Shown piece after piece: positions 1-64,000 of a DNA stretch of 64,000 nucleotides (position 1 is the stretch's first letter; the number at the start of each line of letters is the position of its first letter). The stretch spans positions 1 to 64,000 of the forward strand of contig JAJEFJ010000054.1 of the NCBI GenBank assembly GCA_022820485.1. The letters are read 5' to 3'. The translations under genes were made by a program, and so were the position numbers. The DNA comes from Candidatus Latescibacterota bacterium (lineage in GTDB: Bacteria; Latescibacterota; UBA2968; UBA8231). The notes below the pieces were generated by a model. It had not been told where the DNA came from and made no database searches. It saw nothing but the letters and a program-made list of their open reading frames with translations.

Positions 1-317
1 ACAACTAAGCGTGAGGGGTGTCTTACTCCCGCACGGTGCAGCGGGCACGAGGGGCCTGCTCACCCAATGACGGACGACGCGCCCCGCACGCATACCGTTC
101 AGATTGGCCCTTCTGAACGGATTGGGCAACATACAAATGACACTAGGGGGCACCGAAAGCGACAGACGATAGAAGGCTGCGTAACATCAGTCAATGATTG
201 GCGTTGGCGCAACGTCCAATGAACCATCGCCTAACTCCTACACCGCTTTGTGTTCTACCCTCCCGAGGGGGTGCTTCGCATAGCTTTTTGAGCAGCTTCA
301 CTTGATACTCCTTATCA
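1..317. other. Intergenic region with a hairpin and a short palindrome
   Basis: No convincing gene is seen here; the only tracked ORF (minus strand, 61 aa) is low-complexity and overlaps the next gene. A 9-bp perfect inverted repeat (CCGTTCAGA / TCTGAACGG, 8-base loop) lies at 95-120, without a T-tract. A GC-rich palindrome around CCCTC-CC-GAGGG lies at 257-272 and resembles one at 8489-8504. The left edge of the window may truncate a larger element. Confidence 0.5.
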
Positions 318-872
318 TCAGGGCTTGACGAGCTTGAAAGACGCGAAAAATCGCTCGATATCCGAGGGGTCTTCAAACGCGTAGGGTGCTCCGACCGCCA
401 TCAAGCTGTAGAGCCGCTGGCCCACCTGTAGGCTCTGCATCCGCAACAGGCTTTCGTCGGCCGCTTGTATCTGCGTCTGCCAAGCGGGATGCCCGTCCAT
501 CTCAACGGCAGCCTCCGACAGAATCGTCCCCTGCACCTTCTGCAAGATAGCATCTCGGCGCGCAGCGATCGCGCTATCGGCTTGAACGGCCTCGGGCACA
601 TCGCCGTAGGCAACGGCATACTGCACGTCGGCGCACTCGAACATCAGGTATTGGAACTCTACCTCGCCAAAGGACAACGGCTCGCGCAGCTTGCGCAGAT
701 TGGGCCGGCCAGCCGTCTGCACTGCGAAAGCCCCTGGCTCATAGATCCGCTCCTCCCATTCTGGCTCGCCGCGCATCCAATTGACGACATTGTAGGCGAC
801 AATAGCCCCTAGGACGACGAAGAACAACTTGACGGACCATAGGTCCGTTTTGGCTTTAGGCTCTCGGCCCAT
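318..872 (-). CDS. Membrane-anchored hypothetical protein, PsbP/Mog1-like pattern
   Basis: This 184-aa protein has one N-terminal membrane segment (about residues 14-31) followed by a soluble domain, so it is probably anchored with the C-terminal part outside the cytoplasm. The soluble part starts by mentioning a PGAFAV-type strand and ends with a DIERFFASFKL-type helix; this layout is seen in small PsbP/Mog1-like hypothetical proteins of planctomycete-type bacteria, but I do not recognise a defined family. It starts 6 nt after the stop of the upstream epimerase gene, with no clear Shine-Dalgarno sequence, suggesting translational coupling. Function unknown. Confidence 0.75.
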   Translation of the reverse strand: MGREPKAKTDLWSVKLFFVVLGAIVAYNVVNWMRGEPEWEERIYEPGAFAVQTAGRPNLRKLREPLSFGEVEFQYLMFECADVQYAVAYGDVPEAVQADSAIAARRDAILQKVQGTILSEAAVEMDGHPAWQTQIQAADESLLRMQSLQVGQRLYSLMAVGAPYAFEDPSDIERFFASFKLVKP

Positions 873-878
873 TTTGGC

Positions 879-1697
879 TCAGGCCAGCCCTAACTTCTCT
901 TCGGCGCTGTCTGCCGGGATATAGCCCAAGACTTGGCGCGGATGGTCGATATCGACCCAGCGCCAGCGGTTGTTGGACACGCCGTAAAAAATATCAAAGC
1001 GCAAGTCTGCGGGCGCTTCGATGGCGCGCTGCACGAGCTGAACCACATCGCGCTGGCTGCACCAGATGGCTCCGCCCCGCTCATCGCGCGGATGGTCCTC
1101 GGCATTGACCCAGCCAATGCGCAGACAAGGCACCGACATATTGTGGACGTCGGCGTAGTAACGCGCTAGGGCTTCGCCCCAGATCTTGGTCGCTGGATAG
1201 AGGCCCGTGGGCCGATGCGGCCACTCGTGCGTCACGATCTGTACCTGACCGGCATCGACCGCGTCGAAGCGCCCTTCGGAGATGGCCTTGTACGGGTCTT
1301 CTTGCTGGTAGCCCCAAGACACCATGATCGAACTGGCGAAGACCACGCGCCCGACGCCAGCACGGCGCGCGGCCTCCAGCACATTGCGCGGCCCGACGAT
1401 ATTGCTGCCGAGCAGGCTCTCCCAACTAGCGTCTGGCCGCGGGTCGGCTGCCAGTTGCACGACCACGTCCATACCCGCGACGGCCTCGGCAATCGCGTTG
1501 TAGTCGGTCAGGTCTGCGAGGATGAATTTCTCCTCGGGAATTCCCAACTCTGCGCCCTTGGCCGTCCGCTCCGAAAGTTGGGACCGCCGCGCTATGCCGT
1601 AGAGATCATAGCGGTCGGGTTGGGTTTGCAAATGCCGATACACGGCTCCGGCGATCAATCCGCAGACGCCGGTAATTAAGACTTTCTTGGGGGCCAT
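879..1697 (-). CDS. NAD-dependent epimerase/dehydratase (extended SDR)
   Basis: This 272-aa protein is an extended short-chain dehydrogenase/reductase. The N-terminal nucleotide-binding loop is TGVCGLIAG (TGxxGxxG) and the catalytic Tyr/Lys pair is in YPATK (about residues 167-171), with a Ser-rich SSIMVSWG strand before it. The family acts on nucleotide sugars or uronates in the cytoplasm; uronate-dehydrogenase-like enzymes of similar length are the closest match by eye, but the substrate cannot be read from sequence. A GAGGAG ribosome-binding site lies about 10 nt before the ATG. It lies 20 nt downstream of the full hpt reading frame and is probably co-transcribed with it. Confidence 0.85.
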   Translation of the reverse strand: MAPKKVLITGVCGLIAGAVYRHLQTQPDRYDLYGIARRSQLSERTAKGAELGIPEEKFILADLTDYNAIAEAVAGMDVVVQLAADPRPDASWESLLGSNIVGPRNVLEAARRAGVGRVVFASSIMVSWGYQQEDPYKAISEGRFDAVDAGQVQIVTHEWPHRPTGLYPATKIWGEALARYYADVHNMSVPCLRIGWVNAEDHPRDERGGAIWCSQRDVVQLVQRAIEAPADLRFDIFYGVSNNRWRWVDIDHPRQVLGYIPADSAEEKLGLA

Positions 1698-1717
1698 GGC
1701 TTTTCTTCTCCTCTATC

Positions 1718-2263
1718 TCATCCAATGGCGGCGATGTGACTCAGGGCGCGGTAGCGCTGATCGCAATCCATGCCGTAGCCAACGACGAATGCGTCTTCAA
1801 TTTAAAAACCGCAGTAATCTATCGGCACTGGAAACTCCCTGTGGGCGGGCTTGTTGAGCAAGGTACACACTCTGAGTGAAAGGGGTTGTTGCGGCTTTAT
1901 CTTGGCCAGCACAAAATCTAGCGATCGGCCCGTATCGACGATGCCATCGACGACTAGTACGTCCCGTCCGGCCGCTGCGACGACGAGGTTTTTGGTCAAC
2001 TCAATCTGCCCGGTACTCTCCGTGCCCTGATAGCTCGAAACACCGATGAAGTCGTAGTCCAACCGCGCCAACAGTTCCTCGGGCAAGCGGTCTATCAGGG
2101 CCATCATAAACTGCACCGCTCCGTTGAGCAGGCCGATAAATAAGGGAGACGACCCAGCGTAGTCGGCGGCCAGTTCCTGGGCCAACTCGCCGATGCGCCG
2201 TTCTACTTGCTGGCGCTCGATCAGCACCTTTAAGACAGGGGTTTCCAACGGACTGCGGGGCAT
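1718..2263 (-). pseudogene. hpt: Hypoxanthine phosphoribosyltransferase, interrupted by an in-frame TAA
   Basis: The reading frame encodes a type I phosphoribosyltransferase for purine salvage (hypoxanthine/guanine plus PRPP to IMP/GMP). From the ATG at 2263 it runs 153 residues and meets TAA at 1802-1804, exactly where family members have Glu in the GFEI-type segment. The same frame continues for 27 more codons, including the conserved FVVGYGMD motif and YRAL, to a TGA at 1718-1720. A single G-to-T change would explain the stop. The PRPP loop reads VVDGIVDTG, so one of two adjacent acidic residues is Gly. The ORF-track start at 2317 lies inside a terminator hairpin; the ATG at 2263 matches family length. 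It may be a decaying gene, a sequencing error or a recoded stop. Confidence 0.8.
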
Positions 2264-2299
2264 GTCTTTGATTATACGGCATGGGCTGTTTTTTGCAAA
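2264..2299 (-). promoter_or_regulatory. Candidate leaderless hpt promoter
   Basis: On the minus strand TTTGCA (2299-2294), a 17-base spacer and a perfect TATAAT (2276-2271) precede the hpt ATG, with only 7 bases between the -10 and ATG. No Shine-Dalgarno sequence is visible, so transcription would begin at or next to the start codon. Confidence 0.55.
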
Positions 2300-2330
2300 C
2301 AAAAGGCACCGGAGCAAAAACTCCGATGCC
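2298..2330 (-). terminator. Rho-independent terminator of the 85-aa gene
   Basis: On the minus strand GGCATCGGAG and CTCCGGTGCC pair around a TTTTTG loop and are followed by TTTTGTTT. It sits directly before the hpt promoter and would stop transcripts from upstream. Its outer bases resemble the terminators at 16492 and 62612. Confidence 0.75.
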
Positions 2331-2347
2331 CATGTTGGCCCGCCCTA

Positions 2348-2415
2348 AGAAGCTGTCTGAAACCCCCTAGTGGCCTTCGTGCGCACGGGGCGCACCCGGA
2401 ACCCAGACAGCTTCT
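2348..2415. repeat. 68-bp element with 12-bp perfect terminal inverted repeats
   Basis: AGAAGCTGTCTG at 2348-2359 and CAGACAGCTTCT at 2404-2415 are exact reverse complements; a nested GTGCGC/GCGCAC hairpin lies in the centre. It may be a MITE-like remnant, a processed RNA hairpin, or a second terminator stem. No flanking target duplication is clear. Confidence 0.6.
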
Positions 2416-2440
2416 AAAGGCGGTTTGTGTGGCGGCCTGA

Positions 2441-2698
2441 TCAGGCGGCTTGACGGGTGTTGATTTCCGGCTCCCGACCTAAGAGCGCCTCAGCGGGGAT
2501 GCTCGGTTGCTCGGGCACCTTCAGAGCAGTAGCAGCAACCAAGGTACTCAGTTCGTCGGCACTGGACGAACTGAGCTCGCCGCGCTGATAGGCAGCGTCG
2601 ATGTGCTCGCACAACAACTCCAAGTCGGCCCAAGAGCGGGCTTGCTCAATGCGCGCCTGCAAGGGGATGACCGCGGGGCTTAGTATGGTAGTCTGCAT
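2441..2698 (-). CDS. Small hypothetical protein (85 aa)
   Basis: I do not recognise this protein. It is 85 aa, helix-prone in residues 10-60, with a Ser-rich turn (GELSSSSADEL) and no membrane segment or cysteine. A very strong ribosome-binding site (AAGGAGGTGA) sits just before the ATG, which supports a real, well-translated gene. It lies between recA (upstream on the same strand) and hpt, is preceded by a structured leader (2719-2804) and followed by a 12-bp inverted repeat and a terminator, so it may be expressed as its own unit or as the tail of the recA transcript. Confidence 0.6.
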   Translation of the reverse strand: MQTTILSPAVIPLQARIEQARSWADLELLCEHIDAAYQRGELSSSSADELSTLVAATALKVPEQPSIPAEALLGREPEINTRQAA

Positions 2699-2718
2699 GA
2701 TTCACCTCCTTGGGGGAG

Positions 2719-2804
2719 GGGCGGGTTTCAAACCCGCCCAGGAGTACGCACGGGTGCGAGGTGCTGCGACCGCCTTGGCGTGGGGGCACCAAAGCCGCAC
2801 CTCG
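2719..2804 (-). promoter_or_regulatory. Structured leader: palindrome plus 48-nt hairpin
   Basis: The recA-to-85-aa-gene gap holds a 10-bp palindrome (GGGCGGGTTT/AAACCCGCCC, 2719-2739) and a hairpin closed by CGAGGTGC/GCACCTCG (2757-2804) with further internal pairing. It could be a recA 3' structure, a leader controlling the small gene, or a dispersed repeat. Confidence 0.5.
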
Positions 2805-2823
2805 ACCCGCGAGAGCGCAGAGG

Positions 2824-3933
<1,110 letters not shown>

Positions 3934-3985
3934 GATGTCCTCCCCGCGTGTTCTATTGAGATGTTTACTACGCCACTACTGAACG

Positions 3986-4025
3986 ACCTGAACAAAAAAA
4001 TAGTGAATCAATGTTCAGGTGTCAA
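3986..4025 (-). promoter_or_regulatory. recA promoter with CTGAAC/GTTCAG operator-like sites
   Basis: On the minus strand TTGACA (4025-4020), 17 bases, then TATTTT (4002-3997) form a sigma70-like promoter. A perfect 9-bp inverted repeat ACCTGAACA/TGTTCAGGT (3986-3994 and 4012-4020) brackets the -10, and a third CTGAAC lies at 3979-3984. A LexA-type SOS operator is a natural guess, but the half-site spacing differs from the best-known boxes. Confidence 0.6.
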
Positions 4026-4199
4026 GCATTTTTTAATTGAAGCAGATTAAACTGCTCTATACCTGCTTATAACAAATACTGTGCCAAGCGGCATAAAAAC
4101 GCGCAATTTATTGTTTAATAATATGTTAGAAAAAGAAGAAGAAAGATGCGAAAAGCAAAAATTGGCACCTGCGCGAAACAGTGCTGTGAAGAAAAGGGG

Positions 4200-5573
4200 C
4201 TAGCTTGAGCCAAAGGCGAGCGCTTCGGCTGCCTCCATCCCCCCTACCCCGACCACCTCCATCCCCTCCGGACGCTTCCACCCCTGTAGGTTGCTCCGCG
4301 CCACCAAACACTGCTCAAACCCCAAACTCCGCGCCTCGGCCACCCGCCGGTCAATCTGGTTCACCGGCCGGATCTCCCCCCCCAACCCGATCTCGCCAAT
4401 GGCCACGGTCTGCGCGTCAATGGGCTTGTTGCGGAAACTCGACACAATCGCCAACCCCACCCCCATATCCACCGCCGGCTCGTCGAGGCGAATGCCTCCT
4501 ACGACATTGACGAAAATGTCTTCGCTCGACAGGTCGTGGCCGCAGCGCTTTTCGAGCACCGCGATAATAATCGAGAGCCGCTTGGCGTCGATGCCGGTGG
4601 CAACCCGCTGCGGATAACCAAAACTAGAGCGCGAGACGAGGGCCTGAATTTCGATCAGGAGTGGCCGCGTGCCCTCTATGCTACAGACGATGGCCGAACC
4701 CGACACGCCCTCGGCGCGCTCGGCCAGCAGAATTTTGGAGGGGTTGGCGACCTCGATCAGCCCTTGGTCCCGCATCTCAAAAATCCCGATCTCGTTGGTC
4801 GAACCAAAGCGATTTTTGGCGGCGCGTAGGATGCGGAAGTGGTGGTGCCGCTCGCCCTCTAAATAGAGCACGGTATCGACTAAGTGCTCCAGTACTCGCG
4901 GCCCAGCGACCGTGCCCTCTTTCGTCACGTGCCCCACTAAAAACGTGGGAATGCCGCTCTCTTTGGCCAAATAGACGAGCCGCGCAGCGCATTCGCGCAC
5001 TTGGGTCACGCTGCCGGGCGCGCTCTCCAGCTCGGGCATGTAAATGGTCTGGATCGAATCGATGATGATGGCCAGCGGGCTGGCGGATTGCAGTTGGTCG
5101 AGAATAGCTGTGAGGCTGGTCTCGGCCATCACGTGCAGGCTTTCGCACAACGCGCCTAAGCGCCCGGCGCGCAGGCGAATCTGCGCGGCCGACTCCTCGG
5201 CGGAAATGTACGCGATGCGGAAATCAGAGGCCGCTAGCTGTCCGGCCATCTGCAACAGGAGCGTCGATTTGCCAATGCCGGGATCGCCGCCGACTAAGAC
5301 GACCGAACCGGGCATGATGCCGCCGCCCAAGACCCGGTCGAATTCGGAGATGCCGATTTGCAGCCGCTCGTGGTCTTGGTCATCGACTTGCGTAATGGGC
5401 TGCAATTGGGAGCGGGGCGATACCGTGAGATGTTCGCGCCGGCTGTCGGGTGCTTGGGGCCGCTCCTCGACGCAGGTGTTCCACTCGCCGCAGGCCACGC
5501 AACGCCCAAACCAGCGCGCCGCACTGTGGCCGCAGGACTGACAGACGTAAGCAGAACGGGTCTTTTTGGCCAT
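4200..5573 (-). CDS. radA: DNA repair protein RadA
   Basis: This 457-aa protein is RadA/Sms, a RecA-like DnaB-type branch-migration helicase acting in recombinational repair. It shows the N-terminal C4 zinc motif (CQSCGHSAARWFGRCVACG, about residues 11-29), Walker A GGDPGIGKST (near 94), the RadA-specific KNRFG motif (near 254) and a C-terminal Lon-protease-like domain. It begins 3 nt after the prmC stop and is the last gene of the rho-rpmE-DUF1385-prfA-prmC-radA run. recA follows on the same strand under its own promoter. Confidence 0.96.
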   Translation of the reverse strand: MAKKTRSAYVCQSCGHSAARWFGRCVACGEWNTCVEERPQAPDSRREHLTVSPRSQLQPITQVDDQDHERLQIGISEFDRVLGGGIMPGSVVLVGGDPGIGKSTLLLQMAGQLAASDFRIAYISAEESAAQIRLRAGRLGALCESLHVMAETSLTAILDQLQSASPLAIIIDSIQTIYMPELESAPGSVTQVRECAARLVYLAKESGIPTFLVGHVTKEGTVAGPRVLEHLVDTVLYLEGERHHHFRILRAAKNRFGSTNEIGIFEMRDQGLIEVANPSKILLAERAEGVSGSAIVCSIEGTRPLLIEIQALVSRSSFGYPQRVATGIDAKRLSIIIAVLEKRCGHDLSSEDIFVNVVGGIRLDEPAVDMGVGLAIVSSFRNKPIDAQTVAIGEIGLGGEIRPVNQIDRRVAEARSLGFEQCLVARSNLQGWKRPEGMEVVGVGGMEAAEALAFGSS

Positions 5574-5576
5574 GCC

Positions 5577-6449
5577 TCAACTCGTCTGAGTAGCCGCACG
5601 CGCGACAACGACTCGGGGAATCTGGTTTAAGTCCGGTCTTATCTGAACCTCAGTCAAGCGTGCAGACCGCGCAAGTAAGCCCTCCACGGCCGCGCTTTGG
5701 CCCTCTCCTATCTCTAGCAGTAGATGGCCTCCGGGACGAATAAAATCGGCCGCCTCTTGTGCGATGCGTCGGTAGTACACCAATCCGTCTTCTCCTCCAT
5801 CCAACGCGAGATGCGGCTCGTAGTCGCGCACTTCCGGCGCCAGTTGCGCCAAGTCGCCGTGACGCACATACGGCGGGTTGGCCGCGACGAGATCAAAAGG
5901 CTCGGTGTCACGGAGGGGCGTAAACAGATCGCCGCAGTGCCACTCGACGCGGCCAGCTAGTCCGCAGCGCTGGCTGTTGGCCTTCGCTACTTCTAACGCT
6001 GCGGCCGATACGTCGGCTGCCACCACTGCGGCCGCAGCCGCCTCTTGGGCCAGCGACAGGGCGACCGCACCTGAGCCGCAACACAGGTCGAGAACCCGGC
6101 CATCTGCGGGCAAAAGCTCCAAGGCCACATCGACGAGTACTTCGGTCTCAGGGCGTGGGATCAACACCGCAGGCGTCACGGTCAACTCCAGATGGCGAAA
6201 GGCGGCCACGCCCGTGATGTACTGCACGGGCACGCGCTGCAACCGCTGACGCACGTATTCCCGATAGCGGTCCACTTCACTGCTGTGCAAGGGGCGTTCG
6301 AATTGTAGGTAGAGATCGAGGCGTTTGACGCCGAGCACTGCGGCTAGCAGCAACTCTGCTTGTAGGCGGGCGTTTTCCAAGCCCTTTGACGCGAAGAAGC
6401 GGCTCGTGTTTTCTAGGATGTCGAGCAGCCGCCAAGAGCGTCCGCTCAT
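5577..6449 (-). CDS. prmC: Peptide chain release factor N5-glutamine methyltransferase
   Basis: This 290-aa protein is PrmC/HemK, which methylates the glutamine of the GGQ motif in release factors. It has an N-terminal helical domain, the SAM-binding motif [12 protein letters not shown] (near residue 116) and the catalytic NPPY motif (near 190). Its ATG overlaps the prfA stop (ATGA), so the enzyme is translationally coupled to its substrate RF1, as in many bacteria. Confidence 0.96.
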
Positions 6450-7513
6450 TGGTCCGCCGCCAGCGCGTCCTGCTGCGATGCAAGGGCTAATTGCTCTATG
6501 AATTTTTCAAAATCGCCGTCGAGGATTTCCTCCAGGCGATAGAGGGACAAGCCAATGCGGTGGTCGGTAACCCGGCCCTGCGGGAAGTTGTAGGTGCGAA
6601 TTTTCGCGCTGCGGTCGCCGGAGCCGATCTGGCCGGCGCGGGCGGCGTCGCGCTCGGCCTTTTGCTCGGCCTGCAATTTGTCGTAGAGCCGAGCGCGTAG
6701 GACCTTCAATGCCTTGTTCTTGTTCTTTAGCTGCGACTTCTCGTCCTGACAGGAGACGACAATACCCGTTGGGGTATGGGTGATTTTCACGGCCGAATCC
6801 GTGGTGTTGACGCTCTGGCCGCCAGGCCCGCTGGAGCGGTACACTTCGATTTTCAAATCATCGGGAGCGATTTCCACCTCTACCTCCTCGGCTTCGGGTA
6901 GAACCGCCACCGAGGCCGCCGACGTGTGAATCCGGCCCGAAGCCTCGGTTTTGGGAACCCGCTGCACGCGGTGGACCCCGCTCTCGAACTTGAGCTGGCC
7001 GAAGGCGTCCGCGCCCGACACCACGAACACCACCTCCTTAAAGCCACCGGCTGGATTCTGACTGGACGAAAGCTCCTCGGTTTTCAAACCCTTGCGCTCG
7101 GCGAAGCGGTGGTACATGCGGTACAGGTCGCTGGCAAAAAGTCCGGCTTCGTCGCCGCCGGTGCCAGCGCGGATCTCGACGATGGCATTGCGGCTGTCGT
7201 TGGGGTCTTTGGGAATCAACAGCACTTTAAGCGTTTCTTCTAGCTGCCCCACTTTTCCTCGCAATTGGTCGCGTTCGGCCGCGGCTAATTCGACTAGCTC
7301 TGCATCGCTGCCATCGGCGATGATCTCCTCGGCCTCTGCAAGCTGTTCCAGCGCGGCGCGGTACTGGCCCGCTAAATTCACCACTTCCTGTAAATCGCCC
7401 ATTTCCCGCGCCAGCTTCTGGTACTGAGTCGGGTTTTGGCTGGTGGCCTGATCGGCCATAAGCGCGCTTAACTCCTCGTAGCGCTGCTCGTATTCGTTCA
7501 ATTTATCTAACAC
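6446..7513 (-). CDS. prfA: Peptide chain release factor 1
   Basis: This 355-aa protein is RF1, which reads UAA and UAG stop codons. The peptidyl-hydrolysis loop is SGPGGQSVN (near residue 230) and the stop-codon-reading PxT motif is VPKTE in the GRIHTS region, which is the RF1 rather than RF2 form. The start is a GTG that overlaps the end of the upstream DUF1385 gene by 7 nt, indicating coupled translation. prmC follows with a 4-nt overlap. Confidence 0.96.
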
Positions 7514-8457
7514 GATGGGTTGGCCTCGACTTCTTCATTTAGGGCGCGGCGCAGCGCGTATAGGGCGACTTCTAACTGGTCGTCGTCCGGCTCGCGGGTC
7601 GTAATGCGCTGCAACCACAGCCCTGGGGTGCTCAGCAACCGAACCAGCGGGGCATTGCGCTTCTTGCCCGAGAACTTGAGCAACTCAAAGCTCGTCCCCG
7701 CGATAAAGGGCAGCACTGCAAAATGAGTGGCAAAGCGCTCGAAAAGGCTCTGTGTATGCCCAAAGACGAGCGGGAACAGCGAATCCACGCAGGCGAAGAT
7801 CAAGATCGCAAAGAGCACTACGATCAGCATGAAGCTGGTTCCACAGCGCGGATGCAGCCGACCGAAGCCCCGCGCCGCTGCCACCGTTAGTTCGGCACCG
7901 GCCTCTAAGGTGAAGATGCTTTTATGCTCGGCACCGTGATATTGGAAAACTCGCTGGATTTCGCGCCACTGGCTTATCGCCCAAAGATAGAGGATCAAAA
8001 GCGTCGCCCGCACGGTACCGGCCACTAGGTTGAATTCGAGGGCGTTCTCCTGCAAGCCGACAAGCTGGGCAGCTAACAGCGGCAAAAAGAAGAATAGGCC
8101 CACGCCCAGCCCCACGGAAAAGATCATCGTCGCCCACAAGGCCAATTGCTCCCGCCAACTCCCCTCCTCCTGCCGCTCGACCTGCCCCTCTTCCTGACTG
8201 GCGACGTCGGCTGAGAAATTGAGGGCCTTCAGCCCGATGAGCATCATTTCAAAAAAAGATAGGGCCCCGCGCAATACGGGCAGACCCAACAGGCGATAGC
8301 GCCGCGTTAGGGAATCGTACGCTTCTTCGCGTACCACGATCTGGTGGTCAGCCGCCCGCACTGCGGTGACGATCTTGCCGGGCACGCGCATCATCACCCC
8401 TTCGATGACGGCTTGACCGCCAACGGGTAGATCTTGCGTGAGCTGTTCTCTGTCCAT
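7507..8457 (-). CDS. DUF1385 family membrane protein
   Basis: From the ATG at 8457 the protein is 316 aa; the ORF track extends 77 residues upstream through low-complexity sequence that I do not consider coding. It begins with the family's [12 protein letters not shown] motif, and contains YHGAEHKSI and HPRCGTSF blocks between four or more membrane helices (about residues 108-135, 145-165, 210-235, 250-275). DUF1385 proteins are of unknown function and often sit next to rpmE and prfA, as here. The extra upstream sequence contains a GC-rich palindrome. Confidence 0.9.
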
Positions 8458-8488
8458 GAACTCGCGTACATGAAAAAGGCGATACGAT

Positions 8489-8504
8489 CGCCCTCGGGAG
8501 GGCG
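8489..8504. repeat. Short GC-rich palindrome (CCCTCGGGAGGG type)
   Basis: CGCCCTC-GG-GAGGGCG is a 7-bp stem with a 2-base loop in the 77-bp gap between rpmE and the DUF1385 gene. The core CCCTCGGGAGGG recurs on the minus strand at 257-272, so it may be a dispersed repeat. Confidence 0.4.
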
Positions 8505-8534
8505 TCCTACCACCTTTTCGCACGGAATGGGTTG

Positions 8535-8795
8535 CTAGGCTTGCTGTTCGCTTTTGCCGTAGCGGCGATTGAACTGGTCGATGCGTCCGCCGCGATCCAT
8601 GATCTGTTGGCGCTTGCCTGTGTAGAAAGGATGCGACGCCGAGCTGATTTCGACCCGGATTACCGGATAGGAATTCCCGTCTTCCCACTCCATTGTCTCT
8701 TCGGACTTCATCGTCGAACGCGACAGTATCTTGTAGTCACAGCTAGTATCGAGAAAGATAACCGTTTGATACTCGGGATGGATGTCTTTTTGCAC
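8535..8795 (-). CDS. rpmE2: 50S ribosomal protein L31 type B
   Basis: This 86-aa protein is L31. It opens with KDIHPEY, has the [11 protein letters not shown] block in the middle and ends in a basic RRYGK tail. The paired CxxC zinc ligands of type A are absent (a single Cys is present), so it is the zinc-independent type B. It starts with GTG behind a GAGGAG site. Neighbours rho and prfA are typical for rpmE loci. Confidence 0.93.
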
Positions 8796-8880
8796 CTTTA
8801 CACTCCTCTGCTTTCTGGGGATTGAAACTCGGCTATCGAGTTAATAAAAATAGAGGCTTGAAACTCAAAAGACAAGGAGG

Positions 8881-10155
8881 CTAGTCATTCATGGCCTTGA
8901 GGAATTCCTCGTTGGATTCCGTGCCCTGCATGCGCTCTTGGAGGAACTCCATGCCCTCAACGACTCCCATCTGATTGAGTATGCGGCGCAGGACCCACGA
9001 GCGGTTTAATTCAAACTCCGTCAGCAGCAACTCTTCTTTGCGGGTGCTCGTCGCTGTCACATCAATGGCCGGATAGACGCGACGGTTGCTCAGTCGGCGA
9101 TCTAGCTGCACCTGCATATTGCCCGTGCCTTTGAACTCTTCAAAGATCACTTCGTCCATGCGGCTTCCGGTCTCTACCAGAGCCGTAGCGATAATCGTCA
9201 GGCTGCCGCCTTCTTCGAGATTGCGGGCGGCGGCGAAAAAGCGGCGCGGCCACTGCAAAGCAGTCGAGTCAACGCCGCCGGTAAGGATCCGCCCCGAGTG
9301 CGGCGTCACTGTATTGTAGGCCCGTGCCAAGCGCGTGATGCTATCGAGCAGGATGACCACATCCCGCTTGTGCTCGACTAGACGCCGAGCCTTCTCGATC
9401 ACCATATCCGCCACCTGCACGTGCCGCGTAGCCGATTCGTCAAAGGTCGAACTGACGACTTCGCCCTGCACCGAACGCAGCATATCGGTGACTTCCTCGG
9501 GACGCTCGTCAATGAGTAAGACGATGAGAACCGCTTCGGGATGATTGGTTGTGATGGCGTTGGCGACCTTTTGCAGCAGCATGGTTTTGCCGGTGAAGGG
9601 CGGCGCGACGATCAGGCCGCGCTGCCCTTTGCCGATGGGCGAGAGCAAGTCGAGAATCCGCGTCGTCATGTCCTTGGGATTGTGCTCTAACTTGAAGCGA
9701 TCCGTGGGATGCAAGGCCGTCAGATTTTCGAAGATCGTCTTGTTCTTGGTGACTTCTGGGTCGTCGAAGTTGATTGCCTCGACTCTTAGCAGCGCAAAGT
9801 ACTTCTCGTCGTTTTTCGGCGGGCGGATCTGACCGGAGATCGTATCGCCCGTGCGCAAGCTAAATCGCTTAATCTGCGAATGAGAAACGTAAATGTCGTC
9901 GGGACCAGGTAAGTAGTTGTAGCTCGGCGAGCGGAGAAAGCCGAACCCCTCGTCCAGCACCTCCAAAGTACCTTGAGCAAAAATCAGCCCACTGCGCTCG
10001 GTCTGGTGCTTGAGGATGGAGAAGATCAGCTCCTGCTTGCGCAAAGAGGTGCAATCTACAACCTCTAACTTCTTGGCCAGCTCTTGGAGATCCAAGATGT
10101 TCATGCGCTGGAGTTCAACAATATTCATTTTCTGCGTTCTATTGAGAGGTGGCAT
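8881..10155 (-). CDS. rho: Transcription termination factor Rho
   Basis: Rho is the hexameric RNA helicase that ends transcription. From the ATG at 10155, which has an AAGGA site 5 nt upstream, the protein is 424 aa; the ORF track start at 10203 is less likely. It has the Rho N-terminal helical domain ([15 protein letters not shown]), a cold-shock-like RNA-binding domain ([14 protein letters not shown]), Walker A APPFTGKT (commonly APPKAGKT), Walker [15 protein letters not shown] and the C-terminal R-loop region with GTGNMQV. The P-loop Lys-to-Phe difference is noted as unusual. Confidence 0.97.
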
Positions 10156-10486
10156 ATCTTCCTTGCAACCTTTCTTGCTTGCGGTTAGAGGGCAGGAACA
10201 CAAAGGGAATATTCGAGTGCACTACGGCACTGTAAGCACCTAGAGCTATTACGAGGATTGGAGTACATGCGGTAGTACTGCTAAAACACCAAAAACCTAC
10301 CTAAAATATGCCGTACCTTGGCAAAATTCTTTGATAGCTACAGGAAATCTATCGCGAAGAATCTCTAAAAGGAGAGTAGAATTTCGGGCGGAATAAACCG
10401 CTGAGGTATTTAATTGAAAAGGAGAGATGCGAAAGAGATTAAAGGATACAGATAATATCTTTGTTTGTCAAGGCATACTATACTAA
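10156..10486. other. Intergenic region upstream of rho
   Basis: About 330 bp without a gene. It is AT-richer than its surroundings and must hold the rho promoter and leader, which is commonly long and autoregulated. I could not pick a convincing -35/-10 pair. Confidence 0.4.
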
Positions 10487-10527
10487 AAAGCTAGGACGCC
10501 CGCTCGATAAGCGGGCGTCCTAGCTTT
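10480..10527 (-). terminator. Strong rho-independent terminator
   Basis: An 18-bp perfect stem (AAAGCTAGGACGCCCGCT and its complement) with a 5-base loop lies just past the stop of the 10551 gene and is followed on the minus strand by TTTTTAG. Confidence 0.9.
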
Positions 10528-10550
10528 ACAACTCATAACTTCTCGTGCCT

Positions 10551-11234
10551 TTATTGATCGACACCGACGGCCATCGCCATCCGGGCAATATCTTCATTGG
10601 AAGCAAAAGGGGCGACAACACCAGTTTCGTTGTCGCCGTCAAAGGCTCGCACGTCATAGGCATAGGAGGCTCCACTGACGACGTCATTATCGACGAATTC
10701 GGAGATGCCCGGCCCTAGCGTGGCGATCAACCTTTCGCTGCCCTGTTCCTGAGTTACGGCTTTGCCGAAATCATCGGCGAAGCGCAGAAAATCATCGACA
10801 TCAATTTGGCCATTGGGCACTATGTCGAAGAACAACTCAAAATCCCCATCGGCGTCAGAAGAGCCGAAGCGATCAGCTAAGAGGAAGAAGTCGTCAAAGT
10901 CAACCTTATCCCCCTCGCGCGTAAACCAGCCGAGTACTATCTCGCCGCTATCGTCCACGGGTGGAAAGTAATCCGTGCGATACACGCGATAGCCGTGTAC
11001 GTCGCCCCTAGGCACCACCTGACTACCAAAAGTCGTAAACGAACGAGCGTCATCCGTTGATAGCGTCCAAGAGAGCGACACGGATGACGCATCACTCGCT
11101 GTGGCTTGTAGGTCAGTCACAGGTGCAGGAGGAATATTATCGACAGAAGCTACGGGATCAGAAGTGGTCAACTGAGCGGCCGCGGGAGCAGCACAAAAAG
11201 CAGCTAGCGCGACGATGCGGATATACTCTTTCAT
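10551..11234 (-). CDS. Secreted fibronectin III protein with inserted dockerin-like domain
   Basis: From the ATG at 11234 (AAGGAG site 8 nt before) the protein is 227 aa with a signal peptide ending AAPAAAQ. A fibronectin III-like domain begins near PPAPVTDLQ and is interrupted at about residues 95-150 by a dockerin-like pair of calcium-loop helices (KVDFDDFFLLADRFG and QIDVDDFLRFADDFG), then resumes with SYAYDVRAFD. Both loops are degenerate compared with classic dockerins. The neighbouring paralogue carries the dockerin at its C-terminus instead. It is probably exported; binding partner unknown, and no cohesin is in the window. Confidence 0.85.
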   Translation of the reverse strand: MKEYIRIVALAAFCAAPAAAQLTTSDPVASVDNIPPAPVTDLQATASDASSVSLSWTLSTDDARSFTTFGSQVVPRGDVHGYRVYRTDYFPPVDDSGEIVLGWFTREGDKVDFDDFFLLADRFGSSDADGDFELFFDIVPNGQIDVDDFLRFADDFGKAVTQEQGSERLIATLGPGISEFVDNDVVSGASYAYDVRAFDGDNETGVVAPFASNEDIARMAMAVGVDQ

Positions 11235-11288
11235 CGGACTATACTCCTTGTGAAAAGATAAAATACACAACCATATTGCGGCCGGTAC

Positions 11289-11951
11289 CTACTCGTACAA
11301 ATCGGCGCCGAGGTTATCGGCCCAAAGGAAAAAATCATCGAGGTCAACCATGCCGTTGCCATCGATATCTGTAACTGGATCGAATTTGGCGTGGCCGAAG
11401 TTGGTTTCAAAAATGCCGTAGTCTGAAAGGTCCACATCGCCGTCGTAGTCAAAGTCGCCAAGAAGCAACATATTCCTGACTTCGGCAGACTCGATAGGAG
11501 CGCTCTCGTTGCCGCTTTCATCGACTGCCGAGACCTCATAGAAATATCGCCTGCTCCCTTGGCTCACGTTGATATCGGCATCAACAAAGGACGTCGTGCC
11601 GGCAGGGAATGAAAAAATTGCCGGAGTGCCGGAGCCATCGGCGAGACGACGCGATATATTGTAACCAGCCACATCGTTGACTTCTTTATAGGTGCCACCC
11701 GTTGTAAAGTCGCTACTCGTCGGGACTTGGCGCACAGCATCGTCAACGGATAAGCTCCAAGAGACAGTGATGCTCCTTCCACCTTCGTTGAACTCAGCCT
11801 GTACTCCGCCAACCGGGCTAGGTGCAAGGTCGTCAGTATCCGCTGCCGACTCAGAAACCGTCACCTGTGCTGCCGCCGGACTCGCGCCCAGAAAAACGCC
11901 GAGTCCCAACAAGGCCAAACTCGCGATAGCTCCCTTTATGCCTTTCGACAT
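11289..11951 (-). CDS. Secreted fibronectin III protein with C-terminal dockerin-like domain
   Basis: This 220-aa protein has a signal peptide (cleavage after SPAAAQ), an Fn3-like domain at about residues 40-155 (SITVSWSLS, VAGYNISRR, YFYEVSAVD) and a C-terminal dockerin-like tandem with well-formed calcium loops DFDYDGDVDLSD and DIDGNGMVDLDD. It is a paralogue of the next gene, 54 nt downstream on the same strand, and the two are probably co-transcribed. A GAGGAGG site precedes the ATG. Likely exported or surface-attached. No cohesin partner is visible. Confidence 0.88.
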   Translation of the reverse strand: MSKGIKGAIASLALLGLGVFLGASPAAAQVTVSESAADTDDLAPSPVGGVQAEFNEGGRSITVSWSLSVDDAVRQVPTSSDFTTGGTYKEVNDVAGYNISRRLADGSGTPAIFSFPAGTTSFVDADINVSQGSRRYFYEVSAVDESGNESAPIESAEVRNMLLLGDFDYDGDVDLSDYGIFETNFGHAKFDPVTDIDGNGMVDLDDFFLWADNLGADLYE

Positions 11952-12088
11952 ATCTGATTCCTCCTCTGAATGCTCAATGGGTCAAATTTTGATTTAGCCC
12001 CAGCATAGGCCATGAATAAGCGTTTAACTTATCAATAATACCAACAGTTCGCTGTAAACTCAAGGAATTAACGCACTAATTGACTTTC

Positions 12089-12117
12089 TTGACCCAGTTA
12101 ATGGGCCGCCATATCTT
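12089..12117 (+). promoter_or_regulatory. Candidate dnaG promoter
   Basis: TTGACC (12089-12094), 17 bases, TATCTT (12112-12117), about 45 nt before the dnaG ATG. A plausible sigma70-type promoter in the divergent intergenic region. Confidence 0.45.
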
Positions 12118-12161
12118 GCTCAATGGCGCTGTTAATATAGAGAAAAAGCCCCCTGCTAGCA

Positions 12162-13946
12162 ATGCCACGTATCCCCGAAGACATCCTCCAACGCATCCGC
12201 GACGCCACCGACATCGTCGACTTGATCTCCGAACACGTCCAGCTCGTCAAGAAGGGCCGCAACTACTCCGGCCTCTGCCCTTTTCACGACGAAAAAACCC
12301 CCTCGTTCAGCGTTGATCCCGACCGCCAATTCTACCACTGCTTCGGCTGTGGCGCCGGGGGAAATGTATTCAAGTTCATCCAAGAGATCGATCGCGTCAC
12401 TTTCGTCGAAGCAGTCAAATTCCTCGCCGAGCGCACCGGGATTATGCTGCCCCAAAACGCGGGACCATCGCGCGAGGAGGACGCGGCTGCCGACGAGCTC
12501 TACCGAGCCAACGACCTGGCGCAAAAGTACTTTCACCATCTGCTGCTTAACGACGATGCCGGCGCTACTGCCCGCACGTATCTACAGACCCGTGGCCTCA
12601 CGGGAGAAACCATCGCGCGCTTCGGCTTGGGCTACGCGCCGCCGCAGTGGGACGCCTTGATCAAAGTGGCCGGTCGCCGAGGCTTGAGTCCCCAGATCTT
12701 GGAGCGGGCGGGGTTGGCTCTGCCGCGCTCCACAGGCAGCGGACACTACGATCGCTTTCGCGACCGAGTCGCTTTTCCCATTGCCAATCTCTCCGATCGG
12801 ACCATTGCCTTCGGCGCACGCGCGCTCCAGCCCGACCAAGAGCCCAAGTACCTCAACTCGCCCGAGACGCCCATCTATCACAAGGGTCGGGTGCTCTATG
12901 GCCTGTCCGACACCCGCGACGCCATTCGTCGCCAAGATGCTGCACTAGTCGTCGAAGGCTATATGGACCTCATCAGCCTAGCGCAGGCCGGCATCCAGCA
13001 CGTAGTTGCCACCTCCGGCACGGCCCTGACCGAAGACCACTGCCGCCTGCTAGCTCGCTATGCCCGTCAAGTCGTGCTGCTGTTCGATGGCGATGCGGCT
13101 GGCTCCACAGCCGCCATGCGAGCCTGCGAAGCTTTCCTAGGTACTGGTCTAGACACCCGCGTCGTCTCGCTGCCCTCCGAGCACGACCCCGATACTTTCG
13201 TCCAAGCACACGGTTCAGACGCGCTGCTCAAACGAGCCGAGAACGCTCAGTCGGTTCTCGATTTCTACCTCAAACAACTCGCCCAGCAGCACGATCTCTC
13301 CAACGTCGAAGGCAAAGCGCGCGCTGTCGAAAGGCTCAAACCTCTTCTAGCCAAGCCCCGCGATGCGGTCCGCCGCGATCTGCTGCTGCGCGAAGTCGCC
13401 GAGCGCCTCTCGGTTGACGAGCAATCCCTGCGCCACGACCTGCAAGCCTCCCTGCGCCGTCCTCAGCGACCACGTATGGAATCTGCCGAGCCGAGCCCAA
13501 CAGCCACGCCCGACCCGCCGCGTCACGAGCTCGAATTCGTAGGGCTGTTGCTCAACTTCTCGCAGTTTATACCCCAAACTGTTCGGCAACTCGCCCCCGA
13601 CTCGCTAAGCGACGCCCGCACTCAGACCCTGTGTCGTACGATCTTTGACCGCCATGCTCACAGCAAAGCCATCGACCTTGGCATGATCATCAGCGAGCTA
13701 GAGGACGACGCACTCGCACGCCTAGCCGCCCAATGCGCGGCCCAAGATTTCGATGAGGAACAAGTCGAGCGACAATGGCGCGACTATTTGCTTTACTTTC
13801 AGAAAAATGCGCTGCAAAAGCGCATCGCCAATGCGCGGCAAGCCCTCGCAACGGCATCCGACGACGGCGAAATTGTGCGCATTAGCGCCGAACTGGTCGC
13901 GCTCAACCAAGAGCGCCAAGCGGTCGCGGCCCAACAAAGCTCTTGA
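12162..13946 (+). CDS. dnaG: DNA primase
   Basis: This 594-aa protein is DnaG, which makes RNA primers at the replication fork. The N-terminal CHC2-type zinc domain has CPFH (near residue 39) and CFGCGAGGN (near 60). The TOPRIM domain shows VVEGYMDL (near 263) and the acidic FDGDAAG. The C-terminal region (about 430-594) is the helicase-interaction domain. It stands alone upstream of a tRNA; no rpoD follows, unlike many dnaG loci. Confidence 0.97.
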   Translation: MPRIPEDILQRIRDATDIVDLISEHVQLVKKGRNYSGLCPFHDEKTPSFSVDPDRQFYHCFGCGAGGNVFKFIQEIDRVTFVEAVKFLAERTGIMLPQNAGPSREEDAAADELYRANDLAQKYFHHLLLNDDAGATARTYLQTRGLTGETIARFGLGYAPPQWDALIKVAGRRGLSPQILERAGLALPRSTGSGHYDRFRDRVAFPIANLSDRTIAFGARALQPDQEPKYLNSPETPIYHKGRVLYGLSDTRDAIRRQDAALVVEGYMDLISLAQAGIQHVVATSGTALTEDHCRLLARYARQVVLLFDGDAAGSTAAMRACEAFLGTGLDTRVVSLPSEHDPDTFVQAHGSDALLKRAENAQSVLDFYLKQLAQQHDLSNVEGKARAVERLKPLLAKPRDAVRRDLLLREVAERLSVDEQSLRHDLQASLRRPQRPRMESAEPSPTATPDPPRHELEFVGLLLNFSQFIPQTVRQLAPDSLSDARTQTLCRTIFDRHAHSKAIDLGMIISELEDDALARLAAQCAAQDFDEEQVERQWRDYLLYFQKNALQKRIANARQALATASDDGEIVRISAELVALNQERQAVAAQQSS

Positions 13947-13986
13947 CCTGCTTGGGAAAAATGCTAGGTTTTTAACTACATCACGG

Positions 13987-14063
13987 GGGCCTATAGCTCA
14001 GTTGGTTAGAGCAACGGACTCATAATCCGTCGGTCGTAGGTTCGAGTCCTACTGGGCCCACCA
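13987..14063 (+). tRNA. tRNA with CAT anticodon (Ile2 or Met)
   Basis: A complete 77-nt cloverleaf with encoded CCA. The acceptor stem GGGCCTA/TGGGCCC, D arm GCTC/GAGC, anticodon stem ACGGA/TCCGT and loop CTCATAA (anticodon CAT) are all intact. A second CAT tRNA at 58544 looks more like elongator Met, so this one may be tRNA-Ile2 needing lysidine modification; sequence alone does not settle it. Confidence 0.93.
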
Positions 14064-14125
14064 TTATTTTTTTACATGCGCGGTTACGAGGATTGGGCAG
14101 CCAATTTTTGTAGCCGTTTTTTCTT

Positions 14126-16321
14126 ATGCAGAGCGTTATAGCCATCTTGCTATGGGCCACAGTCGTCTGGGGGCAAACGGACACCAGCGTCGATCGCGGG
14201 GATTCGCGTTTTATGGCGACAGTGCTAGCGCGCCTCGCCCAGCGAGCCGATCCCATTGCCAACATCTATCTGAACCAAGCCCGCGTCGAGGGCCTCAGTT
14301 CTCTGCTGGGGCAACCGATGAGCGCGGTCAAGCGGCTGAACATGCGCCTGCGTATTGCTCAAGAGCGGGTGCGAGCCGGGGATTTGCGTGCAGGTATCGA
14401 AGAGATGCAAAGCGTGCTGGCAGCCGTAGAGACCGGGCAGGTGCCGGCGACCGAAGGTTTCGTCTATATGCTGCACGACCAGCTCGCCATCGCCTATCTG
14501 CGCCTTGGAGAGCAAGAAAACTGCCTGCACAACCACACCACGGACTCCTGCTTGCTGCCGATCCGCGGCGACGGCGTTCACACCTTGCAGGAAGGCTCCC
14601 GCCGGGCCATCGAGCACTACACCATAAACTTGAACAAACGCCCAAGCGATCTGGGAACTCGCTGGCTGTTGAACTTGGCGTACATGACCTTGGGCGAATA
14701 CCCGGAAGGGGTGCCAGACCCCTGGCGCATTCCCCCGCGCGTATTCGACGGCGACAGCGGCGGGAGCCAGCGCTTCCGCGACGTGGCACCAGTGGCCGGA
14801 GTCGCGGCTGTAGGCCTAGCCGGCGGCAGCGCAGTCGAGGACTTCAACGGCGACGGCCTGCTGGATATCGCGGTCTCCTCGTGGGGGCTGCGCGATCCAC
14901 TGCGCTACTTCCACAACGAGGGTGATGGCACGTTTACCGAGGCCACGACAGCGGCCGGGCTAGCCGGTCAGATAGGAGGGATCAACCTCGAGCAGGCCGA
15001 CTACGACAACGACGGCGATGTCGATCTGCTCGTTTTGCGCGGTGCTTGGATGGGGGAAGAGGGCCGCATGCCCAACTCTCTGTTGCGCAACAACGGCGAC
15101 GGCACCTTTGTGGACGTGACGCGGCGCACCGGCTTGTTCTCCTTGCACCCAACCCACGCAGGGGCCTTTGCTGACTTCGACAACGATGGCCGGTTAGATC
15201 TGTTCGTCGGCAATGAGTCCGGCAAACGGCCCCACCCATGCCAGTTGTTTCGCAACCAAGGGAACGGCCGTTTTGTCGATGTGGCCCCCGCAGTCGGCGT
15301 CGATCACGTGGGCTTTGTGAAGGGTGTTGCCTGGGGCGATATAGACAACGACGGCTTGATCGACCTATACATATCTCAGTTCTACCGAGAAAACGTCCTC
15401 TATCGCAACCTCGGCGACACACCAGCGGGCTGGCGCTTTGCGGCAACGGTCGTCGCACCGGGGCCAAACGAGAGCTTTCCCACTTGGTTTTGGGACTACG
15501 ACAACGACGGCTGGCTCGACTTGTTCGCCGGTGGCTACAACATGGACGATCTCGGCGACATGGCGCGCGCGTACCTCGGCGAGGAATTTGCCGCCGATCA
15601 CGCCCACGTGTATCGCAACAACGGCGACGGCACCTTCGACGAGGTCACCGAAGCGCTGGGGAGCTTTGGCCAAGTCATCCTAGCTATGGGTGCCAACTAC
15701 GGCGACTTGGACAACGATGGGTTCCCCGACTGCTACGTCGGCACTGGGATCCCCGATCTGCGCTCGCTCACGCCCAACCGCATGTTGCGCAATGACGGTG
15801 GCACGCGGTTTTTGGACGTCACCACCACAGGCGGCTTCGGCAACGTACAGAAAGGGCACGGCGTGTCTTTTGCCGACTTCGACAACGATGGAGACCAAGA
15901 CGTCTTTGAGGTCATGGGCGGCGCTTTTGAGGGCGACCTCTACCAGAACGTACTCTACGAAAATCCCGGACACGGCAATCGCTGGCTGCGGCTGTTTCCC
16001 CAAGGCGTGCAGTCGAATCGAGGGGCTATTGGCGGTCGCGTGCGCGTGCGCGTGCGGCGACCAGACGACAGCACTCGCGACATCCACCACCTCATCGGTT
16101 CGGGTGGCAGCTTCGGGGCCAACCCGCTCGCGCCGCACCTCGGGCTAGGGGGTGCTGTGGCAGTGGATTTCGTGGAAATCATTTGGCCGGCGACCCATCA
16201 GACGCAGCGCTGGGCAGGGCTGAAGCTCGACCGTGCGTACCGTCTGCGCGAGGGCCACCCATCGGCGACTGAAGTGATCCTGCCGGAATTCCACTTTGCC
16301 GCCGGGCGCAACGGACATTGA
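14126..16321 (+). CDS. CRTAC1-like FG-GAP/VCBS repeat protein with ASPIC/UnbV domain
   Basis: This 731-aa exported protein has a short signal peptide (ending VVWGQ), a helical N-terminal region (about residues 25-200), then at least six FG-GAP/VCBS-type calcium-binding repeats with DFNGDGLLD, DYDNDGDVD, DFDNDGRLD and similar loops forming a beta-propeller. The C-terminus (about 625-715) is an ASPIC/UnbV domain (GRVRVRVRR, HLGLGGAVAVD, VEIIWP). Such proteins are exported and presumed adhesive or structural. It sits alone between two tRNA genes. Confidence 0.9.
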   Translation: MQSVIAILLWATVVWGQTDTSVDRGDSRFMATVLARLAQRADPIANIYLNQARVEGLSSLLGQPMSAVKRLNMRLRIAQERVRAGDLRAGIEEMQSVLAAVETGQVPATEGFVYMLHDQLAIAYLRLGEQENCLHNHTTDSCLLPIRGDGVHTLQEGSRRAIEHYTINLNKRPSDLGTRWLLNLAYMTLGEYPEGVPDPWRIPPRVFDGDSGGSQRFRDVAPVAGVAAVGLAGGSAVEDFNGDGLLDIAVSSWGLRDPLRYFHNEGDGTFTEATTAAGLAGQIGGINLEQADYDNDGDVDLLVLRGAWMGEEGRMPNSLLRNNGDGTFVDVTRRTGLFSLHPTHAGAFADFDNDGRLDLFVGNESGKRPHPCQLFRNQGNGRFVDVAPAVGVDHVGFVKGVAWGDIDNDGLIDLYISQFYRENVLYRNLGDTPAGWRFAATVVAPGPNESFPTWFWDYDNDGWLDLFAGGYNMDDLGDMARAYLGEEFAADHAHVYRNNGDGTFDEVTEALGSFGQVILAMGANYGDLDNDGFPDCYVGTGIPDLRSLTPNRMLRNDGGTRFLDVTTTGGFGNVQKGHGVSFADFDNDGDQDVFEVMGGAFEGDLYQNVLYENPGHGNRWLRLFPQGVQSNRGAIGGRVRVRVRRPDDSTRDIHHLIGSGGSFGANPLAPHLGLGGAVAVDFVEIIWPATHQTQRWAGLKLDRAYRLREGHPSATEVILPEFHFAAGRNGH

Positions 16322-16359
16322 CCCAGTAGCCATCGGAGGCTAATTTAAAAAATGCTCTT

Positions 16360-16436
16360 GGGCGATTAGCTCAGTTGGTTAGAGCGCCGGTCTCACATAC
16401 CGGAGGTCCGCAGTTCAAATCTGCGATTGCCCACCA
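16360..16436 (+). tRNA. tRNA-Val (CAC)
   Basis: A complete 77-nt cloverleaf with CCA. Acceptor GGGCGAT/ATTGCCC, anticodon stem CCGGT/ACCGG, loop CTCACAT giving anticodon CAC. Confidence 0.95.
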
Positions 16437-16441
16437 TCGGT

Positions 16442-16484
16442 AAAGGCCGTATGAAGCGCATCTCAGCTTCCACGGCCTTTTTTT
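16442..16484 (+). terminator. Terminator after tRNA-Val
   Basis: AAAGGCCGT and ACGGCCTTT pair, with an inner GAAGC/GCTTC stem, followed by a T-tract. It would end the tRNA transcript. Confidence 0.75.
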
Positions 16485-16491
16485 AGCGATA

Positions 16492-16523
16492 AAAAGGCAC
16501 CTACCCGCAAGTAGGTGCCTTTT
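16492..16523. terminator. Bidirectional terminator
   Basis: AAAAGGCACCTAC and GTAGGTGCCTTTT form a 13-bp perfect stem with a 6-base loop. A T-run follows on the minus strand, so it terminates the lamin-tail gene and can also act on the plus strand. Confidence 0.85.
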
Positions 16524-16538
16524 GTCCTGCAATCCGCG

Positions 16539-17213
16539 CTACGGATATAGATGCTGTTTTACCAAGGCCCAAGACATCGGTAAAACGTTCGTTTCCCTGA
16601 CCGGCTCGGGGTCTTCTTGCCTCTCCGGGAGCAGGTACGCGGGGATGGCTCCCGGCGTACCCAACTCGCTGGCACCCGCATCCCAGCCGCTTTGTTCGGT
16701 CGCCGTTGCCCAGCTTTCGGGCTGATCGCCGGGCTGGTCAAAGGCAATGCGCACCATGGCGCTTTTGCTGGCTGAGTCACCGGCGAAAGGAGCCCCGCGG
16801 CCATCGTCGGCCATGTCGATGAGTTGGCCGCCAGCTTGCGGGTCGCCGTCGTATAGATGCAAGAGCAGCTTGGTATTGGGCAGCGAGACGGCTGAGTCAA
16901 CGCGCTGAGGCTCGACGGCGAGGAGGGAGTTTTTGTGATTGGCGGCATAGTTAGCGATGAGAAAGGTCTGTCCAGCGGGGATCACCGCAGCGTCGAGCAC
17001 GAACATAACCTTGTCCTCGTCGCCGCTGCGGTAGGTCAAAGTCCACCCGGCCAGATCAATCGCCGCATCGCTGGGGTTGTAGAGTTCGATCCACTCGTCG
17101 GCAGTAGATGCCGTACTACCCGACCACATCAACTCGGATATGACGACCGGGCCGGGTTGGGCCGCGACAGGTGCGGCGAGAGCAAGAAAGATAAAGGCAA
17201 TAAAAGGACGCAT
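16539..17213 (-). CDS. Secreted lamin-tail-domain protein
   Basis: From the ATG at 17213 (GGAGG site 5 nt before) the protein is 224 aa with a signal peptide ending APVAAQ. The body is a lamin tail domain (LTD): VVISELMW, DEWIELYNPSD, IDLAGWTL and IPAGQTFLIAN are the typical strand blocks. Bacterial LTD proteins are exported and often linked to nucleases or surface proteins; here the domain stands nearly alone. The C-terminal tail ends shortly after an RQEDPEP stretch, with no anchor visible. Confidence 0.85.
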   Translation of the reverse strand: MRPFIAFIFLALAAPVAAQPGPVVISELMWSGSTASTADEWIELYNPSDAAIDLAGWTLTYRSGDEDKVMFVLDAAVIPAGQTFLIANYAANHKNSLLAVEPQRVDSAVSLPNTKLLLHLYDGDPQAGGQLIDMADDGRGAPFAGDSASKSAMVRIAFDQPGDQPESWATATEQSGWDAGASELGTPGAIPAYLLPERQEDPEPVRETNVLPMSWALVKQHLYP

Positions 17214-17236
17214 GGCAGCCTCCAGGTTAAGGTGAG

Positions 17237-17250
17237 ATGGCAATTGCCAT
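17237..17250. promoter_or_regulatory. 14-bp perfect palindrome upstream of the lamin-tail gene
   Basis: ATGGCAATTGCCAT lies between the AT-rich presumed promoter (17260-17330) and the ribosome-binding site of the lamin-tail gene. It could be an operator. The AT-rich stretch to 17378 otherwise holds no gene. Confidence 0.35.
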
Positions 17251-17378
17251 GCGCTTAATGCAATATGCGTACCTATATTTTTTACTTTTTATAACATATT
17301 GTAAAATATAAAAATACAAAATTCACACTGCGCGTATTACCCGTACTCAGTGCGTCTATTTGGCAACAGTTCTGACAC

Positions 17379-18806
17379 CTAGTCGATACAGGACGCACGG
17401 GCTGTGAGTGCCGCGCATAGCTTCTGTTGTAGGCCGCCGAAACCGCCGTTGCTCATAAAAACCACCAAATCGCCTGGGCGTGTTTCCGCAGCTAAAAAAG
17501 CGGCCATCGCTTCGGCGTCGGGCAGATAGTGCGCTGGCTTGCCGGTGGCGCGGAGATATTCTACCAAGCGCTTGGGCGAGAACGGCTCGTCCTCCCGGGC
17601 GCGTTCGGGACGGGGGACCGCGGTTGCGACGAAAGCGTCGGCCAAGGCGAACGCCTCGACATAGCGGCTCTCAAAGATAGCGCGAGCATTGGTCGCGCTG
17701 GCTGGCTCAAAAACCGCGATGAGCCTGCGTTCGGGATGGGACCGGCGCAGTCCCTCTAGAGTATGGGAGACTGCGGTGGGATGGTGGGCGAAATCGTCGA
17801 TGAGGAGAACGTCGTCAATCAGGCCAATCTGCTCTTGTCGGCGTTTGACGCCAGCAAAGTTGGCTAGGGCCGCGCGCAGATCGCCGACAGTCAAGCCAGC
17901 GTGGAAACCAGTGGCCAAGCTGGCCAAGGCATTGCAGACGTTGTAATCGCCGCTCAGCGGCAAGTCGAAAACCCCCACCTCTCGCCCCGACCGGCACAAG
18001 GTGAAGCGCGTCCTCTCGGCACTGGCCTGAAGGTTGGTGGCGCGCCAAAATGCGCCCTCTTCGAGGCCAAAGGTCTCCACCGGTGCCAGCGCGCCGGGGA
18101 GGAGTTCGGCGATATTGGGATCGGTGCCGTTGGCTAGAATCAGGCCGTTTTGCGGCACCGTGTTGATGAGTTGGCGGAAGGCTTTGACGATTTCGGCAAG
18201 GTCTTGGTAGATGTCGGCGTGGTCGAATTCAATGTTGTTGACGATTAGCACATCGGGTAGGTAGAAGAAAAACTTCGCCCACTTGGCAAAGAAGGCGCTG
18301 TCGTATTCATCGCCTTCGACGATGAAGTGCGCGCCTTGGCCGAGCCGGTAGGAGCGGTCGAAGTTTTGCGGCACCCCAGCAACGAGGAAGGAAGGGTCTA
18401 GGTCACAAGCGGTGAAGAGGTGGGCGATGAGCGCAGTAGTGGTAGTCTTGCCGTGGATTCCGGTTACCACCACCGAGCGCTTGCCGCGGATGAAGAAATC
18501 GCGCAGCACTTCCGGCAGCGACAGGTACGGGATCCGGCGCGAGAGTACGGCCTCGGCCTCTGGGTTGCCGCGCGAGATTGCGTTGCCAATGACGACCAAA
18601 TCCGGCGTTGGCACCAGGTGATCCGCCGAGAAGCCGACCCGCACATCGATCCCCAACTCTTCAAGCATGGTACTCATCGGAGGATAGACGTGGCTGTCCG
18701 ACCCGGTGACGCGATACCCCCGCTCGCGCAGCATGCCGGCCAAAGACCCCATAGCCGTGCCGCAAGCAGCGATCAAGTGAATGTGGGAACCCAAGGGAAG
18801 CTGCAT
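17379..18806 (-). CDS. mpl: UDP-N-acetylmuramate:L-alanyl-gamma-D-glutamyl-meso-DAP ligase
   Basis: Mpl recycles the murein tripeptide by ligating it to UDP-MurNAc, so the cell wall should contain diaminopimelate. From the ATG at 18806 the protein is 475 aa and begins with the family's HIHLIAACGTAMGSLAG nucleotide-binding strand. Later blocks include VVTGIHGKTTTTALI (ATP P-loop), EGDEYDSAFF and DDFAHHPTAV, all characteristic of Mpl rather than MurC. The ATG lies 5 nt after a TATATA and lacks a Shine-Dalgarno sequence. Confidence 0.93.
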   Translation of the reverse strand: MQLPLGSHIHLIAACGTAMGSLAGMLRERGYRVTGSDSHVYPPMSTMLEELGIDVRVGFSADHLVPTPDLVVIGNAISRGNPEAEAVLSRRIPYLSLPEVLRDFFIRGKRSVVVTGIHGKTTTTALIAHLFTACDLDPSFLVAGVPQNFDRSYRLGQGAHFIVEGDEYDSAFFAKWAKFFFYLPDVLIVNNIEFDHADIYQDLAEIVKAFRQLINTVPQNGLILANGTDPNIAELLPGALAPVETFGLEEGAFWRATNLQASAERTRFTLCRSGREVGVFDLPLSGDYNVCNALASLATGFHAGLTVGDLRAALANFAGVKRRQEQIGLIDDVLLIDDFAHHPTAVSHTLEGLRRSHPERRLIAVFEPASATNARAIFESRYVEAFALADAFVATAVPRPERAREDEPFSPKRLVEYLRATGKPAHYLPDAEAMAAFLAAETRPGDLVVFMSNGGFGGLQQKLCAALTARASCID

Positions 18807-18841
18807 GCCCGTATATACCGTTGGAGGAACGCAAGTGTCAA
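18807..18841 (-). promoter_or_regulatory. Candidate leaderless mpl promoter
   Basis: On the minus strand TTGACA (18841-18836), an 18-base spacer and TATATA (18817-18812) are followed after only 5 bases by the mpl ATG. The expected transcription start falls on the start codon. Confidence 0.6.
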
Positions 18842-18916
18842 GGGAATCGGCCGGTTTGTGTTCAGCAATCGGCGATTGTTTTATTGTGGAGGCACTTGCT
18901 TGCAAGAGAGGAGACT

Positions 18917-19888
18917 ATGGGCCAAGAGAAAGAAGCGGCAGGGGAGATTTTTCTGTCCCTCGTCATTCCCGTTTTTAACGAAGAGGAAAGCTTGCCCCAT
19001 CTGTGGGTCCAGATCGATAGCGCTCTGGCGACTGCGGAATGGGCCTGGGAGGCCATTTTCGTGGACGACGGGAGCACGGACGCCTCGTTTGCAGTCTTAG
19101 GGGAGTTGGCCAAACAGCATCCACAGGTGTGCGCCTTGCGCTTCCGCCGCAACTACCGCAAGGCCGCGGCCCTCGCCGCTGGCTTCAAGCAGGCGCGCGG
19201 CCAAGTCATCGTCACCATGGACGCCGACCTGCAAGACGACCCCCGCGAAATCCCCCGGCTGCTGGACGAGCTAGACCGCGATTGCGACTTAATATCGGGC
19301 TGGAAGGCCAAGCGCCGCGACCCTCTGAGCAAGACCCTCCCCTCCCGCTTGTTCAATTGGATTACCTCGCTGGTCTCCGGGGTGCGCCTGCGCGATTTCA
19401 ACTGCGGCCTCAAGGCGTATCGGCGCGAGGTGGCCGAAGATGTGCTGCCTTATCTCTACGGAGAGTTGTATCGGTTTTTGCCCGCCGTGGCCCACTGGAT
19501 GGGCTATCGAGTCGGCGAGATCCCAGTGCAGCACCATCCCCGCCGCTTCGGCCATTCCAAATTCGGAGCCAAGCGGTTGCTAAACGGGTTTTTAGATCTG
19601 CTGACTGTGACCTTCGTCGTGCGCTTTATGACCATGCCCATGCACGTCTTCGGCAGCTTAGGGCTCATCTCCACGCTTTGCGGATCGGTCATCTGCGCCT
19701 ATGTGGCCTTGTTGCGCTACGAGCACGGCAACATCCAAAATCGCCATCCCCTGCTCATGCTGGGCATTCTGCTGATCATCGTCGGCATTCAGTGCTTTTC
19801 CATCGGCTTTTTGGGAGACATGATCGCCAGCATGCACCAGCGCGGCGGACGCACCCCGCGCATTGCCGAGCGCTTAAACGGGCGATAG
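18917..19888 (+). CDS. Polyprenyl-phosphate glycosyltransferase (GT2, DPM1/GtrB-like)
   Basis: This 323-aa membrane enzyme is a GT2 of the dolichol-phosphate-mannose-synthase/GtrB type, which loads a sugar onto undecaprenyl phosphate. Visible blocks are LVIPVFNEEESL, VDDGSTD, NYRKAAALAAGF, MDADLQDDP (the DxD metal site) and RDFNCGLKAY. Two C-terminal membrane helices (about residues 245-270 and 280-305) are typical. The ATG at 18917 follows GAGAGGAG. Its last 15 nt overlap the convergent hisC. Confidence 0.92.
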   Translation: MGQEKEAAGEIFLSLVIPVFNEEESLPHLWVQIDSALATAEWAWEAIFVDDGSTDASFAVLGELAKQHPQVCALRFRRNYRKAAALAAGFKQARGQVIVTMDADLQDDPREIPRLLDELDRDCDLISGWKAKRRDPLSKTLPSRLFNWITSLVSGVRLRDFNCGLKAYRREVAEDVLPYLYGELYRFLPAVAHWMGYRVGEIPVQHHPRRFGHSKFGAKRLLNGFLDLLTVTFVVRFMTMPMHVFGSLGLISTLCGSVICAYVALLRYEHGNIQNRHPLLMLGILLIIVGIQCFSIGFLGDMIASMHQRGGRTPRIAERLNGR

Positions 19889-20938
19889 CTCTTTTAGGGC
19901 CGCTAGCAACGCGGCGATCTCCTCGTCCGTGCCCACCGAGATACGCAGGCAGTCGGCCAAGCGCGGCGGCGAAGCAAAGTAGCGCACCAAAATCCGGCGC
20001 TCCTTGAGTTCCGCGTAGAGTTCGGCCGCGGTGTTATTGGCCCAGCGCTCGCCGAGCCTAGCGAGCACGAAATTCGCCTGCGAATCCCACACGTAAAAAC
20101 CCAACATCCGCAGCTCAGCACACAGGTGCGCGCGCGTCGCGCAGACGCGGACGGCGTTTGCGCACATCGCGTCTATATCCTCTAGGGCTACCTCGGCGGC
20201 CACCAAGCTCAGCCGATTGAGATTGTAGTGGTCTTTGACCTTCCACATCCCCTCGATCAGCGCAGCCGGGGCAAAGGCAAAACCAATGCGCATACCGGCG
20301 AGGGAAAAGGACTTGGACATGGTGCGCACGACAATGGCGTTGGGGTGCTCCTCAATGAGTTGGATGCAGCCGCCCTGCGAAAAATCGACATACGCTTCAT
20401 CCACGACCAAGACGCCATCAACCCGCGCACAGAGCGCGGCGACCTCGTCGTAGGGTACGAGGGTCCCCGAGGGCGCGTTGGGATTGGCGAGAAAGGTGAT
20501 GCGGGCCCCGGGAACGGCTAGGCTCTCAGGCAGGGAGAAATCCTCGCCGAACTCGACCGGGACCGCCTCCGCTCCTTGGATGTCGATCAGCGGCTTGTAG
20601 TAGCCGTACGTGGGATGGGGATAGGCGATTTTGTCGCCCTCGCCGGCGAAGCTGCGGATGATGACGTTGAGTAGCTCGTCTGAGCCATTGCCGACCATAA
20701 TCTGCTGGGGGGCGATGGCGAATACCTCGCTCAATTTGCGGCGCAAGGCCCAAGCGTCTGGGTCGGGATAAAGACGCAGATCAGCGGAGCACGCATCGCG
20801 CAGCCGCGCCAGCACTACGGGGGAAGGCGGGTAGGGATTTTCGTTGGTATTGAGCTTGATATAGCCCTTTTCGCGGGGCTGTTCCCCAGGGACGTACCCG
20901 CGCAGGCGAGCGATGTTGGGGCGGAACAGGTCCGACAC
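19874..20938 (-). CDS. hisC: Histidinol-phosphate aminotransferase
   Basis: This 354-aa PLP enzyme is HisC-like (class I/II fold), converting imidazole acetol phosphate and glutamate in histidine synthesis. LNTNENPYPPSP near the start, VGNGSDELL, NPNAPSGT and the PLP-lysine block SMSKSFSLAGMRIGF (Lys near residue 208) support the assignment. Because HisC-like enzymes also serve aromatic amino acids, substrate is inferred. It starts with GTG 2 nt after the rel stop. No other his gene is in the window. Confidence 0.93.
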   Translation of the reverse strand: MSDLFRPNIARLRGYVPGEQPREKGYIKLNTNENPYPPSPVVLARLRDACSADLRLYPDPDAWALRRKLSEVFAIAPQQIMVGNGSDELLNVIIRSFAGEGDKIAYPHPTYGYYKPLIDIQGAEAVPVEFGEDFSLPESLAVPGARITFLANPNAPSGTLVPYDEVAALCARVDGVLVVDEAYVDFSQGGCIQLIEEHPNAIVVRTMSKSFSLAGMRIGFAFAPAALIEGMWKVKDHYNLNRLSLVAAEVALEDIDAMCANAVRVCATRAHLCAELRMLGFYVWDSQANFVLARLGERWANNTAAELYAELKERRILVRYFASPPRLADCLRISVGTDEEIAALLAALKELSPV

Positions 20939-20940
20939 GA

Positions 20941-23130
20941 CTAACTATTTGCCGGCTCATCCACGCGCAGCACTTTCAAAACGCCCTCGATCTGCTCGAT
21001 TTGGTCTATAGCTTGGCGCAGTTGCTGGTTGTCAACGACGTCGATCCAAAAATCCTGTTCGGCGATATGGCCATCGGTGCGGGTAGTGGAGTCGCGGATG
21101 TTGGAGCCAACGTCGCCGATCGCCTTCGCGATGTCCGCCAGCAAGTACGTTCGATCCCAACTGCGAGTGCGTAACTGCACGGTAAAGGCCGACTCGTCCT
21201 CCAATTCCCACTCGACCGTGAGCAGGCGGTCTGGCTCTGCGGAAATCCGGCCAATGTTGGGGCAGTCTGTGCGGTGGACCGTAACGCCGCGGCCTCGGGT
21301 AACTAAGCCGACAATCTCGTCGCCCGGGATGGGACCACAGCACTTGCCAAAGCGGATCATCAGGTTTTGCATCCCTTGGATGCGGATGTCTCTGCGGTCT
21401 TGGGGTCGGATCGCACGCCGCATGGGCTTGAGCGGGGCTATTCGGCTGATAACCTTGCCGATTGACAGGTCACCGTTGCCGAGAGCCGCGTAGAGGTGCT
21501 CGGCGTCGCGGAACCCGAACTCCTCAGCCACGGCATTGAGGTCGGGTGGGTCGGCGGGCCGATAGGACCTTAGTCCCCTGTCGAGCGCCTCCTTGCCAAG
21601 GCGCACGTTGTGGTCGTATTGCTCCTCCCGTAGCCAACGGCGGATGGCTTGGCGAGCCTTGGCGGTCTTGACTTGGTCCAACCAAGCGAGTTTGGGTTTT
21701 TGCTGTGGTGCCGTGACGATCTCCACGGTTTCGCCGCTGTTCAAAGTCGCGCTTAGCGGTACAACTCGATCATTTACTTTGGCCGTCGCGCAGTGTATCC
21801 CGATGTCGGTGTGGATGGCAAAGGCGAAGTCGATCGGCGTGGCTCCCTTGGGCAACTGATGTAGGTGGCCTTTGGGCGTGAAGACGAATATCTCGTCCGG
21901 AGACGCGAGTTCGGTCTTCAGGTTTTCCATGAATTCGACCGAGTCCCTTGCCTCTTGTTGCCAGTCGATGACTTGGTGTAACCAACTCATGTGTTGGTTT
22001 AAATCGCTGGGGGCCGTGTCGTTGGATTTGTAGCGCCAGTGGGCGGCAATGCCGATTTCAGCCGTGTGGTGCATCTGCGCGGTGCGGATTTGCACTTCGA
22101 CGTATTGGCCTTTGGGGCCGAACACCGACGTGTGTAGCGACCGGTACATGTTGCTCTTGGGTGTCGATATATAGTCTTTGAAGCGCCCGGGAATAGCTTT
22201 GTAAATGTCGTGGATCAGCCCGAGGATATCATAGCATTCGCGCACGGTGCCGGTGATGATGCGTATGGCGAGTAGGTCGTAGATTTCTTCAAAGGGCTTA
22301 CCTCGCGCCTTCATCTTATTATAGATGCTGTAGAAGTTCTTGGCGCGGCTCGCAAATTCGGCTTTAATGCCATTGTCGCGCAGACACTCCTCAATTGGGA
22401 CCTTGAATTCTTTTATATAGTCTTCGCGCTCTTGGCGCGTCATGGCCACGCTTTCGCGCAACGCTTGGTAAATTTTGGGTTCGAGGAACTTGAGGCTTTG
22501 GTCCTCTAACTGCCAGCGGATCCGCGCCAACCCAAAGCGGTGAGCCAGCGGCGCGTACACTTCAAGCGTTTCTCGTGCCGTGCGCTCGCGGGATTGGGGG
22601 CTTAGGTATTGGAGCGTACGCATGTTGTGCAGGCGGTCGGCCAGCTTGATGAGGATGACGCGGATGTCCTTGACCATAGAAAGCAGCATCTTGCGATAGG
22701 TTTCAGCTTGGCGCACCTCGCGGCTTTCGTAGGTTATCTGATCGATTTTGGTAACCCCGGCGATCAGTTCGGCTGTCTCTTCGCCAAATTGTTTGGCAAC
22801 CTCCTCATGCGTGGCCGGCGTATCCTCAACGACATCGTGCAACAGTCCGGCTGCAACTGTGGTGTGATCCAAGCCCAATTGGGCGAGCAGCCGAGCCACT
22901 TCGACGCAATGGGCGAGAAACGGCTCGCCGGACTTGCGAATCTGGCCCTCGTGATGCTCCTTGGCGAAGTAATAGGCGCGGCTGAGTAGTTCAAAATCGG
23001 CTTGGTCGTTGCAGGAGGAGACCTCAATCAGCAACATTGACAGCCGCAGTTCGTCGCCTCCCTGCTCGACAAGTTCGTCCAAGTAGGTGTTTGGCAGGTC
23101 TGCAAAAGATGTGGGAATGGTTTCAGTCAT
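20941..23130 (-). CDS. rel: Bifunctional (p)ppGpp synthetase/hydrolase Rel
   Basis: This 729-aa protein makes and degrades (p)ppGpp in the stringent response. The hydrolase HD domain is intact (AGLLHDVVEDT, DRLHNMRTL). The synthetase domain has GRFKDYISTPKSN and EVQIRT. A TGS domain (IFVFTPKGHLHQLPKG) and a C-terminal ACT domain (VGSNIRDST) complete the long RSH layout. Both activities look possible, so the single copy seen here may be the bifunctional Rel form. It ends 2 nt before hisC. Confidence 0.96.
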   Translation of the reverse strand: MTETIPTSFADLPNTYLDELVEQGGDELRLSMLLIEVSSCNDQADFELLSRAYYFAKEHHEGQIRKSGEPFLAHCVEVARLLAQLGLDHTTVAAGLLHDVVEDTPATHEEVAKQFGEETAELIAGVTKIDQITYESREVRQAETYRKMLLSMVKDIRVILIKLADRLHNMRTLQYLSPQSRERTARETLEVYAPLAHRFGLARIRWQLEDQSLKFLEPKIYQALRESVAMTRQEREDYIKEFKVPIEECLRDNGIKAEFASRAKNFYSIYNKMKARGKPFEEIYDLLAIRIITGTVRECYDILGLIHDIYKAIPGRFKDYISTPKSNMYRSLHTSVFGPKGQYVEVQIRTAQMHHTAEIGIAAHWRYKSNDTAPSDLNQHMSWLHQVIDWQQEARDSVEFMENLKTELASPDEIFVFTPKGHLHQLPKGATPIDFAFAIHTDIGIHCATAKVNDRVVPLSATLNSGETVEIVTAPQQKPKLAWLDQVKTAKARQAIRRWLREEQYDHNVRLGKEALDRGLRSYRPADPPDLNAVAEEFGFRDAEHLYAALGNGDLSIGKVISRIAPLKPMRRAIRPQDRRDIRIQGMQNLMIRFGKCCGPIPGDEIVGLVTRGRGVTVHRTDCPNIGRISAEPDRLLTVEWELEDESAFTVQLRTRSWDRTYLLADIAKAIGDVGSNIRDSTTRTDGHIAEQDFWIDVVDNQQLRQAIDQIEQIEGVLKVLRVDEPANS

Positions 23131-23268
23131 GGGATCTTTCGCTATCTACTCGCCCGTCAATATAAACAAGCAGATAAAAAAAAAACAAGTACATACAAGC
23201 AGAAGTTTCACGCTCGTTTGCACGCACGGCAGAAGTTAAATTAAAATGGAAAGAGAAAGGGACGTAGG

Positions 23269-23658
23269 ATGCGGAGGCTAAACACCGAAAACGCACCGGT
23301 GCTGACGCGAGCAGATAAAATCCTCGCACTCGTCGTGGGCTTGAGTGCGATCGGGCTGATGCTCTACGGCCGCTATACAGCCGAAGCTGGCGGCGCGCTC
23401 ATCGTCGAGTTGGCCGGAGCTGCGCCCGCTACGCATGCTCTCTCCAACTACGGGGTCTTGCCGGTTGTAGGACCTTTGGGCGCGAGCCAGATCGAGATCG
23501 GCCCCAAGGGCGCACGCGTTATTTCCGCGCCCTGCGTCCACAAAATTTGCATGCGGCGGGGCTGGATGCAGCGGGCCGGCGACGTGGCCGCATGCGTACC
23601 CAATGGCCTAGTGCTGAGGATCGCTGGAGCCGTGCCCATAGACGCGATGATTCACTGA
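23269..23658 (+). CDS. NusG domain II-containing protein
   Basis: This 129-aa protein has a membrane anchor (about residues 21-37) and an exported domain with the NusG-II family's Cys-rich core (APCVHKICMRRGW ... CVPNGLVLRI). These proteins are not NusG; they usually accompany Gx transporters and flavin-linked electron-transfer genes. Its TGA overlaps the ATG of the Gx transporter (TGATG). It opens a nine-gene plus-strand run. An AAAGGG-like site precedes the ATG. Confidence 0.85.
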   Translation: MRRLNTENAPVLTRADKILALVVGLSAIGLMLYGRYTAEAGGALIVELAGAAPATHALSNYGVLPVVGPLGASQIEIGPKGARVISAPCVHKICMRRGWMQRAGDVAACVPNGLVLRIAGAVPIDAMIH

Positions 23659-24182
23659 TGTTTGTGCGCCCTAGAGACGTGGCCCGTTTGGGGCTTATGG
23701 CCAGTGCGGCAATTGTGCTCTTCACCTTTGAGTCGCTGGTGCCCAAACCCTTGCCTTGGATGAAGTTGGGACTCGGCAATTTGCCGGTTTTGGTCGCGCT
23801 AGTGAGCTTTGGCGGCGGCCCGGCATTGGCCGTTAGTGCCATCAAGCTGGTAGTTGGCGGCTTGCTCAGCGGGGGGTTTGCCGGTCCGGCCTTTGTCATT
23901 GGCGGCGGGGCTGGCTTGGCGAGTTGGTTGGTCATGGTTGCGGTGCGCCGCATGGGAGCGCGGCTTTTCAGCGTCGTGGGCCTGAGCATCTGGGGCGCGT
24001 TGGCGCATCAACTCAGCCAACTCGTTCTCGCCACTGGCTATATCGGCCACAGCGGTCTATTCGTGCTTTTGCCGCTGGCCTTGTTCAGCGCTTTGGTGAG
24101 CGGGGGGGCGATCGGCCTGTTGGCTTGGTTTACCTTGGAACAATTGGCGAAAATAGGCTGGTTGGACCAAGGCCAGTTATAA
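23658..24182 (+). CDS. Gx transporter family membrane protein
   Basis: This 174-aa protein belongs to the Gx transporter family (formerly annotated heptaprenyl diphosphate synthase component I), with about five membrane segments. The LPWMKLGLGNLPVL and SGGFAGPAF motifs are typical. The start ATG at 23658 overlaps the upstream stop by one base; the ORF track's earlier Met is out of context with that coupling. These are S-component-like membrane transporters; substrate unknown. Confidence 0.88.
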   Translation: MFVRPRDVARLGLMASAAIVLFTFESLVPKPLPWMKLGLGNLPVLVALVSFGGGPALAVSAIKLVVGGLLSGGFAGPAFVIGGGAGLASWLVMVAVRRMGARLFSVVGLSIWGALAHQLSQLVLATGYIGHSGLFVLLPLALFSALVSGGAIGLLAWFTLEQLAKIGWLDQGQL

Positions 24183-24213
24183 ATGTTAAATGTATAGACT
24201 TTAGCTCGTTTCA

Positions 24214-26169
24214 ATGGACTTGCCCCAAAAGCCTACCTTGCAAACCGAGCCGGTCTTTAGCGCCAAAGCGCTGGTGGCGGGCACCCTAGGGTCGCTGTGC
24301 ATCGCCGTGGGAGCACCGTACGGCAACATGGTCATCCGCGGCTCCTACATGTCGATTGATTTCAGCGCCGCGGGTGCCCTGTTCCTTTTCTTTTTGTTGA
24401 CGGGCTTGTTCAACGCCTTGCTGACGCGCTTTGCCGTTTCTGTGGCCCTCGGACGCTGCGAGCTCATCGTCGCGTACATTATGATGCTCACGGCTTCGGC
24501 CATCCCCACGATGGGCCTCAGTGAGTACTGGCTGACGATCATCACCGGCGCCCAGTACTACGCCACCCCGGAAAACGAGTGGGCCTTGCTCATCCTGCCG
24601 CACCTTCCCGAGTGGATCGCACCGCAGGATCCCGAGGCGATCAAGTGGTTTTACGAAGGAGCACCGCGCACCACTGGGGTACCCTGGGCTGCCTGGAGCG
24701 GCCCGCTGTGCTATTGGGCCATTCTCATTGTAGCCCTGTATTTGGTGATGATCTCGTCTATGGTCATTATGCGCCGCCAGTGGGTAGAGCGGGAGCGGCT
24801 AGTTTATCCGCTGGTGCAAGTGCCCTTGGCCATGGTGCAGAGCGGAGGCCGCGGAGAAGCCCTAGGTCCTTTCTTCAAAAATCCAATCATGTGGGTCGGC
24901 TTTGCCCTGCCCGTGCTCGTCAGTAGCCTCAACGCCCTACACGCGTACTTCAACTTCATCCCCGCCATCCAGCTCGTCTCTTCGATTCCGATCCTGCGCA
25001 ACACCGTCAGCCTGATCTTCCGCCTGAGCTTTCCCATGATCGGATTTGCCTATCTGATCAACCTCGACATCGCCTTCAGTCTGTGGTTTTTCAACACCAT
25101 CGCCAAGCTGATCCGAGGGGGGCTGGGAGTTTTAGGGGTTGGCAGCACCGAAAAGCTCGTTTACGGCGCTGCTAGCGAGCCGATCCTCGCCCATCAGGGA
25201 CAGGGCGCGATGATAGTCCTAGTGTTTTTCGGCCTGTGGGTCGGCCGCGAGCACCTGCGCGATGTGCTGCGCAAAGCATTCCGCGGCGACGACCGCATCG
25301 ACGACCGCGGCGAGATGCTCTCCTATCGGGCAGCGGTCTTAACTTGGCTCTCCGGCGTCGCAGTAATGACCATCTGGCTGTGGCAGTCTGGCTTGCCGCT
25401 GTGGGCGGCCTTTTTGACCGTGATGCTGGCCATCCTTATCTTCGTCGGCCTAACTCGAGTGGTAGTAGAAGGAGGTGTGGCCGCGGCGGTCGGACCGATG
25501 ATTTCTCCAACGGTCTTGGTCTCGGCTGTTGGCTCTTCGGCGATCGGCCCGGCCGGTATGGTCGGCCTCGCGTACACCTTCGTGTGGGCGGCTGATATCC
25601 GCACCTTTGTCATGGCTTCCTGCGCACACGGCCTCAAGTTGGGCGAGGGACTAGGGCCGCAGCTACGCCCGCTTTTTTGGTACATACTGCTGGCGATTGT
25701 CGTTAGCATCGTCGGCTCGGTCGCAGCGATTTTGTACCTCGCCTACGAATACGGCGGCATCAACCTCAACCCGTGGTTTTTTGGAGGTGGAACTCGCGCC
25801 CCTTTTGATTATATTACCACCAAGTTAAGTGCGCCCACCGAGCCGAATATCGATGGCTGGATTCACACTTTTGTCGGCGGGGGCATCATGGCCCTGCTCA
25901 TGTGGGCGCGCCAGCGGCTCTTGTGGTGGCCTCTGCATCCCATCGGTTACCCGATTGGTGCCGTATGGCTGATGGACCAGTTGTGGTTTAGCATTGCCAT
26001 CGCTTGGCTCTTAAAGTTGTTGGCGATGAAATACGGCGGCCCCAGTCTTTTTCGCCGGGCGCGTCCTTTCTTTTTAGGCCTAATCATAGGCCAGTTTTTC
26101 ATCGCGGGGCTCTGGTTGATTATCGACTTTTTCACGGGCATGACCGACAATGTGGTCTTCTGGATCTGA
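24214..26169 (+). CDS. DUF6785/DUF6784 family polytopic membrane protein
   Basis: This 651-aa protein has about twelve or more membrane helices. The N-terminal part matches the DUF6785 pattern (AVGAPYGNMVIRGSYMSIDF), and the C-terminus the DUF6784 pattern (RRARPFFLGLIIGQF, WLIIDFFTGM). The family is abundant in Latescibacterota/Poribacteria/Verrucomicrobia-like genomes and is often thought to be related to oligopeptide (OPT) transporters; function is unproven. It lies 31 nt after the Gx gene and 14 nt before the M28-FtsX gene. A second, longer relative follows at 30949. Confidence 0.85.
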   Translation: MDLPQKPTLQTEPVFSAKALVAGTLGSLCIAVGAPYGNMVIRGSYMSIDFSAAGALFLFFLLTGLFNALLTRFAVSVALGRCELIVAYIMMLTASAIPTMGLSEYWLTIITGAQYYATPENEWALLILPHLPEWIAPQDPEAIKWFYEGAPRTTGVPWAAWSGPLCYWAILIVALYLVMISSMVIMRRQWVERERLVYPLVQVPLAMVQSGGRGEALGPFFKNPIMWVGFALPVLVSSLNALHAYFNFIPAIQLVSSIPILRNTVSLIFRLSFPMIGFAYLINLDIAFSLWFFNTIAKLIRGGLGVLGVGSTEKLVYGAASEPILAHQGQGAMIVLVFFGLWVGREHLRDVLRKAFRGDDRIDDRGEMLSYRAAVLTWLSGVAVMTIWLWQSGLPLWAAFLTVMLAILIFVGLTRVVVEGGVAAAVGPMISPTVLVSAVGSSAIGPAGMVGLAYTFVWAADIRTFVMASCAHGLKLGEGLGPQLRPLFWYILLAIVVSIVGSVAAILYLAYEYGGINLNPWFFGGGTRAPFDYITTKLSAPTEPNIDGWIHTFVGGGIMALLMWARQRLLWWPLHPIGYPIGAVWLMDQLWFSIAIAWLLKLLAMKYGGPSLFRRARPFFLGLIIGQFFIAGLWLIIDFFTGMTDNVVFWI

Positions 26170-26183
26170 GAAAGGCACCAACT

Positions 26184-29100
26184 ATGCCTAAGTTCGCGAT
26201 GCGATGGATGGCCTTCGGCTGGAGTTTGGTCGGCGCAGCACCGGCTTGGACCGAAGTCGATTTTGCTGAGTTGGCGCGCACGGCCCCAGTCGAGCGCGTG
26301 CAGCAAACGATGGACACCTTTGCCGGCTTGGGGTCTAGAGTTGCCGGCTATCAAGGTGCCGACCAAGCGGCCCAGATCGTGCAGGAACGCTTCCGCGCCA
26401 TCGGCCTCGACGACGTCACAGTACACGAATACGATGTATCTATTCCGGTCGATAAGGGCGGATTTCTGCAAGTAGTTGGCAGCGGCGAACAAGTGCCAAT
26501 CCACGGCCTGTGGCCCAATCTCGTCAAAACCTCGACGCTGCCCGAAGGCGGGATGACCAAGCGCTTGATCGACGCGGGCGCGGGTGAGTACACGGACATG
26601 GACGGCAAGCAAGTCGAAGGGTCCGTAGCCCTGATGGACTTCAATTCGGGCGACGCCTGGCTCAATGCCGCTTACCTCGGGGCGCAAGCTATCCTCTTTA
26701 TCGAGCCGGACTCCACCGTGTACTTGGAGGGCGAGAAGAAATTCCTCACCATGCCGCTCGACCTGCCGAGGTTTTGGGTCAATCGCCAAGTCGGTCAGCA
26801 CTTGCGCCGCCAATTGGCGACCGAGGGCGAGCAGACGCTTCACCTGCAGTACCGCATGGATTGGGAGCGGCGTCCCGCTTGGAATATCCTCGGCACGATC
26901 CCGGGATACGATCCCTTGCTAAAAGAGGACGTGATCGTGCTAGAAGCGTACTACGACGCCATGTCCGTGGTGCCAGCCCTTGCCCCAGGTGCCGAGCAAG
27001 CCTCCGGCATTACTGCGCTGTTAGAGCTGGCTCGCTACTTTCGCGAAAATCCACCAGCGCGCACGGTCGTATTCCTCGCCACTTCGGCCCACCACTTGGG
27101 CTTGCGCGGGGTTGATGATTTCATCCAACGCTATTTGCGCAAAGAGGAGCCCTTCATAGAGCACATGCTGGTGAGGCGGGTCGTCGATGCTGCACTCGCG
27201 CGGAACATGATCGCCCAAGACGGCATCCACTACGCCATCGGCGAGGAGGAGTTCGCCGGTAAGGAAGCCCTCGTGCGGGGCGTTGCCGAAGGGCGCACCG
27301 ACTTGGCCGCGCACGTTGCCGACGCAGCCCTCGCCGAAGGGCTGCTGAGCCAAGAAGGAGGCGCACTACACCTCGCCGACGAGCAATTCAAAGATCGCCG
27401 CGAACTGGTTGACGAATTGCGCTCGGACGATGACTTGCGCCTCGCGCTCTTCAAAACTTGGGTCGATCCCAAAGTCGATTCGCTCGCGGTCAAGCTCTTT
27501 ATCAGCCTCGACCTTTCGTCGCAAACCGACGAACTCGGAGTGTGGAATAGCAATACCAGCTTTTACTACAAGCGCTACTTCGCACCCTTCGGCAAGAACT
27601 TCATGGGGTACGCGCGCAAGATCAGCCGCGAGTTGAATTATCAGCGGCGCGATGTGCTGGTCAATGGCATCAGCCCCGAAGGCGGGATGAGTTGGCAGAC
27701 CTTTGTACCAGGCGAAATATCGGTCAATAGCGAATTGGTGTTGGCGACCGGTACGCCGGCATTGGCCTTTGTCACTGTCAACGACGCGCGCTTCCTCGTC
27801 GATACGCCCTTAGACCGGGCCGAGCACGTCAACTACGCCAACCTCGCCAAACAAATCCGGGTGCTCTCCGGCATGTTCGAAATGGCCTTTGCAGACCCAG
27901 AGCTATTCCCAGACTTCAAAATGCGCTTGCGCGACACGCTGCGCTCGCTGCGCGGCCGGACTATGGTCTTTCCGCGCCGCAGCATCATCCCCGACTTGCC
28001 GCGTGCAGACGCCGTAGCCGTGGTGCGCAACGGCAAGAAAAAGTCGTATAAAGGCGTGCGCGGTGAGTACTACGAAGTAGTAGATGATAAGGGGGCCTTC
28101 TACGTAAATCGGGTGCGGGTCAACAACGTGCAGATCGAGGGCTACTACATGGACCCGATCACCGGCCGCATCACCTACGCCCCCGACCGCGGAGTGCAAG
28201 GCGACGAAAGCTACCCCATGCGGGTCGCCATGGACTGGCGCGACAAGCAGTGGATGGTCATCCTCTTTCCCTGTGTGCCCTACAACTTCTTCGACATCGT
28301 CGATCCGCGCTATCTGACCAAGCTGTCCAACGTGCAGGTCTTCGACGAAACGAACGGTCCACCTGTGGAGTACGGTTACACTATCGGCGAAGGCCCTTCG
28401 GCCCAAAACGAGCCGGTCGGGGTGCTCTTCGCACGGCCCGGTTCGCACATCAAGATGGGATTCGGTGCCGGCCTGCTGGGATTCCGCTCGCTCCTGCTCA
28501 ACGCCACCAGCGTAACCGACAAGGAAAAGGCCGAGGGCGAGGGCTTCGAGATCCGCCCCGGTACTTCCTTTGCCCGCACGACCTTCCAAGCCGCCCAAGA
28601 CATGTGGAATCTCGACGAGTCGCGAATGCGCGAGCTGCGGAGCTTTGCCATTGAAAACCAGCGCCTCAACGACCTCCACTATCGCGCCGAAGCTGAGCTA
28701 GCCCAAGCCTCCGAGGCTGAGACCGAGCAACGCTGGGGCGATTTCGTGCGCCACACGCGCGCGGCCTTCGGGCTGGAATCGCGCGCCTATCCAGACGTCA
28801 AATCCACCCAAAACGACGTCATTCAGGGCATTATCTTCTTCATGGCCCTCGTCCTTCCCTGCGCCTTTTTTACCGAGCGGCTCATTTTTACGGCCGCTAC
28901 GATCCGCAATCAGATCATCGGATTCGCCGGGGTTTTTCTGGCGATCTGGATCGTGTTGTGGCTGGTGCATCCGGCCTTTCAGCTATCCAATCCCTTCGTC
29001 ATCCTGCTGGCCTTTATCATTATCGCCTTGGCAGTGCTGGTGATGTCGATCATCTCCGGCCGCTTTAACGAGCAGATGAAGAAGCTGCGCACCGAAGTAG

Positions 29101-30935
29101 CCGTGATCCACGACACGGACGTCAGCCGCTCTTCGGCCTCGCTGACGGCCTTCCAGCTCGGGATTTCCAACATGAAGCGGCGCAAGACGCGTACGGTGCT
29201 CACCTTTACCACGCTCTTGCTGCTAACGTTCACAGTGCTCTCTTTTACCTCCATCCGCACGGGCTTGCGATTCAACCAAATCAGCCGCGACAACGAGGGT
29301 CTCTACGAGGGCATCCTCATCCGCAGCAAGGCGTGGAATCCGATGGAGGATTCAGTCCTCGAATACGCCCGCAGTAATTTCGGCGATCGAGCCGCAGTCG
29401 CACCGCGCAGTTGGTATAGCAACAAGGCCAAAGCGCACATTAAAATAAAGCACGGAGACAAGGCCCATAACGCGCTCGGCGTCCTAGGTTTAGCACCCGC
29501 AGAGACTCAAGTTACTCGGCTCAATCAAGCCCTAGTCGCCGGACGCTGGTTTGAGCCGGGCGAGGACAAGGCCTGTATCCTGCCCATCGACATGGTCAAG
29601 GAAGCCCATCTCGATGTCGATTTGGCCGACGTTGGTCAAGCGCAAGTCAGGGTCTTCGGCGACTTGTTCACAGTGGTGGGCGTCCTCGACTCCAAGCGCA
29701 TGAAGGACCTCAAAGACCTCGACGACGAAATTCTGACGCCAGCCGACTTCGCCGTCACCGGCGGTCAGGCAGTGCAGGAAATAGCGGAAGAAGAACAGCG
29801 CGAGAAACAAGGTCTGGAGGACGCCAAGGTCGTCATCAAGCCCTTCGTCCACATAGAGCCAGCCAACACCCTGATTATTCCCTACCACACGTTGCGCAAC
29901 GTCGGCAGCGGCAACCCACTACAGTCGGTAGCCGTGCGCTTCCCCGCAGGCAGCGATGTGCGCGGCGAGGTCGAGGAGTTCCTCTCGCGCCTCGCGGTAA
30001 CGCTGTTCGCCGGAGTCAAGGAAGCCGGCGATGAATACATCAAGGTGTCGATCTACTCATCGCTGGGCATGACCTCCTTTTCCGGGATGAGCAACTTGTT
30101 CATCCCCATGCTGATCGCCTCGCTAATCGTGCTCAACACCATGATGGGTAGCGTGTACGAGCGCTTCCGCGAAATCGGCATCTACTCTTCGGTGGGCCTA
30201 GCCCCCGGCCACATCTCATGGCTTTTTATCGCCGAGAGTTGCGTCTATTCGGTGCTGGGCGTGGTCGCCGGTTATCTCAGCGGCCAAGTAATCGCCAAAG
30301 TACTCATCGAATTTGACCTTTTGGGCGGCTTCACGCTCAACTACTCTTCGGTGGCCGCGGTGCTCTCCTGTATGCTAGTGATGGCCGTGGTCATGCTCTC
30401 GACGATTTATCCGGCGCGCAAGGCTTCGCAAATGGCCGTGCCGGACGTGACCCGCAAGTGGAAGCTGCCACCGCCCGACGGCGACCAGTGGGATTTCGAG
30501 TTCCCCTTTACGGTTAGCGGCCACGAGGTCTTGGGCTTGAGCGTATTCCTCATCGGCTACTTCGACTCCTACAGCGAAGAGTCCATCGGCACCTTCTACA
30601 CCGACGGTGCCCAGCTAAACCGCGAAGAAACGCCCAACGGCGAAGGATACATTATCGACATGAATATCTGGCTGGCTCCGTTCGATTTGGGCGTCAGCCA
30701 ACACGTCACTGTGCGGGCCATGCCAGAGGCCGAGCACAACATTTACGCGGTCAGCCTACAAATCAAGCGGCTCAGCGGCGAGGACGCCTCGTGGCGGCGG
30801 GTCAACCAGCGCTTTATGAACGTCATCCGCAAACAGTTCCTCATCTGGCGCACGGTAGATGCCGAGGCCAAAGAAGGCTACCGCCAACAGGGCGTGGAAA
30901 TTCTACAAGGGCTGCGCAGCGAAGTGTCGGCGTAA
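26184..30935 (+). CDS. Giant FtsX-like permease fused to a degenerate M28/PA peptidase domain
   Basis: From the ATG at 26184 the protein is 1583 aa. A signal peptide (to about residue 22) leads into an M28-peptidase-like domain with a PA insertion (about 130-220). The catalytic region reads EAYYDA, PGAEQASG and SAHHLGL where active M28 enzymes have a GAHYDS-type His/Asp, a DN pair and an EE pair, so the metal site is altered and the domain is probably not a standard peptidase. After a long exported region (about 310-860) come three membrane helices (about 880-960), then a MacB-like periplasmic domain and FtsX permease helices (about 1005, 1305, 1345, 1390), and a soluble tail. No partner ATPase gene is adjacent. 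Confidence 0.85.
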   Translation: MPKFAMRWMAFGWSLVGAAPAWTEVDFAELARTAPVERVQQTMDTFAGLGSRVAGYQGADQAAQIVQERFRAIGLDDVTVHEYDVSIPVDKGGFLQVVGSGEQVPIHGLWPNLVKTSTLPEGGMTKRLIDAGAGEYTDMDGKQVEGSVALMDFNSGDAWLNAAYLGAQAILFIEPDSTVYLEGEKKFLTMPLDLPRFWVNRQVGQHLRRQLATEGEQTLHLQYRMDWERRPAWNILGTIPGYDPLLKEDVIVLEAYYDAMSVVPALAPGAEQASGITALLELARYFRENPPARTVVFLATSAHHLGLRGVDDFIQRYLRKEEPFIEHMLVRRVVDAALARNMIAQDGIHYAIGEEEFAGKEALVRGVAEGRTDLAAHVADAALAEGLLSQEGGALHLADEQFKDRRELVDELRSDDDLRLALFKTWVDPKVDSLAVKLFISLDLSSQTDELGVWNSNTSFYYKRYFAPFGKNFMGYARKISRELNYQRRDVLVNGISPEGGMSWQTFVPGEISVNSELVLATGTPALAFVTVNDARFLVDTPLDRAEHVNYANLAKQIRVLSGMFEMAFADPELFPDFKMRLRDTLRSLRGRTMVFPRRSIIPDLPRADAVAVVRNGKKKSYKGVRGEYYEVVDDKGAFYVNRVRVNNVQIEGYYMDPITGRITYAPDRGVQGDESYPMRVAMDWRDKQWMVILFPCVPYNFFDIVDPRYLTKLSNVQVFDETNGPPVEYGYTIGEGPSAQNEPVGVLFARPGSHIKMGFGAGLLGFRSLLLNATSVTDKEKAEGEGFEIRPGTSFARTTFQAAQDMWNLDESRMRELRSFAIENQRLNDLHYRAEAELAQASEAETEQRWGDFVRHTRAAFGLESRAYPDVKSTQNDVIQGIIFFMALVLPCAFFTERLIFTAATIRNQIIGFAGVFLAIWIVLWLVHPAFQLSNPFVILLAFIIIALAVLVMSIISGRFNEQMKKLRTEVAVIHDTDVSRSSASLTAFQLGISNMKRRKTRTVLTFTTLLLLTFTVLSFTSIRTGLRFNQISRDNEGLYEGILIRSKAWNPMEDSVLEYARSNFGDRAAVAPRSWYSNKAKAHIKIKHGDKAHNALGVLGLAPAETQVTRLNQALVAGRWFEPGEDKACILPIDMVKEAHLDVDLADVGQAQVRVFGDLFTVVGVLDSKRMKDLKDLDDEILTPADFAVTGGQAVQEIAEEEQREKQGLEDAKVVIKPFVHIEPANTLIIPYHTLRNVGSGNPLQSVAVRFPAGSDVRGEVEEFLSRLAVTLFAGVKEAGDEYIKVSIYSSLGMTSFSGMSNLFIPMLIASLIVLNTMMGSVYERFREIGIYSSVGLAPGHISWLFIAESCVYSVLGVVAGYLSGQVIAKVLIEFDLLGGFTLNYSSVAAVLSCMLVMAVVMLSTIYPARKASQMAVPDVTRKWKLPPPDGDQWDFEFPFTVSGHEVLGLSVFLIGYFDSYSEESIGTFYTDGAQLNREETPNGEGYIIDMNIWLAPFDLGVSQHVTVRAMPEAEHNIYAVSLQIKRLSGEDASWRRVNQRFMNVIRKQFLIWRTVDAEAKEGYRQQGVEILQGLRSEVSA

Positions 30936-30948
30936 GGGAGGATAACGA

Positions 30949-33375
30949 GTGCTCGGAAGCAAAAACAGAAACCCGAACCAAGAGATCGAAGAATATCGGG
31001 ACCTAATGCAGGTCCCGGACCGCTTCGAGAACGGCTTTACGATCAAGGCCATCCTCGGCGTGCTCTTCGTCGCCTTCATCATGGTGCCGGGCAACATGTA
31101 CTTGAGCCTGATGATCGGCGGCTCTTTGGGAGCGGCGGCCGAGTGGGTGACCATCATCCTCTTCGCCGAAATCACCAAGCGCTCCTTTTCTTCGCTCCGG
31201 CGCCAAGAAGTCTATGTGCTGTTCTACGTGGCCGGCTCGCTGATTGCCGCGGAGACTGGTGCCTTTGAAGGCTTGCTCTACAACCAGTACTTGGTGCAAT
31301 CGCCAGCGGCCAAGCAGTTTGGCATCGCCAAGCTGATCCCCGGCTGGGTGGCACCGCAGCCCGACTCGTCGGCCATCATCGAACGGACCTTCCTGCACTC
31401 GGATTGGGCGATGCCGATCGTCCTCCTAGTCCTCGGGATGATCATCTGGCGCATCAACTGGTTCACCATGTCGTACGCGCTCTTCCGACTCACCTCCGAC
31501 TACGAGCGCCTACCCTTTCCCTTCGCGCCCGTAAACGCCCAAGGCGCTACGGCACTGGCCGAGACCACCCAAGGGGTTGAGACGTGGCGCTGGCGGGTAT
31601 TTTCGGCAGGGGCGATGATCGGCTTGGTCTTTGGCACGATCTACGTGGCCTTGCCGGCGATTACGGGCGCGCTGCTGACCGAGCCGATCCAACTCATACC
31701 CATTCCCTTTATCGATTTCACCCAAGTCACCGGCAATTTTATCCCGGCTACTCCACTGGGATTTACCGCGCACTTGGGACCGATCTTTGCCGGGCTGGTG
31801 GTGCCGTTCTGGGGCGTGGTTGGCACCTTTATCGGCGTACTCGTCGCCTCCATTGCCAACCCGCTGCTCTACACCTGGACGCCTTCGTGGCGCGAGGAGC
31901 CGTACCTGAACTTGTGGCAGCAAGGCATGGGCACGATCGAGACCTACTTCGTCAACTACGTCGATTTCTGGATGAGTTTCGGCCTCGGCACTACCTTCGC
32001 CATCGCCGCCATCGGCATCTACCAGATAGTTCAGAGCGTGCGCAAGGCTAGGGCTAACAACGGCAATGGAAACGATGGCAGTCCCAAGCGCGGCTTCGCC
32101 ACCCCTGCCGGCCGCGGCGATTTCCCCATCTGGGTGGCGTTGGCACTATACGCCTTGGCCACGGCCGGCCTGATCGGCATCGCCGCTTGGCTGCTGCCGG
32201 GCATTGCCCAATTTATATGGTTCTTCCTCTTCTTTGGTTTCGTATTCACGCCTTTTCAGTCGTTTGTCAACGCTCGCCTAGTCGGGATGGTAGGGCAGAC
32301 GGTGGACGTTCCCTTTGTGCGCGAGGCCACGATTATTCTCTCTGGGTATCGCGGTGTTGACATCTGGTTCATTCCGTTTCCCTTGGGCAACTACGGTGCC
32401 CAGACCCAGAAGTTCCGCGAAATCGAATTGACCGGCACCCAGTTTACCAGCATCATCCGCGCCGAGATTTTCATGGTGCCCATCGTGCTCTTTACCAGTT
32501 TTCTCTACGGCTCCTATATCTGGAAACTGGCACCGATCCCGTCGGCTTCCTACCCCTATGCTCAGCTCATGTGGCGTCTGCGCGCCTACCAGCAATGCCT
32601 TTTTATCACCGGCACCATGCGCAGCGAACTGGCCATAGACAAAGATCAGGCGGGATGGACTCCAGCTAACCTGATCGAAAACGAATGGTGGTACTGGCGA
32701 GTGCGGCTAGTGGATCAGGAATGGCTGGACTCCAACGGCAAGCGCGGTCAAGTCGGCCCGTGGATGCCGACCCAAGTCTTCTACTCGTACTTCGATCAGG
32801 GGGCACCCGACATCGTCGCCGAGCGCTACCTGCGCGACGAGCAGCTAGCCGAAGAGCAAGTTGTCGAGGGCCTGCCGGCGATTGCGCCATTAGGGCCAGC
32901 GATGGACGCCATCATCCGCGATCCCCGCCCGACCCTCGAAGTTCAGGTCGAACGAGCCGTACCGGCGGGGTGGTCTTTCTACTTTGAAGTCGATACCGAT
33001 CCGCTCTTTACCAGTTCTTGGATCCAGCGCTCCAGCGACGTGCCTTGGCTCTTTAGGGCGCTGAAACTTGAGGTCATTGCCTTTGGTGCCGGCTTCGGGG
33101 TGGTGAGCTTTATTCTGCTCTCTATACTCGGGCTGCCGATCCTGTTGATCTTTGGCTTCGTGCGCTCGCTGACGATTCTGCCGCATTACGTGGTGACCGA
33201 GATCATCGGCGCGCTCTTGGCTCGCTACTACTTTTGGAACAAGTACGGGCGGCAGGAGTGGCGGCAGTTTGCCCCGGTTCTGGCGGTGGGCTTCGCCTGC
33301 GGTATGGCGCTGATGGGGATGGCGTCGGTGGGGATCGCCCTAATCCAGAAATCGGTCTCCGTGTTGATCTTCTAG
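30949..33375 (+). CDS. Second DUF6785-like polytopic membrane protein
   Basis: This 808-aa protein is a longer relative of the product of the 24214 gene, with many membrane helices (first near residues 35-52) and a soluble insert at about 540-690 before the final helices. Blocks such as FTMSYALFRLTSDYERLPFPFAPV and FVRSLTILPHYVVTEIIGALL resemble proteins annotated loosely as peptide transporters. It starts with GTG behind a GGGAGG site, 13 nt after the permease gene. Presence of two different paralogues around the permease suggests a shared complex or pathway; this is inference. Confidence 0.8.
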   Translation: MLGSKNRNPNQEIEEYRDLMQVPDRFENGFTIKAILGVLFVAFIMVPGNMYLSLMIGGSLGAAAEWVTIILFAEITKRSFSSLRRQEVYVLFYVAGSLIAAETGAFEGLLYNQYLVQSPAAKQFGIAKLIPGWVAPQPDSSAIIERTFLHSDWAMPIVLLVLGMIIWRINWFTMSYALFRLTSDYERLPFPFAPVNAQGATALAETTQGVETWRWRVFSAGAMIGLVFGTIYVALPAITGALLTEPIQLIPIPFIDFTQVTGNFIPATPLGFTAHLGPIFAGLVVPFWGVVGTFIGVLVASIANPLLYTWTPSWREEPYLNLWQQGMGTIETYFVNYVDFWMSFGLGTTFAIAAIGIYQIVQSVRKARANNGNGNDGSPKRGFATPAGRGDFPIWVALALYALATAGLIGIAAWLLPGIAQFIWFFLFFGFVFTPFQSFVNARLVGMVGQTVDVPFVREATIILSGYRGVDIWFIPFPLGNYGAQTQKFREIELTGTQFTSIIRAEIFMVPIVLFTSFLYGSYIWKLAPIPSASYPYAQLMWRLRAYQQCLFITGTMRSELAIDKDQAGWTPANLIENEWWYWRVRLVDQEWLDSNGKRGQVGPWMPTQVFYSYFDQGAPDIVAERYLRDEQLAEEQVVEGLPAIAPLGPAMDAIIRDPRPTLEVQVERAVPAGWSFYFEVDTDPLFTSSWIQRSSDVPWLFRALKLEVIAFGAGFGVVSFILLSILGLPILLIFGFVRSLTILPHYVVTEIIGALLARYYFWNKYGRQEWRQFAPVLAVGFACGMALMGMASVGIALIQKSVSVLIF

Positions 33376-33376
33376 C

Positions 33377-34369
33377 ATGAGCGACTGGGTGGATTTCGCT
33401 TGGCAAGGGCTGCGGATGTCCGTGCCCGACGATTGGAACCTCGGCCGAGTTGACGGGGACTTTGAAAAGGGCTATGCCCGCCTCGACGACGCCGAGATCG
33501 TGCGCGCCGAGATCGAATGGCGGCGGCTCAAAGGCCGCGGCGAGGCCCTGCGTCTGACTGAGTTGGTAGATCGCTACCTAGCCAACCTGCAAAAGAAGGC
33601 CCAAAAGGTCGATGCTCCCTTTGAGGTCCAGCGCCGCGCCCGATTCCTCAAAAACAAGAAGTTCCTCGAAGGCCGCGAATACGAGGTCTTCATCTGGGAG
33701 GCCGACTTCCGCGCCTACAACCTAGCGCTCGCCTTGAAGTCCGGGCGGGTAGTGCTCCTGCGAGTGCTGGCCAAGCTAGACGAGTTTTTGCCCGAGCAAG
33801 CCGAGGCCGTGTTCAGTTCGCTCGTCGATCAAGAAGCCGAGGATGCGCATCTGTGGAGCGTGTACGGCTTGCGGTTTTTCGCGCCCAGCGACCTCAAGCT
33901 ACAAAGCCATTCCCTCAAGTCGGGCCACATCGAGCTAGAGTTTTCCCTCGGCAAACAAGTTCTGAAGGTGCATCGGTTGAGCATGGCCCGGATTATGCTC
34001 AAAGATGCGCACATTCAAGACTGGTATCCGGTTTTTTTTAAAAAGAATTTGCGCGATTTCGTGGTGGACATTGCGCCAGAAGCTGTGCAGGAACATGAAG
34101 GCATTCGCGTCGAGGGGGGGCCGCGCAGCCGCTGGCGTCAGCTACTGCGACCCCTGCCCTTTATGAATCCGAGGCCGCGCCTGTATCTGCGGGGGCGCGT
34201 CTGGCGCGATACCAGCATCGACAAGATATTCATCGTCGAGCACCTCTACCGCAAGAAAGACGCAGCAGACGATCTAGTCGCCAAGGTAGTAGATGGGCAT
34301 TTTATCGAAAAACAAGGGACCCAAGCTGAGCCGGGCCGCCATGCTGGCGTCGCGGCCAACGCGCAATGA
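33377..34369 (+). CDS. Unknown soluble protein with two similar halves
   Basis: I do not recognise a named family. The 330-aa protein has no membrane segment and appears to hold two related domains: the first begins GLRMSVPDDWNL (about residue 12), the second GLRFFAPSDLKL (about residue 166), both reminiscent of PsbP/Mog1-like folds. It is rich in charged residues. It starts one base after the stop of the upstream transporter-like gene, and its last 77 nt overlap the PqqD-like gene in another frame, so the three are translationally coupled. Likely cytoplasmic. Confidence 0.7.
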   Translation: MSDWVDFAWQGLRMSVPDDWNLGRVDGDFEKGYARLDDAEIVRAEIEWRRLKGRGEALRLTELVDRYLANLQKKAQKVDAPFEVQRRARFLKNKKFLEGREYEVFIWEADFRAYNLALALKSGRVVLLRVLAKLDEFLPEQAEAVFSSLVDQEAEDAHLWSVYGLRFFAPSDLKLQSHSLKSGHIELEFSLGKQVLKVHRLSMARIMLKDAHIQDWYPVFFKKNLRDFVVDIAPEAVQEHEGIRVEGGPRSRWRQLLRPLPFMNPRPRLYLRGRVWRDTSIDKIFIVEHLYRKKDAADDLVAKVVDGHFIEKQGTQAEPGRHAGVAANAQ

Positions 34370-34742
34370 GTCCCTGCGCTGGGAAAACAACGACAACGGC
34401 GAGGTTCAGGTCTCAATAAAGCGCCAAGAGACCTGGAGGGTGCGGCTGCTGTCCAAATTTTTCTACATCCCCAGACAGCGCAAGATCACCCTCGACGAAG
34501 TTGGCAGCGAGGTCTGGCGGATGTGCAACGGTCGCAACTCGGTCGGCCGGATGATCGAAGAGCTCAGCGACAAATACCAGCTCAATCGCAAAGAGGCCGA
34601 GGTCTCCCTGCTCCAGTATTTGAAGACCCTTGGGCAGAAGCGCTTCATCGGCTTTGTGTTAGAAAACGATGAGAGGCCGCCCGGTCGCGGCGTGGCCAGC
34701 GGAAAAAAATGGCAAAAAAAACAAACAGGGGCGAGCAATTAG
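34293..34742 (+). CDS. PqqD-like protein
   Basis: This 149-aa protein has a PqqD-type fold at about residues 50-130 (ITLDEVGSEVWRMC, NSVGRMIEEL, RKEAEVSLLQYL). PqqD domains normally bind RiPP precursor peptides for a radical-SAM partner, but no radical-SAM gene or obvious precursor lies nearby, so a stand-alone role is likely. The start at 34293 gives the family-typical N-terminus (KLSRAAMLASRPTRN). It overlaps both neighbours. Confidence 0.75.
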   Translation: MGILSKNKGPKLSRAAMLASRPTRNESLRWENNDNGEVQVSIKRQETWRVRLLSKFFYIPRQRKITLDEVGSEVWRMCNGRNSVGRMIEELSDKYQLNRKEAEVSLLQYLKTLGQKRFIGFVLENDERPPGRGVASGKKWQKKQTGASN

Positions 34743-35323
34743 CTCGTCCCTGTTTTCGTCTCCACCCAGTCGCACACTTTTTCTCCCACTTGCTCAATCC
34801 CGCACTGTTGGCGCTGTTAATCTTCGGCGTCCAAGCCCACGTGCTGGGCGACTGGCTCGCCGGCTCGGTGGCGATCGGCATCTTCTCCTTGGTACCCGGA
34901 TTGTTACTCTGGCACTTCGTGCGCTCGGGGTATCTCGACAAAGCCTATACAGACGACCGCAACAAGCGCGCTACCCTGCTATTGCTGGGCGCTCTTTGCT
35001 ACGCCTTGGGGAGTGCAGCCCTCTACGGGATCGGCGCTCCGCCCCTGATGCTGGTCACGGCCGCGTCCTGTGTCGTCAACACGCTCTTGGTCTGGTGGAT
35101 CAATCGCTTCTATAAGATCAGTATTCACGCGGCTGGTGTCGGGGGGGCAACCTGTGTATTGTTGATCAGCGTTGGCAGCGCGGCGTGGCCCTTCTTGCTC
35201 AGTTGGCCGACCGTCGCTTGGGCGCGGCTTTACTTGCGGGCGCATACTCCCATGCAGGTCGGCGCGGGCGGCACGCTGGGCGCGGGGAGTATGGCCCTGC
35301 TGTACCGTGCTTTCATCTGGTGA
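34709..35323 (+). CDS. PAP2-like membrane protein
   Basis: This 204-aa protein has five or six membrane helices and late motifs YKISIHAAGVGG and ARLYLRAHTPMQVGAGG, resembling motifs 2 and 3 of PAP2 lipid phosphatases. The first PAP2 motif (KxxxxxxRP) is not evident; DRNKRA is the closest. It may act on a polyprenyl or phosphatidate pyrophosphate, or be inactive. It overlaps the PqqD-like gene by 34 nt. Confidence 0.7.
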   Translation: MAKKTNRGEQLARPCFRLHPVAHFFSHLLNPALLALLIFGVQAHVLGDWLAGSVAIGIFSLVPGLLLWHFVRSGYLDKAYTDDRNKRATLLLLGALCYALGSAALYGIGAPPLMLVTAASCVVNTLLVWWINRFYKISIHAAGVGGATCVLLISVGSAAWPFLLSWPTVAWARLYLRAHTPMQVGAGGTLGAGSMALLYRAFIW

Positions 35324-35332
35324 GCGCAGCCC

Positions 35333-37507
35333 ATGAACCAATCGTATAAAGGCTTTATAGATCGCCTGACCTACCACAACCCGGAAAACGGCTATACCAT
35401 TGCGCGCTTAGTAATAGAGGGCCAGCGCGAGCGGATCGCCATCGTGGGGGCAATTGCCTCCATCCAAGAAGGCGAGAGCATCGAAGTCGAAGGCGTGTGG
35501 ACCAATCATCCCAAATACGGCAAACAACTCAAGGTGGATCGCTATAAGTCCGTTTATCCCTCGACCCTCGAAGGCATGCAAAAGTACCTCGGGTCCGGTT
35601 TGATCAAGGGCATCGGGCCAAGGTCGGCCAAGCGCATCGTCGAGCACTTTGGCGAGGAAACGCTCGACATCATCGACGAGGATCCCCAACAGCTAGCGGA
35701 AGTGCCCAAGTTGGGCAAGAAGAAGGTCAAGCTAATTGCCGAGGCTTGGGACGAGCAGCGGCAAATCAAAGACGTGATGGTCTTTTTACAATCGCACGGG
35801 ATTACCACCGGCTACGCGGTGAAAATTTTCAAGACCTACGGCCAAGAGGCTATCCACAAGGTGCGCAGCGATCCCTATCGCCTAGAGCGCGATGTGGATG
35901 GGATCGGCTTCCGCATCGCCGACCGCATTGCCCAGCGCTTGGGCCTAGGCCGCGACGCGCCTGAGCGCGTGCAAGCTGGCATCCGCTATCTGCTCTCCGA
36001 AGCGGCCGACGAAGGCCACGTGTACCTACCAGCCGTCGAAATGATGGAGCGGGCTGTCGAAATTTTGGAGATCAACGCCGAGTTGCTGCCGCCAGCATTG
36101 GAAGCCCTGCGCACCACCGATGGCGTGGTGACCGAAGATATGCGCTACTATCTGCCGCCACTCCACCGCGCCGAAGTGGGCGCAGCATCGTCGCTAAAGC
36201 GGCTTTTACAAGCGCCAGCCGCAGAATTGGCTATGCCCGCAGAAGTAGAAGACGAGCTGGAGTTGGCCCCAGCGCAAAGACAGGCCGTGGAGCTGGTCGC
36301 CACCAGCAAGGTGCTGGTGCTAACTGGGGGGCCGGGCACCGGCAAGACTACGGTCACGCGGCGCATCTTGCGCCTGTTGGAGGAAGGCGGCCTCAAGGTC
36401 GCGCTGTGCTCGCCTACGGGCCGCGCCGCCAAGCGGCTGAGCGAGGCCAGCGGGCGCGAGGCCAAGACCATTCATCGGCTACTGGGATTTCAGCCGGGCG
36501 AGCGGCAATTCAAAAAGGGCTACGACGACCGCCTCGAAGTCGACGCGCTGATCGTCGATGAAGCTTCCATGATCGACGTGGTGCTGCTCAACGCGCTCCT
36601 GCGCGCCCTGCCCGACCACGTTCGGCTAGTGCTAGTCGGCGACATCGACCAGTTGCCGTCGGTGGGACCGGGCAACGTACTCCGCGACATCATCGACTCC
36701 GCTGAAGTGCCGGTGGTGCGCCTGACGCAGATTTTTCGCCAGGCCCAAAAAAGCCACATCATCCGCAACGCGCACCGCATCAACAGCGGCGAAATGCCCA
36801 TCGTCGAGAACGACGCGGCCGCGGATTTCTACTTCATCCAAGAAGGCAACCCAGAGCGGGTGGTCGAGTTGGTGGAGGAATTGTGCGCCACGCGGCTGCC
36901 CAGCTATCGGGGATGGGATCGGCGCGATGACATCCAAGTGCTTGCGCCCATGTACCGCGGCGAGACCGGCGCGCTCAACCTCAACCAGCGGCTGCAACAG
37001 CGCCTCAACTCGCACGGGCAGGCTTATAGCCATCGCGGGGCCGAGTTCCGGGTGGGCGACAAGGTCATGCAGGTCAAAAACAATTACGACAAGGGCGTTT
37101 TTAACGGCGACATCGGCACGATCGAGCGGCTCGATGCGGAAAAGCAGGTGCTCTACGTACGCTTTGACTACACCTTGGAATACGATCAAGTCGATCTCGA
37201 CCAGCTAACCCTCGCCTACGCCATCAGCATCCACCGCTCTCAGGGGTCGGAATTTCCCGTGGTGGTGCTGCCGCTCACGACGCAGCACTACGTGATGCTC
37301 CAGCGCAACCTACTCTACACGGCGATTACCCGCGCCAAGCAAATGATTGTCATCGTCGGCACCCCCAAGGCCCTCAAGCTGGCCATTGCCAACGACAAGG
37401 TCGCCCAGCGCTACACCACGCTCAAACAGCGGCTGCGCGGCGAGGTCGGCGAGGTAATGGAAGCGGGACAAGCCGTCCCACTGGAATCGACACTGCCGAG
37501 CGATTGA
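35333..37507 (+). CDS. recD2: ATP-dependent RecD-like DNA helicase RecD2
   Basis: This 724-aa protein is RecD2, a 5'-to-3' DNA helicase found without RecBC. The N-terminal OB-like region (GYTIARLVIEG), helix-hairpin-helix segments (IKGIGPRSAKRIVEHFG, VPKLGKKKVKLI), the Walker A LTGGPGTGKTT (near residue 333), VDEASMID and the C-terminal UvrD-like motif SIHRSQGSEFP are all present. It begins 9 nt after the PAP2-like gene and closes the nine-gene run; its link to that run may be positional only. Confidence 0.94.
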   Translation: MNQSYKGFIDRLTYHNPENGYTIARLVIEGQRERIAIVGAIASIQEGESIEVEGVWTNHPKYGKQLKVDRYKSVYPSTLEGMQKYLGSGLIKGIGPRSAKRIVEHFGEETLDIIDEDPQQLAEVPKLGKKKVKLIAEAWDEQRQIKDVMVFLQSHGITTGYAVKIFKTYGQEAIHKVRSDPYRLERDVDGIGFRIADRIAQRLGLGRDAPERVQAGIRYLLSEAADEGHVYLPAVEMMERAVEILEINAELLPPALEALRTTDGVVTEDMRYYLPPLHRAEVGAASSLKRLLQAPAAELAMPAEVEDELELAPAQRQAVELVATSKVLVLTGGPGTGKTTVTRRILRLLEEGGLKVALCSPTGRAAKRLSEASGREAKTIHRLLGFQPGERQFKKGYDDRLEVDALIVDEASMIDVVLLNALLRALPDHVRLVLVGDIDQLPSVGPGNVLRDIIDSAEVPVVRLTQIFRQAQKSHIIRNAHRINSGEMPIVENDAAADFYFIQEGNPERVVELVEELCATRLPSYRGWDRRDDIQVLAPMYRGETGALNLNQRLQQRLNSHGQAYSHRGAEFRVGDKVMQVKNNYDKGVFNGDIGTIERLDAEKQVLYVRFDYTLEYDQVDLDQLTLAYAISIHRSQGSEFPVVVLPLTTQHYVMLQRNLLYTAITRAKQMIVIVGTPKALKLAIANDKVAQRYTTLKQRLRGEVGEVMEAGQAVPLESTLPSD

Positions 37508-37592
37508 TTCCACAAACCGACGCGACCCTTTTCAATCACTACCGTCCTGGCGGAAGCTGGCGGAATGTATAATCGTTAGCTGTCGAGCACCT

Positions 37593-38321
37593 CTACAAGT
37601 CGTCGCGCAGCAGCCAGCGCACGGCGTTTTGCTGCAACTTCTCGTAGGATGGATTCCACAGCGCGGGGATGGTGTGTCCCGGTGATAAATAGCACACGCG
37701 GCCCGCGCCGTACTCATAAGCCCAAGCCGCCTCACACATGGTGCCCAAGTCCTGCCAAGTGTGCCCGTCGTCGTTGACGCTGACGGCCAAGACATGGGCT
37801 GGATCCTTGTCGTACTGCATGAAGTGCTGCTCGTCATCGACGACAAAGTCCTCCACGCCGTGCGTTATGGGATGATCTGTGCGCGTGATGTGGACGCGGT
37901 AGGGACGCACTGGTGGGTGGCCTTGCGTAGCAGCTCCCAGCACGTGGCGAAAGTCGCTGCTCCCCGGAGCGATGTACGTGGAATTGTGGTAGAAAAGAGC
38001 CGCCCCGCCCGCCTCCACAAAACTCCGCACGGCGCGACCCTGATCCTCGGTAATCCACTGCACGGGCTGGGACTCTTCAGCTTGGACGGGCGGCTCGCTG
38101 ACGGACGCAGCCTCTATACCGTAGCCATTGGGCCAGATCATGCCGTCGCGGAAGACGATCAGCAGCCGGTAGCTCGATAGATGTTGAGCATTGAGCAGGG
38201 TAAGTTCGTCGGTAAAGTCAATGGACAACCCCATGCCTTGGACTAAGGTGCGGCCCAAAGCCGTGCGGATGTAATCAGACGTGTGATAGCGGTCGCCCAC
38301 GAGGGCAAAGGCCGTAGCCAT
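37593..38321 (-). CDS. ThuA-like domain protein
   Basis: From the ATG at 38321 (GAGGAGG six bases before) the protein is 242 aa, all ThuA-like. VGDRYHTSDYIRTAL, FVEAGGAALFYHNSTY, HPITHGVEDF and GAGRVCYLSPGHT are family blocks. ThuA-like proteins have a class I amidotransferase-like flavodoxin fold and are linked to sugar (trehalose or disaccharide) metabolism; the reaction is unproven. It is downstream of the decayed glcD on the same strand. Confidence 0.85.
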   Translation of the reverse strand: MATAFALVGDRYHTSDYIRTALGRTLVQGMGLSIDFTDELTLLNAQHLSSYRLLIVFRDGMIWPNGYGIEAASVSEPPVQAEESQPVQWITEDQGRAVRSFVEAGGAALFYHNSTYIAPGSSDFRHVLGAATQGHPPVRPYRVHITRTDHPITHGVEDFVVDDEQHFMQYDKDPAHVLAVSVNDDGHTWQDLGTMCEAAWAYEYGAGRVCYLSPGHTIPALWNPSYEKLQQNAVRWLLRDDL

Positions 38322-38362
38322 GCATCGCCTCCTCGGTGTGATCTCGAATCTACAATGGGCAA

Positions 38363-38383
38363 GGGCAACCACGAGGGTTGCCC
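38363..38383. repeat. GGGCAACC palindrome
   Basis: GGGCAACC (38363-38370) and GGTTGCCC (38376-38383) pair across a 5-base loop and are followed by CTACATG. This resembles short intergenic palindromes (here also GGGCGGGTTT at 2719) that recur in large bacterial genomes. Confidence 0.5.
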
Positions 38384-38424
38384 CTACATGCGTGACTTTG
38401 CGGTTGCAATGGGCGGTGGGCTGC

Positions 38425-39234
38425 TTAGAACCGTTCCAACTCCGGGAACTTTTCCTCTCCTCTATGCACGTGCATGGCCCCGCCCTCAGCACACCGTCGC
38501 AAGATGGGAAACACCTTGCCCGGATTCAATACCTGCTGCGGGTCAAACTCGGCCTTGACTCGCTCCTGGGCGTCCAAATCCGCGTCCTTGAACATGCACG
38601 GCATCAAATCCCGCTTCTCAATGCCAACCCCGTGCTCCCCGCTCAACACGCCCCCCACTTCGACGCAGAGCTTCAGGATCTCGGCCCCTAGTGACTCGGC
38701 TTTCTCTAGGCAAGTTGTTGGTCGTCGTGCCGTACTTGAGGCAGTGTACCCCACCTGAATTTTCGGCGATATTGCCGCCGATCGAGCAGGCGATCTGACT
38801 CGAAGGATCGGGCGCGTAGTAGAAGCCGCTCTGCTCCACCGCCTCGGTCACCGCTCGGTTGGTCACGCCCGGCTGCACAGTCACCGCACGGTTTTCCAAG
38901 TCGATGTCGAGTACTGCTCGCATCCGCGCCGTGCTCAACACCACTCCATCTTCCCTCGTCGGGCACCCCCTGAAAGTCCGGTGCCAGCACCCCAAGGGAC
39001 GATCGGAATGTCGAGTTGGGAGCACGACCGGAGTACGGCCGCGACCTGCTCGGTGTTATCCGGTAAGGCGACCAGCATGGGCCGCTGGCGATACGCCGAC
39101 AGGCCGTCGCATTCATAGGCGACTACGTCCTCGCGGCGGTGAATAATCTGATCGGCGCACAAGTGCTCGCGCAGGAGGCTGATGAGGTCTCCGCGGCGCT
39201 TGAAGCGGGTGGGGTTGGGTGTTGGAAGTTGCAT
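38425..39234 (-). pseudogene. glcD: Decayed FAD-linked glycolate oxidase-type gene (glcD-like)
   Basis: Three overlapping ORFs are pieces of one GlcD-like flavoprotein (normally near 460-480 aa). The N-terminus (ATG 39234, to VPWGAGTGLSGGA) is in one frame; the next piece (EDGVVLSTARMRAVLDI to GGNIAENSGGVHCLKYG) is in a second after a small indel near 38960; the last (GGVLSGEHGVGIEK to FDPQQVLNPGKVF) is in a third. About 240 residues of the middle are missing, with the junction near 38705-38715. It cannot make an active enzyme. Confidence 0.88.
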
Positions 39235-39237
39235 TGG

Positions 39238-40242
39238 TTAGTAGCCCAAGTCTTTGGCGTAAGCAAAAAGCGCGGGTGTGCCGCCGGTATGGAGAAAGAT
39301 AAGGCTCTGATCGGGACGCCACCAACCGGCGCGTACATGCGACACAAGCCCGGCCATAGCCTTACTTGTATAGGAAGGATCGAGCAACAGTCCCTCCTGC
39401 TGCGCCAACAGGTGCAGGGCTTCGCAGCCCTCTGGCGTGACCACGCCGTAGTCCGGGCCGACAAATGCGGCGTAACTCTCGAAATCCTCCGCCTTCAGCG
39501 ATAGGTCCAAGCCCAAGATCGCAGCACACTCACGCGCTAAGGCTAGGTGCCCCTCAGCGGCTTCGCGATCGTCGCGCGGCGAGGGGCTGATGCCCACCAC
39601 CCGCATATCGATGCCCAATGCCTTGAACGCCACCACTAGGCCCACGTGGGTATGAGCCCCCGAACACAGGTAGATCGCCGCCGGCTCAACGCCTTGTTCC
39701 TCGCATTGGGCCAACAGTTCTAACGCCCCATCGACGTACGCTACACTGCGGAAGATGCGCGCGTCCGAACTGGTGTGGAAGGGACGGTGCCCAGCCGCGG
39801 TCAGCGCGGCCATCTTCGCGGCCACGGCCCGCGCCTGTTTCTCGGGCGCGGGCAGATCCACCTCCGCGCCAAAAAGGCGAGTCAACAGCAGGTTCCCCTG
39901 CGTCTGCGCGTGGGCATCGCTGCGTCCCACGATCACCGCCTGCAGTCCCAATTTTGCGGCCACCGCGGCTGTCTGCCGCGATTGATTCGACTGGGCAGCG
40001 GCCGAGTGTACCAGCACATCGCAGCCCTGCTCTACGGCTTGGGCGATCTGGTATTCAAATTCGCGGATCTTGTTGCCGCCTAAAGCCAAGCCGGTCAAAT
40101 CGTCGCGCTTGACCCAAATTTGCGGACCGGCTAGATGGGCGCTGAGGCGTTTTAGTTCCTCCAAGGGCGTCGGCAAGGACGCTAGCTGCAATCGCGGCAA
40201 GGCGGCCAACCGCTCTTTTAGTTCCTCTCGGCTAATAGTCAT
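39238..40242 (-). CDS. PLP-dependent D-cysteine desulfhydrase/ACC deaminase family protein
   Basis: From the ATG near 40242 (GAGGAAA site before it) the protein is 334 aa of fold type II. The PLP lysine is in LALGGNKIREFEY and the phosphate-binding SAAAQSNQSRQ follows; late blocks are LLLDPSYTSKAMAGL and FLHTGGTPALFAY. The family includes D-cysteine desulfhydrase, 1-aminocyclopropane-1-carboxylate deaminase and L-cysteate lyase; the substrate cannot be assigned. It sits 3 nt upstream of the decayed glcD. Confidence 0.88.
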   Translation of the reverse strand: MTISREELKERLAALPRLQLASLPTPLEELKRLSAHLAGPQIWVKRDDLTGLALGGNKIREFEYQIAQAVEQGCDVLVHSAAAQSNQSRQTAAVAAKLGLQAVIVGRSDAHAQTQGNLLLTRLFGAEVDLPAPEKQARAVAAKMAALTAAGHRPFHTSSDARIFRSVAYVDGALELLAQCEEQGVEPAAIYLCSGAHTHVGLVVAFKALGIDMRVVGISPSPRDDREAAEGHLALARECAAILGLDLSLKAEDFESYAAFVGPDYGVVTPEGCEALHLLAQQEGLLLDPSYTSKAMAGLVSHVRAGWWRPDQSLIFLHTGGTPALFAYAKDLGY

Positions 40243-40442
40243 AGCTTTCCTCTTTTTTGATTTCAATACAACTATTAAACAACCACCGGGCAAACTCATC
40301 ATTCACTGCGGGGACACCGCGTTTGCCCTTTTGCTAAAATCCCTTAACTTTTACATAGTGAGACCCACACAACCTTTTGCCCCTCCTCAAAGCCTCACAA
40401 CCCCCAACACAAATCGCTGTTTAACCAATACATAGGGCCGTT

Positions 40443-42734
40443 TTGGATCTAGTCGAACCTATACCCGAACGCCTATTGCCCCACATTCGCGGCGAATTGC
40501 AACCCGGCGAGCTGCTCATCGTCCTCCTCGCCGCTGACATTCGCCCCGACGGGCAATACGGCGATTCTTGGTTTGCTCTCACCGACGAGCGGATACTCGT
40601 CTTCCACCCCAATGGCGCAGATACGCCCGAGACCGTACGTCTCGGCTTGGACGAAGTACAAGGCATCCAGACCCGCAACTACGTGGGCAGCGGTGCGCTC
40701 GTCGTCGAGCTGGAGGATGAGACCGTCGAGCTGCTGCGCTTTTCGCAGAGTGCGTACTACAAATTCTCCGGCGTCCCCCAAGCCATTGAGGGTGCCGGCT
40801 TGGTCGAGGAAGAAGACGCAGACGAGGACGGGGCGCTGCATGTCGATCCCGTCAGAACAGTAGAGCACTGCCCCACCTGCGGCCGCGCCCTGCGCTCCGG
40901 CTCCAAAGTCTGCCCCAACTGCCTGCGCCAGACCGAGACCTTCTGGCGGTTGTTTTCCTATATCAAGCCCTATAAAACCCAAGCATTGATCGGGTTCACG
41001 CTGACGATCGTGCTGACGGTCATCGGCCTGCTGCCGCCCCAACTCAACCGCATCCTCATCGACGACGTCATCGTCCCGGCCATCGTCCAATACGAGACCG
41101 CGGGCATCGCCGAGGGCGAGGCGACCACGCCCCCCGCCGCGAGCGTGCAATTCCTGCTGTGGGTCGTGCTCGGCCTGCTAGGCGTCTATCTCGGCCGCGG
41201 CATCATCAGCGGCGTGCGAATGTACGTCCTCGGGTGGCTCGGCCAGCATATTGTGTACGATTTACAGAGGCAAATTTTCCAACATTTGCAATTGCTGTCG
41301 CTGACGTTCTACAACAAGCTCAGCACCGGTCGAATCATGACCCGAGTCACCAGCGACACCGAGCGCATGCGCAGCTTTATCACCTCGGGTTTCCAAGACA
41401 TCGTCATCGACGGGCTGACCATCATCGGCATCTGCACGATGCTATTTGTAATGAATTGGGAATTGGCGCTTTTGTCGCTGATCCCAATTCCCTTCATGAT
41501 CATCGGCACCATCATCTACCGCAATCGCATCCACTGGGTCTTCCACCGGATATGGCGCCGCATTGCCGAACTCAACGCCATGCTTGCCGACTCCATTCCC
41601 GGCGTCAAGGTCGTCAAGGCCTTTGCCCAAGAAAACCGCGAGGTCGAGCGCTTCAATGAGCGCAATATCGAAGTGCGCGACTCGCAGATGACCTCGTTCA
41701 AGATGCGGTCCTATTACATTCCGACGGTCGCCTTTACCACCTCAGTCGGTTCGATCATCCTGTGGTGGTTTGGCGGCAACCAGGTGCTCAGCAACACGCT
41801 GACCTTGGGGGACTTGCAGGCTTTTATCTCGTACATGGTCATGTTCTACGCACCGGTGCGCTCGCTGTGCAATCTCACTGAGCAACTAGAGACTGCGGCG
41901 ACGACGGCCGAGCGCGTCTTTGAGATCATCGACACCGAGCCTGAAGTCCAAGACGACCCCGACGCCATAGATCCTGGCGTGCTTACCGGCGCGGTAGAAT
42001 TCCGCAACGTCAGCTTTACGTACGACGGCTCGGCGCGCATTCTCGACCGCATCCACTTTAAGACCACGCCCGGCGAGATGATCGGCATCGTTGGCCCCAG
42101 CGGCGCGGGCAAATCGACCTTGGTCAACCTCATCTCGCGGTTCTACGACGCCACCGACGGCCAAGTCCGCATCGACGGCCAGCCTATTACCCGGCTCAAA
42201 CAGCAGGCACTGCGCAACCAAATCGGCGTGGTCTTGCAAGAGCCGCTGCTGTTCCAAGGCTCTATCGCCAGCAATATCGCCTACGGCCACCCCGACGCCA
42301 CGCGCCAAGAGGTCATCGAGGCGGCCCGTACGGCCAACGCCCACAAGTTCATCATGAATTTTCCCGATGGCTACGACACCCAAGTCGGCGAGCGCGGCGG
42401 TCGGCTCTCCGGCGGCGAGCGCCAGCGCATCTCCATTGCCCGCGCCCTGATCGGCAACCCGCGCATCCTGATCCTCGACGAAGCCACCGCCTCAGTCGAT
42501 ACCCAGACCGAATACGAAATCCAAGAGGCGCTCGAGCGGTTAGTAGCCGGCCGCACCACCTTTGCCATTGCCCACCGGCTCTCGACGCTCAAAAACGCCG
42601 ACCGACTGCTGGTGTTGGAAAGAGGGCGCGTCGCCGAGGTCGGCACCCACGAAGAGTTGCTTAATAAGGAAGACGGCGTCTATCGCCGACTGGTCGATAT
42701 GCAAACCGAAATGGCGAAAGTGCGGGCGTTATGA
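40443..42734 (+). CDS. ABC exporter with N-terminal PH-like and zinc-ribbon domains
   Basis: This 763-aa protein is a fused permease/ATPase of the MsbA type. The TTG start gives a soluble PH-like domain (about residues 1-130, with ALTDERILVFHP), a zinc ribbon (CPTCGRALRSGSKVCPNC, about 141-160), six membrane helices (about 175-450) and an ATPase domain with GPSGAGKST, LSGGERQR and ILILDEATAS. Its stop overlaps the DUF1854 gene by 4 nt (ATGA). ABC transporters paired with DUF1854 are known from cyanophycin-metabolism loci, but no cyanophycin gene is seen here, so the substrate is open. Confidence 0.9.
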   Translation: MDLVEPIPERLLPHIRGELQPGELLIVLLAADIRPDGQYGDSWFALTDERILVFHPNGADTPETVRLGLDEVQGIQTRNYVGSGALVVELEDETVELLRFSQSAYYKFSGVPQAIEGAGLVEEEDADEDGALHVDPVRTVEHCPTCGRALRSGSKVCPNCLRQTETFWRLFSYIKPYKTQALIGFTLTIVLTVIGLLPPQLNRILIDDVIVPAIVQYETAGIAEGEATTPPAASVQFLLWVVLGLLGVYLGRGIISGVRMYVLGWLGQHIVYDLQRQIFQHLQLLSLTFYNKLSTGRIMTRVTSDTERMRSFITSGFQDIVIDGLTIIGICTMLFVMNWELALLSLIPIPFMIIGTIIYRNRIHWVFHRIWRRIAELNAMLADSIPGVKVVKAFAQENREVERFNERNIEVRDSQMTSFKMRSYYIPTVAFTTSVGSIILWWFGGNQVLSNTLTLGDLQAFISYMVMFYAPVRSLCNLTEQLETAATTAERVFEIIDTEPEVQDDPDAIDPGVLTGAVEFRNVSFTYDGSARILDRIHFKTTPGEMIGIVGPSGAGKSTLVNLISRFYDATDGQVRIDGQPITRLKQQALRNQIGVVLQEPLLFQGSIASNIAYGHPDATRQEVIEAARTANAHKFIMNFPDGYDTQVGERGGRLSGGERQRISIARALIGNPRILILDEATASVDTQTEYEIQEALERLVAGRTTFAIAHRLSTLKNADRLLVLERGRVAEVGTHEELLNKEDGVYRRLVDMQTEMAKVRAL

Positions 42735-43234
42735 GCGAGACGCGCGGTTATTCGTACGAGGATTTTCTGCTCGACCCGCAAAAGGTGCGCTTCAGCCGCT
42801 CCGAGCGCGGCAGCTTGATCCTCATGCTCGATGGCGAGGAGTACACCAACCTCAAAATCCGTCGAGCCTTCCCATTAGAAGAGTCCGACCGCTACATCGG
42901 CGTCTTTGCCGCTGAAGACCAAGAACTCGGCATAATCGAAGATCCGCAACAACTCGACGACCAAAGCCGTCAGGTGCTCTTGGATGAACTCGACAAGATT
43001 TACTTTCAACCGCAGGTCCTTGCCTTTGACGAACTCGACGAGGAATTCGGGGTGCTGCGCGGCCAGATCGAAACTACCAGCGGCCCCCGCCAGCTCGAAA
43101 TCCGCGGCTATCGCACTAATGTGCGCATGCTCTCCGGCAGCCGGGCCGTCATCGAGGATGTCGATGGCAACCGCTATCTAATCGCCAACTGGCGCGCGCT
43201 GCCGCGAAGAACGCGCGAGATTTTAGGGCTTTAA
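42731..43234 (+). CDS. DUF1854 domain protein
   Basis: This 167-aa soluble protein matches the DUF1854 pattern (GEEYTNLKIRRAFPLE, IGIIEDPQQLDDQSRQVL, DVDGNRYLI). It overlaps the stop of the ABC exporter gene and is presumably its functional partner. Function is not established. Confidence 0.85.
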   Translation: MSETRGYSYEDFLLDPQKVRFSRSERGSLILMLDGEEYTNLKIRRAFPLEESDRYIGVFAAEDQELGIIEDPQQLDDQSRQVLLDELDKIYFQPQVLAFDELDEEFGVLRGQIETTSGPRQLEIRGYRTNVRMLSGSRAVIEDVDGNRYLIANWRALPRRTREILGL

Positions 43235-43251
43235 CGCGGGGCAAGCTGCGT

Positions 43252-44061
43252 TTAGCCAGCGAAATACATCCGCATCTTCTCCAGACCAATCCGGGCGACT
43301 TCCGCCGGGTCTTGCTCCCATAGCCCCGGATTGAACAGCTCCAGCGACACAAACCTCTCGTATCCCTGCGCTTGCGCCAGCCGCTCGATCTCGCGCAATG
43401 GCCCGACTCCGTCGCCCGGCATCACTCGGTCGGCGTCGCTTTGTTCGGCAAAGGGTTTGTCGCCTGGGGCATCGTTCCAGTGCCAGACCGCGACCTTGTC
43501 GCCGGGCACCTTGGCGATGCTCGCAATGGGGCCGCCACCGCGTAGAATGTGGAACGGGTCCATAATCAAACTGGCATCTAAATGGTCGGCGTCGGTGGCA
43601 ATCTGCCAAGCTTGATCAATGGTGTACACGCTTTGCACAAAGCCTAAGTACTCCATCGCCGGGCGCACGCCGATTTCTCTACCAATCTCCAGCAATTCGC
43701 GATAATCGGCCCCTCCTCGGCTCAGGTCGCAGGGGTCTCGCGGCGGGCTGGCGACGATAAACTCGGCCCCCACCGCTACTGCCTGCGCCATCCGCCGCCG
43801 CACCTCCTCCAATGCCTGCGCCCGCGCCGCGCCCTCAGCCCCCAACCAGCCGTGGAGTGCAATGACCGTCGGCACTGCCAATCCGTAGTCGGCCAGTGCC
43901 TGTCGCACGTCAGCGAGCGAGCCGCCCTGCTGCTCGTGCGCGGTCAAGTCATCGTTCCACAGCTCAATGCCCTGATAGCCGGTCTGTCCGGCAATGTGGA
44001 TTTTCTCCATCAGCGACGCCGGGCGAATCGTCGATGTGTTGAGCGCGTATTGCACCGTCAT
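43252..44061 (-). CDS. Sugar phosphate isomerase/epimerase family protein
   Basis: This 269-aa protein is a xylose-isomerase-like TIM barrel. GYQGIELWNDD near the start, a glutamate in YLGFVQS, LIMDPFHILRGGG and a final FVSLELFNPGLWEQDP carry the expected metal-site positions. Members include hydroxypyruvate and keto-sugar epimerases; substrate is unknown. An AAAGGAAG site precedes the ATG, 16 nt downstream of the glycosyltransferase. Confidence 0.85.
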   Translation of the reverse strand: MTVQYALNTSTIRPASLMEKIHIAGQTGYQGIELWNDDLTAHEQQGGSLADVRQALADYGLAVPTVIALHGWLGAEGAARAQALEEVRRRMAQAVAVGAEFIVASPPRDPCDLSRGGADYRELLEIGREIGVRPAMEYLGFVQSVYTIDQAWQIATDADHLDASLIMDPFHILRGGGPIASIAKVPGDKVAVWHWNDAPGDKPFAEQSDADRVMPGDGVGPLREIERLAQAQGYERFVSLELFNPGLWEQDPAEVARIGLEKMRMYFAG

Positions 44062-44077
44062 GTTGCTTCCTTTCTCG

Positions 44078-45100
44078 TTAAGCTACACATAGAAAATTTC
44101 TTCCCTCTACCAATCCCAATTCACCCAACGCCTCCCGAATCAGCGCCCGCGCCCCCCGCGATGCCACGGTCGCCAAGAGGATCGGGCAGTCGTGGCGCGT
44201 CCACCACGTCGGTAAGTCATCCGGTCCGATCACGGGCTTGCGCCGCAAGGTGCCGCCGATTTTCTTGGGCGCAATATCGACAAATACATCGGGAGCACAG
44301 CCTTCGCGCTCTAGGTGCTTGGCGAGCCGGCGACCGGTCTTGCCCGCACCCCAGACGACCAGCCCGTCCCGCTCTTGCAGCGGCCCAGCGCAAAGATAGT
44401 GCGCTTTGGCGCGGAGAAAATTCTCCACTGAGTAGCGGCTATTGGTATGGGTCGCCCGGTCGGTGTGTTCGCGCCAGTAGTGCAAGACTTCCGGCAGCTT
44501 GGCAAAGCGCCGCCCCGCCGCCCGATAGCGCAACCACAAATCGTAGTCTTCTGGCCATCCCCGATCTTGGTAGCCGCCCAAGGCCACCAATTCCTCGCGA
44601 CGCATCATGGCCGACGGATTAGCGATGGGGCTCTCGACGAAAAACTCTCGTTCAATCGCCGCGCTATCCACCAAGCCGTTTAACCAAGCCTCGTACACCA
44701 ACATCCCCTCTCCGGTCTCCGCGCGCGGAAAGATCTCCACCAAACAACTCACGACACTTAAGCTAGGATCTCCTTCCAACCACGCGAGTTGTTTTTCCAA
44801 GCGCGCCGGGTGCATCCGGTCGTCGGCGTCCATGCGCGCCACGTACGCGCCCCGACACAAGGCCAAGCCTCGGTTGGGAGCCTCGACAATGCCTCGGTGG
44901 TCGGACAGCAACGCCCTAAAGCGACGATCGCGACGACTCCATTCCAACAGCATGTCGCCGCTGTCGTCCTCCGAGCCGTCATCTATGGCCACGACCTCAA
45001 AATCTTCGCAGCTTTGCGCTTGGATGCTTTGCAAAGTTTCCTCCAGTGTGGCGGCGGCATTGAACACGGGCAGTAGTATAGATACGCGGGGCGTTTTCAT
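44078..45100 (-). CDS. GT2 glycosyltransferase with C-terminal Rossmann-like domain
   Basis: This 340-aa protein has a GT2 domain (SILLPVFNAAATL, AIDDGSEDDSG, ARMDADDRMHP as the DxD site) to about residue 230, then an unusual C-terminal domain starting VVWGAGKTGRRLAKHL that resembles the nucleotide-binding part of PglD-like proteins. No Shine-Dalgarno sequence is seen, and a 24-bp duplicated segment including the start ATG lies just upstream. Confidence 0.85.
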   Translation of the reverse strand: MKTPRVSILLPVFNAAATLEETLQSIQAQSCEDFEVVAIDDGSEDDSGDMLLEWSRRDRRFRALLSDHRGIVEAPNRGLALCRGAYVARMDADDRMHPARLEKQLAWLEGDPSLSVVSCLVEIFPRAETGEGMLVYEAWLNGLVDSAAIEREFFVESPIANPSAMMRREELVALGGYQDRGWPEDYDLWLRYRAAGRRFAKLPEVLHYWREHTDRATHTNSRYSVENFLRAKAHYLCAGPLQERDGLVVWGAGKTGRRLAKHLEREGCAPDVFVDIAPKKIGGTLRRKPVIGPDDLPTWWTRHDCPILLATVASRGARALIREALGELGLVEGRNFLCVA

Positions 45101-45149
45101 GGTCGCTAGTGGGTTACGTTTTCGTTTTTCATGGTCGCTAGTGGGTTAC
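45094..45149. repeat. 24-bp direct repeat covering the GT2 start
   Basis: TTTTCATGGTCGCTAGTGGG and the following four bases occur at 45094-45117 and again at 45126-45149. On the minus strand the upstream copy creates an 8-codon mini-ORF (ATG at 45132, TAG at 45106) ending 5 nt before the true GT2 start. Confidence 0.7.
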
Positions 45150-45204
45150 ATTTTCACAGTCGTTAGGTATAAGAGCTTGACATGCTTTCGCTCCATGCTC
45201 GATT

Positions 45205-45210
45205 TTTAAT
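45205..45210 (+). promoter_or_regulatory. Candidate -10 of a leaderless map promoter
   Basis: TTTAAT (five of six to consensus) ends 6 nt before the map ATG. No Shine-Dalgarno sequence is visible. A TTGACA lies at 45177-45182, but the 22-base spacing is too long for a standard -35. Confidence 0.4.
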
Positions 45211-45216
45211 CTTTAT

Positions 45217-45978
45217 ATGATACATCTCAAATCTCCCTTGGAAATCGACCGCATCCGCGCTAGTTGCCGCATCGCCGCCGAAGCCATGCTCCGCGTCGAA
45301 GAGGCCCTCGCACCCGGAGTCCCCACCCTCCACCTCGATCAAATAGCCGACCGCTACATCCGCAGCCAAGGAGCAGTCGCCAGTGCCTTGGGCTATCGCG
45401 GCTTTCCCCGCAGCATCTGCGTCTCGGTCAACGACGAAGTCGTCCACGGCATTCCCGGAGACCGCATCCTGCAAGAAGGGGACATCCTCGCCGTTGACAT
45501 TGCCGTTAAAAAAGATGGCTTTCACGGCGACATGAACGTCACCATGAAAGTCGGCTGCGTGACCTCCAAGGCCCAGCGCCTGCTCGACGCCACGCGCCAG
45601 AGCTTGGAGGAAGGGTTGGCCTTCTGCACGCCCGGGCGACGCCTCGGCGACATTGGCCACGCCATCCAAAGCTATGTCGAAGCGCACGGCTTTTCCATCG
45701 TGCGCACGTATTGCGGCCACGGCATTGGCCGCAACTTCCACGAGGAACCCCAATTGCTCCACTACGGCAAGGCTGGCACGGGTCGCCGCCTGCAAAACGG
45801 CCTGGTCTTTACCATTGAGCCGATGGTCAACGAGGGCGCACACGACACGCGCGTACTCGACGACGACTGGACGGCCGTCACCACCGACGGCAAGCTCTCG
45901 GCCCAATACGAACACACCGTAGCCGTCACCCACGACGGGCCGGACGTGCTGTCGCGCTTTGCCGATTTGCCGTACTGA
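45217..45978 (+). CDS. map: Methionine aminopeptidase type I
   Basis: This 253-aa enzyme removes the initiator methionine. All five metal ligands are visible: Asp in LAVDIAV, Asp in FHGDMNV, His in CGHGIG, Glu in FTIEPMV and Glu in QYEHTVA. The length fits a type Ia enzyme without N-terminal extension. It is transcribed away from the GT2. The lack of a ribosome-binding site and the close -10 suggest a leaderless mRNA. Confidence 0.95.
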   Translation: MIHLKSPLEIDRIRASCRIAAEAMLRVEEALAPGVPTLHLDQIADRYIRSQGAVASALGYRGFPRSICVSVNDEVVHGIPGDRILQEGDILAVDIAVKKDGFHGDMNVTMKVGCVTSKAQRLLDATRQSLEEGLAFCTPGRRLGDIGHAIQSYVEAHGFSIVRTYCGHGIGRNFHEEPQLLHYGKAGTGRRLQNGLVFTIEPMVNEGAHDTRVLDDDWTAVTTDGKLSAQYEHTVAVTHDGPDVLSRFADLPY

Positions 45979-46035
45979 ACTTGCTCAGCGGCGGCATTTT
46001 CTTATTTTTTGAGTTCATCCCACAAGGAGAACAGC

Positions 46036-46329
46036 ATGGCAAGGCCAAAAAAAGTACAATCCAACGGCGACGACGATAACGCTGAATTTCCGTTTGATCC
46101 CGGCACGCAGATCGAGTTGGAAATGGAAGACACCTGCTGCGTCACTGGCGAGCCAGTTGAGTTCAGCTTTTGTCGTTTCCCCGACTACAAAAATGGCACG
46201 CTGATGGTCATGTCCAAGAGCGAGATGCTAGCGCATCTGCGCGCTGGCGACTCCATCGCCAAATTCAAAGAAGTGCTGGTCCAGCGCCACGGCGAGGAAG
46301 TCTTAGCGGAGCACTACTCCAACTACTAA
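46036..46329 (+). CDS. Small hypothetical protein with a CCVTGE motif
   Basis: I do not recognise this 97-aa protein. It starts at an ATG behind AAGGAG (the ORF track begins 9 codons earlier), has a basic/polar N-terminus and a central CCVTGEPVEFSFCR segment whose three cysteines could bind metal. No signal peptide or membrane segment is seen. It follows map by 57 nt and ends at a strong terminator, so it may be cotranscribed with map. Confidence 0.65.
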   Translation: MARPKKVQSNGDDDNAEFPFDPGTQIELEMEDTCCVTGEPVEFSFCRFPDYKNGTLMVMSKSEMLAHLRAGDSIAKFKEVLVQRHGEEVLAEHYSNY

Positions 46330-46353
46330 AACAACGCCCAATCACCTACATGC

Positions 46354-46390
46354 AAAGAAGGGATGGTCCGCATCGGACCATCCCTTCTTT
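46354..46390. terminator. Bidirectional terminator between convergent genes
   Basis: A 17-bp perfect stem (AAAGAAGGGATGGTCCG and complement) with a CAT loop lies between the small plus-strand gene and tlpA on the minus strand, with T-rich flank on the plus side. Confidence 0.85.
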
Positions 46391-46407
46391 TGCTATATGC
46401 CGCCGTC

Positions 46408-46971
46408 CTACGAACGAGCCAACAAGGTCTCGATATCCTCGCTGAATACCCCTTGGGGATTGAGCCGACCACTTTTGTCGCGCGGCACGCCTAAGTGCCT
46501 CTTGTACACGCGGCCTTGACGATCAAAAATAAAGGTGAGCGGCACGCCTACTTGCGCCAAATTTTCTTTGTAGAAGGCGCGGAGTAACTCGGCTTGGCCA
46601 TCGTGAACCACCGGGTAGTTGATGGCTAGGCGCTCGACGAACTCGCCTATCAGGGGTAGGACATGCTCGGGGGGACCTTGATCTAGGGAAATGCCAATGA
46701 TCGCCACCTGTTCGGGATCGTACTCATTGCTCATTTCGACTAAGGCTGGAATCTCGTAGCGACACGGGCCGCACCACGTCGCCCAGAAGTTGACCAAGAC
46801 GACCTTGCCCTCGTAATCGCGCAAATCTACGCTCTGGCCCTGATAGTCGTTCCACCTAGCAGCCTGCGGGGGAAAGAGCTTGTCCCCTTGCGGCTCGGGA
46901 GAGCCGCAGCCCAACGCTAGAAGTGCCAACCCGCTCACAAGCCCTTTGATCGCCATTGCGCGCATAGTCAC
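46408..46971 (-). CDS. TlpA/ResA-like thioredoxin lipoprotein
   Basis: This 187-aa protein has a lipoprotein signal (ALLALGCGS, lipobox Cys) and a thioredoxin fold of the TlpA/ResA type with active site WCGPC and a cis-Pro loop (GVPLTFIF). It is an exported, membrane-tethered thiol-disulfide reductase, possibly for cytochrome c maturation or envelope redox repair. The GTG start overlaps the dnaE stop (GTGA); ATG codons 2 and 5 codons later are alternatives. Confidence 0.9.
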   Translation of the reverse strand: MTMRAMAIKGLVSGLALLALGCGSPEPQGDKLFPPQAARWNDYQGQSVDLRDYEGKVVLVNFWATWCGPCRYEIPALVEMSNEYDPEQVAIIGISLDQGPPEHVLPLIGEFVERLAINYPVVHDGQAELLRAFYKENLAQVGVPLTFIFDRQGRVYKRHLGVPRDKSGRLNPQGVFSEDIETLLARS

Positions 46972-49900
46972 GTTCTGTACTTAACTGGAGTAGCCGAGGA
47001 GGGCACGGCTATTTGCCTTTTGGGCTGCAGCCGAATGGAGTGGGGGCCGATCTGTTCCTCAATACCGATCAGCAGATCGTCGCAGGGATCTACGCGAATG
47101 GTTTTTGAGCGCACCATCTTGTCCTGCTCATCGCCGTTTTGGAGCTGGAGCCACAACTCGCAATCGCCCGTGTAGCGCTCGCACAGTTGGCGCAACCGCC
47201 TGAGCAGGGGGTCGCCCACTTTATGGTAGGGCAGCGACAAAGTGATCGACTCGGTCAGTTGCGCTCGCGCCGATTTGAGGGGCAGCGCACTGTCGGCCTG
47301 TAAACTCAGGCGTCCGTTGCGCTCGCAAACGCGGCCCTCTACGAGGATGGTTTCGCCTTCCACGAGTAGCTGTTGGTGGCGGGCGAAGACTTCGGAGAAA
47401 AACGCGATATCGCCCGTACTATTGAGGTCTTTGAGCGTGACAAAGGCAAAGGGATTGCCTCGGCGGTCAAAGAGCTTGCGCACCTCCTCGACTAGGCCGC
47501 CGACTCGTAGCCGTGCACCGTCGAGCTGCTCATCTATCTCGCTTAGAGGTCGCGCGAAGTTTTTGAGATCGCGGGCGTAGGGCTTGAGTGGATGGCTGGA
47601 GATATAGAGACCTAACAGGTCGCGTTCCTTGGCCAGCTTTTCGCGCTCGGACCACTCCTCGATCTGGGGCAGTTCCTGCACTATCAGTTCGGACGAGCCG
47701 CCGCCGTCGAAGAGGCTAATCTGCCCCCTCTCGCGGTCTTCTTGGGCCTTGCCTGCGGCCTTTAACGCCACTTCTAGCGCCTCCATTTTCTGTGCGCGAT
47801 GGCCTTCCAGACCGTCCAATGCGCCAGCAGCAATCAGACTCTCGACCACGCGTCGGTTGACTGCGTGCGAGTCGATGCGCTCGCAGAACTCGAAGAGGGT
47901 CGTAAAAGGGCCTTCGGCAATCCGCGTATCGACTATACTCTGTGCCGCGCCCTCGCCGACGTTCTTGATCGCCGCCAAGCCGTAGCGAATGCCCTCGTCC
48001 GTCGGCGTAAAATTGAGCGTACTCTGGTTGACGTCCGGCGGCAGGGCAGAAATGCCCATGCGGCGGCAGTCGTCGAGTAAGACGGTCAACCGGTCGGTAT
48101 CTTTGCGCTCAAGAGTCAGGCTGGCGGCCATGTATTCTTGGGGATAATGAGTTTTGAGATAAGCATTTTTGTACGCACCTTCGGCATAGCAGACCGAGTG
48201 CGACTTATTGAAGGCGTAGCCGGCAAAAATTTCGATCTCGCCGAAGAGCTTGTTAGCCAATGTCTTTTTCACCCCGCTTGCAGTGCAGCCGCCGACGAAG
48301 TCCTTTTTGACCTTGGCCATTTCCTCGGGCTTTTTCTTGCCCATCGCCTTGCGCAAAATATCGGCTTGGCCGAGGGTGAAACCGGCCAGCTCTTGGGCGA
48401 TGCGCATGACCTGCTCCTGATAGACCATAATCCCATAGGTCGGCTCCAAAATCGACTCCAACTTGGGGTGATCGTAGGCGACGGCCTCTTCGCCGCGCTT
48501 GCGGGCGATGAAGGTCGGGATATTGTCCATCGGCCCTGGGCGGTAGAGGGCGTTCATGGCGATAATGTCTTCGATGGTGTCCGGCCTGAGCTTGATCAGG
48601 TATTCGCGCATTCCCGCGGACTCAAACTGGAAAACGCCGATCGTCTCGCCGCGGCCAAACAGGTCGAACGTGGCCCGATCGTCCCACGGAATCGCTTCCA
48701 AATCAAAGTCCGGCTCCTTGAGTCGAATCAGGCGCAAGGCCTCCTCGACCAGCGACAGCTCCTTTAAGCCCAAGATGTCCATCTTCAGCAAGCCGATGTC
48801 CATGCAGGTCTCGCCGACGAACTGGGTAGTTATAGTCCCGTTTTTGGGGGAGCGATAGAGTGGCACGTAGTTGGTCAGTTCGCCTGGAGCGATGATGACC
48901 GCGCAGGCGTGGACCGAGGCGTGACGCGCCATGCCCTCCAGCTTGCGGGCGTATTCGATCAGCTTGCCTTCGTTGCCGGGCGCTTGGGCCACCTGTTGTA
49001 GCTCGGGCACCCGCTCGATGGCCTTTTCGAGGGTAATTTTCAGTTCGGTCGGCACCTGCTTGGCGATGCGATCCACCTCGCCAAAGGACATGCCCAAAAC
49101 CCGCCCGACATCGCGCACCACCGCTTTAGCCCCCATAGTCCCAAACGTGATGACCTGTGAGACGTTGTCCTTGCCGTACTTATCCACTACATAGCGCAGC
49201 ACTTCGTCGCGCCGGGTGTCGTCAAAATCGACGTCGATATCGGGTGGCTCAATGCGTTCGGGATTGAGGAAGCGCTCGAAGATCAGGTCGTACTTGATCG
49301 GATCTACATTGGTAATGCCGAGACAATACGAGGCCAAGCAGCCAGCGGCCGAGCCGCGCCCCGGCCCCACGGAAATGCCCTGATTACGGGCGTGGTTGAC
49401 CAGATCCCAGACGATGAGGAAGTAGCCGGAAAAATCCTGGCTGGTGATGACGCTTAGCTCGTAGTCGAGCCGATCTTGCACGGCCGGATCGACAGTGCCG
49501 TAGCGCTGCTCCAAACCCTCCTGCGCCAGTTGCGTCAGATAGTCGTCGCTGGAGGCGTAGCCAGCCGGGATCGGAAAATCCGGCATATAGGTTTTCCCGA
49601 ACTCGAGTTCGACGTTGCACTTGTCGGCAATTTCGAGAGTCCGCTCCAGCGCGTCGGGCAAATCCGCAAACAGCGTTCGCATCTCTTCGGGACTCTTCAT
49701 GTAGAGTCCGTCGGGATAGCACATGCGATTTTTCTCGTCAACCGTCTTGTTGGTCTGAATGCAGATCAGGGCGTCGTGAGCGTCGTGGTCGGTGGCTTGT
49801 AGGAAGTGGAAGTCGTTGGTGGCCACCAGCGGCACGCCCAGCTTGCGGTGCAGCTTGAGCAGGCCGTCGTTCACCTTGGCTTCAGGGTCGATGTCGTGGC

Positions 49901-50438
49901 GCTGGATCTCCAAGTAGTAGTCGTCGCCGAAGATGTCCATAAACTCGCGGACGACCTTTTCGGCTGCGGCTAACCCCTCGCGCTGGATCAGGTGCGGAAT
50001 CTCACCGCCGATGCAGGCCGACGTGCAAATCAGGCCCTCGGCGTGTTCGCGCAACAGCTCCTTGTCTATGCGGGGATTGTAGTAGTAACCTTCGAGGTAG
50101 CCCTTGGAGACGAGCTTGGTCAGATTGCGGTAGCCAGTGGCGTCTTTGGCCAGCAAGACCAGATGGTTGGAGGCGTGAGTTAGGCCGCGGGCGGCCTGGC
50201 GCACGTGGCGGCTATCAATCGCCACATAAACTTCGCAGCCGATGATGGGCTTAATGCCGGCGTCTTGGCAGGCCCTGTAGTGCTCGATGACGCCGAAGAG
50301 GTTGCCGTGATCTGTGATAGCCAAGGCCGGCATGCCCTGCTCGGCCGCCAACTCGGCCATCTCGCCGACCCGGCATGCTCCATCGAGCAGACTGTATTCG
50401 CTGTGACCGTGTAAATGGACGAAATCAGCCGAAGCCAT
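46968..50438 (-). CDS. dnaE: DNA polymerase III subunit alpha
   Basis: This 1156-aa protein is DnaE, the replicative polymerase. The N-terminal PHP domain (VHLHGHSEYSLLDGA, ITDHGNLFG), the catalytic PDIDVDF, the palm SVGPGRGSAAGCLASY and the finger FAGYAFNKSHSVCYA are intact, and a C-terminal OB fold (RVGGLVEEVRKL) follows. The ATG at 50438 has GGAGG five bases before. It overlaps tlpA. Confidence 0.97.
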   Translation of the reverse strand: MASADFVHLHGHSEYSLLDGACRVGEMAELAAEQGMPALAITDHGNLFGVIEHYRACQDAGIKPIIGCEVYVAIDSRHVRQAARGLTHASNHLVLLAKDATGYRNLTKLVSKGYLEGYYYNPRIDKELLREHAEGLICTSACIGGEIPHLIQREGLAAAEKVVREFMDIFGDDYYLEIQRHDIDPEAKVNDGLLKLHRKLGVPLVATNDFHFLQATDHDAHDALICIQTNKTVDEKNRMCYPDGLYMKSPEEMRTLFADLPDALERTLEIADKCNVELEFGKTYMPDFPIPAGYASSDDYLTQLAQEGLEQRYGTVDPAVQDRLDYELSVITSQDFSGYFLIVWDLVNHARNQGISVGPGRGSAAGCLASYCLGITNVDPIKYDLIFERFLNPERIEPPDIDVDFDDTRRDEVLRYVVDKYGKDNVSQVITFGTMGAKAVVRDVGRVLGMSFGEVDRIAKQVPTELKITLEKAIERVPELQQVAQAPGNEGKLIEYARKLEGMARHASVHACAVIIAPGELTNYVPLYRSPKNGTITTQFVGETCMDIGLLKMDILGLKELSLVEEALRLIRLKEPDFDLEAIPWDDRATFDLFGRGETIGVFQFESAGMREYLIKLRPDTIEDIIAMNALYRPGPMDNIPTFIARKRGEEAVAYDHPKLESILEPTYGIMVYQEQVMRIAQELAGFTLGQADILRKAMGKKKPEEMAKVKKDFVGGCTASGVKKTLANKLFGEIEIFAGYAFNKSHSVCYAEGAYKNAYLKTHYPQEYMAASLTLERKDTDRLTVLLDDCRRMGISALPPDVNQSTLNFTPTDEGIRYGLAAIKNVGEGAAQSIVDTRIAEGPFTTLFEFCERIDSHAVNRRVVESLIAAGALDGLEGHRAQKMEALEVALKAAGKAQEDRERGQISLFDGGGSSELIVQELPQIEEWSEREKLAKERDLLGLYISSHPLKPYARDLKNFARPLSEIDEQLDGARLRVGGLVEEVRKLFDRRGNPFAFVTLKDLNSTGDIAFFSEVFARHQQLLVEGETILVEGRVCERNGRLSLQADSALPLKSARAQLTESITLSLPYHKVGDPLLRRLRQLCERYTGDCELWLQLQNGDEQDKMVRSKTIRVDPCDDLLIGIEEQIGPHSIRLQPKRQIAVPSSATPVKYRT

Positions 50439-50737
50439 GATCACCTCCGCTACCTGTATGCGCTAGTAAAAAATCTTTGAGCTTAGAAAATATGGCCGAA
50501 CAACGGGCCAGACTGCCTAGGGAAGGGCATCGCCTCGGGTGAAGCATAGCCAATTCAAAAAGGGCTGTCAATGTCCCAAAGAAGAGGCCATTTTTATAAC
50601 ATTTTATTATTATTTTATTTACAAAAAGAGAATTTGTTATACACCGTTTACAAAACAGACCACACCCGCCTGCACTGCGAACTTGTCTCTGGAAATAGAC
50701 CGGTCTATCTTTGATTTTTTGCCGAGGAGCTAATCAG
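50439..50737. other. Intergenic region between dnaE and the Trm112-like gene
   Basis: About 300 bp without a supported gene. The stretch 50570-50665 is AT-rich (runs of ATTTTATT and TTTACAAAA) and probably holds the promoters of the divergent genes; no clear -35/-10 pair was chosen. Confidence 0.4.
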
Positions 50738-50986
50738 ATGATCGACCAAGAATTGTTGGCAATTCTCGCCTGCCCTGAGACTAAAGAGCCGGTCGCGCTC
50801 GCCGAGGAAGAACTCATCGCCGAACTCAACAGCCGCATTGCGCGCGGGGAAGTCAAGAATCGGGCCGGTAAAACCGTAGAAGGCAAGATCGACGGCGGCC
50901 TAGTGCGCGCAGATGGCGCGTACCTCTATCCGATCCAAGACGAAATCCCCATCCTGCTTCTCGACGAGGCCATTCCACTCCGCTAG
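50738..50986 (+). CDS. Trm112-like small protein
   Basis: From the ATG at 50738 (GAGGAG site 8 nt before) the protein is 82 aa. It opens with LLAILACPETKEPV and ends DGAYLYPIQDEIPILL, the pattern of the Trm112/YcaR family, which in eukaryotes and archaea activates methyltransferases; bacterial roles are unclear. Only one cysteine is present, so it is not a full zinc-binding form. Confidence 0.85.
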   Translation: MIDQELLAILACPETKEPVALAEEELIAELNSRIARGEVKNRAGKTVEGKIDGGLVRADGAYLYPIQDEIPILLLDEAIPLR

Positions 50987-50999
50987 CGTCCGCGCAAAA

Positions 51000-51029
51000 A
51001 AAGGGACTGTGCGCTTATACAGTCCCTTT
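51000..51029 (+). terminator. Terminator after the Trm112-like gene
   Basis: AAAGGGACTGT and ACAGTCCCTTT pair with an 8-base loop between the Trm112-like stop and tRNA-Leu. Confidence 0.75.
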
Positions 51030-51043
51030 GCCAACTTACATTA

Positions 51044-51128
51044 TGGTGCCGAAGCGGGGATTCGAACCCCGACGCCCGAAGGCACTGCCCCCTCAAGACA
51101 GCGTGTCTACCAATTTCACCACTTCGGC
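51044..51128 (-). tRNA. tRNA-Leu (GAG)
   Basis: An 85-nt class II tRNA with CCA encoded. Acceptor GCCGAAG/CTTCGGC, anticodon stem CTGTC/GGCAG with loop TTGAGGG (anticodon GAG), and a long variable arm. Confidence 0.95.
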
Positions 51129-51148
51129 ACAAAAACTAGGCTAGCTTG

Positions 51149-51538
51149 CTACTGAGCCTCGGTCGGCGGCTCCTCAGCAGTCGAGGTCTCAGCGGCTTCT
51201 TCCTGCTCACCCAGCAGGTGCTCTGCTTCCGGGATGGCGGGCACTGCTGGCACCTGTTCCTCGGCCATCGTCCGTTGCGTCGCCGTCGTCGGCGTGGTCT
51301 CGGCCGTCTGAAAGGCCACTGACTGCACCAAACAGCTCAGCATAAAGGCCGTGGCCAGAACGGTTGTGGCCTTGGTCAGAAACGTGGCTGCGGTGCGGCC
51401 GCCCAACACCGAGGAAGAAGCCAAGCCGCCGCCGATCGAGCCAGCCAAGCCGCCCCCTTTGCCCGCCTGCAAGAGCACGGTCACGACTAGGAGCAAGCAA
51501 ATCAGCACGTGAAAAATCGTAAATAGAATCTCAAACAT
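51149..51538 (-). CDS. secG: Protein translocase subunit SecG
   Basis: This 129-aa protein is SecG of the SecYEG channel, with two membrane helices (about 5-22 and 52-72) around the conserved GKGGGLAGSIGGG loop. It has a longer than usual acidic, Ala/Glu/Thr-rich C-terminal tail of about 45 residues. It lies downstream of tpiA beyond an AATT-rich repeat. Confidence 0.93.
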   Translation of the reverse strand: MFEILFTIFHVLICLLLVVTVLLQAGKGGGLAGSIGGGLASSSVLGGRTAATFLTKATTVLATAFMLSCLVQSVAFQTAETTPTTATQRTMAEEQVPAVPAIPEAEHLLGEQEEAAETSTAEEPPTEAQ

Positions 51539-51540
51539 AA

Positions 51541-51625
51541 TCTTTCTCGGAATTAGGAATTAAGAATTAGGAATTAGGAATTACCTCCTCCAATTCGCAA
51601 TTCGTAATTCGTAATTTTTAATTGA
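51541..51625. repeat. AATT-rich tandem repeats (GAATTAG and TTCGTAA units)
   Basis: Between secG and tpiA lie about four units of GGAATTA/AGAATTA and, after a short spacer holding CCTCCTCC, about four units of AATTCGTA/AATTCGCA. The two arrays are partly complementary, so the whole can fold. No coding content. Confidence 0.7.
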
Positions 51626-51638
51626 AATAAATTTAAGG

Positions 51639-52391
51639 CTAAAGGGCGGCCTTCACAATAGCGGCAAACTGCCCGGCGTCCAGTGCGGCACCGCCGATCA
51701 AGCCCCCGTCGATGTTGTCTTGGGCCAAGAGCTCGGCCGCGTTTTCGGGCTTGACGCTGCCGCCGTACTGGATGCGCACTTCGGCGGCTGCTGCTTTGCC
51801 CAAGTGCCCAGCGAGGAAATAGCGGATCATCGCATGGACCTCTTCGGCTTGCGCGGCCGTCGCCGTCACGCCGGTACCAATCGCCCAAACAGGCTCGTAC
51901 GCCCACAGCACCGCCCTAGCTGCACCCGCCTCAATCCCGGCTAGGGCACCGCCCACTTGGCCGAGGACGACCTCTTCAATTCGGCCAGCTTCGCGCTCTT
52001 GCAGGGTCTCGCCGACGCAGACGATCGGGCACAGGTCGGCTTGGAGGGCACAGGTTAGCTTGCGGTTGACCAGCGAGTCGTCCTCGCCGCAAAACTGTCT
52101 TCGCTCGGAATGCCCTAACAACACGTAAGAGCAACCAGCCGCCAAGAGCATATCGGCGGATATTTCCCCGGTGAAAGCTCCCTGCCGCTCCCAGTGCATG
52201 TTCTGGGCCCCCAGCCCAATGGCGCTGTCGGCGAGGGCCGCACGCACAGCTTGCAGGCTAGTGAAAGGCGGACAAATCACGACTTCTACGTCGAGCCCCG
52301 CGACCAGCGGCTTGATTCCTTCGACCAACTCGACGGCCTCAGCAGCGGTCTTGTGCATCTTCCAGTTGCCAGCGATAATGGGTCGGCGCAT
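51639..52391 (-). CDS. tpiA: Triosephosphate isomerase
   Basis: This 250-aa enzyme interconverts dihydroxyacetone phosphate and glyceraldehyde 3-phosphate. GNWKMHK (Lys), LLGHSERR (catalytic His) and AYEPVWAIGTG (catalytic Glu) are intact, as is the IQYGGSVKPEN phosphate loop. It starts one base after the pgk stop with GAGGAAAG overlapping the end of pgk. Confidence 0.97.
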   Translation of the reverse strand: MRRPIIAGNWKMHKTAAEAVELVEGIKPLVAGLDVEVVICPPFTSLQAVRAALADSAIGLGAQNMHWERQGAFTGEISADMLLAAGCSYVLLGHSERRQFCGEDDSLVNRKLTCALQADLCPIVCVGETLQEREAGRIEEVVLGQVGGALAGIEAGAARAVLWAYEPVWAIGTGVTATAAQAEEVHAMIRYFLAGHLGKAAAAEVRIQYGGSVKPENAAELLAQDNIDGGLIGGAALDAGQFAAIVKAAL

Positions 52392-52392
52392 T

Positions 52393-53595
52393 TCAGCTTT
52401 CCTCGTCGTCTAAGATCGCCACCCCGGGCAAAACCCGCCCGCTCATGCACTCTAGCGAAGCCCCACCCCCAGTGGAGATGTGGGTCATCGCTTGGGCCAA
52501 TCCGGCTTGGTTTACAGCTGCGGCCGTGTCCCCGCCGCCAATAATGCTCAACGCACCCTCGCGGGTGGCGTCAGCTAGGGCTTGGATGATCTGTTGGGTA
52601 CCCTCGGCAAAGGACTCCATCTCGCAGACTCCGAGGGGGCCGTTCCACACTATGGTACCTCCCCGAGCGATCTGGTCGGCGTAGCGTTGCCGGGTCTGGG
52701 GGCCGATGTCCATGCCCTGCCAACCGCGTGGTATGGCGTCGCGGGCGACCACTTGCGCTTGGGCGTCGGCAGCAAAGCGGTCGGCGACTACGCAATCCGC
52801 GGGAAGCTGGAGGTCCAATCCCTCATCTTCTACTCGAGTCAATAGCTGTCGGGCCGTATCTAGGCAATCCTCTTCGAGCAGCGAATCCCCGATCTCTAGC
52901 CCCATAGCTTTGAAAAAGGTATAGGCCATGCCGCCACCGATGAGCAGGGCATCCACTTGGTTGAGCAAGTGCTCAATCAACTCGATCTTGCCCGAGATCT
53001 TGGCCCCTCCCAAAACGGCAATAAATGGCCGCTGCGGATGGCGCAGGGCTTCGTCGAGATAGGAAATTTCCCGCTCCATCAACAGGCCGCTGGCCCCCGC
53101 GCCCATACAGCGCGGCACCCCCTCGGTCGAGGCGTGGGCCCGGTGCGCCGCCCCAAATGCATCGTTGACGTACGCATCGCCCAGCTCGGCCAATTGCTGG
53201 GCAAAAGTCCGCTCGTTTTGCTCCTCTTCCAGGTGGAAGCGCACGTTCTCCAACAGCAGGACCTGCCCCGGCTGCAAGGCAGCGGCTTGAGCCGCGACTT
53301 CGGCACCCACGCAGTCTGGAGCCATGCCCACCGCGCGTCCCAACAACTGGCTCAGGCGCTCGGCTACCGGAGCCAGCGACAGCGCCGGTACCCGCTGGCC
53401 GTGGGGGCGGCCCAAGTGCGACATCAGAATTACGGACGCACCCTGCGTCAACAAGTGCTCAACCGTTGGCAGGGCGGCGCGAATCCGCGTGTCGTCGATG
53501 ATCCGGCCATCCTCGTCGAGCGGCACGTTGAAATCCACTCGCACGAGGACTCGCTTGCCAGCCACATCGAGGTCCCTGATGGTGCGCTTAGCCAT
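52393..53595 (-). CDS. pgk: Phosphoglycerate kinase
   Basis: This 400-aa enzyme makes ATP from 1,3-bisphosphoglycerate. RVDFNVPLDEDG, SHLGRPHG, GGAKISGKI and GGGDTAAAV are all present. It starts 4 nt after the phosphofructokinase stop, forming a PFK-pgk-tpiA glycolytic unit with secG after it. Confidence 0.97.
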   Translation of the reverse strand: MAKRTIRDLDVAGKRVLVRVDFNVPLDEDGRIIDDTRIRAALPTVEHLLTQGASVILMSHLGRPHGQRVPALSLAPVAERLSQLLGRAVGMAPDCVGAEVAAQAAALQPGQVLLLENVRFHLEEEQNERTFAQQLAELGDAYVNDAFGAAHRAHASTEGVPRCMGAGASGLLMEREISYLDEALRHPQRPFIAVLGGAKISGKIELIEHLLNQVDALLIGGGMAYTFFKAMGLEIGDSLLEEDCLDTARQLLTRVEDEGLDLQLPADCVVADRFAADAQAQVVARDAIPRGWQGMDIGPQTRQRYADQIARGGTIVWNGPLGVCEMESFAEGTQQIIQALADATREGALSIIGGGDTAAAVNQAGLAQAMTHISTGGGASLECMSGRVLPGVAILDDEES

Positions 53596-53599
53596 GCTA

Positions 53600-54649
53600 T
53601 CAACCGAAAAATACCGTAGCTAGGTCGTATAACTCTTGGTCCACTACCTTGAGCTGATTGACCGCATCGGCGAGTGGGATCGCCACGATTTCATTGCCTT
53701 GCAGACTCACCATCTTGCCGAAATCGCCGGCGTGCACCAAGTCGATGGCGGCAATGCCAAAGCGCGTGCCCAAGACGCGGTCGAAAGCCGTGGGCGTCCC
53801 CCCGCGCTGCAAGTGCCCGAGCACCGTAACCCGCGTCTCGTAACTCGTTGCCTCCTCGACCGCGTTGGCGACGAGTTGGCCGACGCCGCCTAGCTTGACG
53901 TGGCCGAACTCGTCGAGGCCCCCCTCGGAGACCACGTATTCGTTCTCCTTGCCTTCCGCTGAAATCTGTGCCCCCTCGGCCACTACCACGATCGAAAAGT
54001 CCTTGCCGCGTTCGTGTCGTTTGCGGATGGTCCTGACGATTTCCTCAATGGTGTACTTCTGCTCGGGAATGAGGATCATATCCGCGCCACCGGCCAAGCC
54101 AGCGTAGAGGGCAATCCAACCGCTGTGCCGCCCCATGACCTCAATGACCATCACTCGGTTGTGGGATTCAGCCGTGGTGTGGATTCGGTCAATGGCCTCG
54201 GTGACGATATTGACCGCCGTGTCAAAACCAAACGTGTAGTCCGTGCCATTCAGGTCGTTGTCAATGGTCTTGGGCACGCCTATGACCGGCACGCCCATAC
54301 TCGTCAGCTTGTTGGCAACCCCGAGTGTGTCTTCGCCACCGATGGCCACGAGCGCATCTAATTTCATCCGCCGCATGTTATCGATGACGATTTCGCCGCC
54401 ATCTTCCTCTTTGAACGGATTGGTGCGCGACGTGCCGAGGATGGTGCCGCCCTTGGGCAAAATGCCGGAAATTTCCTCCAGTCCCAACGGCTCCCAGTCG
54501 CACTCCAGCATCCCTTTCCAGCCCTTGAGGATGCCGCGAAAGCGATATCGGTACGCAGTAATGCCCTTGCGCACCGCAGCGCGAATGACGGCGTTGAGAC
54601 CCGGACAGTCGCCTCCTCCGGTCAATATGCCGATCGTCTTTTCGGCCAT
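53600..54649 (-). CDS. 6-phosphofructokinase, pyrophosphate-type residues
   Basis: From the ATG at 54649 (AAGGAG site before it) the protein is 349 aa. The phosphoryl-donor site reads GGEDT and PKTIDND, i.e. Asp and Lys at the positions where ATP-dependent enzymes have Gly (GGDGS and PGTIDND). By the known rule this predicts a pyrophosphate-dependent enzyme, which would be reversible. It is the first gene of the PFK-pgk-tpiA run. Confidence 0.9.
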   Translation of the reverse strand: MAEKTIGILTGGGDCPGLNAVIRAAVRKGITAYRYRFRGILKGWKGMLECDWEPLGLEEISGILPKGGTILGTSRTNPFKEEDGGEIVIDNMRRMKLDALVAIGGEDTLGVANKLTSMGVPVIGVPKTIDNDLNGTDYTFGFDTAVNIVTEAIDRIHTTAESHNRVMVIEVMGRHSGWIALYAGLAGGADMILIPEQKYTIEEIVRTIRKRHERGKDFSIVVVAEGAQISAEGKENEYVVSEGGLDEFGHVKLGGVGQLVANAVEEATSYETRVTVLGHLQRGGTPTAFDRVLGTRFGIAAIDLVHAGDFGKMVSLQGNEIVAIPLADAVNQLKVVDQELYDLATVFFG

Positions 54650-54750
54650 ATTCGGACTCCTTGGCTCGCGGCTAATTCTGAGTACAGCTTGGAGTATGGG
54701 GGATTCCAAAAGCGCCTAAATGTAGGAATTTGTTAGAATTAGGTCAAGAA

Positions 54751-55428
54751 TTAGGTCAATAGATCGCCCGCGCCCGAGCGCGCCAAAACAACGGCCCACA
54801 GGCGGTCGCTCCCCACGGCTTGGGCACAGGCGACCATAGTCTCGCCGGTCGTCCACACGTCATCTACTATTCCGATCCGAACGCTTGCGGGCAGCGCGGC
54901 CACGGGCGCAAAGGCATCGCGGAGATTGGCGCGGCGTTCCTCTGCCGACAAAAAGGCTTGCTGCCGAGTATTTCTCTGCCGGCGCACGACTCCGTGGAAC
55001 ACGGGCACGCCGAGTGCGGCCCCCAACCCAGCGGCGATTTCCGCGCTCTGATTGAACCCGCGCTCCCGCTGCCGAGCCGGGTGCAAGGGCACGGGCAACA
55101 AGCAGTCCAGTGGAGCGAGTTGCTCAGCCAAGCACTGCCCCATGCGCTCGCCCAACGCCCTCCCTAGCCGCACTTGGTTGCGAAATTTAAGCGTGTAAAT
55201 GGCCTGTTGCAGCGCACCGGTGAACGGCCCCAAAGAGACGACCTGTTCAAACGCATGACCCCCGTCCTCGGAATGAGGCCGCAGGTGGCGCGGCACAATC
55301 TCCGCCCAACACGATCCGCACAGCAGTTCGGCGGCCTCAATGTCCGCTGCGCAAACCGCGCAGTGCGGCGGATAGGCAAAGTCCAACAGGGCGCGGCCCC
55401 ACGTCTGTAGTGTTTCTATTTTGCCCAC
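54751..55428 (-). CDS. comF: ComF family amidophosphoribosyltransferase-like protein
   Basis: This 225-aa protein has the ComF zinc cysteines (CAVC and CGSC), and a PRTase domain with IGIVDDVWTTGET and ERGFNQ. ComF proteins are linked to DNA uptake or recombination. It starts with GTG. Confidence 0.9.
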   Translation of the reverse strand: MGKIETLQTWGRALLDFAYPPHCAVCAADIEAAELLCGSCWAEIVPRHLRPHSEDGGHAFEQVVSLGPFTGALQQAIYTLKFRNQVRLGRALGERMGQCLAEQLAPLDCLLPVPLHPARQRERGFNQSAEIAAGLGAALGVPVFHGVVRRQRNTRQQAFLSAEERRANLRDAFAPVAALPASVRIGIVDDVWTTGETMVACAQAVGSDRLWAVVLARSGAGDLLT

Positions 55429-55605
55429 TGCTCGTTACTCAAAGACCACATCATTGGCACGCTGTAGTGCGCTACGTATGACAAAGAAAAAAACGTGCCA
55501 ACCCAACGCGCCGTCCACTTCCTTGCGGACTTGCTATAATTCACTCCTTTCTCGTATTTCCGATAATTCCGTTATACAACTCACACTCCGAACAAAGGAT
55601 CAATC

Positions 55606-58494
55606 ATGCCTTTGCTGTACGCGCTCGTCTTTCTCGCCTTGGCCGAGACTCTTCCCGCCGAGTACAACCTACTCCACGGCCCGGATCCCAAAGACCCCAT
55701 GGCGGCCCATATCTACCAATTGGACAACGGCCTGACAGTCTATCTAACCGAAAACCGGGAAGAGCCGCGCTTCTACGCCGAAATCGCCGTCCGCGCCGGT
55801 TCCAAGCACGACCCCCAAGACGCCACCGGCATCGCCCATTACCTAGAGCACATGCTCTTTAAGGGCAGCCAGAAAATCGGCACCCTCGACTACGAAAAGG
55901 AGCAGGTCCACCTCGACCGCATTGAGGCGCTCTACGAGCAGCACTTTGGCGAGACCGACCCGGAAAAAAGGGCCGCGATCTACGCGCAGATCAACGCCGA
56001 AAACCAACTCGCCGCGGCCTACGCCATTCCCAATGAACTCGACCGCCTCTACACCGCAATGGGCGAGCGCGGCCTCAACGCCCACACCTGGGTCGAGGAA
56101 ACCGTCTATAAGGTGGAGCTGCCAGCCAATCGTCTAGACCAATGGGCCAAGGTCGAGGCCGAGCGCTTTCACGAGCCGGTCTTCCGCCTCTTCCAAACCG
56201 AGTTGGAAACCGTCTATGAGGAAAAAAACCGCTCCCTCGACAATAAGAGCCGCGTCATCCACAAAGCCGTGCAGGAGCAATTCTACAAGGTCCATCCCTA
56301 TCGCATCACCACGCTAGGCACAGTAGAGCACCTGAAAAATCCCTCGCTAGAGCGCATGTACGAGTTCTACCACACGTACTACGTGCCCAACAACATGGCG
56401 ATCTTCATCTCCGGCGACATCGACATCGACGAGACCATCCAACTCATCGACCGCGAATTTTCGCTCTGGGAGCGCAGGGAACTGCCCTCATTTCCCGAGT
56501 ACCAAGAGCCTGAGATCAACGGAGCAGAACGGACCGAGGTCAATTATCCCGGCGAGGAATACGTGCTGTTGGCTTTTCGCACCGCCGAGCGCTCGCACGA
56601 GGACGCCGAGACGCTGCAAATCCTCGACATGATCCTCGACAACGCCACCGCCGGGCTGATCAACCTCAATCTCAACCAGCAGCAGAAGGTGCGCGAAGCC
56701 GGCTCCTATCCCTATCTACTCAACGACTACGGTGCCCAGTACTTGTGGGGCATCCCCAAACAAGACCAGACCCTTGCGGAAGTTGAAGCCCTGCTCTTGG
56801 AGCAGATTGATCTGATCAAGGAAGGGCAATTCGAGGATTGGATCATCCCGGCCATTGTCACCGATTTCAAGAAGAGCGTAAAACAGGGGCAGGAAAACAA
56901 CAATTCCCGGGTCAGCTCCATGCGCGATGCGTATCTCGGGTTCGAGGAATGGAGCCACGCGGTGCGCGCCTTAGACCGCATGGCCGAGATCGAAAAGCAC
57001 GACGTCGTCGAAGCCGCCAATAAGTACTTCAACGGCACGTATGTCGCTGGCTACCGCCGCGATGGCGAGCAGGACATACCCGAAATCGCCAAGCCGCCCA
57101 TCGACAAAATCGACATCGATGCCTCGCGCCAATCGGCCTTTTTCGCCGAGGTCATGGCCATGCCCTTTGCGGAGGTCGAGCCGGCCTATCTCGTGCCCGA
57201 GCGCGACTTTACCACCCGCGAATTGTCGGGCGGCAGCAAGCTCTACTACGCCCGCAACCCGCTCAACGACCTCTTTGAATTTTCCATCGCCATCGACCTC
57301 GGCTCCCTAACTGAAAAGCGTCTGCCCGTGGCCCGCGAACTGCTCGACAAGTCGGGCACCCCGCGCTTTACCTCCGAAGAGCTAAAAAAGGAGTGGTATA
57401 AGCTAGGCACCGACTTTAGGATGAGCGTTGGCGACCAAGAGACCACGATTTCCATATCGGGACTCGACGAAAACTTCGCCGCGTCGCTCGCACTTTTGTC
57501 CGAGCTGATGCACGGCCCGACCACGGACGACGCCACGCTCGCCGAGCTTCAGGCCATCATCATCGCTCGGCGCGACGACGCCCTCAAGGATCACCGCACC
57601 ATCCACGAGGCCCTCTACCGCTACCACCGCTTAGGCGACATGGCGTACTACCGCCGAGTCCCCTCCAACGAGGAAGTTCGCGCACTGGGGCGCGAGGAGT
57701 TGCTCAACTTGTTGAGCGGCTTGCTCTCCTATCGCCAAATCCTCAGCTACACCGGGTCGCAAACCATCGAGGACGTCCAAGCCATTCTTGCCCAGCACTA
57801 CTCGCTGCCTGAGTCGCCGATCGAGCCGCCGCCCTATCAGGTCCTGGAGTTTACCCAGCCCGAAAAAACCCAGCTCTACTTCTTTGACAAGGAAATGGCC
57901 CAAGCCCTAGTGAGGATCGAATACGTGGATGTGCCCTACCAAGCGGCGCTCGAGCCAGCAGTCGAACTGTTCAACGACTACTTCTACGGCGGCATGGCTG
58001 GCATTGTATTCCAAGAAATTCGCGAAGCGCGGGCCTTGGCCTACTCGGTAGGTGCTCTCTACTTCAACGGCCGCGACAAAGCCGACTACAACTTCATGGT
58101 CGGTGCCATGGGCACGCAAGCCGACAAGACGCCCGAAGCGGTTGCGGCCTTCGCCGGCCTGCTCGACGACATTCCCTCCTCGCCCGAGCGCTTTGCCGCC
58201 GCCCAACTTTCAGTGCTCAACAAGTACCGCACAGAACGGCTCGACTTCCGCTCGGTGCTGGGGGCCGTGCGCGGCTGGGAGCGCAAGGGGCTGACCGGCG
58301 ACCCGCGCGCATGGCGCTTTGGGCAACTCCAAGCCAGCAGCCTCGACGAAGTGCTCGAATTCTACCGCCAACACGTCCAAGGACGCCCCAAGCTGATTTC
58401 GATCACTGGCGACAAGAGCAAGATGGACCTGGAGGCTCTAGCAGCGCAGGGCGAGATCGTCGAACTTGGCTTGGAGGACCTGTTCGCTTTCTGA
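55606..58494 (+). CDS. M16 family metallopeptidase (two-module, exported)
   Basis: This 962-aa protein is an M16 (insulinase/PqqL-type) zinc protease with a signal peptide. The HYLEHMLFKG motif (HxxEH, near residue 80) and the downstream zinc Glu in TVYEEKNRSLD are intact in the N-terminal module; the C-terminal module (from about 510) lacks them, as usual. It should act in the exported compartment on small peptides or unfolded proteins. AAAGGAT lies before the ATG. Confidence 0.93.
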   Translation: MPLLYALVFLALAETLPAEYNLLHGPDPKDPMAAHIYQLDNGLTVYLTENREEPRFYAEIAVRAGSKHDPQDATGIAHYLEHMLFKGSQKIGTLDYEKEQVHLDRIEALYEQHFGETDPEKRAAIYAQINAENQLAAAYAIPNELDRLYTAMGERGLNAHTWVEETVYKVELPANRLDQWAKVEAERFHEPVFRLFQTELETVYEEKNRSLDNKSRVIHKAVQEQFYKVHPYRITTLGTVEHLKNPSLERMYEFYHTYYVPNNMAIFISGDIDIDETIQLIDREFSLWERRELPSFPEYQEPEINGAERTEVNYPGEEYVLLAFRTAERSHEDAETLQILDMILDNATAGLINLNLNQQQKVREAGSYPYLLNDYGAQYLWGIPKQDQTLAEVEALLLEQIDLIKEGQFEDWIIPAIVTDFKKSVKQGQENNNSRVSSMRDAYLGFEEWSHAVRALDRMAEIEKHDVVEAANKYFNGTYVAGYRRDGEQDIPEIAKPPIDKIDIDASRQSAFFAEVMAMPFAEVEPAYLVPERDFTTRELSGGSKLYYARNPLNDLFEFSIAIDLGSLTEKRLPVARELLDKSGTPRFTSEELKKEWYKLGTDFRMSVGDQETTISISGLDENFAASLALLSELMHGPTTDDATLAELQAIIIARRDDALKDHRTIHEALYRYHRLGDMAYYRRVPSNEEVRALGREELLNLLSGLLSYRQILSYTGSQTIEDVQAILAQHYSLPESPIEPPPYQVLEFTQPEKTQLYFFDKEMAQALVRIEYVDVPYQAALEPAVELFNDYFYGGMAGIVFQEIREARALAYSVGALYFNGRDKADYNFMVGAMGTQADKTPEAVAAFAGLLDDIPSSPERFAAAQLSVLNKYRTERLDFRSVLGAVRGWERKGLTGDPRAWRFGQLQASSLDEVLEFYRQHVQGRPKLISITGDKSKMDLEALAAQGEIVELGLEDLFAF

Positions 58495-58543
58495 GTCCTA
58501 TTGACAAAGCCCCCCCCACCGTCTAGCTTTTAAACAGGTTTTT

Positions 58544-58620
58544 GGCGGCGTAGCTCAGTTGGTTAGAGCAGTGGAATCATAATCCATGGGTCGGGGGTTC
58601 GAGTCCCTTCGCCGCTACCA
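58544..58620 (+). tRNA. tRNA-Met (CAT)
   Basis: A 77-nt cloverleaf with CCA. Anticodon stem GTGGA/TCCAT, loop ATCATAA (anticodon CAT). The acceptor GGCGGCG/CGCCGCT leaves a G1-T72 pair. It looks like elongator Met. Confidence 0.9.
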
Positions 58621-58658
58621 TATTTCCCGCCGCTAACTTTGGTGGTTTGTTGTTTAAT

Positions 58659-58693
58659 ACAAGCCCCCGGGGATCACCTCCTCGGGGGCTTGT
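58659..58693 (+). terminator. Hairpin after tRNA-Met
   Basis: ACAAGCCCCCG and CGGGGGCTTGT form an 11-bp perfect stem. No strong T-tract follows, so it may be a processed or weak terminator. Confidence 0.55.
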
Positions 58694-59082
58694 CATATCT
58701 GGCTTTTTTCAAGCACTTGTTTGGCATGGTTGCTTCTTGTCTCTATCGGGGCACTACCCCGACCAGGGCGAGCGGAAGCTACCCGCCGGTTCCCTGAAAA
58801 ATTTTCCAATGATCTCCAATTTTAGTCCAAAATTGGAGTTATCACCTCCAAATCAAGGCCATTTGGATTGCTTGGCAAACCGATCTATGTGAGACCGTGC
58901 ACCCGCACCGGGTTCGTTCTCTGTGTCAAGGCTTGTCTTCGAGACCTTGTAACTGATACATTCAGACCCGTGATTGACGAACTGGCACAGACATACGCGC
59001 ACTATGCGGCCTTGCGGCGCGAACTCTCGCTGTGGCACCGGGCGCGGTGCGGGAATACCCACTGTGGGAAGTGGGGGACACC
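58694..59082. other. Intergenic region with a hairpin at 58814-58838
   Basis: About 390 bp without a convincing gene. CTCCAATTTT/AAAATTGGAG (10 bp, 5-base loop) at 58814-58838 is followed by a second GGAG/CTCC pair, so the leader of the CPBP gene may be structured. A 72-aa ORF at 58868 was not accepted. Confidence 0.45.
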
Positions 59083-62000
59083 ATGACCCGACGCGATGCT
59101 GTGTGGATCTTTTCCTTCCTAATCTCAGGCGCTCTCGGTCTCGCCTGTTATGTCCAGTTCTTCGACCGGGCCTTTCCCGTTGCTTCACTTAATTTTCGCC
59201 TAGACCGCGAACAGGCTTATCAGGCTGCCGAAGCATATCTCCACCGCCTCGGCTACGACCTCACCGAATACGAGAGCGCTCAAGTCTTCTCCCATGCCAG
59301 CCTGCCCCAGATCTTCCTCGAGCGCACCTTGGGCTTGGCCGAGGCCAATCGCCTCGTGCGGGAGTGGGTCTCGGTGTGGTATTGGCACATCCGCTATTTC
59401 AAACCGCTGCAGAAGGAAGAACTCCGCGTCCGCATCGATCCCGGCGGGCGCATCGTAGGGTTTACCCACAGCATCCTCGAGTCCGACGAAGGCACCAGCC
59501 TCTCAGAAGAGGATGCCCGGCACATCGCCGAGGCCTTCCTCACCGATGTTCAGGGTTTTTCACTCGACGCCTACGAACCCATCGAGGCCTCCAGCATCGA
59601 TCGCCCCCAGCGGAGAGACCACACCTTCACCTACCGCAAGCGGGACTTCGTCGTCGGCGATGATGGACACTATCGCCTGTACGTCACCGTCCAAGGGGAT
59701 CGGGTGGGTGGCTTCTCCGAATACCTCAAGGTCCCCGAGACCTTCTCGCGTGACTACCGCGAGATCCGCGCTCGCGCCGGTCTGCTCACCAAAGTCGCCG
59801 GAGGCTTTGCCTTGGCACTGGCCATTGCCATGATCGTCGTCCTAGTACGCAAGTATCGCCAGCGCACACTCACATGGCGCGTCGCCGTATCCATCGGCAT
59901 CCTCGTGGGAGCCGCCTCCTTGCTCGGGTCCATCAATGGCTATCCGCTCAGTCTGTTCGGATACGACACCATGCAGTCCTATGTCTCCTTCATTCTCAAC
60001 TTCATCTTCACTGGTCTCCTCGGCGCTGCTGTCATGGCCCTCGTCGTCGCCGTGTGCGGCACAGCAGGCGGAGCCGCCGCCCAGGACGTAAGAGACTGGA
60101 GCAATCCCTTAGAGCGGGTTTCCCTGCGGCGTTGGCGGTCGGCGAGCTTTGCACGCGTCACCCTTGTCGGTTATGGCCTAGCATTTGCCCACTTGGGTTA
60201 CGTCACCCTCTTCTACATTCTGGGCAACGACTACCTCGGGGTCTGGTCGCCTGCCCCCATGACCCAATACAGCAATGCCTACAGCACGTACCTGCCTTGG
60301 ATATATCCCCTGCTGACGGGTCTCGTGGCGGCCACCATGGAGGAGTTTCTCTTCCGACTGGTAGCCATCTCCCTCCTCCTTCGCTGGTTTAAGAAAAGCT
60401 GGTTGGCCCTTTTCGTTTCCGCTGTGGTGTGGGCCTTCCTCCACGCCGACTATCCGCAGGAACCGATCTACATCCGAGGCTTGGAGCTGACCATCGTGGG
60501 AGTCCTCTTCGGCATGGTCTTCCTGCGCTTCGGTGTCTGGGCGACCATTATCTCCCACTACGTGTACAACTGTTTTCTCGGCGTCTATCCTATGGTGCAG
60601 TCCGACAGCCTCTATTTCAAGATCTCGGGCATCCTCGCTGTCGCCATCATCTCCATCCCGGCCCTGCCCGCCATCTGGAGCGCCGTCCGCGGTCGCTACG
60701 AGGACGAGCCCCTTGAACCCACTCCGGAGGCACCAAAGGCCGCACCCCCGCCATCTGCCCTTCCCGCGGAGCCGCCCGAACCTCCGATCAAACGCAAGAG
60801 GCCCTCTGACTACCTCATCTCCAGCAAGGGTCTCCTCGTCTTTGGCATCCTTGGTCTGTTGGGCTGGTCCGCATACTTCGCTTACGAACCGCGGAATTTC
60901 GCTGAATACGTACGCGAGAAGGTCCCCACCCGCGTGCAGGCCATCGAGATTGCCGAAGGGATTCGGGGACAGCTCGGACTCGACCTCGAAGGTTACCGCC
61001 GCACTACCTCATTCTCGAGCAGTCTCGGTTCCAACCACTTTGCACACCTGCTGCGAAACGTCGATGTAGCGCGGGCGGACACGCTCGCGGCAGAGCACAC
61101 GGGCTCGTGGCGCTGGAGTGTGCGATGGTTCAAGCCCCTCGAAAAAGAAGAACTCACCATTAGCGTCGACGGCCACGGCGACCTCTCCTACATCTCGCAT
61201 GCGGTGCCCGAGGGTCAAGAGGGTGCAGAACTCACCATTGAAGAGGCGCAGGAAGTGGCCGAGGCCTTCCTGCGCCAACACCTGAACCGGGATGTAGCCG
61301 ATACGACGCTCTACAAGCGTCTCCAAGCGCGGTCCTTCAAGCGCGAGAACCGAATGGACCACAGCTTTGTGTGGGAACGCATGGACGTCAAGGTGGAAGA
61401 GGGCGAGTTTCGCATTTTCGCCTCTGTACAGGGCGACCGGATCGGCTATGCGTACAAGGCCTACAAGGCACCCGAGGAATTTTTGCGCAAACTGGGAGAG
61501 AAGACTGCAAAGAGCACCATTGTCTCCACCCTCCCCACCATCGCCGCCATTGTCACCCTCGTCCTAGCCGTCATTCACCTACTACGCGCCTACCGGAACG
61601 GGCTGGTCGAGTGGCGATTGCCCATCTGCATCGGCATCCTCTTTGGCCTGTGTTCCCTAGTCGAGGATCTCAACGAACTGCCCACGTTCTACCGAGGTTA
61701 TGACACCAGTGAGGTTATGGGTACCTTCCTCCTTGGCGAGCTTGTCGGTGTCGTTCAGGGCCTCGCTGGTGCGGTCATCCTCGCCCTGTTGGTTTGCGCC
61801 CTCGGAGATACGCTATACCGCCTAGAGCGTCCCGGAGAGATGCGCATCTCCGACTGGATCGATGTGCTCCGCCTAAAAGCGGGCAGCGCGACACTGTGGT
61901 GGCAGGTCGTCTTTCTGGTGGCGTGCTATTCCGGTATCAGAAGAGGCACCGACTTTCTCTCCACTCACGTACATCTTACCTATCTCACGGACTACCTCTT

Positions 62001-62478
62001 CGCGGGCGGCGGTGTGCCCGCTAGCATCAACACCTACCTGCCCGCGCTCGGTGAGCTCGTCGACGAATTCAGCGGTATGCTCATAGCCCCCATTGCAATC
62101 CTCGGCCTTCTCTTTATTTGGTGGCGAAGCCTGCGCAGGACAAGCCTGATGATCCTCGGCGTCTTCGTCGTTCTTATCTTCCGATCCGTCGTCTCGCCAG
62201 CCCAAGACTTCTACCACGCAGGCGTACTCCTCGCGCTGAGCAGTCCATTATGGCTGATCTCGGCTTTCCTCTTCCTGAAGTATATCCGCTTCAACCTGCT
62301 CTTCTACGTCGTATTAGGCTGGAGTTCCATCCTGTTCGTGGGCATTCGGTACCTCGAATTCGATGCTCACGTATGGAAGCTCAACGGCATTCTGATGATC
62401 CTCTGCGGCCTCGTTCCCGTCGCGTTCGCCGTCATCTCCTCACTCAGGGAACGAAGCACAACAGAACCCCGGCCTTGA
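59083..62478 (+). CDS. Duplicated CPBP-family membrane protein with one active-looking protease half
   Basis: This 1131-aa protein (ATG at 59083) is two copies of one module. Each has an N-terminal helix, a PepSY-like exported domain (SVWYWHIRYFKPLQKEEL in copy 1, GSWRWSVRWFKPLEKEEL in copy 2), and a helix bundle. Copy 1 carries a CPBP/CAAX-type intramembrane protease with MEEFLFR, AFLHAD and SHYVYN; copy 2 has lost all three motifs. A proline-rich linker (about residues 545-590) joins them. CPBP proteases act on prenylated or membrane-linked substrates; substrate unknown. Confidence 0.85.
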   Translation: MTRRDAVWIFSFLISGALGLACYVQFFDRAFPVASLNFRLDREQAYQAAEAYLHRLGYDLTEYESAQVFSHASLPQIFLERTLGLAEANRLVREWVSVWYWHIRYFKPLQKEELRVRIDPGGRIVGFTHSILESDEGTSLSEEDARHIAEAFLTDVQGFSLDAYEPIEASSIDRPQRRDHTFTYRKRDFVVGDDGHYRLYVTVQGDRVGGFSEYLKVPETFSRDYREIRARAGLLTKVAGGFALALAIAMIVVLVRKYRQRTLTWRVAVSIGILVGAASLLGSINGYPLSLFGYDTMQSYVSFILNFIFTGLLGAAVMALVVAVCGTAGGAAAQDVRDWSNPLERVSLRRWRSASFARVTLVGYGLAFAHLGYVTLFYILGNDYLGVWSPAPMTQYSNAYSTYLPWIYPLLTGLVAATMEEFLFRLVAISLLLRWFKKSWLALFVSAVVWAFLHADYPQEPIYIRGLELTIVGVLFGMVFLRFGVWATIISHYVYNCFLGVYPMVQSDSLYFKISGILAVAIISIPALPAIWSAVRGRYEDEPLEPTPEAPKAAPPPSALPAEPPEPPIKRKRPSDYLISSKGLLVFGILGLLGWSAYFAYEPRNFAEYVREKVPTRVQAIEIAEGIRGQLGLDLEGYRRTTSFSSSLGSNHFAHLLRNVDVARADTLAAEHTGSWRWSVRWFKPLEKEELTISVDGHGDLSYISHAVPEGQEGAELTIEEAQEVAEAFLRQHLNRDVADTTLYKRLQARSFKRENRMDHSFVWERMDVKVEEGEFRIFASVQGDRIGYAYKAYKAPEEFLRKLGEKTAKSTIVSTLPTIAAIVTLVLAVIHLLRAYRNGLVEWRLPICIGILFGLCSLVEDLNELPTFYRGYDTSEVMGTFLLGELVGVVQGLAGAVILALLVCALGDTLYRLERPGEMRISDWIDVLRLKAGSATLWWQVVFLVACYSGIRRGTDFLSTHVHLTYLTDYLFAGGGVPASINTYLPALGELVDEFSGMLIAPIAILGLLFIWWRSLRRTSLMILGVFVVLIFRSVVSPAQDFYHAGVLLALSSPLWLISAFLFLKYIRFNLLFYVVLGWSSILFVGIRYLEFDAHVWKLNGILMILCGLVPVAFAVISSLRERSTTEPRP

Positions 62479-62611
62479 TCCTGGCCGCTGGCCGGAATCA
62501 GCGCGTGTAACGCTTCTGATGAGTAGGGTGCAGATCCGGGATTCAGCACTGCACGGACAGCAGCCGGAGGATTTGCAGACAGGGATGAGTGGTTGTGCAG
62601 AGGGATCATTA

Positions 62612-62647
62612 AAAAGGCACTTGCGAACGCAATCGCAAGTGCCTTTT
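62612..62647. terminator. Bidirectional terminator after atpC
   Basis: AAAAGGCACTTGCG and CGCAAGTGCCTTTT form a 14-bp perfect stem with T-runs on both strands. It ends both the CPBP gene region and the ATP synthase operon. Confidence 0.85.
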
Positions 62648-62670
62648 GCTTTGCAGATTTTCCGATAAAA

Positions 62671-63078
62671 TCAACTAGTCGTGCGGAGTCGATTGCTGGC
62701 GCGCGCCAGCGCCGTTTGAGCGCGCACTACGTCGATCTCTTCTTGTCCGGCGCGCGCCTGGGCGAGGCGTTCCTCGGCGCGCTGGCGCGCAGACTCGGCC
62801 CGCTCAACATCGATCTCCTCGATGCGTTCGGCTGTCTCGGCCAGCACCGCAACCTGCTCGCGCCCGACCTCGACAAAACCGCCGCTGATGGCCATTTGGA
62901 CCTCATTGCCATCCTCCTCGACAAACCGCAACTGCCCTATCTGCAACGAGGTCAAAAGCGGCACGTGTCCGGCGAGGACGCCAAAACTCCCCTCGCTACC
63001 GGGTGCTTGCAGGCTGGCTACCTGCCCCGAGTAGGCCACCCGCTCTGGCGTGACGACCTCTAAGACGAACGCGGGCAT
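62671..63078 (-). CDS. atpC: ATP synthase epsilon subunit
   Basis: This 135-aa protein is the F1 epsilon subunit: an N-terminal beta sandwich (VVTPERVAYSGQV, GSFGVLAGHVPLL) and a C-terminal two-helix region rich in Ala, Glu and Arg. It lies 3 nt after atpD. Confidence 0.95.
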   Translation of the reverse strand: MPAFVLEVVTPERVAYSGQVASLQAPGSEGSFGVLAGHVPLLTSLQIGQLRFVEEDGNEVQMAISGGFVEVGREQVAVLAETAERIEEIDVERAESARQRAEERLAQARAGQEEIDVVRAQTALARASNRLRTTS

Positions 63079-63081
63079 GGA

Positions 63082-64000
<919 letters not shown>

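Follow-up and report, generated by a model that had tools for sequence, protein, structure and literature searches.

An FtsX-type permease fused to a probably non-catalytic M28 peptidase-like domain and encoded between OPT-like transporters in a Latescibacterota genome

As a rule, ABC systems of type VII do not carry their substrates through the inner membrane (PMC12646458). Among them, YbbAP-TesA is a recent example of such a system acting together with a periplasmic partner of hydrolase fold, and it was argued that the partner proteins of type VII systems predict their function (PMC12646458). Here we analyzed a window of 64,000 nucleotides, the whole stretch of DNA under study, from a 6.3 Mb Latescibacterota MAG with an estimated contamination of 8%. 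It encodes a protein, called M28-FtsX below, that combines a peptidase-like region with a permease of this class.

The M28-FtsX reading frame (26184-30935, forward strand) is open throughout and codes for 1583 residues. If the gene started at the in-frame TTG at 26004, it would run into the upstream gene, and the start with a signal-like sequence is the ATG at 26184; if residues 1-23 are indeed an export signal, the M28 region would be periplasmic. Pfam matches, all above cutoff, were obtained for M28 at residues 234-318 (38.9 bits for a cutoff of 21.3), MacB_PCD at 1004-1190 and FtsX at 1306-1417. Moreover, phmmer matched residues 41-321 to the Bacillus subtilis aminopeptidase YwaD/BSAP (6hc6, 2e-9) and residues 1230-1417 to MacB. 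The first-pass annotation of this DNA had described an FtsX-type permease fused to an M28 domain, and the open frame, Pfam and phmmer confirm that this fusion is real. As judged by sequence and predicted structure, M28-FtsX is an aminopeptidase fold of the PA-M28B type fused to a MacB/LolC-type FtsX permease, and the architecture of a dead M28B ectodomain on an FtsX-type permease is well supported. The features of the gene and of its neighbors are listed in Table 1.

Table 1. Features of M28-FtsX and of the adjoining genes, in window coordinates.
Feature	Coordinates	Strand	Basis
M28-like/FtsX fusion permease, 1583 aa	26184..30935	+	Open frame; Pfam M28, MacB_PCD and FtsX; seven family copies in own genome
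Probable signal peptide or N-terminal export signal, residues 1-23	26184..26252	+	Sequence inspection only
N-terminal and PA-like region of M28B fold, residues 30-227	26271..26864	+	AF2; Foldseek to 2EK8/BSAP
M28 core, first half	26865..27143	+	Profile-profile alignment to canonical M28s; residue census
Y256-Y257-D258	26949-26957	+	
E271	26994-26996	+	
H303-H304	27090-27095	+	
M28 core insert, residues 325-430, two winged-helix-like repeats	27156..27473	+	Repeat identity; weak sub-cutoff SelB-wing Pfam match
M28 core, second half (D443 27510-27512; D540 27801-27803; D544 27813-27815)	27471..27983	+	Profile-profile alignment; census
Beta-rich juxtamembrane domain, residues 601-875	27984..28808	+	AF2; no Pfam match
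Three extra TM helices, residues 877-963, invariant HPAF motif	28812..29072	+	Hydropathy; conservation
FtsX TM1	29190..29255	+	Hydropathy; MacB_PCD match begins here
FtsX extracytoplasmic domain, MacB_PCD-like	29256..30074	+	Pfam PF12704
FtsX TM2-TM4	30075..30419	+	Pfam PF02687, 56.8 bits; hydropathy
Major coupling helix between TM2 and TM3, VYER.REIG....VGLAP	30156..30206	+	Near-invariant in family; MacB-like position (PMC5985334)
C-terminal domain, probably cytoplasmic, WLAP[FY]DLG motif	30456..30932	+	No Pfam match
DUF6785/DUF6784 OPT-like transporter, 651 aa, 14 bp upstream	24214..26169	+	Pfam, 412 bits
OPT/YSL-fold transporter, 808 aa, 13 bp downstream	30949..33375	+	Foldseek to barley YS1; sub-cutoff NCBIfam OPT_sfam, 3e-4
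p330, unknown family, conserved in module	33377..34369	+	18 loci; no Pfam match
PqqD-like protein, 149 aa, overlaps p330 end	34293..34742	+	Pfam PqqD, 1.5e-10; 19 loci

The ectodomain (residues 24-880) was modelled by AF2 with a pLDDT of 93.4 and a pTM of 0.92, and the M28B fold was recovered. The top Foldseek matches in the PDB are the M28B aminopeptidases 2EK8, BSAP and PaAP (E 8e-22). They are closely followed by transferrin receptor 1, which is non-catalytic, and by GCPII. The TM-scores are modest (about 0.3 by query and up to about 0.6 by target), and the model also holds the beta-rich domain and the insert of the M28 core. Nicastrin, a non-catalytic protein in which the M28 fold serves for binding, was not matched by M28-FtsX here. 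The two repeats of the insert are 37.5% identical over 32 residues, and their SelB-wing Pfam match is weak and below cutoff (E 0.018). A segment of similar length is found in 55 aligned family members, including those labelled Armatimonadota; a winged-helix pair would be odd on the periplasmic side.

To examine the M28 pocket, the family was aligned profile to profile with 20 canonical M28 sequences taken from related genomes of this lineage (E 2.3e-16). In this alignment, the His and Asp of the H-x-D motif of active enzymes correspond to Y256 and D258, the DN pair to E271-Q272, the EE pair to H303-H304, and the following Asp, His and Asp to D443, D540 and D544. The five zinc ligands (H, D, E, D, H) are thus represented by Y256, E271, H304, D443 and D540, with identity kept at D443 only. 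Y256 occupies the position of a ligand His and D540 that of the last one; E271 falls at the bridging Asp, a pairing uncertain by one position, the DN motif being one residue shorter in M28-FtsX. The first-pass annotation had read YYD, EQ and HH at the metal-site motifs, with which the profile alignment agrees, adding the loss of the last ligand His.

These substitutions are fixed across the family, as seen in 73 non-redundant near-full-length relatives, M28-FtsX included, with a median pairwise identity of 41%. D258 is invariant and so is H303, which replaces the general-base Glu of the EE pair (73/73 each). D540 is kept in 71 of the 72 readable relatives, position 271 is Glu in 65 and Asp in 6, and position 443 is Asp in 68 and Glu in 5. 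Position 256 is more permissive (Y in 65, F in 5, H in 3), as is position 304 (F in 44, H in 28, Y in 1). No relative among the 73 has an intact catalytic set, a His at position 256 being present in three only, and catalytic residues intact elsewhere in the alignment were looked for and not found. All seven family copies in the window's genome are full length and none has an intact M28 site; as a control, a true canonical M28 of the same genome displays the normal motifs AHYD...PGADDN...GEELG (locus L160). Since the whole family has other residues in place of the general-base Glu and of four of the five ligands, the M28 domain cannot, judging from alignment and model, run the normal two-zinc chemistry. 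The mean column conservation of the domain is 0.57 and that of the pocket positions far higher, which points to strong constraint and thus to a pocket that is remodelled rather than decaying. M28-FtsX proteins score as Pfam M28 peptidases and should not be named peptidases.

In the membrane part, hydropathy indicates the three extra TM helices followed by an FtsX core of four, with a large extracytoplasmic domain between TM1 and TM2 in agreement with the FtsX and MacB_PCD matches. The FtsX core and TM1 are the best-conserved parts of the protein (0.75-0.78). Between TM2 and TM3, the segment VYERFREIGIYSSVGLAP is near-invariant in the family, and its position matches that of the major coupling helix of MacB (PMC5985334). 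The C-terminal domain of 159 residues, with its invariant WLAP motif and no Pfam match, should be cytoplasmic; no homology between it and p330 was found. The lolCE model gave 10.6 bits for the M28-FtsX permease and 52.5 bits for a small FtsX protein described below, neither reaching the cutoff of 362.

No ATPase gene adjoins M28-FtsX in the window, as the first-pass annotation had noted. In relatives, a LolD-like ATPase is encoded in the neighborhood at 12 loci, nine of them with a gene for a small FtsX of 214-273 residues (L042, L087, L091, L093, L094, L101, L106, L117 and L122) and three without it (L036, L085 and L088). This operon with small FtsX and ATPase occurs in other Latescibacterota and in other phyla. 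Its fullest version, in the same phylum (L042), carries on one strand the genes for DUF6785, a TPR protein, M28-FtsX, the OPT-like protein, p330, the PqqD-like protein, small FtsX and the ATPase; wherever a sampled locus extends far enough, small FtsX is followed by the ATPase. The search for a distant ATPase in the window's genome revealed the same pair on contig C60 (small FtsX 89941-90642, ATPase 90664-91437). The C60 ATPase shares 70-75% of its residues with the nine operon ATPases paired with small FtsX, and the C60 small FtsX is 43-59% identical to its operon counterparts. The ATPase is closest to the LolD model (227 bits, the cutoff of 308 not being reached) and to the MacB/DarD models. 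A second LolD-like ATPase, on contig C31, is about 60% identical to that of L036. The absence of an adjacent ATPase therefore holds for this locus, whereas the idea of a permease without any ATPase is not supported, given the pair encoded in trans and the operon of relatives.

Co-occurrence points in the same direction. A full-length small FtsX occurs in 53 of the 55 genomes with M28-FtsX (the two others have a completeness of 73% and 80%) and is absent from the five without it. The distribution of OPT-like genes over the 60 relatives coincides exactly with that of M28-FtsX, both being present in 55. These counts represent few independent events, and the genomes that lack every component belong mostly to one family. 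In the single-contig genome G004, M28-FtsX and small FtsX lie on one chromosome. Gene order and co-occurrence strongly support small FtsX and a LolD-like ATPase as the probable partners of M28-FtsX, and in the window's lineage this engine, if shared, would work in trans.

The most informative context of M28-FtsX is the presence of conserved OPT-like transporters on both sides. The 808-aa downstream neighbor has no Pfam match, and TIGR00728 gave 19.4 bits against a cutoff of 128, so that OPT membership was not established by sequence models alone. The profiles of both OPT-like families found no match among PDB sequences, and a fold search was therefore needed. The AF2 model of the 808-aa protein (pLDDT 74) has only two significant PDB matches, 7wst and 7wsr (E 6e-9, TM by target 0.65), both corresponding to barley YS1, which belongs to the OPT/YSL transporters and carries Fe(III)-phytosiderophore. 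The upstream DUF6785 protein, which adjoins M28-FtsX in many relatives, is a remote homolog of this neighbor (hhalign E 1.6e-7). In the window's genome, each of the five OPT-like genes has an M28-FtsX gene no more than 9 kb away, the probability of such a random placement being roughly estimated at about 1e-8. Furthermore, on contig C23 of this genome M28-FtsX and DUF6785 are fused in a single ORF of 2088 residues (L030:7330-13596), and comparably long open frames at the matching paralog suggest that this fusion is kept in related genomes. DUF6785 is the object of a large expansion, with 49 matches to this uncharacterized transporter-like family in the genome; given this abundance, the specific link is provided by the 808-aa type and by the fusion, DUF6785 adjacency alone being weak.

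Other features were observed around the module. A paralogous OPT-like protein of 1075 residues (L028:9192-12419) has PDZ domains inserted between its membrane parts. No radical-SAM gene was recognized beside the PqqD-like gene. At L117:8240-13654, sequence inspection showed LptF/LptG-like genes and a Mla-type lipid transport cluster close to the module, on the strand opposite to it.

When 84,980 species genomes were scanned, at least 550 relatives of M28-FtsX were obtained. The 80 that were kept carry the labels Latescibacterota, Gemmatimonadetes/Gemmatimonadota, Armatimonadota, Zipacnadia, Omnitrophota, TA06 and others; these are record labels, nearly all of MAGs, and several records labelled Gemmatimonadetes/Gemmatimonadota are the same contigs that are placed elsewhere in the window's own genus or class. 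It is by their partners that type VII ABC systems are defined. The set of conserved partners, that is the dead M28B domain, the OPT/YSL-fold transporters, p330 and the PqqD-like protein, is present in several uncultured phyla. In the open-access literature that was searched, we found no prior description of the M28-FtsX fusion or of DUF6785, and the partner set appears to be undescribed.

What could such an assembly do? The best reading of the M28 domain is a non-catalytic one of the binding or sensor type, carried by a mechanotransmission permease. We propose, with about even chances of being right, that these proteins form a type VII ABC complex in which the pseudo-peptidase ectodomain captures a peptide-like ligand and acts together with an OPT-like importer. 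M28-FtsX would be the large permease subunit of a complex of the MacB/LolCDE/FtsEX class, the small FtsX and the LolD-like ATPase would be its partners in trans, and the OPT/YSL-fold transporters encoded alongside would join them, as gene order and co-occurrence suggest. The dead pocket would hold the ligand uncut, and this ligand may be a chelate of metal and peptide; mechanotransmission powered by ATP and relayed by the FtsX dimer could then move the ectodomain, and this motion could hand the ligand to the OPT-like transporter or open it. The seven paralogs may share one engine of small FtsX and ATPase and differ in their ligand. The genomic data support that the components of a type VII complex all exist here and are inherited together, and we infer the ligand, the direction of transport and the physical contact with OPT-like proteins from gene order, co-occurrence and one fusion. 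Given how type VII systems usually behave (PMC12646458), coupling to an importer would be unusual. Bolder still, and to our mind doubtful, is the possibility that the mechanotransmission motor energizes or gates the OPT/YSL-type transporter through the dead-peptidase receptor, in a hybrid of primary and secondary transport where up to seven receptor-permeases share one ATPase. If the parts do work together, bacteria would have their own version of the transferrin-receptor principle, with a peptidase fold converted into a receptor and coupled to an ATP-driven machine.

As regards the pocket, the strongest alternative is a new metal site, the other option of the first-pass annotation besides the binding or sensor domain. 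E271, H303, D443 and D540, with Y256, would form a new ligand set, and the domain would then either catalyze another kind of chemistry or sense metal on behalf of the OPT/YSL-type transporter. The near-invariance of these four polar residues is in line with this view, as is the match of the downstream neighbor to an Fe(III)-phytosiderophore transporter. However, position 304 is Phe in 44 of 73 relatives and position 256 is Tyr or Phe in 70, and the normal co-catalytic pair with its general-base Glu cannot form, so that we hold a retooled site to be rather unlikely. Neutral decay of a once-active fused peptidase would explain the loss of the catalytic Glu and of all metal ligands but one, but it is barely credible, the replacements being invariant or nearly so across several phyla and the seven copies of the genome being full length; the invariant replacement residues contradict it.

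For the system as a whole, the main rival is extraction or export of the LolCDE, MacB or YbbAP type, in which the ectodomain would pick up a lipid or peptide at the inner membrane, or obtain it through a PqqD-linked maturation pathway, and pass it outward, the OPT-like proteins being accessory partners. The proximity of the ATPase to the LolD and MacB/DarD models agrees with it, type VII precedents do extract substrates (PMC12646458), and the PqqD-like gene of 19 loci could favor export. Nevertheless, neither an outer-membrane factor nor a MacA-like adaptor was recognized among the recurrent neighbor clusters and the constant partners are importer-fold proteins, which makes this scheme unlikely. 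We find it less probable still that M28-FtsX is an FtsEX-like regulator, which would switch on an envelope enzyme by ATP-driven motion of its dead-peptidase domain and handle no transported ligand: FtsEX-EnvC is a precedent for the ATP-driven activation of periplasmic enzymes (PMC7668044, PMC12646458), but no hydrolase or amidase gene was recognized among the recurrent neighbors.

Read as a type VII complex with a pseudo-peptidase ectodomain, M28-FtsX has in common with MacB, LolCDE, FtsEX and YbbAP-TesA the FtsX core, the MacB_PCD-like domain, the coupling helix and, as gene order and co-occurrence suggest, a LolD-like ATPase as its probable partner. It adds to them the large, putatively periplasmic dead M28B domain, three TM helices and the C-terminal, probably cytoplasmic domain, as well as a likely asymmetric pairing with small FtsX and the OPT-like partners. 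With the M28B aminopeptidases (BSAP/YwaD, PaAP and 2EK8) it shares the overall fold including the PA-like region, while four of the five zinc ligands and the general base are replaced and the domain is fused to a membrane part. The 808-aa neighbor has the fold of OPT/YSL transporters such as barley YS1 (7wst), from which it differs by being bacterial, by an identity of 13% and by its conserved partnership with an ABC permease, a DUF6785 protein being even naturally fused to the permease in one case. Finally, transferrin receptor 1, among the top fold matches, and nicalin, a weak sequence match, use the M28 fold for binding and not for cutting; unlike M28-FtsX, these proteins and nicastrin are eukaryotic and are not subunits of ABC systems.
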